In this document: positions 1 to 40,854 of the stretch, piece after piece
Layout of the letters: each line of letters starts with the position of its first letter
Position numbering within the stretch: position 1 is the first letter of the stretch
Assembly (NCBI GenBank): GCA_013138965.1
Contig: WTBT01000053.1
Location: 1 to 40,854, forward strand
From: Candidatus Aegiribacteria sp.
Lineage (GTDB): Bacteria; Fermentibacterota; Fermentibacteria; Fermentibacterales; JCC-6
DNA: 40,854 nucleotides
Direction of reading: 5' to 3'
Program-made: the position numbers and the translations under genes
The notes under the pieces: generated by a model
Seen by the model: the letters and a program-made list of their open reading frames with translations, nothing else
What the model was told of the DNA's origin: nothing
Databases searched by the model: none

Positions 1-128
1 CCTCATAGCTGAGATAGAATGATTACAGATTTGAGGAGAATACTTGAATGTATTTGACGATAATATGTGGTCATTATAGCCAGATATGTGGTTCCTTATG
101 CCGATGCTGCATTCTCGGACAGCCTCCT
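1..128 (+). repeat. Interspersed structured repeat, copy 1 (at window edge)
   Basis: This segment matches 7185-7311 read on the opposite strand, with about nine substitutions and one single-base indel over 128 positions. The 3' boundary is sharp after the terminal CCTCCT. The 5' boundary cannot be seen because the window starts here. It can fold into three hairpins: a long stem between 16-30 and 63-77, a small AATAC/GTATT hairpin inside its loop (39-54), and a CCGA/TCGG hairpin at about 101-118. The 3' end and stop codon (74-76) of the minus-strand gene to the right lie inside it. The family is not one I recognise. Confidence 0.85.
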
Positions 129-1220
129 AGCCAGTGTAATGTTTTATTATACCCGGAATTGGTAACAGCACAAAGAAAATCTCTACCGGCTACAAAAGGT
201 TCAAAAGGGCCCCCATTGGAACTCATATTAAGCCTGGATACAAAGATTAATTCCTCGTCATCAGGTAAATTCAGACCAGATGGAAACAATCCACTTTTTT
301 CTGCACTACATACCCAAGGTTCAGTAAAAGGTTTTGATGAAGATATCGGACCAGTCTGATATACTGTAACATATTGACCACTGTCATCGTAAAGCACAAA
401 TCCACTCTCGGGAAATCTCTTTGCATCGGAATCATTCCAGAATGAGCCCCAGAATGAACCAGTTGGTTCGAATCCATCAGGAAGAGGGATAGAGTAGTGA
501 CCTGTTTCGGAATCGTAAATAACATTCTCGAAACCTGTTGAAGTGAGATCATTGAAATCTTGGGTTCGTAACGGGTAATCGTTATAAATAGGAAAATCTA
601 AGTAGTGGGCAGAACTTCTCGATACAATCAATGTCACCATCAGAAGATCTGCACAACAGGCTTGAAAAAGATATATCTACTGATTTAAGTTTTTCACCAA
701 CTCGGGTGACCAGGTCGACCCACTGAGCCTGTATGAACGGATTATTCTCTTCCTTCCACCTGTGATCAGGTTCATCAAAGGCGATTACACCAGCGAAGTC
801 GCCGCCGTTAGCGTTATAGTTTGCACTCCAATCAGCCAATAAATCAACGCGATCCAAGTTTTCATTGATCTGCTCACAATCTGTTATAAATTTGCCACCA
901 AAGAAGAGCAAATTCTCACTATTTGCCGCATTTGCGACTCCATCGAAGTTATACTGATCTCTTGAGGATACCCCAGTGAAACCTGCCGATTTAGCCTCGC
1001 TGAAAAGATTAACTAGATCAACATGTCCTTGTGACCAACTATCGTTATAAAACTGATTGTAGGCGCAGAGTAGATTCGTTGTGCCTCTTGTGTCCCATAT
1101 GATCGGAAAGCACCGCTCATCGTCATACATAAAATAATGTTCGCCATGTCTATTTTCATAATTAACCGGCATCGCTACATATACGATCATAAATATAGAG
1201 ATTAGTGCGAGTTTCATCAT
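74..1220 (-). pseudogene. Secreted protein of unknown function, frameshifted
   Basis: Two minus-strand reading frames overlap at 582-640 and read as one protein of about 380 residues if one base is removed between about 600 and 640. The first frame starts at ATG 1220 (or 1217) with a signal peptide (MMKLALISIFMIVYVAM). It continues with a soluble, aromatic-rich domain holding an FDEPD motif, reminiscent of TIM-barrel glycosidases, though I cannot name a family. The second frame runs to a stop at 74-76. Its last ~18 codons are encoded by the interspersed repeat, so the native C-terminus may have been lost. A nine-base G run (coding strand) sits where the ribosome binding site should be. Whether the frameshift is a real mutation or an assembly error cannot be decided from one sequence. 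Confidence 0.55.
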
Positions 1221-1230
1221 TCCCCCCCCC
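1221..1230 (-). promoter_or_regulatory. Poly-G tract at the ribosome binding site
   Basis: Nine consecutive C (1222-1230) on the plus strand give a G9 run immediately upstream of the ATG of the secreted protein gene, in the position of its Shine-Dalgarno sequence. Slippage would change the spacing or strength of the site. Confidence 0.4.
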
Positions 1231-1276
1231 TGTTGTTTAATGAAGCCTCGAAACAATTATTACTTACTGTGATTTT

Positions 1277-1477
1277 ATGCTGTGGTCAAGGGGTCGAAAT
1301 AGACATGTTTGTTTTCCATTTGAGAGATTTGCCGGTCTTGTTTTCAAAATACTTCTCGAAGAGAGCATGATCTCAGAAGAACTGGTGGAGAAGATTGGTA
1401 ATACTGTTCTCACGGATTCAGAGCGTGCCTTGTTAAGATCCACTCAAATACATGATAGTCCCTATGCTGATTTATGA
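1277..1477 (+). pseudogene. Possible IS91-type transposase remnant
   Basis: A 66-codon open frame contains a stretch (FERFAGLVFKILLEE, then ISEELVEKI) that resembles the part of IS91/IS801-family Y2 transposases just before their conserved WRHSGF motif. That motif and both the upstream and downstream domains are absent, so at most this is a decayed fragment. It lies 22 bp from the 3' end of ssrA, and tmRNA genes are common integration targets. I judged the resemblance from memory of the family; a short chance ORF is the alternative. Confidence 0.3.
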
Positions 1478-1499
1478 CAGTATCTTATGGTCTTTCAAA

Positions 1500-1851
1500 T
1501 GGTGGAGGCGGCGGGATTCGAACCCGCGTCCGAGATCAGGGATCTGTCGGCTCTACATGTTTAGTCCGGATTAATGTCATTCTGATTCGGCTCCGGTCGG
1601 CCTTGTCAGACCTAGCTCCCATTTAATCTCGCTGCTTACGTCTGGAAACGGGGCTTCGCAGCCAGCTTTCCTTCTTCCGCCCAATCCCCGAAAGGAAAGC
1701 TATTCCAGGGAGGACGGCTGTTCCTGTTATTCGGAACAGCGTGCCGTATTTATGCGGCAGTTATTTCTATCCGCCTGTTTAACGAGGCAGCGGATAACCT
1801 CGACATGCAACCGTCAAACCGCTTCTGAACCCGTCGATACCTGTCGCCCCC
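1500..1851 (-). ncRNA. ssrA: tmRNA
   Basis: Transfer-messenger RNA of about 352 nt including CCA. The 5' end GGGGGCG pairs with CGCCTCC before the terminal ACCA (one G-U), forming the acceptor stem. Conserved tmRNA boxes follow the 5' end (GACAGGTATCGACGGG) and precede the 3' end (the T-arm GCGGGTTCGAATCCCGC). Pseudoknot 1 is clear: CGAGG/CCTCG (1798-1802 with 1783-1787) interlaced with TATCCGC/GCGGATA (1790-1796 with 1768-1774). The tag frame is unusual. Nine bases after the pseudoknot the expected Ala resume codon is GCC, but the frame reads GCC GCA TAA, giving two codons only. An alternative frame stops at GAATAA in the next hairpin loop and encodes no Ala-Leu-Ala-Ala ending. Confidence 0.93.
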
Positions 1852-1994
1852 GCAGTCTGCATAACACAAGCTTATTATGGGAATTATATTGAATCTGTCA
1901 ACCCCCTGACAAAATGGGGCTTGCTAAATGTCTGAAATTGAATTATTAAATTGAGTCTTATTTGGATCATATAAATACAATTAGGAGTTAAGAA

Positions 1995-2183
1995 ATGTCA
2001 TGGAAATGTGATATCTGTGGTAAAGGGCCTTCAGTTGGAAATCGAGTCAGCCATTCTAACAGACATACAAAACATGTCTGGAAACCGAACCTTCAGAATG
2101 CAAGGATACTGGTCGACGGCAAGGCAAAGAAAGTTAAGATATGTACCAGCTGTCTTAAAAGGGGTAAGTATCAGAAAATCTAA
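1995..2183 (+). CDS. rpmB: 50S ribosomal protein L28
   Basis: A 62-residue large-subunit ribosomal protein. The start CDICGKGP and the core [18 protein letters not shown] are typical of bacterial L28. A second Cys pair near the C-terminus (CTSC) with the first (CDIC) makes this the zinc-binding C+ type. The start is supported by an AGGAG at 1983-1987, seven bases before ATG. It is the only plus-strand gene in this part of the window and is monocistronic: a strong terminator follows 15 bases after the stop. The region between tmRNA and this gene (1852-1994) is AT-rich and must hold its promoter, but I could not fix a convincing -35/-10 pair. Confidence 0.95.
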
Positions 2184-2198
2184 CCAGCGTTTTAATCA

Positions 2199-2233
2199 GA
2201 AAAGCGGGAATGAATCTGACATTCCCGCTTTTC
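2199..2233. terminator. Bidirectional intrinsic terminator between rpmB and radical SAM gene
   Basis: A perfect 14-bp stem (GAAAAGCGGGAATG with CATTCCCGCTTTTC) and a 7-base loop lie between two convergent genes. The stem ends in an A-run on one side and a T-run on the other, so it can work in both directions. Confidence 0.85.
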
Positions 2234-2255
2234 ATATTGGAAAGATAATCGGTAT

Positions 2256-3926
2256 CTAATCAGAATCTTCTTGTTCTGATTCCTTCTCCAGAGACTTCAA
2301 TCTGTTCTGATTGAGAGAAAATGATGCGTGGTATTCCCGGGCAAGCCTTGTGTGGCCAAAACCCATATTAAGGAAACTCCATTCGAAAGATGTATCCGGA
2401 TCAATATCTTCCAGAACCCAGTTGATGTTCACACCGGCTTTCTTGAAAGCGGTATTCCATCCCACACCTGAAAGCTTCGCTTCAAGAGCGGTGCTCGTTC
2501 TGTGATCTCCCCTTGCAAGAAGCGCTCTGATATGAGATTCACGTGGATCGCCGTATATGACAGTGACTCTTTTTATCTTCCTGAATTCGGGTTCGAACCA
2601 TTCCATCCATTCCCTCAGGCTGGTGGGAGCCGCCATCGAAGTCCATTGAAATGCAGTCCATGGTTTTGGGATGAAAGGATTTATATTAACACGAATTGGC
2701 AGAGTGGTTCTACTTCGGATCTCTTTAACGAAATCAACTATTGATACTCTATCCGCTTCAGTCTCGAAGGGTAAACCGATCATGAAATATATCCTGATAC
2801 TCTTTACAGTCTCATCGGAATATTTCTCGACCGATTCGAAAAGCTGACTGTTTTTGAGTTTCTTCCCGATAACTCTCCTCAGGGAATCCGTTCCAGTCTC
2901 GGGAGACAGTACGATGGATTTCTCCTTCAGATCATCAGGCATCTCGCTGGAATGAATCTGGTCCTCATACTTATTTGAGCAGAATATGACCTCCAGATTC
3001 CGTTTCTTAGCTGCCTTGATGACCTTGCGAATCTCAGGATAGGATCTTGGTGAACTGCCGAGAAGAGCAAGTTTCTTGATATCGGGCAGGTTTGCAATAG
3101 TATTTTCCAGCTCTTCAAGCTTGCATTCTCTATACGGAAGACTGACATATCCAGGCTGACAGAACTTGCAGTTGAAAGAACATCCTCTGGATATCTCGAG
3201 CAGTGTTACATCGCTGTTGATACAATCGGGAGAATGAATGAATGAGGTCATTCCCATCCCATCAGAACCTGCCCATTGACGCATAATCGAGCTTACTTTG
3301 CCAGGTATATCGTGTACTGAAGGAATGTACATCCCGGGCAGTGCGGCAAGCCTCCGCAGGAGCTTCCTCTTTGATGCGCCCTGTGCACCGAGGCTTTTAA
3401 TCGTATCGAGAACCGGGCCTATTGATGGTTCTGTTTCCCCTATTACGAAGGCATCCATGAACAGTGAAAGAGGTAGTGGATTAGCCGTAACCGGTGTCCC
3501 TCCAGCAATAACCAGGGGCCATTTAGTGACTCTTTCTTCGCCCCTCTGCTCGATGCCGGAAAGCTTCATCATCTCCAGGATTCTCAGATAGTCATCTTCG
3601 CTGTCAGAAGTGAAAACAAGCAGATCACACTGTTTTATCGATTTGCCCGTTTCAAGCGTTATAGAGGGATTTCCGTATCTGCTTCTCCAGTGAAACTCAT
3701 CCTTATCGGGATAGAATGCCCTTTCACAGCAGGTTTCCGGCCAGGAAGCCAGCTGCCTGAAAATACTCTGGAATCTGAGAGAGGACATTGCGGTGCTGTA
3801 TTCTCTGGGAGAAGCCAGGATTATTTCAAAGATCCCCTGCTTTGATACGGTATGAGTACATGTCTCGTTATCCAGTAGCCTGCGTCGACGTTCATCATAA
3901 TACTCGGCTGCAGGTTTTCTGCTCAT
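2256..3926 (-). CDS. Radical SAM protein with N-terminal cobalamin-binding-like domain
   Basis: A 556-residue protein. Residues about 30-180 look like the Rossmann-type B12-binding domain found in front of many radical SAM enzymes, without an obvious DxHxxG cobalamin-ligand motif. The radical SAM cluster motif is C249-x3-C253-x2-C256 (RGCSFNCKFC), followed by the barrel with LSPETG and the IGLPFET motif. It resembles the N-terminal part of the TIGR03960 group of B12-binding-type radical SAM proteins of unknown substrate; some relatives carry an extra fused C-terminal domain not seen here. ATG at 3926 is preceded by GGAGG nine bases upstream. It lies 105 bp downstream of ftsZ on the same strand and may be read through from the dcw operon. 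Substrate unknown. Confidence 0.8.
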   Translation of the reverse strand: MSRKPAAEYYDERRRRLLDNETCTHTVSKQGIFEIILASPREYSTAMSSLRFQSIFRQLASWPETCCERAFYPDKDEFHWRSRYGNPSITLETGKSIKQCDLLVFTSDSEDDYLRILEMMKLSGIEQRGEERVTKWPLVIAGGTPVTANPLPLSLFMDAFVIGETEPSIGPVLDTIKSLGAQGASKRKLLRRLAALPGMYIPSVHDIPGKVSSIMRQWAGSDGMGMTSFIHSPDCINSDVTLLEISRGCSFNCKFCQPGYVSLPYRECKLEELENTIANLPDIKKLALLGSSPRSYPEIRKVIKAAKKRNLEVIFCSNKYEDQIHSSEMPDDLKEKSIVLSPETGTDSLRRVIGKKLKNSQLFESVEKYSDETVKSIRIYFMIGLPFETEADRVSIVDFVKEIRSRTTLPIRVNINPFIPKPWTAFQWTSMAAPTSLREWMEWFEPEFRKIKRVTVIYGDPRESHIRALLARGDHRTSTALEAKLSGVGWNTAFKKAGVNINWVLEDIDPDTSFEWSFLNMGFGHTRLAREYHASFSLNQNRLKSLEKESEQEDSD

Positions 3927-4031
3927 ACGTGTTACCCTCCATTCTTAGATGCGGGTAATATATGATAATGAAACGAATACCGCTAGATGATATTGTTATA
4001 TACATGGTATGCTATCATTTATCATGCCCGG

Positions 4032-5186
4032 TTAACTTCTGAAGAATGGCGGGTGCTTTTTCCTTTCCTCCTTTCCGGCGGTTCTGGCGGCTCCAAGAAT
4101 GAAGGGGATTCTATCTCGCTCAATATCCCTTGAAGCACTCTGAGATTTCAGACTTTCAGGCAATCTGAGGTCCACTGAATCGATTTCCATATCTTCGATC
4201 TCGCCGAAACCTGTTGCAATGACGGTAACTTTCAGTTTATCACCCATACTTTCGACTATACTGGTTCCCAGCGATACATCAGCCTGCGCTCCTACAGCCT
4301 TTGTAACGACCTCTACCGCCTCGTGGAACTCAGCGAATTTCATGCTTGAAGAAGCCTGAATACTTACAAGAAGTGACTGCGCGCCCTCAATCGATACATT
4401 TTCCAGAAGCGGGTCCGATATGGCTCTGCTTGCTGCTTCGGAAGCACGGTGTTCACCGTTGCAGCAGCCTGTGCCCATCATGGCGCCTCCACCGGTTGTA
4501 ATAACCTTCTTGATATCCTGAAAATCCAGGTTCATGAGACCAGGAGATGAAATTATGTTCGCAATACCTTCCACCGCATCCTTCAGTGTTCTGTTGCCTC
4601 TCTCTAAAGCATTGCACAGCGTCTCATCATCACCGGCTTCACGGCGCAGGCTGTCGTTAGGGATGACAATCAGGGTATCAACCTCTTTTCGCAGTGCTGA
4701 TATGCCCTGCTCGGCTCTGTTTTTCTTAACTGATCCCTCGATCTCGAAGGGTCTGGTTACGACTCCGACAGTGATGGCATTAAGTTCCCTTGCGATGCGA
4801 GCCACGACGGGAGCTGCTCCGGTGCCTGTTCCTCCACCCATGCCGGCAGTAATGAAAACCATGCTGCAATCCTGGAGGCTTTCGACAATTTCATCTCTGC
4901 TCTCCTCAGCGGAACTCTCTCCTGTTTCAACATTTCCGCCAGCCCCCAGACCACCGGTAAGCTTGGGGCCGAGTTGCACTTTCAGATCCGGCTCGCAATT
5001 CTGCAGTGCCTGAAGATCAGTATTCAATGCGATATACTCAACGCCCACAATGTCAGCATTCAACATCCTGTCAATGGCGTTGCAGCCACATCCGCCGATA
5101 CCAACCACGACTATCTTCGGTTTGCCATGATATTCCTCGGTCACGTCAACTATCTGGAGCCTGGGTCCTTCCTCTTGCGGTATCAT
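4032..5186 (-). CDS. ftsZ: Cell division protein FtsZ
   Basis: Tubulin-like GTPase that forms the Z ring. The nucleotide loop GIGGCGCNA near the N-terminus and the tubulin signature GGGTGTGAAP are intact, as is the T7 loop region (NLDFQDIK). I chose ATG 5186 (384 aa) because AGGAGAGG lies just upstream; a GTG at 5204 in the ftsA stop region would add six residues. It starts 17 bp after ftsA and is the last gene of the dcw cluster. The C-terminus is unusual: an IPFIL segment resembles the conserved FtsA/ZipA-binding peptide (IPAFL) but is not terminal, and a basic HPPFFRS tail follows. Confidence 0.97.
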   Translation of the reverse strand: MIPQEEGPRLQIVDVTEEYHGKPKIVVVGIGGCGCNAIDRMLNADIVGVEYIALNTDLQALQNCEPDLKVQLGPKLTGGLGAGGNVETGESSAEESRDEIVESLQDCSMVFITAGMGGGTGTGAAPVVARIARELNAITVGVVTRPFEIEGSVKKNRAEQGISALRKEVDTLIVIPNDSLRREAGDDETLCNALERGNRTLKDAVEGIANIISSPGLMNLDFQDIKKVITTGGGAMMGTGCCNGEHRASEAASRAISDPLLENVSIEGAQSLLVSIQASSSMKFAEFHEAVEVVTKAVGAQADVSLGTSIVESMGDKLKVTVIATGFGEIEDMEIDSVDLRLPESLKSQSASRDIERDRIPFILGAARTAGKEERKKHPPFFRS

Positions 5187-5203
5187 TTTTCCTCTCCTGT
5201 TCA

Positions 5204-6448
5204 CTATCTGAGTTTCCTTATCAATCCCTTTATTCGCAACGCCGCTTTACCAAGCGGGTTCGACATCTTCCTCTGCTCATATTCGCTATCCTCTTCATAT
5301 GAAAGCAGAACAAGTCCCACAGCATTGGCGAATTCAGCGCTTTCTATTAGAGAAGAGGACATATCTATCCCACCGGGTCTTCCCACTTCAACCGGTATGC
5401 CTATGATTCTGGATGCCATGCTGGTTAATCCTCTAAGGTAAGACGTCCCCCCGGAGAGAACTATTCCCGCAGGCAGATCCGATTCCTGAATTCCAGCCTG
5501 CTTGAGTTCACAGAGAATGTCTCCTATAAGACTACCCGCGCTTCTGTATGCGATTTCATTAATAGCTTCATCTGTGATGGGGATCGTGCTCCTTCCACCG
5601 AAGGTACTCACCGTAATTTCCGTGTCATGTGTTTTTGATCTGCGGGCCAGATCAATGTACTCCTTTTTCAGTCTTTCAGCTTCGTATCTGGGAATGCGAA
5701 TCTGCTGCAGAGCTCTTGTTATCGATTCGCCTCCGCACGGAATAACCGCGAGATGAGCCAGAACACCTGAATGGAATACCGCAATATCGGTTGTATCAGC
5801 GCCGATATCAGCGAGTACTACTCCTATTTCCATTTCATCCGGAGTCAGAACGGACCTGGCGGACGCAGATGCAGAGGGATAGAGCGCCGAAACGTTCTTC
5901 CCCGCATCACGGATTACCTGCTCAAGGTTCAAAACAGCAGTTCTGTCAGCGGTTACCATGTAGATGTCCGCTGTAAGCCTCTCCGCCCGGAGACCTACTG
6001 GAGGCCGCGACAATCTGCTGGAACCATCTATTGTATATCCGCATTTCTCCGTCCGGAGAACCATGGATTCCCTGGGCAGCTTGATCATCTGTGCGGTTTC
6101 AGCCGCATCTTCAATATCCATCCAGGTCACTTTTCCGGAAACGAATTCATCCTCCCGTTCGACATTCACCGTTCCCCTCCCGGGGAACCCTCTCACATGG
6201 GATCCGCTTATCGACACGGCTGTATCGATTATTTTCCATGATGAAAGCGATTCTGCTTCTTCTATAGCCTGGGATACCGCTTCAGCAGCACCCGAAAGGT
6301 CCACGATTACACCCTCGATTACGCTGCCTGAAGTGGACGCCTGACCTGCCCCGGTTATATGGAGTATTCCCTCTTCGTCGACCTCCGCTACGACACAGAT
6401 GACGTTCTTGCTGCCAACATCAACTCCGGCATAGATCTCAGGATTCAT
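5204..6448 (-). CDS. ftsA: Cell division protein FtsA
   Basis: Actin-like ATPase that tethers FtsZ to the membrane; 414 aa. The opening YAGVDVGSKNV and the later ADIGADTTDIAVF are the phosphate-binding loops of the actin fold, and VLSGGTSYLRGL is the adenosine loop. The C-terminal tail ends in a basic amphipathic segment (AALRIKGLIRKLR) that fits the membrane-targeting helix. The gene overlaps ftsQ by 4 nt (ATGA) and is followed by ftsZ, the standard order. Confidence 0.97.
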   Translation of the reverse strand: MNPEIYAGVDVGSKNVICVVAEVDEEGILHITGAGQASTSGSVIEGVIVDLSGAAEAVSQAIEEAESLSSWKIIDTAVSISGSHVRGFPGRGTVNVEREDEFVSGKVTWMDIEDAAETAQMIKLPRESMVLRTEKCGYTIDGSSRLSRPPVGLRAERLTADIYMVTADRTAVLNLEQVIRDAGKNVSALYPSASASARSVLTPDEMEIGVVLADIGADTTDIAVFHSGVLAHLAVIPCGGESITRALQQIRIPRYEAERLKKEYIDLARRSKTHDTEITVSTFGGRSTIPITDEAINEIAYRSAGSLIGDILCELKQAGIQESDLPAGIVLSGGTSYLRGLTSMASRIIGIPVEVGRPGGIDMSSSLIESAEFANAVGLVLLSYEEDSEYEQRKMSNPLGKAALRIKGLIRKLR

Positions 6449-7161
6449 ATTTCACCCCCCTGAGATGCTGAATTTACCTGCGACTTTCTCAGAACAGCCT
6501 GATTCGAGTATCTCATATCCACCTGATAGCAGGCCTCGGAACCGGACAGCGAAGAGGCAAGCTGCCGGTAACCAGCCCATCTTTCGGAAAGTCGATCATT
6601 TCCAAGAAGCACTTCACATCCGTCGCCAACGAATACAGATAATCCTCTGTCCGTATATCTGAATAGAAGACAGTCATACTCCATGTCGAAAGCCCTGAAC
6701 CATGCCGCAAGTGTCCTTGAAACCGCTGGATCTAACCTTTCCCGGGATTCAACAACAGGTAGACTGTCGGTAATAAAGCGAGGCGGAAGAACCTCGCCAA
6801 TGGAGGAAACAGCTGTAACTCCGGATGAGTCACTTACTGCGAAAACAGGTTCCGCGATTCTTATTTCAAGTATGAGACAGCTGAAGGGCACCCGATTAAC
6901 ATGCGCGGAATCGATACCTGGTACATCGGACAACATATCCTGAAGTTCAACAGGGTCTATCTGCCAGATAGATGTCCCGAACAAAGGCTTCACCACCTGG
7001 CAGATCGCAGACGAGTCGGAATGCCGCGCTCCTCTAATGCGCACTGTATCCAGATCGAAAGCGCCTCCCCTTTCGGACCATCTGTATCCCATGGCGATGG
7101 CAAAGGCCGAGAGCCCTGAAACAAGTAACACCCAGAATGCAGCCCTCCGTCGCCCCTTCAT
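6445..7161 (-). CDS. ftsQ: Cell division protein FtsQ/DivIB
   Basis: A 238-residue bitopic divisome protein. A short basic N-terminus (MKGRRR) is followed by one transmembrane helix (residues about 8-25), a POTRA domain starting at FDLDTVRIRG, and the FtsQ/DivIB beta domain. The ATG at 7161 has a GGAGG seven bases upstream. Unlike its neighbours it is not coupled to the preceding gene: 159 bp separate it from murC, filled almost entirely by the second copy of the interspersed repeat. In many genomes murB and ddl lie at this point; neither is found in the window. Confidence 0.9.
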   Translation of the reverse strand: MKGRRRAAFWVLLVSGLSAFAIAMGYRWSERGGAFDLDTVRIRGARHSDSSAICQVVKPLFGTSIWQIDPVELQDMLSDVPGIDSAHVNRVPFSCLILEIRIAEPVFAVSDSSGVTAVSSIGEVLPPRFITDSLPVVESRERLDPAVSRTLAAWFRAFDMEYDCLLFRYTDRGLSVFVGDGCEVLLGNDRLSERWAGYRQLASSLSGSEACYQVDMRYSNQAVLRKSQVNSASQGGEI

Positions 7162-7184
7162 TCAGCGTCCTCCACAAGCTCTCC

Positions 7185-7311
7185 AGGAGGCTGTCCGATA
7201 ATGCAGCATCGGCATAAGAAACCCCATATCTGGCTAGAATGATCACATATTATCGTCAAATACATCCAGTATTCTCCTCTAATCTGTGACCATTCTATCT
7301 CAGCTATGAGG
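7185..7311 (-). repeat. Interspersed structured repeat, copy 2 (between murC and ftsQ)
   Basis: This is the 127-bp partner of the repeat at 1-128, in the sense direction of the dcw operon. The main stem pairs AGAATGGTCACAGAT with ATATGTGATCATTCT, 14 of 15 positions including one G-U. The positions that differ from copy 1 in this stem stay paired or regain pairing. Two smaller hairpins (AATAC/GTATT and CCGAT/ATCGG) are also kept. It begins about ten bases after the murC stop and ends 24 bp before the ftsQ start, so it must be transcribed within the operon. Possible roles (RNA processing site, attenuator, promoter island or mobile palindrome) cannot be told apart here. Confidence 0.88.
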
Positions 7312-7320
7312 CTCTTCTGC

Positions 7321-8643
7321 TCAATGCCCATTGTCGCACAACCTCCTCGCAAGCGAATCAATACTGCCTGCCCCCATGAATACTATTATTTCAGCCTCTA
7401 TCTCCATAAGGAGTTTCCTCAAATCGTCGGGCATGCATAACCTGCAATTGCCTCCTGCTCTTACTGACGCGTCAACCACCAACCGGCTGGTGACACCCGG
7501 CATCGGTTTTTCCCTTGCCGGATAAATGGGCAGAACAAGCACCCGGTCAGCCCTGCTGAGCGCTATACCCGCAGCCTCGTACTGAACTGCGGTTCTGGAA
7601 TAAAGATGCGGTTGGAAAACAACAACGGTTTTTCCCTCTGATACCTGGGAAATCCCCTGAAGGGCAGCTTCAATCTCATCAGGATGATGCGCGTAATCAG
7701 ACAGGACAACCGCTGAACCGAAGGTTCCGATCCGCTCAAGCCGTCTGGATACCCCTGGAAAAGATTCAAGGGCCCGTACCGAATCTTCAGTTTCAACACC
7801 TGCTGTTGACGCGAGGGCAATAGCTGTCTCGGCATTTCTCAGATTGTGATTCCCCGGAAGAGGCAGATACCCTCGAATTCCATCGATTATGTATTTCTGC
7901 CGCCATTTATCAGTTTCCAGAGGCCTGCAGAACACTGAACCTTCCAGCCCTGTTGTGATTACATTTCTTTCAATTCTTCCGGCCCATTTCGCCAGATCTC
8001 TGTTAATGAAAGGAACAATTGCCGTTCCGCCCGGACGGGTCATTTCAAGGAACACACCGAATGCCACCGACAGCGCGGCAGGAGTACCGTAACACTCCAG
8101 ATGTTCTATTGCGAAGGACGTAACAGCAGCCGATACAGGCCTTAGCCTCAGAAACGCTCTGTCATATTCATCGGCTTCAACAACCGTCAGTATGGATCCG
8201 GGCCTGAAATTCCCGCCCCATGCGCTGACTTTCCCACCAACCATGACCGTCGGATCGTGCCCGGTTTCCTGCAGTATCCATCCTGTCATGGCAGTTGTGG
8301 TCGTCTTGCCGTGGGCACCGGCCACTGCCAGCAGGTGAGAATCATTTGCAAGTTCAGCGAGGGCTTCACTTCTGCGCAGCACGGGAATCCCTTTTCCTCT
8401 GGCGCTCATGATCTCAGGGTGATCAACAGGAATAGCGGCGCTGTAAACGATTCTGTCGACTTTTTCAACATGAACAGGGTCGTGCTTATCCAAGACAGTT
8501 ATCTCTGCGCTCAGCAGTTCGGGAAGATTCTCCCCTGGATTTCTATCGCATCCGCTTACTTCAAAACCGCGATATCGATACCAGAGGGCCAGAGAACTCA
8601 TTCCGCTGCCGCAGATCCCTATGAGATGCACACTGGTGGACAT
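7321..8643 (-). CDS. murC: UDP-N-acetylmuramate--L-alanine ligase MurC
   Basis: ATP-dependent Mur ligase that adds L-Ala to UDP-MurNAc in the cytoplasm; 440 aa. The N-terminal UDP-binding motif is GICGSGMSSLA, the P-loop is GAHGKTTTT, and the central and C-terminal Mur ligase domains contain VEADEYDRAFL and the conserved DYAHHPDEI. ATG lies at the murG stop (1-nt overlap). Length is near the family norm (about 460-490) or slightly short. It is the last gene before the repeat-filled gap. Confidence 0.96.
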   Translation of the reverse strand: MSTSVHLIGICGSGMSSLALWYRYRGFEVSGCDRNPGENLPELLSAEITVLDKHDPVHVEKVDRIVYSAAIPVDHPEIMSARGKGIPVLRRSEALAELANDSHLLAVAGAHGKTTTTAMTGWILQETGHDPTVMVGGKVSAWGGNFRPGSILTVVEADEYDRAFLRLRPVSAAVTSFAIEHLECYGTPAALSVAFGVFLEMTRPGGTAIVPFINRDLAKWAGRIERNVITTGLEGSVFCRPLETDKWRQKYIIDGIRGYLPLPGNHNLRNAETAIALASTAGVETEDSVRALESFPGVSRRLERIGTFGSAVVLSDYAHHPDEIEAALQGISQVSEGKTVVVFQPHLYSRTAVQYEAAGIALSRADRVLVLPIYPAREKPMPGVTSRLVVDASVRAGGNCRLCMPDDLRKLLMEIEAEIIVFMGAGSIDSLARRLCDNGH

Positions 8644-9713
8644 TACGAACCCTCCTCTGCAGTGCTGATCACGATTTCCGCGATGGTGCCTGCCGGATTG
8701 ACAGGCATTATTCCCTCCAGAGAGGATTTCATTCTCTGAATCGTCAATTCATCTTCAAGCAGACTGCTTATGGTTTTCCAGAGAGCATCGGCATCGGTAC
8801 TCTCCTGAAAGGAAACCAGAGCTCCTCCCTTGTCTGCTATCTCCAGGGCGTTCCATTTCTGATGATCATCAGCGGCGAACGGGTACGGTATATAAACAGA
8901 GGGGATTCTGAACCATGTCAATTCCGCGACGGTCATCGCCCCCGAGCGAGCCACCGCAATATCAGCAGCCGAGTAGAGAAGCGCGGGATCATCCACAAAA
9001 TCGATTGCCTGAATCATCTGAAGATCGGATGATTCTTCACTGATTCTTTTCTTATCTCTGCTGCCGCACTGAAGAAGCACGTACACATTTTCCGGAGCCT
9101 TAAGAGCTGTATCGTTTATCGCTCTGGCGCCCTGGCTTCCGCCAAGAAAAAGCACAACCGGAATGCCATCAGGAATATCCAGTTTCTCCCTGGCATAACC
9201 TCTGTCGTATTTCTGAAGTGAAAGCCTGACAGGATTTCCGGAGTGAACAGCTCTTCTTCTAAAGCCCGAAGTGGCCGAAGGGAAGCCTGTAAGCACTTTA
9301 TCCGAAAAACGGGAAGCCAATCTGTTCGCCCTTCCGGGGATACTGTTCGACTCATGTATTATTGAGGGAATACCCAGGCTGCGCGCAGCTACAACCGGGA
9401 AAAAGGACGGATAGCCTCCTGTGGCAAAAAGCACGGAAGATCCCAGCTTGCGGAGCAGTTTCCTTGTCTTGAAGAATTCCCGGCCAGCCCTGAAAGGCAG
9501 CAACGCAACATCCAGTATACCTCTGTCGATCCGTGGAGGGTTCAATATATGTACTGCATCGCCGAATTGCTGGTACATTCTCCTGTCAACAGGCCGGGGG
9601 GTAGCTATGAAATCGATACTGGTATCCGGATACCTCTCACGGATGGCCTCAGCTACGGCAATTGCAGGACTTATGTGACCACCGGTGCCTCCTCCTGCTA
9701 TGGCAACGTTCAT
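8643..9713 (-). CDS. murG: UDP-GlcNAc:lipid I GlcNAc transferase MurG
   Basis: GT28 glycosyltransferase that converts lipid I to lipid II on the inner face of the membrane; 356 aa. The N-terminal GGGTGGHISPA loop and the C-domain GGSQGARAIN and SGAMTVAEL motifs are present. It overlaps ftsW by 4 nt and murC by 1 nt. Confidence 0.97.
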   Translation of the reverse strand: MNVAIAGGGTGGHISPAIAVAEAIRERYPDTSIDFIATPRPVDRRMYQQFGDAVHILNPPRIDRGILDVALLPFRAGREFFKTRKLLRKLGSSVLFATGGYPSFFPVVAARSLGIPSIIHESNSIPGRANRLASRFSDKVLTGFPSATSGFRRRAVHSGNPVRLSLQKYDRGYAREKLDIPDGIPVVLFLGGSQGARAINDTALKAPENVYVLLQCGSRDKKRISEESSDLQMIQAIDFVDDPALLYSAADIAVARSGAMTVAELTWFRIPSVYIPYPFAADDHQKWNALEIADKGGALVSFQESTDADALWKTISSLLEDELTIQRMKSSLEGIMPVNPAGTIAEIVISTAEEGS

Positions 9714-10831
9714 CCCCGCACCCCCTCACTGGCAACCCTTGATACGATTCCCAGAGTTCCGATGGTAACCATGAGATTAGACCCTCCCCATGACACGAGT
9801 GGAAGCGGCATACCGGTTGATGGAAACATTCTGGTAACCACTGCGATATGAATGAACATCCCCAGAGCAATTGAGGCTATCAGGCCTCCCGCGAGCAGAT
9901 ACCCGAACAGGTGATCAGCGTTTTCTGCAATAGTCCAGCCTGACAGCAGCAGCAGGAGCAGCAGAGTAAGTATCAGAAGAACACCGGCAAACCCTGACTC
10001 CTCCCCTATAACGGCAAATATGTAATCCGAGAACGCCTCGGGCAGAAAGCCTCTCTGCTGCCTGCCCCTGCCGATACCCCTTCCCATTATCCCCCCGCTT
10101 CCCAGTGCGATACAGGCCTGCTCAGGCTGATAGGTTGACGCCTCCGCGGCATCTCCGGGGGAAAACCAGCTGACCAGTCTTTCCCTTCTGTATTCGGACG
10201 AGAAAACGACCACTGAAGCCAATGCGATCATGAGCAGGAAAAGAACCAGCATATCCTTGAATCTGGATTCGGCAAGGAACAGAACTGTAACCATGACAAG
10301 GAGTATGTACATTCCTCCGGCAAAATCAGGCTGAGATGCGACCAGAGCTGCCGGGATCAGGGCAAGAACCGTAAGCCAGACAACACCTGCACCAGTCCTT
10401 GCGCGGATGACACCATCAGAAACAAGGGAAGCGGCAAGGATCACATATGCAATCCGCGCAATTTCTGAAGGCATTATCCGGAAACCGCTGAACAGAACCA
10501 GCCATCTAGCGGAACCATTGATTACAGGCGCCCAGTGCGTACCCCTGAGCACCACCAGAAGTATCAGCATAGCTACTGACAGCACGTAGAGGACCGGAGC
10601 AGTTTTCTTGAGCTTGCCCGGCGGGATCATCCATGCCAGAACTCCCGCAACGATGCCAATGAGCACCTTCTTGATGTGAGGCAACAGAAAGATCGTACTT
10701 GATTCTGAATTCGTAAGCAGCAGCGATTTGAACGAGCTGGCGGTGAATACTGCCAGAGTCCCCAGAATAAGCAGCAGAACCGCCGAAACAAGCATGACAT
10801 TCCGGGCTCCGGACGGGTTGAGATATGTCAA
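9710..10831 (-). CDS. ftsW: Lipid II polymerase FtsW (SEDS family)
   Basis: Polytopic SEDS glycosyltransferase of the divisome; 373 aa with about ten hydrophobic segments. Family landmarks are INGSARWL, the large loop motif with QACIALGSGGIMGRG, EAFSDYIFAVIGEE and the C-terminal PLVSWGGSNL. Its position between murD and murG favours FtsW over RodA. Its partner transpeptidase FtsI lies upstream in the same operon. It overlaps murD and murG by 4 nt each. Confidence 0.95.
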   Translation of the reverse strand: MTYLNPSGARNVMLVSAVLLLILGTLAVFTASSFKSLLLTNSESSTIFLLPHIKKVLIGIVAGVLAWMIPPGKLKKTAPVLYVLSVAMLILLVVLRGTHWAPVINGSARWLVLFSGFRIMPSEIARIAYVILAASLVSDGVIRARTGAGVVWLTVLALIPAALVASQPDFAGGMYILLVMVTVLFLAESRFKDMLVLFLLMIALASVVVFSSEYRRERLVSWFSPGDAAEASTYQPEQACIALGSGGIMGRGIGRGRQQRGFLPEAFSDYIFAVIGEESGFAGVLLILTLLLLLLLSGWTIAENADHLFGYLLAGGLIASIALGMFIHIAVVTRMFPSTGMPLPLVSWGGSNLMVTIGTLGIVSRVASEGVRG

Positions 10832-12165
10832 CTCAGATCCTCCACGAGCTTCCGGAAGTGCTCCCCCCGCTCTTCAAAACTGCTGTACTGATCAAAACTT
10901 GCGCATCCGGGACTAAGCAGCACAACATCTCCATTCACCGACTGATCCAATGCCCGTTTCAGGGCATTTTCCATTACGCTTTCTCTGAAGACCGGCGCTG
11001 TGCCGGACCAGCAGTTTTCCAACATCTCAGAAGCATCTCCTATCAGGATGAGTACTTTTACCCGATCTGCTATCAGACTTCTGAGCTGGCTGTAATCAGT
11101 TTCCTTGGCCAGTCCCCCGGCAATCAGCACGACAGGTTCCGAAATGCTCTTCAGAGCAACTTTCAGAGAATCGGGGTTCGTAGATTTGGAGTCGTTCACA
11201 AAGGAAAGACCGCGGTATTTTCTTATCCATTCAATTCTATGAGGGACACCGGGAAAGGATGAAAGCCCCATCACCATCTGTTCAGTCGAAAGCCCGGCCT
11301 TGCCGGCGAGACATACAACTGCCAGGGCATTTGACAGGTTATGAAGACCGGAAAGAGAAATATCTCTTGTGTCAATCACGAATTTGCTGCTTCTGGAATC
11401 CGAATAGTAGATGGAATTCCCCTCTGAAAAGGCGCCTGCTTCAAGGCTTTCTCCAATACCGAAGTACCATTCAAGCCCGGAGGTCCTACCGGCCAGAGGT
11501 ATCGATCCGGGATCATCCCTGTTAAGGACAAGCAGATCGCTGTTATGCTGATTCATGAATATCCTTGCCTTAGCGTTGATATATCCCTCTAGATCTCCAT
11601 GACGTTGAAGATGATCCGGTGTGATATTGAGTATTGCCGCGGCCAGAGGGCGGAAAGTCTCTGTAGTCTGCAGCTGATAGCTGCTTACTTCAAGAGAGAA
11701 GAAATCAGCATCAGGATTCTCCAAAACCGCCCTGCAGAATGGATAACCGGTATTACCGGCTACGCATACGTTCAGGCCAGCTTTCCTGAGTGTATATCCC
11801 AGCCATTCAGCGGTAGTTGTTTTTCCATTAGAACCGGTAATTGCCAGAACAGGTATATCAGTGTTGCGGAAGGCAAGCTCGATCTCTCCTATTAAAGGAA
11901 GGCCGAGTTCCCTTGCTGCCGAGGGTAGAGGTAATGCGGGATCAATACCGGGACTTATTACGATACCGTCAAGACCGCTGAGACAGTTTTTCAGTTCGTT
12001 CCCGGTCACCATCCGGCTGCAGTCAGGGCAGGCCGGAACATCATCCCTGTCGTCAAGACCTGTTACCGAGAAACCTCTGAGGCGCAGGAGCGCTGCCGCG
12101 GCTCTTCCGCTCCTCCCTAGCCCGAATACTCCGATCTCTTTTTTACCATCGGTCCAGTATCCCAT
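10828..12165 (-). CDS. murD: UDP-MurNAc-L-alanine--D-glutamate ligase MurD
   Basis: Mur ligase adding D-Glu; 445 aa. The N-terminal Rossmann motif is GLGRSGRAAA, the P-loop GSNGKTTTAEW, and NITPDHLQRH and FVNDSKSTNPDSL are typical of MurD. It starts three bases after mraY and overlaps ftsW by 4 nt. Confidence 0.96.
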   Translation of the reverse strand: MGYWTDGKKEIGVFGLGRSGRAAAALLRLRGFSVTGLDDRDDVPACPDCSRMVTGNELKNCLSGLDGIVISPGIDPALPLPSAARELGLPLIGEIELAFRNTDIPVLAITGSNGKTTTAEWLGYTLRKAGLNVCVAGNTGYPFCRAVLENPDADFFSLEVSSYQLQTTETFRPLAAAILNITPDHLQRHGDLEGYINAKARIFMNQHNSDLLVLNRDDPGSIPLAGRTSGLEWYFGIGESLEAGAFSEGNSIYYSDSRSSKFVIDTRDISLSGLHNLSNALAVVCLAGKAGLSTEQMVMGLSSFPGVPHRIEWIRKYRGLSFVNDSKSTNPDSLKVALKSISEPVVLIAGGLAKETDYSQLRSLIADRVKVLILIGDASEMLENCWSGTAPVFRESVMENALKRALDQSVNGDVVLLSPGCASFDQYSSFEERGEHFRKLVEDLS

Positions 12166-12168
12166 ATC

Positions 12169-13329
12169 TTACCTTATCTTCAGTGTTGTTAATCCCAGAA
12201 GCCCTAGAATCGCCGCTATTATCCAGAATCGGACAACAACTTTGCTTTCCATCCACCCGCACAGCTCAAAATGGTGATGGATGGGCGCCATACGAAAAAT
12301 CCTTTTTCCGGTTCTCTTGAACCAGCTGACCTGCAGAACCACACTGAACACCTCCGCAACGAAAATTCCACCAACAAGGAAGAGAAGAAGTTCGTTCTTC
12401 GTTACTACCGCCATGGAGCCTATGGCGCCGCCCAGAGCAAGAGACCCGGTATCACCCATGAAAATCGATGCTGGAGGCGCATTGAACCAGAGGAAACCCA
12501 GGCACGCCCCTGCCATCGCCCCGGCAAATACTGACACTTCTCCCACCCCGGGCAGGTAGGAAAACTGCAGGTAATCGGCGAAATTCACATGTCCGAGAAG
12601 GTATGCCATCAAACCGAATGTCATTATCGATATCAGACTGACCCCGGTTGCGAGCCCGTCCAGACCATCGGTAAGGTTGACAGCATTAGCGGTTCCGGCA
12701 AGCACCAGAGCGACAAATACTATGTAAAACAGTCCCAGATCAAGCCTGATATGCTTGAAAAACGGAACTGTGGTCTCGGTGGATGCAATATTTATACCCT
12801 CGGAGGATTCCAGATCTACTGCACGCACAGACGGCAGAATGGTGAGATCAGGCGCATTCGCACCGGATGTTACAGGGCTGAAACAGAGCCATGCGCCAAG
12901 AGCGATTCCGATGATAAACTGCCCTGCCAGCTTATATCTTCCTATAAGTCCCTTTGAACAGTGCCTGACCACTTTCAGATAATCATCCAGCAGCCCGATA
13001 AGACCCATCCATATCGTTGAAATAAGAACAACTAACAGGTAACGATTATCGAGCATCCCCCACAACAGTACCGGAATCAGAACAGATAGAAGAATGAGAA
13101 GACCTCCCATAGTGGGGGTGCCCTCCTTCTTTAGGTGACTCTGTGGACCATCGTCCCGGACGGTCTGCCCGATCTGGTGCTTTTTAAGAAACCTGATCAC
13201 AAAAGGGCCTGCGGCGAATGCGATGATCATAGCGGTAACTGTGGCTCCTGCAGCACGGAAAGTGATATAACCGAACAGGTTGAAAAGGGATACGGATTCC
13301 CTCAGCGGGTACAGTATCCAGTAAAGCAT
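12169..13329 (-). CDS. mraY: Phospho-MurNAc-pentapeptide transferase MraY
   Basis: Integral membrane enzyme making lipid I from UDP-MurNAc-pentapeptide and undecaprenyl phosphate; 386 aa, about ten transmembrane segments. Conserved motifs include GTPTMGG, LDDYLK (Asp-rich active site), NLTDGLDGLA, FMGDTGSLALGG and the C-terminal APIHHHFE. A ~35-residue loop with ANAPDLTILPS lies in a periplasmic position and is longer than in E. coli. Overlaps murF by 1 nt. Confidence 0.97.
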   Translation of the reverse strand: MLYWILYPLRESVSLFNLFGYITFRAAGATVTAMIIAFAAGPFVIRFLKKHQIGQTVRDDGPQSHLKKEGTPTMGGLLILLSVLIPVLLWGMLDNRYLLVVLISTIWMGLIGLLDDYLKVVRHCSKGLIGRYKLAGQFIIGIALGAWLCFSPVTSGANAPDLTILPSVRAVDLESSEGINIASTETTVPFFKHIRLDLGLFYIVFVALVLAGTANAVNLTDGLDGLATGVSLISIMTFGLMAYLLGHVNFADYLQFSYLPGVGEVSVFAGAMAGACLGFLWFNAPPASIFMGDTGSLALGGAIGSMAVVTKNELLLFLVGGIFVAEVFSVVLQVSWFKRTGKRIFRMAPIHHHFELCGWMESKVVVRFWIIAAILGLLGLTTLKIR

Positions 13330-14642
13330 CAGATACCCTCCTCCATGGAACGAACCAGTTCACTGAGTTTCAGTGAGTTTGAGCCCTTTACAAGCACGGT
13401 GCATTCGGAAGGAGCATTATCCTTCAGTATCCTCAGGGCTTCTTGCCAGTCTTCAGCCAAAAATATCCTTGTCCTCACCGCGGCGGCCTTTACTGAATCG
13501 TACAATTCCCCGGTCAGGATCATGAAATCCAGCCCTATGCTGTCCGCCTTCTTCAGTATCTCCCTGTGGAAGCCGGGCGCATCCTTGCCCAATTCCCGCA
13601 TGTCGCCCAGAACTGCCCCTCTGCTTCCCTTTATCCCTTCAAGTACTGCAAGGCATGCTCTTGTGGAATCAGGATTTGCATTGTAACTCTCATCAAGGAT
13701 GGTGATCCCGCCCGCTCTGACGATCCTGCCCCTTCCCTTGAAAGGAGCGACATCCGCTATCGCTCTAATTGCCCTGTCAGGCTGAACATTCAATGTGTCC
13801 GCCATCAGTACCGCCGAGATTGCGTTCATCATGTTGTGACTGCCCTCAAACTGCAGTTCCAGCTTTAACTTATAGGGGTAAATTATGCATGTGCCGTCTT
13901 CCTGTTCGAACCACGCGTCACCGCCATCTCCGAAATACCTGATATTCAATCCTGCAAGGTGAGCAGTGCTTTTAAGGATTTCCTCATCAACGGGTATTAC
14001 GCATATTCCACCGGGAACAGTTGTCCTTATAAGTTCAGCCTTGGCTCTTGCTATGTCATCAATGGTATTGAAGAACTCCATGTGAGCATATCCAATATTG
14101 GTTACCAGACAATCTGTTGGAGAGGCGACCTCGCCCAGAAGCAGCAGTTCGCCTGCATGGTTCATGCCAAGTTCAAGGATGATGATATCGGGATCCTCTT
14201 CGGGAGCGTTAAGAATGGTAAGAGGCATGCCCAGATGATTATTCAGGTTCCCTCTGGTGCTGTATACGCTGTAACTGCATTCAAGCGCAGCGGTGAGGAA
14301 CAATCTGGTGGTTGTTTTACCGCTGGAACCGGTAATTGCTATAACCCTTGAACTGATATTGCCTCTTCTCCATTCAGCGGCATCAAGAAGAGCCTGCTCA
14401 ACACTTTCAACAAGGATGACCCCTTCACGCTTATTCCCACGGGAAACTACCGCCATACCATTGTCCTGGAGTACATTATCAACGTACAGGTGCCCATCAG
14501 CGCTGCTTCCCCCGAGGGCGAAGAACAGGCAATCCCTGCTGGAATCCCTTGAATCGATCACCGTGCGGGTAACTACCCTGTCAACGCTTCCGGGGGCGAC
14601 CCAGCCACCTGCAGCGAGAGCGATGTCACCCAGACGCATCAT
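13329..14642 (-). CDS. murF: UDP-MurNAc-tripeptide--D-Ala-D-Ala ligase MurF
   Basis: Mur ligase that adds the D-Ala-D-Ala dipeptide; 437 aa. The P-loop is GSSGKTTT, followed by NLNNHLGMPLT, ELGMNHAGEL and DESYNANPDS, all MurF hallmarks. No ddl that would make its substrate is present nearby, so that gene must lie elsewhere. It overlaps murE by 4 nt and mraY by 1 nt. Confidence 0.96.
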   Translation of the reverse strand: MMRLGDIALAAGGWVAPGSVDRVVTRTVIDSRDSSRDCLFFALGGSSADGHLYVDNVLQDNGMAVVSRGNKREGVILVESVEQALLDAAEWRRGNISSRVIAITGSSGKTTTRLFLTAALECSYSVYSTRGNLNNHLGMPLTILNAPEEDPDIIILELGMNHAGELLLLGEVASPTDCLVTNIGYAHMEFFNTIDDIARAKAELIRTTVPGGICVIPVDEEILKSTAHLAGLNIRYFGDGGDAWFEQEDGTCIIYPYKLKLELQFEGSHNMMNAISAVLMADTLNVQPDRAIRAIADVAPFKGRGRIVRAGGITILDESYNANPDSTRACLAVLEGIKGSRGAVLGDMRELGKDAPGFHREILKKADSIGLDFMILTGELYDSVKAAAVRTRIFLAEDWQEALRILKDNAPSECTVLVKGSNSLKLSELVRSMEEGI

Positions 14643-16087
14643 TCCAGCACCTCTTCCAATGCTGCTGCGGCCTCCTCACGATCATCGAAATGAATTCTCT
14701 TCTTCCCCAGGATCTGATAGTCTTCATGCCCCTTACCGGCAATGATTACTACATCTCCAGCTTCAGCGACGCTGATTGCAGACCTTATGGCTGTCCGCCT
14801 GTCCGGTTCCACGATCACCAGGCATTGAGGTGTCGAACTTAACCCGGCAACGATGTCGCCGATAATTGAATCCGGCGCTTCGGTCCTGGGATTATCACTT
14901 GTAATAATTACGATATCCGCGATATTTTCCGCTATGTGCCCCATGAGCGGACGCTTGGATGAATCCCTGTCGCCACCTGCGCCAAAGACAATTATTACTC
15001 TGTTCTCAGTCAGCTCCGAAGCCTGCCGCAGTATCCGCTCAAGCGCATCGGGCGTATGAGCGTAATCAACCGCGACAAGAAAATCCTGTCCCAGGCTTAC
15101 GGACTGGAATCTTCCGGGCACACCCGGAAAATCTTTGAGGCTTTTCGATGCGGACAAAGGATCGACACCCAGTTCAATCGCTGCCGCCAGAGCGCCTGCG
15201 GCATTGAAGGTGTTGAACTTGCCGGGAATGCTCATCTCAACCGGAATCGAAGTTCCATCCGTCTGAAACAGGAAGGAAATCCTGCCCAGCTCACCGGAGA
15301 TATCACTGATCCGATAAGTGTCGTTTTCCCGGGGTCCGAAGGTCACCGCACAATCTATCGACGGGAATCCGGCTGAGTAGGTACCGATGATCGAAGTTCC
15401 ATTTACCTTGAGCAGATCAAAAAGGTGCTTCTTGCAGTTGAGATACTCCTCCATGCTCTGATGAAAATCCAGATGATCCTGCGATATGTTGGTGAAAAGC
15501 GCCGCGTCAAACCTTACTTCATCAACTCTGCTGAGAGAAAGGGCATGACTCGATACTTCCATTATGCAGCATCTGTCACCCTTCTGAATCATTTCCCTCA
15601 TCATTCCTGCAGTAACCAGGGCACCCGGCGTCGTCATGTTCGCCTTTACATTCTTCCCGCCGATGAGATGACCGATTGTTCCCATGATACCGCTCTGCAT
15701 ATCGTGTTTTTCCAATATCCAGTGAAGCATTCTTGCGGTGGATGTTTTTCCGTTTGTACCGGTTATGCCAATTGTAACAAGCTCATCCCAGGGATAATCG
15801 TAGAACCGCGCGGCGATCAGTGACAGAATCCCCCTGTTATCATGATCGGGATTCACGCATATCCTTTGATCGTCCGAAACCTGCCGCTCCGCCAGTACAG
15901 CCGCTGCTCCGCTGTCCAGAGCCTGCTTTATGTGAATATGTCCGTCCGTCTCAAAACCCCTGAGCGCCACAAAGAGGGATCCTGCTGTGACATTTCTGGA
16001 ATCTTCCTCAACTGAAGTTATCTCCACCGGGGCAAGATTCCCGGGGATCCGAACCCGGGTATTCCTTAGAAGATCCGACAGGATCAT
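14639..16087 (-). CDS. murE: UDP-MurNAc-dipeptide:meso-diaminopimelate ligase MurE
   Basis: Mur ligase adding the third residue of the stem peptide; 482 aa. The P-loop is GTNGKTST, with NISQDHLDFH and DYAHTPDAL in the later domains. The residue-3 specificity motif is DNPR (SDNPRTEAP), which in this family marks meso-diaminopimelate rather than lysine. This implies an A1-gamma type peptidoglycan. It overlaps ftsI and murF by 4 nt each. Confidence 0.97.
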   Translation of the reverse strand: MILSDLLRNTRVRIPGNLAPVEITSVEEDSRNVTAGSLFVALRGFETDGHIHIKQALDSGAAAVLAERQVSDDQRICVNPDHDNRGILSLIAARFYDYPWDELVTIGITGTNGKTSTARMLHWILEKHDMQSGIMGTIGHLIGGKNVKANMTTPGALVTAGMMREMIQKGDRCCIMEVSSHALSLSRVDEVRFDAALFTNISQDHLDFHQSMEEYLNCKKHLFDLLKVNGTSIIGTYSAGFPSIDCAVTFGPRENDTYRISDISGELGRISFLFQTDGTSIPVEMSIPGKFNTFNAAGALAAAIELGVDPLSASKSLKDFPGVPGRFQSVSLGQDFLVAVDYAHTPDALERILRQASELTENRVIIVFGAGGDRDSSKRPLMGHIAENIADIVIITSDNPRTEAPDSIIGDIVAGLSSTPQCLVIVEPDRRTAIRSAISVAEAGDVVIIAGKGHEDYQILGKKRIHFDDREEAAAALEEVLE

Positions 16088-17799
16088 TCGAGCACACCCG
16101 CCATAAGGTTCTCTTCCTCTCTTCCCGGGCCCAGGGCCAGTTCAGGTTCAACGGCAAGAATTCTCGAGGTCATATCCGCGAACACCGGCGCTGCCGAGGA
16201 GCTTCCCCACCGGTACTCGTAATCCGGGCCGTCTATTATCACGACGAGTACAAAACTGGGATTCTCGGCAGGAACCATTCCCACGAATGCACTCAGATAA
16301 TCGCTGCTGCCACTCAGCCGCTCAGCGGTGCCGGTCTTACCTCCAATTGCAACGCCATCAACTGCAGCACTTGCACCGGTTCCTTCCTCAACGACAGCTC
16401 TCAGTGTGCGCCGCACTGTCTCCGCTGTTTCGGGTGATATAGGATGGGATCGTACGATTGATTCTTCCCGTACCCATCGATCTCCATCACGGCAGGCTTC
16501 CAGCAATCTCGGGTAATACAGAGTTCCTCCATTCGCTATGACACCGTACAACAGTGCGAGCTGAATGGGAGTAACCGTTACTTCCTGGCCAATGGCGATC
16601 TGCGCTGATGACACTCCTGACCATCCGTGAGATCCGGGAACCGGTAATAATCCTCTCGATTCGTCAGGATACTCGATCATTGTCTTCAGGCCGAATCCAA
16701 AAAGACTGCAGTAATCACAGAGGGTAGTGTCTGAAAGAAGGCGGGAAAGCATCACGATACCCACATTGCTTGAATTGATAATGATCTCGTCACGACTGAG
16801 GATACCCATCTCATGAGCGTCGGATATACTGTCCCCCGCGACGTCGATGTACCCGTCACTGCAGTTGAAAATGTCATTTTCACCTATCACGCCCTCCTCG
16901 ATGCAGGCAGCGTAGGTAACGATCTTGAATGTTGAGCCCGGCTCATGATAGCCCTGGAAGCAGTGATTCATGGCGAGGGACCCGTTCTGGGCTCTGATCG
17001 GCACGCTGCCGGCTGCGAGCACCTCTCCATTGGTCGGATCTATCAGCACTGCAGCTGCCCAGTCGCTGTTGAATCGGTCCATTGCGCTTTCCAGCTCCTC
17101 CATGATGATGCACTGGAATCTTGCGTCTATGGTCAGCATAATGTCACGGCCATCTACAGCATGGATATTGTCCGCCTCGGGGTCGGTGAGATTGTATCTG
17201 CCTGTGGCACTTCTCTCTATGAACAACCTGCCATCGACCCCCTGCAGGTCGGAATTGAACCATTGCTCTATTCCTTCTGCATTCTCGGCTGTAAACCTTC
17301 CTATGATCCCGGCTGCCATATCACCCATGGGATAAGTCCGCTCCTGCCCCACATCAACGCTTACACCTGCGGGTAAACCCGAATTCGTAAGAAGCAGGGC
17401 TTCCTGATATGGAACATCGATTGCAAGTATCTGATTACCAGAACGTCTTTCAGCAGGGAGTTTCACCCGTGAATGCTCGCCAAGTCGCTGCAGAAGAGTA
17501 TCGATCAGAGCAGTTTCTTCCGGGGGAACTTCAGGCCAGTAGACCTGGAAAGTTGCAACTGTTCTGTTCCCGGCCAGAAGGTAGCCGTTTCTGTCCAGTA
17601 TCCTTCCCCTCCTGGCTTCGACATCGATCTGGGTCGTATGCTGATTGCACGCTGCATCTGCATAGTGCCGATGATGTACGATCTGGATATTGACCAGCCG
17701 TCCGGCAACGATCAGAAAGCCTATCAATGCTGAAATCATAACCATCTTCAGCCTGGCAGAACGCCGCTCCGGGGAGATCTCACTGTTCCATGCAGACAT
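16084..17799 (-). CDS. ftsI: Division transpeptidase FtsI / class B PBP
   Basis: Septal peptidoglycan transpeptidase; 571 aa from ATG 17799, which has GGAGGTGA five bases upstream. A longer open frame to 17940 lies inside ftsL and is not used. One transmembrane helix spans residues about 20-38. The pedestal domain begins RRGRILDRNG. The catalytic domain has S289-TF-K292, S343-S-N345 and K488-TGT. No PASTA repeats are present. It overlaps ftsL by 20 nt. Confidence 0.96.
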   Translation of the reverse strand: MSAWNSEISPERRSARLKMVMISALIGFLIVAGRLVNIQIVHHRHYADAACNQHTTQIDVEARRGRILDRNGYLLAGNRTVATFQVYWPEVPPEETALIDTLLQRLGEHSRVKLPAERRSGNQILAIDVPYQEALLLTNSGLPAGVSVDVGQERTYPMGDMAAGIIGRFTAENAEGIEQWFNSDLQGVDGRLFIERSATGRYNLTDPEADNIHAVDGRDIMLTIDARFQCIIMEELESAMDRFNSDWAAAVLIDPTNGEVLAAGSVPIRAQNGSLAMNHCFQGYHEPGSTFKIVTYAACIEEGVIGENDIFNCSDGYIDVAGDSISDAHEMGILSRDEIIINSSNVGIVMLSRLLSDTTLCDYCSLFGFGLKTMIEYPDESRGLLPVPGSHGWSGVSSAQIAIGQEVTVTPIQLALLYGVIANGGTLYYPRLLEACRDGDRWVREESIVRSHPISPETAETVRRTLRAVVEEGTGASAAVDGVAIGGKTGTAERLSGSSDYLSAFVGMVPAENPSFVLVVIIDGPDYEYRWGSSSAAPVFADMTSRILAVEPELALGPGREEENLMAGVLE

Positions 17800-18094
17800 A
17801 CTGCTCACCTCCGGATGCGTCAGGATACAGCCGAAGAACTGTAAAATGTTCGAGTGACACAGGCGCCAATCCCAGCTCTCGACCGACCCTTTGAAGCCTC
17901 TCAGGGGTAAGAAGAGCTGCCCTCTCCACCTGAAGCTCATCCCTTCTCCAGCTGAGCTGATGATTCAATTCCGCGAGGTTCCTATATCTCATCGAAAGCA
18001 CCAGCCTCCAGTTGTAAACACCCGCTTCAAGCACGAGCAGAAGAAGAACCCCGCCAGCGATCACCTGAAGAATTCTGCGCACTCCGGTTTTCAT
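17780..18094 (-). CDS. ftsL: Cell division protein FtsL
   Basis: A 104-residue bitopic protein: short basic N-terminus, one transmembrane helix (residues about 8-27), then a leucine-rich helical segment suited to a coiled coil with FtsB/DivIC. It ends in the region LTPERLQRVGRELGL, common in FtsL. Sequence conservation in this family is low, so the call leans on size, topology and its place between rsmH and ftsI. Confidence 0.85.
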   Translation of the reverse strand: MKTGVRRILQVIAGGVLLLLVLEAGVYNWRLVLSMRYRNLAELNHQLSWRRDELQVERAALLTPERLQRVGRELGLAPVSLEHFTVLRLYPDASGGEQYVCMEQ

Positions 18095-19008
18095 GTCCTT
18101 ATCCCCATACGAAGCCTTGCTGACCTTGCCCTGCTGTTTTTCCGTACCTCATCCTCACCGGGAACAACCCATCGGGGAGAATGCTGCCGATACCCGGGGG
18201 TATCTCTGAACAGCAACTTTATTTTCCTGTCCTCGATGGAGTGAAACGTGATAAACGCGATTCGAGCGCCAACCTCAGTCCAGCCCTCCAGGCCATCAAT
18301 CAGCCTTTCAAGCTGATCAAGCTCCCCGTTTACAGCTATCCTGAGAGCCTGGAAGACTCTGGAGAGTATTTTAAAGGAATTTCTTCTACTTCTAATCGAG
18401 GTATTGATTATCTCAGCAAGTTCAAGGGTTGTATTAACAGGTCGGTTTCGTGCTATCGCCTTTGCTATCCTCCTGCTTCTGCCCTCTTCGCCGTACTTGT
18501 AGATGATATCGGCTATCTCTTTTTCGGATATTCCGTTCAGCAGTTCCGCCGCTGTTTTACCTGTAGAATCATCAAATCTCATATCCAGGGGGCCTTCATA
18601 CCTGTAGGAGAACCCCCTTGACGGATCATCAAGCTGAATTGATGAAAGACCCAGATCAAAAAGAGCGGCGGATGCTTTCCTTAAACCCAATTCGTTTATG
18701 ATTTCAGGTATTTCCGTATAACTCCCCTGCCGCACGGTTATATCAGGATTATCGCTGAACCTGCTTCTGAGGATTGATACGGCTGCGGGATCGCGATCAA
18801 CTGCAAGAAAGCTCATACGGGGCAAAGCTCTGGAAAGCATTTCCAGGTGCCCCCCTGCTCCGGCTGTTCCATCCACAAGAAGACCTTCATTCAGGCCGCC
18901 TGCAAAAAACTCAGCCACCTCATCGGCCATCACCGGCACATGATACGGCTTATCTATTCCATTGCAGGGACTTTCCTGACTGTCTTCCGCAGGTTTTTCT
19001 TCGCGCAT
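18091..19008 (-). CDS. rsmH: 16S rRNA m4C1402 methyltransferase RsmH (MraW)
   Basis: SAM-dependent methyltransferase acting on 16S rRNA C1402; 305 aa. The SAM motif is VDGTAGAGGH, followed by FDLGLSSIQLD and the C-terminal FHSIEDR. The first ~20 residues before PYHVPVM are non-conserved; ATG 19008 has an AGGAGG about ten bases upstream. It starts 36 bp after mraZ. Confidence 0.96.
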   Translation of the reverse strand: MREEKPAEDSQESPCNGIDKPYHVPVMADEVAEFFAGGLNEGLLVDGTAGAGGHLEMLSRALPRMSFLAVDRDPAAVSILRSRFSDNPDITVRQGSYTEIPEIINELGLRKASAALFDLGLSSIQLDDPSRGFSYRYEGPLDMRFDDSTGKTAAELLNGISEKEIADIIYKYGEEGRSRRIAKAIARNRPVNTTLELAEIINTSIRSRRNSFKILSRVFQALRIAVNGELDQLERLIDGLEGWTEVGARIAFITFHSIEDRKIKLLFRDTPGYRQHSPRWVVPGEDEVRKNSRARSARLRMGIRT

Positions 19009-19044
19009 TGAAACCAGGCCTCCTGAAAAGGGATAGATGAAAAC

Positions 19045-19485
19045 TCAGTAGATATCTATGTCGATTTCCTCAATGGCTTCTTCCAGAGAGGATACCTGTT
19101 CCTTTTCCCGTCCAGCGTACCGCTGGGCAGCCCATAGTTCGATTGAATCAAGCAGACCGATGAAAACGATTTCATGGGTCATTCCGGAAACCTCGATCAG
19201 GTCGGAAGGAATGGTTATCCTGCCCTGACCGTCTATATTCACAGGTCGAATGTACTGGGAGAACTCGCGAATAATGTCCCTGTTTTTTTTGATGTTCCTG
19301 GAGAGCGAAGCAAGCCCGTCCCTGACTTTCTGCCACTTCTCCGGCGGGTAGAGAATAAGACTTCCCTCCATACCCTTCCCGATGAAAAGGCCTTCTCTGG
19401 GCAGCTGCTTTCGAAACTGGGCGGGTACGCTTACCCGGCCTTTATCGTCAAGCGTATGTATGTGCTTCCCTGTGTAATCATTCAT
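19045..19485 (-). CDS. mraZ: Transcriptional regulator MraZ
   Basis: First gene of the dcw cluster; 146 aa with two SpoVT/AbrB-like half-domains, each with a DxKGRV-type core (DDKGRVSVPAQFR and DGQGRITIPSDL). MraZ forms a ring and binds repeated TGGGN sites upstream of its own operon. Such sites are present here. ATG 19485 has a GGAGGG six bases upstream. Confidence 0.96.
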   Translation of the reverse strand: MNDYTGKHIHTLDDKGRVSVPAQFRKQLPREGLFIGKGMEGSLILYPPEKWQKVRDGLASLSRNIKKNRDIIREFSQYIRPVNIDGQGRITIPSDLIEVSGMTHEIVFIGLLDSIELWAAQRYAGREKEQVSSLEEAIEEIDIDIY

Positions 19486-19503
19486 AGGCTACCCTCCAGA
19501 TCA

Positions 19504-19555
19504 ATTCTATCCCACAATTTCCCACTGTCAACCCATTTTATGGGATTATATCCCA
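19504..19555 (-). promoter_or_regulatory. mraZ (dcw) promoter with MraZ boxes
   Basis: Read on the minus strand, TTGACA (19526-19531) and TAGAAT (19504-19509) are separated by 16 bp, a good housekeeping promoter about 20 bp before the mraZ start codon. TGGGA/TGGGT boxes start at plus-strand positions 19510, 19520 and 19531, with another at 19551. They are spaced about 10 bp apart and two lie inside the -35/-10 spacer. That fits autorepression by MraZ occluding RNA polymerase. Confidence 0.8.
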
Positions 19556-19559
19556 CACA

Positions 19560-19984
19560 AATCCATAGAAAAAAAGAAGTAATACTATATATTATTGTTG
19601 GGTAATAATTTAAGCGACGTGCGCAGTCATTCAGAATTGAGCGGATGAATCTCCACTGTTATAGAGGATATACCGTACAGTGCCTCCGACGAACCACGAT
19701 AGGTAGTTTTCGAGGACTTCTATTCAATCGTCTATTGCTCAAAATATCGTTGGATTTACTGGTCCACTTTGATAGACACATCGAAATCCCTTGATTTTTG
19801 TCCAAGAACCTACGGACGCAATCCCAACAGGTAACATTCTTAACCCTCCCAATACTCAAAGCAGTATAGGCTCCTTCAAGATAGGAATTTCGAAACACGG
19901 GAAAACGAAGCAGTAAATCTCTTTTCTCATTATTTTACTTGTTTGTTACTGCTAGTTGGCTGTCAGGAAACTTTGTTCCGTGTT
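19560..19984. other. Intergenic stretch without a convincing gene
   Basis: About 425 bp separate the divergent mraZ promoter and the regulator gene at 20043. An 80-codon minus-strand frame (19659-19898) has no recognisable domain or good ribosome binding site. I see no RNA gene or strong hairpin. It may be decayed coding DNA. Confidence 0.5.
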
Positions 19985-20036
19985 TTTGACAATGTGAAAA
20001 TTATAATTTTGACAATTATTTGACAATGTTTATATT
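19985..20036 (+). promoter_or_regulatory. Promoter and TTTGACAA array upstream of HTH-ATPase regulator
   Basis: Three copies of TTTGACAAT start at 19985, 20008 and 20019 (offsets 0, 23, 34). The second supplies a TTGACA -35 (20009-20014) that sits 16 bp before a TATATT -10 (20031-20036). The -10 ends six bases before the ATG, and no Shine-Dalgarno is visible, so the message is predicted to be leaderless or nearly so. TTGACAA is an odd palindrome (TTG-A-CAA), as expected for a dimeric binding site. Confidence 0.6.
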
Positions 20037-20042
20037 TTACCG

Positions 20043-21056
20043 ATGGATACAATAACACAAATACTTATATGTTTTAAGAATAGCGGCTCATTGTCTGGAT
20101 CTGATATTGCAAGGATTCTTGGAATATCCAGGCAAGTTGTCAATTACCATCTCAAGAAACTGGTCCTGGAAGGTCGAGTAACAAAGTCCGGCAGAACAAG
20201 GAGCGCTGTCTATACACTTGCAGAAACTGACGGATCAGAAGCACTTTGTAGAAACTGGACTCACCGTTTTAAAATAGGAACAATTGAGGAACATGACCTT
20301 TTCAACGAAATGTCACAGATAATGAATCTGAATAGAAAAGTTACTCTTAATGTGTTTGATATTTATCAATACGCATTCACTGAAATGGTCAACAATGCCA
20401 TCGAACATTCGCTGGGTAGCCGTGCAGAAATCGAAACATTCTTGGGAGAATACAACTGCGGATTCTCAGTAAGGGATTGGGGAATCGGAGCTTTTGAATC
20501 GATCCGGAACGGGATGAATTTGAATCTTATTCAAAGCGCGGTGCATGAAGTACTGAAAGGTAGAAAAACAACGTCTCCAGCAGGACATACTGGAGAAGGC
20601 CTGTTCTTCACAAGGAGATGTGCAGGCAGATTCTCAATTTCTGCAAATGGGTCAAAGTTGATATTTGATAACACACGCGGTGATGCAATCCTTGAGAAGA
20701 TCAGGAGAATGAAAGGTACATTTATCGAATTCGATATTTCCAGAAACAGCAGAGAATCATTACGGAGTGTTTTCAGCAAGTACTCACCCGAGGAATACGA
20801 TTTCAGTTTCAGGAAAACATCCATACGGATTTCTCTCTACTCAACTGCTCCTCAAAGTCGATCTCTTGCAAGACGCATAATGGCAGGACTTGGAGAATTC
20901 AGAGAAATCGCACTGGATTTTCAGGGAGTAAGAATGCTTGGTCAGGCTTTTTCGGATGAGATATTCAGAGTATATGCCAGCGCGCATCCGGATATGAAGA
21001 TATCTGTAATAAACATTGCTGACGAATTAAAGCCGATGATAAAGCATATTATTTGA
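20043..21056 (+). CDS. wHTH - GHKL ATPase - STAS-like (DUF4325) regulator
   Basis: A 337-residue protein, isolated from neighbours and on the opposite strand. Residues 1-60 form a winged helix-turn-helix (SGSDIARILGISRQVVNYHLKKL). Residues about 80-230 are a histidine-kinase-like ATPase without a phosphoacceptor domain: N box EMVNNAIEHS (114-123), G1 DWGIGA (145-150), G2 GHTGEGL (181-187). Residues about 268-335 match the STAS-like DUF4325 fold (LDFQGVRMLGQAFSDEIF). Family members with this architecture have no firmly known role to my knowledge; the parts suggest an ATP-dependent DNA-binding switch. It is flanked by near-identical three-site TTTGACAA arrays, one over its promoter and one starting in its stop codon. 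That suggests autoregulation (inference). Confidence 0.8.
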   Translation: MDTITQILICFKNSGSLSGSDIARILGISRQVVNYHLKKLVLEGRVTKSGRTRSAVYTLAETDGSEALCRNWTHRFKIGTIEEHDLFNEMSQIMNLNRKVTLNVFDIYQYAFTEMVNNAIEHSLGSRAEIETFLGEYNCGFSVRDWGIGAFESIRNGMNLNLIQSAVHEVLKGRKTTSPAGHTGEGLFFTRRCAGRFSISANGSKLIFDNTRGDAILEKIRRMKGTFIEFDISRNSRESLRSVFSKYSPEEYDFSFRKTSIRISLYSTAPQSRSLARRIMAGLGEFREIALDFQGVRMLGQAFSDEIFRVYASAHPDMKISVINIADELKPMIKHII

Positions 21057-21094
21057 CAAATTCAAATTCTGCATTTTGACAAAGATTTTACAAT
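21052..21094 (+). repeat. Second TTTGACAA array, downstream of the regulator
   Basis: TTTGACAAA starts at 21052 (overlapping the TGA stop) and at 21075, and a variant TTTTACAAT starts at 21086. The offsets 0, 23 and 34 are the same as in the upstream array, and the orientation is the same. No -10 element is positioned after it, so it does not look like a promoter itself. The first copy lies in an 11-bp palindrome ATTTGACAAAT. Confidence 0.6.
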
Positions 21095-21358
21095 TATTCA
21101 GGCAGATTTTCTTCGTGTATCAGTAGTTCTTCAGGATAAGCTGCAGAATTGATCGGTCTTTTCAGGAATTCCATCAGAAAAACGAAAACCGGGCTGCATA
21201 TAGAAGGCTGTCGGGAGCGGTCCCATAAGTGTTACTATTGTTCCCAATGGCAGCCAGCCTTGCATACGTATCATGTTACCTTGATGACAGAGTCTACATT
21301 GATCTGACCACTTCCATGATGATAATTCAGATCATTTTCAGGTGATGATTTTTATGCT
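21095..21358. other. Intergenic stretch, possible decayed coding remnant
   Basis: No intact gene is present. On the minus strand several short frames read like protein in turn, separated by stops and frameshifts: about 44 codons ending near 21109, another ending near 21135, and a third around 21290-21340 containing GSGQINVDSVIKV. This pattern suggests an old pseudogene, but I cannot name it and chance is possible. No clear terminator for the gene to the right is seen. Confidence 0.3.
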
Positions 21359-23548
21359 TTATTTCTTTTTATCATGGTAGTAATAGTGATACTTGTAGGT
21401 GTAGTAACTGTATGAGGTATAGGTGTTCAGGGGATCAAATCCATTCAGAACGGCGCCAACACTGTGGCCGGCCCCCCTCTGAAGTTTTTCCCATGCTGAC
21501 TTGAGCACCCTCCTGTCGATCTTTTTAACACCCACAACCATAAGTGTGGCATCGACTTCTGGACTCATCACAACAGGATCGGTAACGACCGCAATCGGAG
21601 GGCTGTCGAAAATAATCATGTCGTAGTTCTTTTTCAATAATGCATGAAGATTCCTGAATTTTCCGCTGCCGAGTAATTCCGAGGGATTATGCGGCATATG
21701 CCCGGATGTAAGAACTGAGAGATTCTCTATACCCGTGCTGTTGACAGCTTCTTCCAGCGGAATCATACCGGTTACCGTTTCAGAAAAACCGGGCTCCTGT
21801 TTAAAGCCGAACATCTTATGCATCACGGGGCGTCTCAGGTCAGTATCCACAATAAGAACCCTCAATCCGGCCTGAGCAATGGCTACAGCAAGGTTTCCAG
21901 CTGTAGTGGATTTGCCTTCCCCGGGGCCGGCGCTGGTAACCAGAATCGAGTGTACCCCCTCCTCAATGGCGCTGAAGCGAAGGCTTGTTCTGAGATCTCT
22001 GTACGCCTCGCTGGCAGCCTGTCTCGGAGCGGTCACCATTATCAACCCCTGTTTGCCCCCGGGAATATTGACATCGGACCTGGGCACCTTCGGTATCACA
22101 CCGATAACAGGAATGCCCAGATTCTCGATATCCTCGGGGTTCTTGATGGAAGAATCGAGCTGCTCCTTCAGGAATATGAAACCTATTCCAGCGGCCAGTC
22201 CCGCGAATATTCCCAGGATCAGATTTCGTCTTTTATTGGGTTTGATCATACTGCCGGGAAGAGCTGTGTCGACTATTGTTACATTACCGATCTGACCCGC
22301 TTCTGCGATTCTGACTTCTTCCCACCTGGTTCTGAGCAGAAGGTAGATATCTTCACTCACTCTCCAGTTTCGTTCGAGCCTGAGAAGTCTCAGTTCCAGC
22401 TCAGGAAGAACCGAGATGTTGTCTTCGATTTCCCGGATAATACTTCTTAGAACAGATTCCCTGATCCTCTCAGCCCTGAGCTGCGATTCAACCGTTACGA
22501 GTTGTGATACTATTCCCTGAAGAGACTGGGCTGGATTCTGGGGATACTGACTGTAAGCGGCTTCCCCAAGCGCCTGCGTAAGGGCTTCCCTTCTGACGGA
22601 GATCTGACGGTCAAGATCCTTTATAACATCGTCATCCTCTGTGCCGCCCCGGGACATCAGTGAGGCCCTGGAGGATTCAAGTGTTGCTATATCGCTTTCA
22701 AGCTGAGCGATGAAGGCAGTATTCAGGTTGGCAATATCCTCAGCTAAACCGGCGCGACCGGTCTCAAGCTGATCTGAGTAATAGGTCTTCTGCGCCTGCA
22801 GGGCTCCCTGTTCAGTCCTTGATGTAGCTGCCGCGGTTTCGAATGTTGACAGATTTCTTACGATCTGAGCTGTTTCGGTACTCAGGCTTACTATTCCATG
22901 TTCCTCCTTGAACATGGTCAGGGAATCCTCAGACTCAGAAAGCACCGTCTCCATGATATCAAGCTGCTCAGCAAGGAATTCCTTAACCAATGTGTTCTCT
23001 CCGCGGGTATCAGCGAGATTTTTTCTGTAGTATGTCTGAACTACAAGGTTAGTCATTGTGGCTGCAGCCCAGGGAGAATAACCGGTCGCGGAAAGAACGA
23101 AGAAATCGGTATCCTTCATAATACTGATGGAAATACTGCCCCTGATCATTCCGATAAGTGAACCTCTGAGATTGCTCTGCGGTACTTCCAGATCGTAGTA
23201 AAGGATAGCCAGCAGACTGTCCGAGTTAGGTGACTTCAGAATCGAATCGGCTACCGACTCAGCCATGTTTCTGCTGTGAATCAGCTGTATCTGGTTGTTC
23301 CGCATGGGATCCATCTCGAACCATAACACGTTCGATATATTGAGCGCCTGGGTCATGTTGCTGCTGACATTGAAGATGAACGTGGCGGACGACCTGAATA
23401 CAGGTTTTATTCTGGAAGTCATCCAGATACTGGCGGTTATGGAAGCTATCAGAAATCCCAGAACAATCCATTTATTATGATACAGAAGCCACAGGTACTC
23501 AGAAATGTTTATAGATTCTCGCTCTTCCTGAAAAATATCGTCATTCAT
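21359..23548 (-). CDS. Polysaccharide co-polymerase / bacterial tyrosine kinase (Wzc-type)
   Basis: A 729-residue fusion of a Wzz-type chain-length domain and a BY-kinase. Transmembrane helices lie at residues about 29-48 and 442-461, bracketing a periplasmic coiled-coil-rich region. The cytoplasmic kinase has Walker A GPGEGKST (541-548), Walker A' VLIVDTDLRRP and Walker B MIIFDSPP. The C-terminus carries nine tyrosines within residues 710-724, the autophosphorylation cluster. Such proteins control capsule or exopolysaccharide polymerisation through cycles of Tyr phosphorylation. It overlaps the SLBB gene by 4 nt and ends the four-gene operon. No cognate phosphatase is nearby. Confidence 0.92.
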   Translation of the reverse strand: MNDDIFQEERESINISEYLWLLYHNKWIVLGFLIASITASIWMTSRIKPVFRSSATFIFNVSSNMTQALNISNVLWFEMDPMRNNQIQLIHSRNMAESVADSILKSPNSDSLLAILYYDLEVPQSNLRGSLIGMIRGSISISIMKDTDFFVLSATGYSPWAAATMTNLVVQTYYRKNLADTRGENTLVKEFLAEQLDIMETVLSESEDSLTMFKEEHGIVSLSTETAQIVRNLSTFETAAATSRTEQGALQAQKTYYSDQLETGRAGLAEDIANLNTAFIAQLESDIATLESSRASLMSRGGTEDDDVIKDLDRQISVRREALTQALGEAAYSQYPQNPAQSLQGIVSQLVTVESQLRAERIRESVLRSIIREIEDNISVLPELELRLLRLERNWRVSEDIYLLLRTRWEEVRIAEAGQIGNVTIVDTALPGSMIKPNKRRNLILGIFAGLAAGIGFIFLKEQLDSSIKNPEDIENLGIPVIGVIPKVPRSDVNIPGGKQGLIMVTAPRQAASEAYRDLRTSLRFSAIEEGVHSILVTSAGPGEGKSTTAGNLAVAIAQAGLRVLIVDTDLRRPVMHKMFGFKQEPGFSETVTGMIPLEEAVNSTGIENLSVLTSGHMPHNPSELLGSGKFRNLHALLKKNYDMIIFDSPPIAVVTDPVVMSPEVDATLMVVGVKKIDRRVLKSAWEKLQRGAGHSVGAVLNGFDPLNTYTSYSYYTYKYHYYYHDKKK

Positions 23549-23973
23549 CGTTCAGTCATTATCCAAATCAGGTTCACCGCTATTATGATCTTATACGAGA
23601 AATCAATAGCGGTCTTCCACCACTCAAAATTGCTGGTTGGTATGTGTATTGTGGCTCCAGGATTGAGGTCGGGAACAGGGCCGCCCTCCGCATCCAGAAA
23701 CCGGTTGAGATCATATCGAATATCGCTGTCCTCATAAACGATTCTTACATCGCTGAGTTTCGCCTTTGAAGTTGGCCCCCCCGCAGCAGATATACCCGTA
23801 ATCAGGTCGGCGCCGACGGGAACAAGGTACGTGCCGGGATTTCTCACTTCTCCCCACACGTGAATGCTCATGAGGACTTCATCGGTCTCCACGCCGGGGA
23901 CGGTATATCCCTCAAGCCCTGAGGCGTATAGAACGAAAACAGCTGTAATCACAAGAACAACGGAAACTCTCAT
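23545..23973 (-). CDS. SLBB-domain polysaccharide export protein (short)
   Basis: A 142-residue protein with an N-terminal signal peptide (residues 1-22), an SLBB domain (VWGEVRNPGTYLVPVGADLITGISAAGG) and a C-terminal hydrophobic helix (residues about 122-139). Typical Wza-type outer membrane exporters are 350 or more residues with a Poly_export (PES) domain before several SLBB domains. Here the PES domain is missing and only one SLBB unit is left. It may be a periplasmic partner anchored at the inner membrane by its C-terminal helix, working with the Wzc-type kinase to which it is translationally coupled. Confidence 0.8.
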   Translation of the reverse strand: MRVSVVLVITAVFVLYASGLEGYTVPGVETDEVLMSIHVWGEVRNPGTYLVPVGADLITGISAAGGPTSKAKLSDVRIVYEDSDIRYDLNRFLDAEGGPVPDLNPGATIHIPTSNFEWWKTAIDFSYKIIIAVNLIWIMTER

Positions 23974-25283
23974 GCCTTTACTACTTTCTCCTTACTCCCT
24001 GCCAATCCCGCGCACGCATTTCTCGTGTCAATTATAAGGGATGCGTTGTCGACTATCCACTGATAATCGTAACAGGAGTGATTGGTAATGATAACAACAC
24101 AATCAAACTCGCTGAGGACATCCTCTGTAAGCTCCACCGAGACCGGTCTGTGATGGGTCTGTCTGGTTTCTCCGATACTTCCGACGTACGGATCGTTGTA
24201 ATCAACATCCGCGCCAAGTTCCAGAAGCTGGTCCATGACCATGAGCGCAGGAGTTTCCCGGATATCGTCTATATCAGGTTTGTAAGCCATTCCAAGAATG
24301 AGTATCCTGCTGCCGCTCACGCTTTTCTGTCTTTCGTTGAGAGCCTTCGTGATAGTTGACACAACGAAGGCGGGCATCGCGGTATTAATCTCCCCCGCAA
24401 GCTCTATAAATCGGGTCGGCATGCCGAACTGGCGCGCTTTCCAGGTAAGGTAGAAGGGATCAATCGGAATACAGTGCCCCCCAAGTCCCGGTCCGGGGAA
24501 GAAGGGGGTGTAGCCGAAAGGTTTTGTTGATGCCGCCCTGATAACTTCCCATATGTCAACATCCATCCTTGAAGCAAGCATTTTCAGCTCGTTTACAAGG
24601 GCAATGTTGACAGCTCTGTAAGTATTCTCGGTTATCTTAGCCATCTCGGCAACCTCGGGAGAGCTTACCATTACAACATCGTCAACCGCAAAGGAGTAGA
24701 CCAGTCTCGCAGCCTCTGCGCCTTCTGCGGTCAATGCGCCGACAAGTTTCGGTATTGTCCTGGTAGTGAATGTCTTGTTGCCCGGGTCTTCCCTTTCTGG
24801 AGAGAACGCAACGAAGAAATCTTCTCCGGCCTTAAGACCGCTTTCCTCCAGGATCGGCACAAGCTCTTCCCGGGTTGTGCCGGGGTAGGTTGTCGATTCA
24901 AGCACGATCAATTGGCCGGGCTGGAGGTATTTGGAAACCTCTCTGCCGGTACTGATCACATAACTGAGATCGGGTTCTCTGGATTTACCCAGAGGAGTAG
25001 GCACGCAGATAATAACGGCATCGGATTCCTTCATTTTCGAGAAATCGGTTGTGCATTCGATCAAGCCTGTCTTCACGGCAGCTGCGACCCGCTCTGATGG
25101 GATAGTCTTCAGGTAACTCCTGCCTTCTCCGATCAATCGCGGCTTTTCCTGATCTACATCAATACCGGTAACCTTGCACCCGCCCGTTACGAATTCCAGG
25201 GCCAGCGGAAGCCCGACATAGCCAAGGCCGATAATCGCTACCGATGGATGTCCAGAGCCTTTCAGTCTATCAGTGAATTTCAT
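23970..25283 (-). CDS. UDP-N-acetylhexosamine dehydrogenase (WbpA/TviB type)
   Basis: NAD-dependent four-electron dehydrogenase of the UDP-glucose/GDP-mannose dehydrogenase family; 437 aa. The Rossmann motif is GLGYVGLPLA, the substrate loop SPEREDPGN, and the catalytic Cys lies in GPGLGGHCIPIDPFYL. SPER(x)DPG and GGHCIPIDP are typical of enzymes acting on UDP-GlcNAc or UDP-GalNAc (WbpA, TviB) rather than UDP-glucose. The product would be a UDP-N-acetyl-hexosaminuronate for a surface polysaccharide. Overlaps of 4 nt on both sides place it in the ugd operon. Confidence 0.9.
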   Translation of the reverse strand: MKFTDRLKGSGHPSVAIIGLGYVGLPLALEFVTGGCKVTGIDVDQEKPRLIGEGRSYLKTIPSERVAAAVKTGLIECTTDFSKMKESDAVIICVPTPLGKSREPDLSYVISTGREVSKYLQPGQLIVLESTTYPGTTREELVPILEESGLKAGEDFFVAFSPEREDPGNKTFTTRTIPKLVGALTAEGAEAARLVYSFAVDDVVMVSSPEVAEMAKITENTYRAVNIALVNELKMLASRMDVDIWEVIRAASTKPFGYTPFFPGPGLGGHCIPIDPFYLTWKARQFGMPTRFIELAGEINTAMPAFVVSTITKALNERQKSVSGSRILILGMAYKPDIDDIRETPALMVMDQLLELGADVDYNDPYVGSIGETRQTHHRPVSVELTEDVLSEFDCVVIITNHSCYDYQWIVDNASLIIDTRNACAGLAGSKEKVVKA

Positions 25284-26584
25284 ACATTTCTCCCGATCCC
25301 GAAGTAAGTGAAGCCCAGTTCTCTCAGTTTTACAGGGTTGAATACATTTCTGCCGTCGAAGATAACAGGTTTTCTCATTATCTCAGCCATTCTTGGGAAA
25401 TCAGGCTCTCTGAACTCAGTCCACTCGGTAACAAGAACCATTGCATCGGCTCCCGTTACCGCATCGTACACGGATGAAGCGTATCTTACCGAATCGCCAA
25501 GCACCTCTGACGCGTTTTCCATAGCCTGAGGATCGTAGGCTGCTATCGTTGCTCCCCTCTCAAGCAACCCTTTTATAACAGTAAGAGCCGGAGCCTCCCT
25601 GATGTCATCCGTATTCGGTTTGAAGGATATTCCCCATACCCCTATTGTGAGGCCACTCAGATCATCTCCGAAATGGTCGGCAACCTTCCTTACAAGAAGC
25701 TTTTTCTGGTCCAGATTAACGTCAGTTACAGCTTTCAGCACTCTTAGTTCAATACTATTCTCAAGCGCTGTTTTCTGGAGCGCCCTGATATCCTTGGGGA
25801 AGCAGGAACCGCCGAATCCGGCTCCGGGGAACAGGAAACTGTAGCCGATCCTGCTGTCGGAACCGATCCCGATTCTTATGTCATGAATATCGGCGCCAAC
25901 CGAATCGCACATATTGGCAATTTCGTTCATAAAGGAGATCCTGGTAGCAAGCAGACTGTTGGCGACGTATTTTGTCATCTCGGCACTTCTATTGCTCATG
26001 ACAAGAACAGGATTATTGGTCCTGACAAAGGGAGAGTAAAGTTCCTTCATCGTCTCCGCGACTTCATGGGAATCGGTCCCGATCACCACTCTATCAGGCT
26101 TCATGAAATCCTCTATCGCTGAGCCCTCCTTAAGAAATTCAGGATTGCTCACCACGTATACCTGATGTTCGGTCTCTTTCCTGATATGCTCCATAACAAT
26201 GTCCGCCGTGCCGACAGGTACGGTGCTTTTATTTACGACTATTCTGGGTCCATCCATGTGTTTCGCTATGTCAGAAGCGACAGCAAGCACATGCTTCAGA
26301 TCCGCCGAGCCATCCTCATCAGGAGGAGTGCCTACAGCTATGAAAATGATGGAGCTCTTTTTCACGGCCAATGCGATATCAGTAGTAAAAACAAGACGAT
26401 TCTCCAAGGTGTTACGCTCTATCATGGGTTTCAGACCGGGCTCATATATGGGCAGGATACCTCTGTTAAGGTTACCTATCTTATCTCTATTGTTATCAAC
26501 ACATATGACATCGTTACCCATCTCCGAAAGACAGGTTGCCGCGACAAGTCCTACATAACCGCTTCCAACAACCGCAATATGCAT
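25280..26584 (-). CDS. ugd: UDP-glucose 6-dehydrogenase
   Basis: NAD-dependent oxidation of UDP-glucose to UDP-glucuronate; 434 aa. The N-terminal motif is VVGSGYVGLVAA, the substrate-binding NPEFLKEGSA and the catalytic Cys in GAGFGGSCFPKD are those of UDP-glucose dehydrogenases, and the C-terminal domain has WGISFKPNTDDIREAP. It is the first gene of the polysaccharide operon, 69 bp after selB. That gap is AT-rich; no promoter could be fixed with confidence. ATG 26584 has CTGGAGG-type Shine-Dalgarno sequence upstream. Confidence 0.93.
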   Translation of the reverse strand: MHIAVVGSGYVGLVAATCLSEMGNDVICVDNNRDKIGNLNRGILPIYEPGLKPMIERNTLENRLVFTTDIALAVKKSSIIFIAVGTPPDEDGSADLKHVLAVASDIAKHMDGPRIVVNKSTVPVGTADIVMEHIRKETEHQVYVVSNPEFLKEGSAIEDFMKPDRVVIGTDSHEVAETMKELYSPFVRTNNPVLVMSNRSAEMTKYVANSLLATRISFMNEIANMCDSVGADIHDIRIGIGSDSRIGYSFLFPGAGFGGSCFPKDIRALQKTALENSIELRVLKAVTDVNLDQKKLLVRKVADHFGDDLSGLTIGVWGISFKPNTDDIREAPALTVIKGLLERGATIAAYDPQAMENASEVLGDSVRYASSVYDAVTGADAMVLVTEWTEFREPDFPRMAEIMRKPVIFDGRNVFNPVKLRELGFTYFGIGRNV

Positions 26585-26653
26585 CTTTCCTCCAGTTAGT
26601 TACTGTTGTTATCATGGACTGAGAACCATACGAAAAAAAGTAAACTCTGCAAA

Positions 26654-28534
26654 CTAAAATTGTTTACAGAATCGTTTATCGCCTTTTCGTATCGTCCAGC
26701 CCCGGCTGTCAAAGAAATCTGCCCATTTCAGTGCAACCTTCCTTGAAACATCAAGGAAATCCCTCAGTTCTCCCAGTGAAAAACCGCTTTCTCCGAACCT
26801 TTCTTTCACCTTCCCGATCAAAGCCTCAGCCCGCTCAGATGTAACCAGTACATCTCCGGTCAGTTCATAAAGCATTCCACGCTCGACAAGAGCCTTCACA
26901 AGCGCGGAATTCTGACAATCAGCAAGACTGAGACCCATATTCTCGCCTGTTTCAACCCTGGCGATTACACCATCAACAGCCTCTGAGTGCACGGACGGGA
27001 TTTCTCTGTGATGAGAGGTCAGAGCAAGCCATGCCTCTCTTCTCTCAAGTTCACCTGATTCGACCAGCCTGTTTACTACTGCCTTTGAAAACCACCGGGG
27101 ATATTCCTTCAGAATTCTGAATGGCTCCGTAAGCTGCAGCCCGGGGCTGACGGGATTCTTTTCATGGTGCCTTACAAAACCTGAGACAAGCCTTTCACAG
27201 GCTTTATCGAATTGGATTTTTCTAACCGCGTGGTGGGCTGAACCCTCATTTACAAGCTCAACTCTACCTTTCTTCTCCATTTCCAGGAGCGTATTCAGAA
27301 TATCATCCGCGGCAAGGGAAGTGCTTTTTTCTGCGTCTTTAAGCGTAATGCCTTCTATTCCGGAATGTTCAAGCTTCTCTTCAAGAAGGCTCTCAATATC
27401 ACCTGATTCCAATGCAATCAAATGAGTTGTTCTTTCCGGCGCGTACTTTTTCCTTACTTTACGTGTACCGGCTTCAAGAATCCTGCCGCCGCCGATGGTG
27501 ATAACCGGAGAATAATTTCTTACAACGTATTTATCACCAGGAAGTGCAACAACAGGTGTTTCAAGCTGAAAATGAACGTATCCCGCTGTTCCAGGGCTTA
27601 TGAAATCGGCCTCAACAGGAACCGCGCGAGCCATAACCTCCGCAGTTCCGGTATGCAGCCTTACCCGCTGATACTTCTTGAGGGGCTTTGCTGTTTCCAG
27701 AAGAGTCAGAGTGGTGTCAAGGCTCCCCTTCACCCGGAGGTATCCGGGTTCCGCGACACATGATCCCCTCTGAACATCATCCTTGTGAAGGCCAACAAGG
27801 TTGAGCGCGATCCTGTCACCCGCTACTCCCGTCTTAACACCCTTGTTCGCGTTTACACTCATGGAACGTACTCGATATTTTCCGCAGCCGGGCTGAAGCT
27901 CAAGTTCGTCTCCGATCGAGACGATGCCGGATATCGCTGTACCGGCAATGATCGTTCCGAATCCTTCAAGGACAAAAACTCTGTCAATGTCCAGCCTGAA
28001 CCTGTCTCCTGTCTGCCTCTGACCGGTTTCTTCCGCAAGACTGATGATAGCTTTTCTGATCTCCTCCATTCCTGTGCCTGTCATTGAAGATACCCTGTAT
28101 ACAGGCGTTCCACTGAACACCGAATCTTCGAAATATTCTTCGATCTCGGATTCAACCAGTTCCTGCATTTCATCATCAACAAGATCGCACTTGGTCAGGG
28201 CAACGATACCATTTTCAACACCAAGAAGCCGGAGAATATCGAGATGCTCTCTTGTCTGAGGCATTATTCCCTCATCGGCCGCGACAACAAGCAGGAAACA
28301 GTCGACGGTAGCTGTTCCGGCAACCATCTGCCGGATGAAGCTCTCGTGTCCCGGTACGTCGATAAAGGAGATGAGACCACCATCCGGAGTGGGCATGAAT
28401 ACATACCCGAGCTCGATGGTAATACCCCGCTCCTTTTCTTCCTTGAGTCTGTCAGGATCGCTTCCCGTCAGATACTTGACGAGCTGGCTCTTTCCATGGT
28501 CAATATGGCCTGCGGTACCTACTATTACGCCCAT
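26654..28534 (-). CDS. selB: Selenocysteine-specific elongation factor SelB
   Basis: GTPase that brings Sec-tRNA(Sec) to UGA codons marked by a SECIS hairpin; 626 aa. G motifs are GHIDHGKS, DVPGHE and TKCD, with the switch region EERGITIELG. Domains II-III follow, then about 250 C-terminal residues with the winged-helix repeats that bind SECIS RNA (last one LGELRDFLDVSRKVALKWADFFDSRG). It overlaps selA by 10 nt. I saw no in-frame UGA selenoprotein and no tRNA-Sec in the window, so its clients lie elsewhere. Confidence 0.95.
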   Translation of the reverse strand: MGVIVGTAGHIDHGKSQLVKYLTGSDPDRLKEEKERGITIELGYVFMPTPDGGLISFIDVPGHESFIRQMVAGTATVDCFLLVVAADEGIMPQTREHLDILRLLGVENGIVALTKCDLVDDEMQELVESEIEEYFEDSVFSGTPVYRVSSMTGTGMEEIRKAIISLAEETGQRQTGDRFRLDIDRVFVLEGFGTIIAGTAISGIVSIGDELELQPGCGKYRVRSMSVNANKGVKTGVAGDRIALNLVGLHKDDVQRGSCVAEPGYLRVKGSLDTTLTLLETAKPLKKYQRVRLHTGTAEVMARAVPVEADFISPGTAGYVHFQLETPVVALPGDKYVVRNYSPVITIGGGRILEAGTRKVRKKYAPERTTHLIALESGDIESLLEEKLEHSGIEGITLKDAEKSTSLAADDILNTLLEMEKKGRVELVNEGSAHHAVRKIQFDKACERLVSGFVRHHEKNPVSPGLQLTEPFRILKEYPRWFSKAVVNRLVESGELERREAWLALTSHHREIPSVHSEAVDGVIARVETGENMGLSLADCQNSALVKALVERGMLYELTGDVLVTSERAEALIGKVKERFGESGFSLGELRDFLDVSRKVALKWADFFDSRGWTIRKGDKRFCKQF

Positions 28535-29928
28535 AATTCCTGCAATGCTGAATTCACCAGTGACGCGAGCATATCCATTTCACCGGGCTGAAGCGTTCTC
28601 ATATCCAGTTTGATAAGGCCGTCTTCAATTCTCGAAGCAACCGCCGGGTTGGAAAGACGGAGCTTCCTGGCCAGAACCTCGTTATCCGGGGTGTCAAGCC
28701 CTACACCGACTGATGGAATGGCATGATCCGGAAGTGACCCGCTTCCCACATAACTGTCAGTTTCCTGAATCGATGCGGAACAGGAACCGGGCAGTGTCAG
28801 AAGAGTGAGAAACTCATCAGCCATCGAACGGAGTTCATCAACATCAGCCGCGAACATTCTGTAAAGAGGATGATTGTCTACAATGTATTCAATATTCTCC
28901 CTGAACAGCATCAGAGAAGCTTCCAGTGCGGCAATCGTAAGTTTCCCGACTCTGAGAGCCCTGGCAAGGGGATGTTTCCTGATCTTCTGAATGTATTCCT
29001 TCCTGCCTGTGATTATTCCAGCCTGGGGGCCGCCGATAAGCTTATCCCCCGAGCTTGTAACAACCGCTGCTCCGGCTTCGATGCTGCTCTGTACAGTTGG
29101 TTCAGAAGGGAGACCGAAATTCGAAAGATCAATGTAGGAACCGGCACCCAGATCGTCCACAACAGGAATACCGAATTCCCCTCCAAGTTCGACAAGCTGT
29201 TCAAGGGGAACCTCTCCGGTAAACCCTCTTATCCTGTAATTGGAAGGATGAACGCGGAGGATTATCGCTGTATTTTCGTTAATCGCGCTGCGATAATCCC
29301 GAAGATGGGTTCTGTTCGTGCAACCAACTTCATGCATGATGGCCCCACTCTGTTTCATCACGTCCGGAATCCTGAAGGAACCGCCGATCTCAACCAGCTG
29401 TCCCCTGGATACTATTACTTCCCGCCCGCTGGCAAGGGCCGTCAGTACCAGAAGAGTGGCTCCCGCGTTGTTGTTGGCGATAGTTGCCGCTTCCGACCCA
29501 GCGAGTTCACATATGAGCCTCTCCGTATGTATGTCGCGGTGTCCCCTTCTTCCCGTTTCGCAGTCCCACTGGAGAACGCTGTATCCCTGAGCAATTCTGC
29601 TGACCGCTTCAACAGCACTGCCTGGCAGACAGGCTCTTCCAAGGGCGGTATGAAGAATTATTCCGGTAGCGTTGATAACATTCTTCATGCTTGAACAGGT
29701 GATCCGATCAAGCTCGATAAGCACTTTTTCCTGAAGCTTCTCAGAAGTCTCAGGTTCCTTCCCTTCAAGAACTCCGGCTCTTTCGTTCTCAAGCACATTT
29801 CTGCAGGCCATAAGGATAGTTGCCGGTGTCCCGCCCTCGCCTGGTATTACCTCTACAAGTTCATGTACTGCAGGCAGTTTTCTCAATATTTCGTTGAGTT
29901 CCAAATCCTTCATACCCATACCCGTCAA
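28525..29928 (-). CDS. selA: L-seryl-tRNA(Sec) selenium transferase SelA
   Basis: PLP enzyme converting Ser-tRNA(Sec) to Sec-tRNA(Sec) with selenophosphate; 467 aa. The PLP lysine lies in SGDKLIGGPQAG. NATGIILHTALGRA and NNNAGATLLVL are SelA signatures. It overlaps rnfB by 4 nt upstream and selB by 10 nt downstream, so selAB is translationally coupled to the rnf operon. Confidence 0.96.
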   Translation of the reverse strand: MTGMGMKDLELNEILRKLPAVHELVEVIPGEGGTPATILMACRNVLENERAGVLEGKEPETSEKLQEKVLIELDRITCSSMKNVINATGIILHTALGRACLPGSAVEAVSRIAQGYSVLQWDCETGRRGHRDIHTERLICELAGSEAATIANNNAGATLLVLTALASGREVIVSRGQLVEIGGSFRIPDVMKQSGAIMHEVGCTNRTHLRDYRSAINENTAIILRVHPSNYRIRGFTGEVPLEQLVELGGEFGIPVVDDLGAGSYIDLSNFGLPSEPTVQSSIEAGAAVVTSSGDKLIGGPQAGIITGRKEYIQKIRKHPLARALRVGKLTIAALEASLMLFRENIEYIVDNHPLYRMFAADVDELRSMADEFLTLLTLPGSCSASIQETDSYVGSGSLPDHAIPSVGVGLDTPDNEVLARKLRLSNPAVASRIEDGLIKLDMRTLQPGEMDMLASLVNSALQELWA

Positions 29929-30980
29929 TCCCTATCATGCTGATAGGATTTCACTCCTATCATGTTTATTGAATTCTTCGGACACTTTGGAATGCATAGA
30001 CCGCAGCCTATACAGATGTCACTCTCCACTACATGTCTCTCCTTCAATTCTCCGGTGATTGCATTCACCGGGCAGACTTTCACGCACAGTGTGCATCCAA
30101 TACAGCTGCTATCTATGTAAACCCTGGGCCTTGCGGGTGCATTATCGAGTATGGCTCCAGTGGGGCACGCAGAAGCGCAAAGGCCGCAGTTTATACATTT
30201 CGCAGAATCGATCACCGCCAGAAAATCATCAACGGTTATGGCATCTACAGGACAGGCCTTTTCACATTTCCTGCATCCTATACAAGCCATGGCACAGGCT
30301 TTTCTGGCAAAAGCGCCCTTATCAAGGCTGGAACAGGCTACAACAACCTCCCGATTCACGGGCCACAGTTCTATAATATTCTTGGGACAGGCTTCAATAC
30401 ACTTGCCGCATCCGGTGCAGGCGACCTTGTCAACGACAGGTATACCGTTCTCTCCCATTTCGATCGCATCGAAGGGACAGGCGGTTACGCAGTCACCAAA
30501 TACAAGACAGCCGTAGGAACATGTCTTCTGGCCACCCATGATCATTGCAGCGGAAACGCAATCAGCGGGACCATGATATTCGAACTCATCCATTGCCGAA
30601 TGGCCTCCGTTGCAGTGCACAAGGGCTATCAACTTCACGCTGTCAGATATTTCCCCTCCAACCGCATCGGCAACCTGCTGGTTTATTTCAATGCTTGCAG
30701 CTACGCAGCCATCCGCGGGAGCATCGCCCGCTGCCACAGCTATAGCGAATTGCATGCAGCCTGGATAACCGCATCCACCGCAATTGGCTCCGGGCAGCAG
30801 ACTGTTGATCTTTTCAACAAGAGGGTCCCTCTCTACCGCAAGTTTCTTCGCGGCAAAGGCCAGCCCCAGTCCGAAGATAAGCCCCATTAGCCCAAGCACG
30901 ATAGCTGGATTGCCTACTGATTCAGCCAGAGATTCCTCTCCTGAAACAAGTATTTCATGAATAAGCATCTGGATATTCAT
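29925..30980 (-). CDS. rnfB: Rnf complex subunit RnfB (ferredoxin-rich)
   Basis: Iron-sulfur subunit that receives electrons from ferredoxin. I place the start at ATG 30980 (351 aa), one base after the rnfA stop and behind a G-rich ribosome binding site; an upstream in-frame start at 31001 adds seven residues. An N-terminal membrane helix precedes the RnfB-type cluster ANCGGCGYPGC. Then come a CSYGC...CVTACP cluster and five full CxxCxxCxxxCP motifs. The many clusters resemble the long RnfB of acetogens and other anaerobes rather than the ~190-residue proteobacterial form. It overlaps selA by 4 nt. Confidence 0.93.
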   Translation of the reverse strand: MNIQMLIHEILVSGEESLAESVGNPAIVLGLMGLIFGLGLAFAAKKLAVERDPLVEKINSLLPGANCGGCGYPGCMQFAIAVAAGDAPADGCVAASIEINQQVADAVGGEISDSVKLIALVHCNGGHSAMDEFEYHGPADCVSAAMIMGGQKTCSYGCLVFGDCVTACPFDAIEMGENGIPVVDKVACTGCGKCIEACPKNIIELWPVNREVVVACSSLDKGAFARKACAMACIGCRKCEKACPVDAITVDDFLAVIDSAKCINCGLCASACPTGAILDNAPARPRVYIDSSCIGCTLCVKVCPVNAITGELKERHVVESDICIGCGLCIPKCPKNSINMIGVKSYQHDRD

Positions 30981-30981
30981 C

Positions 30982-31626
30982 TCATCCCCCCAATCCCGCA
31001 AAGCCGAGGAATGCGATGGACATTATACCGGCCACCAGAAATGCGACGGGTTTCCCCTTCATAGCGGGAGGGACATCTGCCAGTTCGAGTCTCTGCCGAA
31101 GACCGGCCATCAGGATCAGTGCAAGGGTGAAGCCGATTCCAGCCGCGATCGCGTTGATCAGTGAGTATCCAAGACTGTACTTCTCATCGATATTGAGTAC
31201 AGCGACTCCCAGTATAGCGCAATTGGTTGTGATCAGCGGCAGAAAGATGCCAAGAGCGCTGTAGAGAGCAGGGCTGAATTTCTGCAGTATCATCTCCACC
31301 AGCTGCACAAGGGATGCTATTATCAGTATGAACGCAATGGTGCTGAGATAGGTCAGTCCCATGGGAACCAGCAGCAGATTGTACGCAGCCCATGACCCCA
31401 GTGTAGCCAGGGTCATTACGAAGATGACCGCTGCCCCCATGCCGACAGCGGAATCCAGCTCTTTGGATACTCCAAGGAAGGGGCAGATGCCTAGGAATCT
31501 TGCCAGCACGAAGTTATTAACGAAGATGGAAGCTATGATTATGGCCATCATTTTCCCGAGATCGAACCCCTGGCTGCCGGAATCGGGTGTCGCCAGAAGG
31601 GCAGAAAGCAGTACTGTTGAATTCAT
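30982..31626 (-). CDS. rnfA: Rnf complex membrane subunit RnfA
   Basis: Polytopic subunit (214 aa, six predicted helices) homologous to RnfE and NqrE. Hallmarks are VLARFLGICPFLGVSKE and TNCAILGVAVLN, with the Cys residues that hold the intramembrane iron site in this family (CPF and TNC). The order rnfE-rnfA-rnfB is the usual one. ATG 31626 overlaps the rnfE stop by 1 nt. Confidence 0.95.
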   Translation of the reverse strand: MNSTVLLSALLATPDSGSQGFDLGKMMAIIIASIFVNNFVLARFLGICPFLGVSKELDSAVGMGAAVIFVMTLATLGSWAAYNLLLVPMGLTYLSTIAFILIIASLVQLVEMILQKFSPALYSALGIFLPLITTNCAILGVAVLNIDEKYSLGYSLINAIAAGIGFTLALILMAGLRQRLELADVPPAMKGKPVAFLVAGIMSIAFLGFAGLGG

Positions 31627-32234
31627 TACTGACGACCTCCTTTACGCTTTTCAAGGATGTTGAAAAATCCAAGTATGAAGCTCAGCAGGATGAACGCTCC
31701 CGGAGCAAGTATCGCTATGAGAAGCGGCTGATTCTGGTAAGCTGCGCCAAGAACATTGATATTAAGCAATGTTCCGTTTCCAAGCAGCTCACGGAATGAA
31801 GCCAGAACAACCATGGCCATTGTAAACCCTATACCCATTCCAATCGCATCGGCAACCGAGTTGAGGACAGGATTCCTGTTGGCGAAACCCTCCGCCCTGC
31901 CGAGTATTATGCAGTTCACCACGATCAGCGGAATGAATATCCCAAGACTTCTGTGAAGGTCGGGAAGGTATGCGTTCATAACCATATCAACCAGGGTAAC
32001 GAAAGTAGCGATTATTACAATGTAGCACGGAATCCTGACCTTTGATGGAATGATATTCCGGAAAAGTGATACGAGAAAATTGGAGCAGATCAGCACGAAG
32101 GTTGCAGCTGCTCCCATTCCAAGAGCATTCTCAACGGAAGTTGTCACCGCAAGGAAGGGGCACATGCCCAGGACAAGCCGAAAAACAGGGTTCTCGCGGT
32201 AGATTCCTTTAGTCAGATCCTTAAGGAGGCTCAC
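31626..32234 (-). CDS. rnfE: Rnf complex membrane subunit RnfE
   Basis: A 202-residue membrane protein paralogous to RnfA. NPVFRLVLGMCPFLAVTTS and VNCIILGRAEGFA are the RnfE forms of the two Cys-bearing motifs. About six transmembrane helices. Overlaps rnfG by 4 nt and rnfA by 1 nt. Confidence 0.95.
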   Translation of the reverse strand: MSLLKDLTKGIYRENPVFRLVLGMCPFLAVTTSVENALGMGAAATFVLICSNFLVSLFRNIIPSKVRIPCYIVIIATFVTLVDMVMNAYLPDLHRSLGIFIPLIVVNCIILGRAEGFANRNPVLNSVADAIGMGIGFTMAMVVLASFRELLGNGTLLNINVLGAAYQNQPLLIAILAPGAFILLSFILGFFNILEKRKGGRQ

Positions 32235-32848
32235 TCCGTACCTCCTTCTGTATCAACTGAACTGAAAAGCCCGGCTTCACTCATCGCCTCAAGGCCGGTT
32301 CTAATAGAATTGGTCACAGTCCTTGAAGTGATAGTACAGCCCGTCATTGCATCTATCCCGCCACCATCCTTTGTGAGAAGGCACTCAGAAGAAGTTAGTC
32401 CGTTAAACTTCTCAATGAGTTTTGACGGTTTGACGATATTGGCTCCAAGCCCCGGGGTCTCCTGCTGGAAAAGGATCATGGTGTTTGAAATAACTCCCTC
32501 AAGCCCGACGGCCACCATTGTCTGCACGGTGCTTGAATAGCCCTTTCCAAAAGCGATGAATACGTAACCTATCCTTGACGTATCCGGCGGCGCTGAGACT
32601 TGAACGATACTAAGTGTATTGTCACATGACGCATAGGGGTTTTTCAGTCCGGTGACGGAAAGAGAATCGAAGGCCAGGCTGTCTCCCGGGCTGAGGTTTT
32701 CGGCCACTGAGTTCATCGCATTCTGTTTTGCAAGCTCCTTCTGGATCGCGATTATCGGCGCTGTCCTGCTGTTGACGAACCCCAGCGCCACCGCGGCTAC
32801 GAGGGCGACAAGCATCAGAACCAGACCGACTTTCAACATATCAGCCAT
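32231..32848 (-). CDS. rnfG: Rnf complex flavoprotein RnfG
   Basis: A 205-residue subunit: one N-terminal membrane helix (residues about 5-24) and an FMN-binding domain. The motif QQETPGLGANI is typical. The FMN is linked by phosphoester to the last Thr of an S/T-G-A-T motif. Here that site reads DAMTGCTITS, with Cys in place of Ala. The linking Thr is kept, so a covalent FMN is still expected. Overlaps rnfD by 8 nt and rnfE by 4 nt. Confidence 0.94.
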   Translation of the reverse strand: MADMLKVGLVLMLVALVAAVALGFVNSRTAPIIAIQKELAKQNAMNSVAENLSPGDSLAFDSLSVTGLKNPYASCDNTLSIVQVSAPPDTSRIGYVFIAFGKGYSSTVQTMVAVGLEGVISNTMILFQQETPGLGANIVKPSKLIEKFNGLTSSECLLTKDGGGIDAMTGCTITSRTVTNSIRTGLEAMSEAGLFSSVDTEGGTE

Positions 32849-33971
32849 TCTTTTTCACCTCCCCGAAGACTTTGGGCAGCGTAAGTTTATCTATGAGCGG
32901 AGTGACCAGGTTCATAAGAAGTATAGAGTACGAACATCCCTCGGGATAGCCGCCCCATCTTCTGATCACCATTGTCAGCAGCCCGGCGCCGATGCCGAAT
33001 ATGATTCTTCCCTTTGGAGTCACCGGGGTTGTCACCATATCGGAAACCATGAAAATCCCACCGAGGATAACTCCGCCGGCAAGAACATGAAAGAGAGGAT
33101 CTCCGTCAAACCATCCGCTGCCACCGAACACCCAGGCAAGTACCGCAACTGTTCCAAGGTAACTGATAGGAAGCCTTAGTTCAAGTACTCCCCTCATAAC
33201 AAGGTAGATGGCTCCAACCAGAAGAAGAATTACCGAAGTTTCTCCGAGGCAGCCTCCACTTCTCCCGATCAGCAGATTCATATAGGTGGAATTACTTGAT
33301 AAGACGGTTCGAATGCCGTCAGCCCTTTCCTCAAGGCTTTCAGCCTCCGCGATATTCCCTTCATTACGGGCATTTTCCGCACTCGCGTCCAGATCGAAGG
33401 TCTGCTTCAGAACGTTCAGTGGAGTAGCTCCTGAGATGGCGTCAGCCATCGGAATCGTACTCATTTCTTCCTGAACGATACCGCTTGTCCCCCAGGAATT
33501 ATCCGTACTGCTGCTCCAGGCTTCCGGCGCAGCCCAACCCGCAGTCATAAGAATGGGAAAACTGGCCATCAGGAAGGCTCTTCCAAGCAGGGCGGGGTTT
33601 ACGATATTATGTCCAAGGCCTCCAAAAGCCTGTTTGCCAACTACGATGGCAAAGGCTGTGCCTATGACAGGAAGCCACAACGGAACCCCCGATGGAAGGT
33701 TGTACGCAAGAAGCATACCTGTTACAATGGCGCTGCCGTCCAGGGCGAAGCTCACCGGTCTCTTCATGAATTTCAGGCATAAATACTCAGCCGTTACTGC
33801 AGTCGCGGCACTCAGGAATACGATCAGCAGCGCCCTGGGTCCGAAGAACCAGGTTGCGGCCGCCAGCGCGGGAAGAAGCGCAATAACCACATCGAACATA
33901 ATTTTCCGTGTCGTCTGGCTTGCGCCCACATGAGGTGACATCGCAAGCTCAAATCGTCTGGTCGGCGCCAT
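32841..33971 (-). CDS. rnfD: Rnf complex membrane flavoprotein RnfD
   Basis: A 376-residue polytopic subunit. The covalent FMN site is the Thr in ISGATPL. GQxAFGGLGHNIVNPALLGRAF and GRSGGCLGETS are family motifs. Between SGATPL and GRSGGCLGE lies a charged stretch of about 40 residues (ASAENARNEGNIAEAES and on) that appears longer than in proteobacterial RnfD. It starts directly after rnfC. Confidence 0.94.
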   Translation of the reverse strand: MAPTRRFELAMSPHVGASQTTRKIMFDVVIALLPALAAATWFFGPRALLIVFLSAATAVTAEYLCLKFMKRPVSFALDGSAIVTGMLLAYNLPSGVPLWLPVIGTAFAIVVGKQAFGGLGHNIVNPALLGRAFLMASFPILMTAGWAAPEAWSSSTDNSWGTSGIVQEEMSTIPMADAISGATPLNVLKQTFDLDASAENARNEGNIAEAESLEERADGIRTVLSSNSTYMNLLIGRSGGCLGETSVILLLVGAIYLVMRGVLELRLPISYLGTVAVLAWVFGGSGWFDGDPLFHVLAGGVILGGIFMVSDMVTTPVTPKGRIIFGIGAGLLTMVIRRWGGYPEGCSYSILLMNLVTPLIDKLTLPKVFGEVKKNG

Positions 33972-35276
33972 TTATGCCTCCTTTCCTGCCCTGATAGCGT
34001 CCTGGGCTTTCTTTATGTAGTGAACAAGATATCTGCCGGCAGGGCAAACGTAACTGCAGGTCCCGCAGGCCATGCAGTTCAGCGCGCCAAAATCCCCTGC
34101 AAGTTTCCATCTCTCGTTCTCAGCTGCAAGAGCTATAAGGTTGGGGGTTAGCCTCAAAGGGCAAACATCCACGCATTTGCCGCAACGTATGCAGGGGCTT
34201 TCAACAACATCCCTCACTTCATCCCCGGTAAGCACCAGCAGGCCGCTGGTCCCCTTCGTTACAGGCACACCATCGGTATAAAGGGATATGCCCATCATGG
34301 GGCCTCCACTTATCAGCCTTTTAACATCTTCAGTGTAACCACCGGATTTCCCGATAAGGTCAGAGAAAAGGGTTCCAACGCAAGCATCGTAATTGTCAGG
34401 TGAGACAACACCTCTTCCGGTTACGGTAATTATCCTGCGAAGTGAAGGTTCGCCGTCCCGAACAGCTTTAGCCACAGCTGCGGCCGTTCCCACATTCTGA
34501 ACCACCACTCCCACATCAAGCGGAAGCCCCCCTGCTGGAACCTCCCGGCCGGTGGCGGCATCGATAAGCTGTTTCTCAGCCCCCTGCGGGTAGCTTACTT
34601 TCAACGGAAGAACGCAGCAGCCCTTCTCATCCATGAGATTAATCGCATCGGGCTTGTTGATCTCAATACCTATAAGGCATCTCTTTACACCGAGTGTGTA
34701 AGCCAGTATTTCCATTCCTAGAATTATGTCATCGGGATTCTCAAGCATCAGCCTGTGGTCGGCGGTAAGGTAGGGTTCACACTCTATACCGTTTATTATG
34801 AGAGTATCGATATTCTTGTCGGGGGGCGGCGTCAGCTTCACATAGGTGGGAAAACTGGCTCCCCCCATACCGCAGACACCGGCAAGCTTGATCCGTTCAG
34901 TTATCTCAGCAGGAGAATGATTACTGTAATCATCCCATTTCGGAAAGACCTGGCCTCCATCCTCGGATTCAGTCTCGATGACCACACAGGGGCCGGTTCT
35001 TCTGTGAGGCATTGGAAAATCCTCAATGGATTTTACAGTACCGTTAACTGGTGAATGTGTAGGCAAACTTATAAAACCGTTCTGAGCACCAATCTCCTGT
35101 CCCCTGGTAACCTTATCTCCTTTTGAGACCGAAGGCCTGGAAGGAGCTCCCATATGCTGGCATAAGGGAACCCATATCGTTTCAGGAGCAGGCAATCTAG
35201 TAATCGGCTGCTTCGATGATAGATCTTTGTTACCCGGAGGATGAATACCCCCCTTGAATGATCTGGCTTTGATCAT
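33972..35276 (-). CDS. rnfC: Rnf complex NADH-binding subunit RnfC
   Basis: First gene of the rnf operon; 434 aa. The N-terminus FKGGIHPPGNKDLS is conserved. The NADH/FMN-binding Nqo1-like fold contains GVCGMGGASFPTYVKL and NGIECEPYLTADHRLM. Two 4Fe-4S motifs, CIRCGKCVDVCP and CMACGTCSYVCP, end the protein. RnfC exchanges electrons with NAD at the cytoplasmic face. ATG 35276 has an AGGAGG close upstream. The 84 bp between nrdR and this gene probably hold the operon promoter unless nrdR is cotranscribed. Confidence 0.95.
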   Translation of the reverse strand: MIKARSFKGGIHPPGNKDLSSKQPITRLPAPETIWVPLCQHMGAPSRPSVSKGDKVTRGQEIGAQNGFISLPTHSPVNGTVKSIEDFPMPHRRTGPCVVIETESEDGGQVFPKWDDYSNHSPAEITERIKLAGVCGMGGASFPTYVKLTPPPDKNIDTLIINGIECEPYLTADHRLMLENPDDIILGMEILAYTLGVKRCLIGIEINKPDAINLMDEKGCCVLPLKVSYPQGAEKQLIDAATGREVPAGGLPLDVGVVVQNVGTAAAVAKAVRDGEPSLRRIITVTGRGVVSPDNYDACVGTLFSDLIGKSGGYTEDVKRLISGGPMMGISLYTDGVPVTKGTSGLLVLTGDEVRDVVESPCIRCGKCVDVCPLRLTPNLIALAAENERWKLAGDFGALNCMACGTCSYVCPAGRYLVHYIKKAQDAIRAGKEA

Positions 35277-35360
35277 ACGCCTCCTTGATTTCCTGCTTTC
35301 GCCGTACAGAGATGTATTCTTTAAATTGTAATTCTAAACCGGGCCTGGAATAACATCCGG

Positions 35361-35813
35361 TTATTCTTTCAGTAATTTGTCAAGTTCTTCCTTGAACTGC
35401 GAAACATCCTTGAATTTCCTGTATACACTGGCAAATCTTACGTAAGCAACCTGGTCAACCTCATGAAGTAATTCCATCACACATTCACCTATGAATTTCA
35501 CGGAAACCTCCTCCGCGAACTCTTCTGTAACCCTTGCGATTATCCGGTCAACCAGATCACGCAGATCTTCAGCGGCAACAGGTCTTTTCTCGCACGCTCT
35601 GTCTATTCCCTTCTCCAGCTTCTTCCGATCAAAGGGCTCCCTCCTGCCATCGTTCTTCACAACAACCGGAAAGGACTTCTCGACATACTCGTAAGTTGTG
35701 AATCTATATCCGCACTCAGAGCACTCCCGCCTTCGCCGGGTGGCCTCTCCATCCCTTACTGAACGTGAATCTACTACTCTGTCATCCACGCTTGAGCATC
35801 GGGGACACTTCAT
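35361..35813 (-). CDS. nrdR: Transcriptional repressor NrdR
   Basis: Repressor of ribonucleotide reductase genes; 150 aa. An N-terminal zinc ribbon (CPRC and CSEC) is followed by RRRECSECGYRFTTYE and an ATP-cone domain (VVKNDGRREPFDRKKL). The ATP cone senses ATP/dATP. No nrd gene or obvious NrdR box pair is visible in the window. Confidence 0.97.
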   Translation of the reverse strand: MKCPRCSSVDDRVVDSRSVRDGEATRRRRECSECGYRFTTYEYVEKSFPVVVKNDGRREPFDRKKLEKGIDRACEKRPVAAEDLRDLVDRIIARVTEEFAEEVSVKFIGECVMELLHEVDQVAYVRFASVYRKFKDVSQFKEELDKLLKE

Positions 35814-35896
35814 CCATGTACTCCAAACATCGTTGCATAAGTACAGAATTCGATTCTGTCAGACTCTACAAGTACCCAGAATCATAGTAAATATCC

Positions 35897-35925
35897 TTGA
35901 CGAGGTACACCGTTATCAATAGAAT
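35897..35925 (+). promoter_or_regulatory. Promoter of the tRNA cluster
   Basis: TTGACG (35897-35902) and TAGAAT (35920-35925) are separated by 17 bp and lie 15 bp before tRNA-His. The spacing and position fit a housekeeping promoter. Confidence 0.65.
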
Positions 35926-35940
35926 CATCGGGCTTCGGTG

Positions 35941-36016
35941 GTGGGAGTAGTTCAGTTGGTAGAGCCCCTGATTGTGGATCAGGTGGTCGCCGGTTCAAGT
36001 CCGGTCTCCCACCCCA
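35941..36016 (+). tRNA. tRNA-His (GTG)
   Basis: Acceptor GTGGGAG pairs with CTCCCAC, anticodon loop ATTGTGGA gives anticodon GTG, T-arm GCCGGTTCAAGTCCGGT, and CCA is encoded. A G at 35940 fits the extra G-1 of tRNA-His. Confidence 0.97.
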
Positions 36017-36020
36017 CAAT

Positions 36021-36096
36021 GCGCCTCTAGCTCAATTGGCAGAGCAACGGACTCTTAATCCGTAGGTTCCGGGTTCGATTCCCGGGGGGCGTACCA
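36021..36096 (+). tRNA. tRNA-Lys (CTT)
   Basis: Cloverleaf with acceptor GCGCCTC/GGGGCGT (G-U first pair), anticodon loop ACTCTTAA giving CTT, T-arm CCGGGTTCGATTCCCGG and encoded CCA. It lies 4 bp after tRNA-His. Confidence 0.97.
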
Positions 36097-36105
36097 GAAA
36101 ATTAA

Positions 36106-36130
36106 GCCGCGGGGTCACGCACCTCGCGGC
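36106..36130 (+). other. GC-rich hairpin between tRNA genes
   Basis: GCCGCGGGG pairs with CCTCGCGGC (one G-U) around a 7-base loop. No T-run follows, so it is not a typical terminator; it may separate precursor tRNAs for processing. Confidence 0.5.
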
Positions 36131-36150
36131 GCCACATACATAAAGCAGGT

Positions 36151-36227
36151 GCGCCCGTAGCTCAGCTGGATAGAGCAGCGGACTTCTAATCCGCAGGCCA
36201 CAGGTTCGAATCCTGTCGGGCGTACCA
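36151..36227 (+). tRNA. tRNA-Arg (TCT), island attachment gene
   Basis: Acceptor GCGCCCG/CGGGCGT, anticodon loop ACTTCTAA giving TCT, T-arm CAGGTTCGAATCCTG and encoded CCA. The recombinase ORF on the other strand enters its 3' half and stops in the anticodon region at 36186, the arrangement left by integration at a tRNA 3' end. Confidence 0.97.
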
Positions 36228-37475
36228 AATAGAATGCACAGCAGAAATATCACTACTTACAGCCCCAGAAGCCTTCCAAGAACTATTCGTATTGTGAAGT
36301 AAATCAAAGGGATACTGCAATGCGGGTTTGATGGTTCCTTCACTTAATGTGCAGTTCGATAATAGGTTTTCGAGAAAAGGTTTCTTTTCATTGTTTGGTG
36401 CCTTAACAAACAGTCTGCCAGCACTTTGATTGAGTTCTAAGATGCCTCTTGCGTTACTCAGAGGATCATGCAGAGTAGAAGCTTCAAGGGAAGAAAGCTT
36501 CTCACTTATCAGTTCAAGCTTTCTTCTGATCTCTGCGTCCTTCAGATCAAAACGTGTTACCGTGATTCTTCCATCCAGTCTATCGTCGTATAGCACCTCA
36601 GAACGCTTTTGAAGCCTCTCACGCTGAGAAACAAGCCTTGCCAGTATTTCTTCAAGGGTTTTACGTTCATCCATTGTTTCAGCTTCTAACCATTCAATAA
36701 GCAGATCAATTATACCTGGGTCTATTCTCAATCCTCTGAGGAATGCTGAAAACTGAAGATCAAGTTTCACTTCTCTTACAGACGGTTCTCCATAGTGCCA
36801 GCCTTTGTGACCGGTGCAGTGGTAATAGCTGTATTTACCCTTCTTGCGTTCAGCTGTAATGGCACACCCACAATGACCACACTGCATCAAGCCTGTATAG
36901 GCGAACTCATAGGATTGCTTCGGTTTTTCAACAGAGCGCTCACCAAGCATATCCTGTACTGTAAACCACAGGGAAGAGCTTACAATGGCTTCATGCTTAC
37001 CTTTGTATTCGATTCCATTCCAGAAGAATTGACCTCTGTAAACCGGATTTCTAAGCATCTTGTGTATGTTGGAATTGCTTACTCTGTTACCCTTTTTCGA
37101 GCGTAATCCCAAAGAGAATAGTTCAGCTGCAATGCTACCAATAGAAATATTGCCTTCAGCGTATCTCTCATACATTTGCTTTAGAAGCGGAGCGTTTTCA
37201 GGATCAGGTACAATGATCTTTACACCGTTTTCATTACTGGTGTTCATGTATCCCAAAGGGGCAACAGAAGGATAAAGACCGGCTTCAGCCTTTGCTCTCA
37301 TGCCTTTTCTAGCTTCAGCACTGATATTGCGGCTTAAATACGCGGCTTGAGCAATTTCAATGTCCTGTATGAAGTAATCACTGGGAGATGAATCACGGGA
37401 CATTACCTTACCTTCACGAACGAAATGTATTTCAATACCCGTCTTTTCAATGTCCAATGCAAGGTAGTCTACCAT
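36186..37475 (-). pseudogene. Large serine recombinase, N-terminally truncated
   Basis: The 429 remaining codons hold the end of the resolvase domain (IEIHFVREGKV, then AAYLSRNISAEARKGMRAKAEAG), a Recombinase domain (APLGYMN...NIHKMLRNPVYRGQFFWNG) and a zinc-ribbon/coiled-coil region (CGHCGCAITAERKKGKYSYYHC). The first ~70-80 residues, including the catalytic Ser near the N-terminus and its arginines, are missing. An IS3-type element begins about 10 bp upstream of the first ATG, so its insertion cut the gene. The last ~14 codons are antisense to tRNA-Arg (ending WYARQDSNLWPAD). It was probably the integrase of this island and is now inactive. Confidence 0.85.
36203..36227. other. Putative attachment site at tRNA-Arg 3' end
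   Basis: The T-arm to CCA of tRNA-Arg is the likely core of an att site, because a recombinase ORF abuts and overlaps it and mobile DNA fills everything to its right. No second copy of this core is seen before the end of the window, so the other boundary is not defined. Confidence 0.35.
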
Positions 37476-37557
37476 ATTTTATAATGGTCTGGGAAAACTG
37501 TACAGTTGATTAAGGTGGATTTGCTATGTTAGAATCACAGAAAGGACAGGCAAATCT

Positions 37558-37842
37558 ATGCGTAAAAGTTTCAGTGCTGATTTTAAAGCCAGAGTCGCCC
37601 TGGAGGCGATCAAGGGAGAAAGAAGTCTTTCAGAATTGGCCTCACATTATGAGGTTCATCCTAACCAGATTAGAACCTGGAAGAAACGTCTCCTTGAAGA
37701 AATGTCAGGCATCTTTTCGGATAAGCGACGAAAAGAAAAGCAAACAGATGAAGGCGATAAAGCCAAACTGTTTGAGGAAATTGGTCGTCTCAAGATTGAG
37801 AATGACTGGCTCAAAAAAAAATCTGGACTTAACCGTGGCTGA
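37558..37842 (+). CDS. IS3-family transposase OrfA
   Basis: A 94-residue helix-turn-helix protein (HTH_Tnp_1 type): [20 protein letters not shown], then [19 protein letters not shown], then a leucine-zipper-like helix ([19 protein letters not shown]). ATG 37558 follows AGGACAGG. A run of nine A (37813-37821) near the end is the expected slippage site for making the OrfAB transposase. OrfB lies in the frame reached by a +1 (or -2) shift, since a -1 shift meets a stop at once. Confidence 0.88.
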
Positions 37843-37983
37843 AAAACGGAAAGCGATTAAGCATGATCATAAGGACATCAGTGTTAACAAGCAGTGCGAG
37901 CTTCTTGGCCTATCTCGCTCAGCCTACTACTACAAAGCCAAAGAGATGAATCCAATGGACTTGAATCCTAAATTCCCGTCAAA
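37804..37983 (+). pseudogene. IS3-family transposase OrfB, 5' fragment
   Basis: About 60 codons of OrfB remain: [16 protein letters not shown], then the conserved QCELLGLSRSAYYYK that opens the protein. The DDE catalytic core (normally ~200 more residues) is missing, and the frame runs out in the antisense of the next transposase at 38023. Start could be by slippage from orfA or at ATG 37804. Confidence 0.8.
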
Positions 37984-37989
37984 TTATAC

Positions 37990-39447
37990 CTACACTGGCA
38001 TCGGCACGGCAAAGGCCCTGTAAATTTCTTTCTGTCGCTTACTCAGCGGGAACAGTATCCGGCGACCATCTATCACCTGTGTTCTCAGCTTCTCCATTGT
38101 TTTTATGAGATCCTTCATCGTCATTCTCTTGTACAAACCATTCTCCAGCATTATCCTGTGGATGTGGGAGCAGAGTATGAGGGCGATAAACCCGACAAAG
38201 ACCTTGCTTTCCATTGCCTGTTGAGAATGAACACGCAGGCGTCCCACCCCGAGACTGTGTTTCAGGCGCAGGAATCCCTTCTCAACAACATCCTTGTCTC
38301 TATAAATCCTGATGGCTTCACCGGCGTCCTGAATGTGATTGCTCACTGTTACCAGCCACCCGGCGTTCGCGAGTTCCCGAGCAATCACATCCTCACGGAT
38401 GTTTATAGTGTGCCCGCTCTCATGCTTCGCTGATTTGCGAATGATCAGGTAGTGATCAAACTCTTTCTTCAGTTTACCGTTGTCGGGATTTATCCTGGCA
38501 TCCTCTACAAGCCGTCTAACGCGACCGTAGAGCTGATTCTTAACAGCAGTAGCCTTTATGTCATTGTAAAATACATGGACAAAAAGTTTGTGATCCTTGC
38601 TCCAGGATCGCTCAACGGATACTCCACGAAGAGTATCTGCCCCGCAAACAATCGTGTTCTGGATGCTGTCAATATCCCTGTACTCGGATTTAATCATCTT
38701 TTTCGTAAACCCAAGAGTAAAGGGAAGCGCCAGGAGGAAGCGTACACCCTTCTTCTTGAGAAGCATGTTGATGTTCTTTCTGCTTGAAAATCCTTTATCC
38801 ATTACAAGCGTTATCCGGTCAAGCTCATTGGGAGCCATCTGTGAGATGGTTGTCTCAAGAGTACTCACATCTTTGATGCTGCCATTGTACACAGTCATCC
38901 GTACAGGCAGTCGTGATTGATACCCGAGAAGCATGCAGAGATTGATCTGAGCGAGCTTATCACCATCCCGGTTGTAGCCCCATTCAACGTCATCAATAAG
39001 CTTAGACCATGAGGAAATGCTTGTTATATCCAGAGCAAGATACTCGCGATCGCTTCGGTAGGTACTCCAGGCTTTAAAGAAACGCTGGCGCTCTTCATCT
39101 GTGATATCCCGAAACAATTCGCTTATTCGCTGAGAAGAGAGTAGCTCCTTGTTCTTGAAATCGTTGCGCTCCATCCAGTCCGCACAATATGCAACCGGCT
39201 CTCCGCAAGAGAGAAGAAAGGCAGCTACTGCAAAGATGCGCTCATGTAAAAATGGAAAGGTTTGTCGCAGAACAGAAGAAAGCCCGATGCTCTCTGATAT
39301 ACCATCCAGCAGATGAACCATACCTGTCTGCAATATGGTTGACCTGCGAACATCCTCAACGCTATAGACAGGTGAACATTCTGCTGACTCGACTATAACT
39401 CCTTCTGCCCTCATTCGATCAATGTACTCCTGCTTGTACACGGGCAA
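37990..39447 (-). CDS. IS1634-like (IS4-group) DDE transposase
   Basis: A 485-residue transposase from the first usable start (TTG 39447). The DDE residues are visible: D in EYLALDITSISSW, D in ITLVMDKGFSSRK, and E in DVVEKGFLRLKHSLGVGRLRVHS. About 40 further in-frame codons up to 39570 encode a plausible conserved N-terminus (GNHIYLYESVSYRNEEGKPR, then RVSIGKI) but contain no ATG, GTG or TTG. An ATG at 39574 is out of frame by one base. The gene may therefore have a damaged start. It lies in the interrupted IS3 element, opposite in orientation. I could not define its terminal inverted repeats. Confidence 0.85.
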   Translation of the reverse strand: MPVYKQEYIDRMRAEGVIVESAECSPVYSVEDVRRSTILQTGMVHLLDGISESIGLSSVLRQTFPFLHERIFAVAAFLLSCGEPVAYCADWMERNDFKNKELLSSQRISELFRDITDEERQRFFKAWSTYRSDREYLALDITSISSWSKLIDDVEWGYNRDGDKLAQINLCMLLGYQSRLPVRMTVYNGSIKDVSTLETTISQMAPNELDRITLVMDKGFSSRKNINMLLKKKGVRFLLALPFTLGFTKKMIKSEYRDIDSIQNTIVCGADTLRGVSVERSWSKDHKLFVHVFYNDIKATAVKNQLYGRVRRLVEDARINPDNGKLKKEFDHYLIIRKSAKHESGHTINIREDVIARELANAGWLVTVSNHIQDAGEAIRIYRDKDVVEKGFLRLKHSLGVGRLRVHSQQAMESKVFVGFIALILCSHIHRIMLENGLYKRMTMKDLIKTMEKLRTQVIDGRRILFPLSKRQKEIYRAFAVPMPV

Positions 39448-39704
39448 CCCGGTTTTCTTATCTATTTTCCCAATCGATACGCGCCTGTTACGGGGTTTTC
39501 CCTCCTCATTTCGATAAGAAACCGACTCATACAGGTAGATATGGTTGCCAACTTTTTGTCTAACTAGACCTCATCCGAAAACTTATTACTAACCAGTAAT
39601 AGCTAATAAACCATTATTCAAAACTTGACAAAAGCGCCGCAATTCGTTATATATTAAGCAGTTACTGACAAAAGTAAAAATGCTTAACCGAAAGAACGGC
39701 GCAA
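39448..39704. other. Region between divergent transposase genes
   Basis: The left part (to 39570) is probably 5' coding sequence of the IS1634-like transposase. On the plus strand TTGACA (39625-39630) and TATATA (39648-39653), 17 bp apart, make a good promoter for the gene at 39705. TGACAAAAG occurs twice here, at about 39626 and 39667. Element ends should lie here but no clear inverted repeat could be matched. Confidence 0.45.
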
Positions 39705-40745
39705 ATGAATATTACCACTTTTTCCCCAGAAAGCAATACTTTCCCCACTTTGTTCCCTGTTGAGGTCGACACAAACTTCAGTGATATACTGCGTGAGGGA
39801 TTCGCTCTTCTTAACAAAGACCCGGATATTCTCAAGAGAATTGAACACGATCTTGATTGTTATGCCATGCAGAAAAAGGCAAGACGGCTTGCTGATAAAG
39901 ACTGGCGAGATCGCCAGACTTTACCTCTGGGGCTGGAACTACAGGAATTTGCAGATTCACTGGAGGACTCAGAGGAAGAGATTAAGATATCTCTTGGGAC
40001 TGGCAGACCGAGAATGAGACCTGAAATAGTATTCCTCTTTATACTGTTCAGAGGTTACTTTGAATCTGTCACTGATATACAGGCAACTGACAGAATTATT
40101 GATTCCATAACAATTCGCAGTTTCTTTCAAATTCATGGTTGGGGCAATCTTCCCAAAAGATCCACTATTCATGAAAACATTCAGGCAGTGTCATACGAAA
40201 CTCGCAATTACGTATATCTCTGCCAATTGGCAGATGTCAAAGATCAGGGAATAGACGATTACAAGAGACTTACCTTGGACAGCACTGCCGTAATGGCAAA
40301 CAGCAGCTGGCCTGTAGACTCAGGAGTTATTTACAGACTACTCGACAGGGCTTTCAGAAACAGTCAGAATTTATCGAAGTACGGTGTGCCGAACTTCATG
40401 CCCTGGCATAGTGAACTCTGGTTATCAAAGATCAGCTCTTTGAATTTCAGAATCAATGTTGTTTCAGGTAAAGGAGCCAAGGTAGCACGCAGAGGATTCT
40501 ATCGAACCTTGTATACTGAAGCCGGGAAGATTATTGCACACATGCTAAAGGAGATGAATAAGCACATGGCAAGCATGGAGATGGCAGATCTGCCCCCAAC
40601 GCTTGCAAAGCGGTTAACACAGTTAAGAACATTTATAGAGAATGACATTGAAGATGCTGAATCAGTTATTGGGTACTCCCGCAGGCGAGTACTGAATGGA
40701 GAGACAATCCCTAATTCTGAAAAGATCCTAAGGAATCGGAAATGA
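39705..40745 (+). pseudogene. ISNCY/IS1182-like transposase, C-terminus missing
   Basis: A 346-codon frame. The N-terminal half has the transposase N-domain (TGRPRMRPEIVFLFILFRGY) and the first DDE Asp in RLTLDSTAVMANSSWPVDSGV, a form known from ISNCY/IS1182-type transposases. The family continues after an IPxSEK-type motif with a segment such as FEPHT and the catalytic domain end. Here the frame stops right after IPNSEKILRNRK, so about 100 residues with the last acidic residue are missing. No continuation is seen in the other frames. It is either truncated by another junction or a divergent short form. Confidence 0.6.
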
Positions 40746-40854
40746 ATAACTCACTGGAAACCTATTGCATTAAGTTCTCCGGTGTTGTATTTTCCCTTCA
40801 TGATAAAATTAGAGAAAGTGAACGAGATCAGACTCAAGTACGAGGCATTGCGGC
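40742..40854 (+). CDS. Partial ORF coupled to transposase stop, runs off window
   Basis: An ATG overlaps the stop of the preceding transposase (ATGA), and the frame stays open for 37 codons to the window end (begins MNNSLETYCIKFSG, then a charged helix). I do not recognise it. It could be a second IS-encoded protein, the start of a cargo gene, or a chance frame. Confidence 0.35.
   Translation, partial: MNNSLETYCIKFSGVVFSLHDKIRESERDQTQVRGIA

Follow-up and report, generated by a model that had tools for sequence, protein, structure and literature searches.

Arrays, gene and promoter-like site

The locus described here raises the question of why a gene for a probable regulator should carry a similar array of three short sites at both of its ends, i.e. 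one in front of its start codon and one across its stop codon, and which protein would use them. The window (the whole stretch of DNA that was analysed) comprises 40,854 nucleotides from Candidatus Aegiribacteria sp. and contains the following features:

19985..20026, + strand: upstream three-site array (sites 19985-19992, 20008-20015 and 20019-20026; offsets 0/23/34), also kept in homologues
20009..20036, + strand: promoter-like site (-35 TTGACA at 20009-20014, in array site 2; -10 TATATT at 20031-20036)
20043..21056, + strand: gene for a wHTH - GHKL/HATPase-like - DUF4325 (STAS-like) protein of 337 aa
20049..20180, + strand: winged helix-turn-helix (wHTH), residues 3-46 (HTH_24, 32.5 bits, above the cut-off of 21.9)
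20358..20660, + strand: GHKL/HATPase-like domain, residues 106-206 (HATPase_c_2, 17.2 bits, below the cut-off of 27.4)
20877..21026, + strand: DUF4325 STAS-like domain (PF14213), residues 279-328 (41.1 bits, curated Pfam cut-off 23)
21052..21093, + strand: downstream three-site array (sites 21052-21059, 21075-21082 and 21086-21093), overlapping the stop codon

The motif TTTGACAA occurs exactly at positions 19985, 20008, 20019, 21052 and 21075, always on the + strand; the window has no further exact copy. Both arrays have identical offsets (0/23/34) and different filler between the sites, and the TGA stop codon (21054-21056) sits within the first downstream site. The preliminary description, which had claimed two matched arrays, was correct in positions, spacing, orientation and differing filler, but left unstated the one mismatch in the third downstream site, which reads TTTTACAA (21086). 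Over 100 shuffles of the window the motif was found 1.46 times on average, and five copies were reached by 1 shuffle. Chance repeats are ruled out by these shuffles together with the pattern scans of the genome and the phylum and the control stretches at 92 loci (see below).

By Pfam scores the window protein is a member of the DUF4325 (PF14213) family as well as a winged-helix regulator, which bears out the domain order proposed earlier, with an ATPase domain that scores below its Pfam cut-off. In this GHKL-like domain, which gives weak PDB matches to VraS/DesK, the groups E114/N117/N118/H122, D145/G147/G149 and H182/G184/G186 (which we presume to be the named motifs of such domains) are invariant or nearly so among 48 sequences, and control by a nucleotide is therefore likely. 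Among solved structures, the wHTH closest in sequence is that of AspA (E 9e-5, wHTH portion only). What we take to be the position of the serine in phospho-accepting STAS domains (aligned by eye) seems to be G300-Q301 here, and it therefore looks unlikely that the DUF4325 domain is phosphorylated in a partner switch. Membership of a defence, CRISPR or phage family was dropped as a candidate, since the comparison gave generic wHTH/HATPase matches apart from one phage family of unknown function (phrog_3364).

The promoter-like site matches the consensus at 11 of 12 positions and has a 16-bp spacer that contains array site 3; promoter-like sites number 10 in the region, versus 6.1 expected. Its -10 box (20031-20036) stops six bases ahead of the ATG, a gap that by eye is equal in L053, L054 and L055, which suggests a leaderless transcript. 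The gene lies between a divergent mraZ (19045-19485) and a convergent Wzc-like gene with GNVR and AAA_31 domains (21359-23548). Elsewhere the window contains a tmRNA gene and three tRNA genes (Rfam), at 1500-1851 and 35941-36224.

Occurrence in the genome and the phylum

In the source genome (2.92 Mb in 110 contigs, 94% complete) the three-site pattern with 0/23/34 offsets and up to 3 mismatches was found just at the two arrays of the window, and a reversed control gave 0 matches. Across 42 genomes of the phylum eight arrays were found, two each in G000, G001, G002 and G015, with each pair surrounding the gene and pointing in its direction (reversed control: 1 match in 42 genomes). The protein itself is matched at E ≤ 0.001 in 22 of 60 genomes (own included), many of these matches being short or weak; those covering most of the protein amount to ten rows, own gene among them. 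The nearest homologues in the phylum, in G001 (48% identity) and in G002 and G015 (40%), have 0/23/34 arrays at both ends, as the preliminary description would require of relatives. This did not extend to distant subfamilies, for which other motifs, an upstream array alone or no array was found; in the same genus, other subfamilies (L007-L009) have GTTTACAAC-type sites in a different layout. Two remnants with 71-72% identity to the window protein also occur in the genus, one with two array sites beside an internal piece of the gene (L025, 1501-1652) and the other with a single TTGACAA beside a C-terminal piece (L013, 472-642).

Targets away from the gene are scarce. Comparison of coordinates in 22 gene-carrying genomes placed 32 of 32 three-site matches at the gene, and with two sites 29 of 37 matches in 24 genomes were at the gene and 8 elsewhere, with G067 accounting for five of these; the control gave 3 matches. 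At these three- and two-site strictnesses no regulon beyond the gene itself was found in the 22 and 24 genomes, and the search for further arrays proposed earlier yielded only the gene's own two in the source genome. Among 395 Desulfobacterota genomes six contain eight arrays, seven of which are at intact or decayed copies of the gene. One solo array is present in G447 (L171 1501-1542, G447:C17), where a gene copy was sought and none was found; this array follows a tRNA-Cys gene at a distance of 101 bases and lies in a stretch that differs between species.

Homologues beyond the phylum

Relatives were collected by scanning one genome per species (84,980 species), and the best 80 of at least 519 confirmed matches were combined with 12 loci from genome searches into a set of 92 loci. 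Within this set L045 and L005 are one contig, L006, L173, L174 and L175 are near relatives of others, and contig ends leave L075 without an upstream and L098 without a downstream side. Arrays of free spacing that score at least 18 of 21 were found upstream at 62 of these loci, at the stop codon at 23, inside the gene at 1 and far downstream at 1; for the full score of 21 these counts are 36, 10, 0 and 0. An upstream array scoring at least 18 is absent in 30 of the 92 loci, and many relatives have the upstream array alone. With the spacing fixed at 0/23/34 and a score of at least 19, the best 80 of at least 519 relatives gave 19 upstream and 11 downstream arrays, versus 0-8 and 0-3, respectively, for ten alternative fixed spacings at the same loci. 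The downstream arrays (score at least 18, 23 loci) fall between -35 and +28 around the stop codon, the search having covered -60 to +150.

Two-array loci carry the labels Fermentibacterota, Thermodesulfobacteriota, Myxococcota, Verrucomicrobiota, Lentisphaerota, Spirochaetota, Fidelibacterota, Caldisericota, Melainabacteria and WOR-3, labels that mostly come from metagenome bins and of which some may be wrong. When the two-array label (19 rows) is mapped onto a tree of 91 proteins, it requires 8 changes, versus a mean of 17.5 after shuffling, and is therefore clustered, with losses or gains. The spacing of the upstream array equals that of the downstream array in 18 of 22 two-array loci, whereas permutation gave a mean of 9.96 and 0 of 10,000 permutations reached 18. 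Even odd spacings agree at both ends (24/11 in L047 and L068, 23/12 in L049, 24/12 in L118). Spacing differs between the ends in L055 and L082, and also in L104 and L117, which are built differently and are counted within the 22 despite their other layout.

Some loci vary the arrangement. L051 has two complete tandem arrays upstream (4885-4981) that flank an apparent -10, the second of them just ahead of the start codon, and none was found at its stop codon. In L068 the downstream sites 2 and 3 are TTGTCAA, the complement orientation of a near-palindrome, which suggests that the array site may be read as TTGWCAA.

Candidate binding protein

The preliminary description had taken the arrays as binding sites for the encoded protein, and this is now strongly supported by conservation in homologues, covarying spacing, sites that are better conserved than the filler in the close pairs compared, and a match between motif and recognition helix. 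Because the type of motif follows the class of the recognition helix, it is very probably the encoded protein that binds the arrays. Loci of SRQ..N proteins have TTGACAAT in 43 of 45 cases; SRQY proteins (13 loci) have TTTACAAT in 9 and TTGACAAT in 7, and SRQ..A.H proteins have CTTACAAT in 3 of 5. With SR[TAV]Y..R proteins TT[GT]ACAAC is found in 16 of 19 loci and TTGACAAT in 0 of 19. These classes were drawn after the comparison of close pairs had been seen, leave 10 of the 92 loci classless and include related sequences that are not independent.

In that comparison, which used hand-chosen pairs, changes amounted to 1/63 in the sites versus 12/60 in the filler upstream (3 pairs, p 0.0008) and to 3/84 versus 15/80 downstream (4 pairs, two of which have L075 in common, p 0.002). 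The downstream sites have decayed in G264, where the gene is reduced to a remnant, and are still intact in G311, where the 5' part of the gene is deleted.

Proposed autoregulation and bridging

Following these results, the reading that we prefer, with a probability of about 0.5, is that of a self-contained wHTH/GHKL-like/DUF4325 autoregulator that would bind both ends of its own gene and probably bridge them. Its winged helix would bind the three-site arrays at both gene ends and at few or no other places in the genomes checked. Upstream, the bound protein would sit on the -35 box and on the spacer between -35 and -10, and its own promoter should thereby be repressed; the positions of the sites point to such autorepression, since occupied upstream sites would block polymerase. 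The array over the stop codon would most likely be a second anchor, and protein on both arrays might then be bridged, closing the gene of ~1.07 kb into a loop, in the manner of lambda CI on OL and OR. Since the two ends have kept one geometry, the protein assembly on them is presumably the same, and bridging would be its simplest use. Binding of ATP by the GHKL-like domain would probably switch either DNA binding or oligomerisation.

The two ends differ in their promoter signature. Among the two-array loci, 7 of 19 upstream arrays have a -10 box of at least 5/6 behind site 2 and 3 have one behind site 3, whereas of the 20 downstream arrays none has it behind site 2 and 1 has it behind site 3. 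With the threshold lowered to 4/6, site 2 is followed by a -10 in 12 upstream and 3 downstream arrays; for site 1 the counts are 12 upstream and 14 downstream (again out of 19 and 20). The promoter argument therefore rests on sites 2 and 3, as the weaker -10 follows site 1 at both ends. What distinguishes a looping autoregulator, i.e. two multi-site operators with one over its own promoter, is present here as a matter of sequence. The distance between the arrays ranges from 1046 to 1119 bp in 19 hand-placed loci, with no common helical phase by eye, and at 1 kb such distances neither support nor exclude a loop. Against this reading, the downstream arrays found at this score all lie close to the stop codon, which a loop would not demand, many relatives have just the upstream array or none, and L051 has its second array ahead of the start codon instead.

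Alternative explanations

The arrays could instead be the ends of a minimal array-gene-array unit that moves between genomes, either by recombination at the arrays or in trans through an unseen recombinase, with autoregulation as a by-product. Paired arrays share filler, with a likeness of 0.61 within loci versus 0.45 after permutation (18 loci, 0 of 5000 permutations reaching it; L006, L173, L104 and L117 dropped, the downstream array of L082 placed by hand). Likeness drops outside the array, to 4.2/15 (own) versus 3.8 (cross) in the right flank and to a slightly raised 5.3 versus 4.4 in the left. In some related copies the similarity of the DNA stops at or just past the arrays (in L053 and L054 it runs from -62 to +18), and the available flanks have no tblastx match. 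Phylum labels change 39 times on the tree of 91 proteins (a label without a shuffled control), the array in G447 has no gene, and remnants or partial duplicates occur elsewhere. Furthermore, 18 distant relatives (31-37%; L153-L170) are in viral contigs, some of them from isolate genomes and so perhaps prophages. Of these 18, however, only 3 have an upstream array scoring at least 18, with spacings unlike 23/11, and 0 have such an array downstream, and the window protein itself has no match among plasmid or phage records.

Features expected of a mobile unit were not found, i.e. a recombinase gene or terminal inverted repeats and more than one full copy per genome. The single-gene unit has no recombinase domain, its ends are direct instead of inverted repeats, and no genome among the 12 examined has two full copies (10 of them have one that is full or nearly so), the second matches in G002, G015 and G018 being remnants or distant (25%). 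Several sets of loci each occupy one site (L061/G288/G475/G311; L044/48/50 and Nitrospira; L104/106/117, the last by common upstream sequence). The fragment common to L104, L106 and L117, which presumably is the end of mnmG, lies 1.1, 2.6 and 3.9 kb upstream, and these three therefore probably have a locus in common. Neither an empty site nor a target duplication was found among the few close relatives compared, and the Syntrophaceae series displays decay of the gene, not clean absence. Ordinary horizontal transfer of the gene with its operators explains most of the evidence for a portable unit, which we consider rather unlikely.

A broader form of the same idea, in which array-gene-array would be a selfish or portable one-gene module across many phyla, whose protein recognises its own borders, whose arrays are re-matched by recombination or conversion and whose scars are solo arrays, is put at a slightly lower level, as unlikely. 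Here the repeated re-matching is read from common filler together with common odd spacing. Tandem duplication of array and gene with subsequent loss of the second gene found no support in the right flank (4.2 vs 3.8 of 15, 19 loci), although gene fragments occur in L069 and L117. Insertion linked to tRNA genes was dropped, a tRNA lying at most 200 bp from the gene in 2 (L043 and L110) of the 34 loci scanned. Some copies have repeats or fragments around them: in L069 a second array followed by a decayed 5' gene copy (9460-9600) lies 4.4 kb downstream of the start of the intact copy, in L117 a gene tail precedes the upstream array, and long direct repeats surround gene copies in L073 (about 230 bp), L120 (167 bp) and L078 (102 bp).

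The downstream array could also act as a roadblock or insulator, at which bound protein halts transcripts that run on out of the gene or antisense transcripts that run into it, to an extent that scales with the protein level. Its place at the stop codon, rarely with a -10, fits this. A simple terminator scan of 88 loci found terminators at 2 of 22 two-array loci versus 19 of 66 others (shuffled 8/88; Fisher p 0.08), but a folding-based scan gave 7/23 versus 21/57 (p 0.80; 80 loci, after nine near copies and loci with less than 170 downstream bases had been dropped and L075, L106 and L110 reassigned to the two-array class). Replacement of a terminator by the downstream array, which the first scan had hinted at, was rejected after the second and better one. 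Nor are convergent neighbours commoner, at 6 of 17 two-array loci versus 18 of 30 with an upstream array only and 11 of 27 others (counted on open frames of at least 100 aa, not annotated genes, as are all neighbour counts here). A roadblock seems rather unlikely.

That the downstream array would serve as operator for a partner gene lying beyond it, as the open frame beginning just beyond the array in L096 could suggest, is highly improbable and largely refuted by -10 and neighbour counts, since 19 of 20 downstream arrays lack a -10 of at least 5/6 behind sites 2 or 3, downstream neighbours vary in orientation and distance (3 of 17 two-array loci have one on the same strand within 60 bp) and the next long frame in the window is convergent. 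Equally improbable are centromere-like arrays of a one-protein system for positioning or tethering DNA, analogous to plasmid par loci with their parC1 and parC2, for which one could cite same-direction arrays on either side of a gene for a DNA-binding and presumably ATP-binding protein whose nearest solved wHTH is that of AspA, part of a partition system; there is no plasmid match (carrier genomes measure 1.1-4.6 Mb, most contigs being unassigned to chromosome or plasmid), the ATPase is GHKL-like with no ParA-type Walker or actin/tubulin-like ATPase domain found, and each array has merely three sites.

Relation to known systems and significance

In phage lambda, cI sits between OL and OR and controls itself, and both operator sets control promoters. 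CI links two sets of three operators in a DNA loop (PMC5880393), and the locus described here is alike in its two three-operator sets, with a bridging that is proposed. It differs in having an unrelated protein, in distance (2.3 kb in lambda vs 1.07 kb here), in a promoter signature confined to the upstream array, and in that no further regulated gene was found. For par2 of plasmid pB171 the constructs are listed in the order parC1, parA, parB and parC2 (PMC4270457), with binding regions on both sides of genes for an ATPase and a DNA-binding protein, unlike the present case in its ParA/ParB proteins and in being plasmid-borne. RcoLS20 of pLS20 likewise regulates its own promoter, but has its second operator downstream of the conjugation promoter, at a distance described as more than 85 bp, instead of at its own stop codon, and the conjugation genes are also under its control (PMC4207663). 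In titles and abstracts of the open-licence literature no description of an array-gene-array arrangement was found, and in the same literature no function or binding site of DUF4325 (PF14213) proteins was found in print, one mention of DUF4325 being a row of an annotation table.

A widespread family for which no printed function was found hereby gains a testable DNA target, with a specificity (helix class to motif class) that is readable from sequence. It is unusual for a DNA-binding protein to have its sites mostly at its own gene, and it would seem that the protein has its real output in something other than transcription, or else that the unit acts on its own behalf. The paired and covarying arrays may in addition provide a natural series on how two distant operators stay matched.
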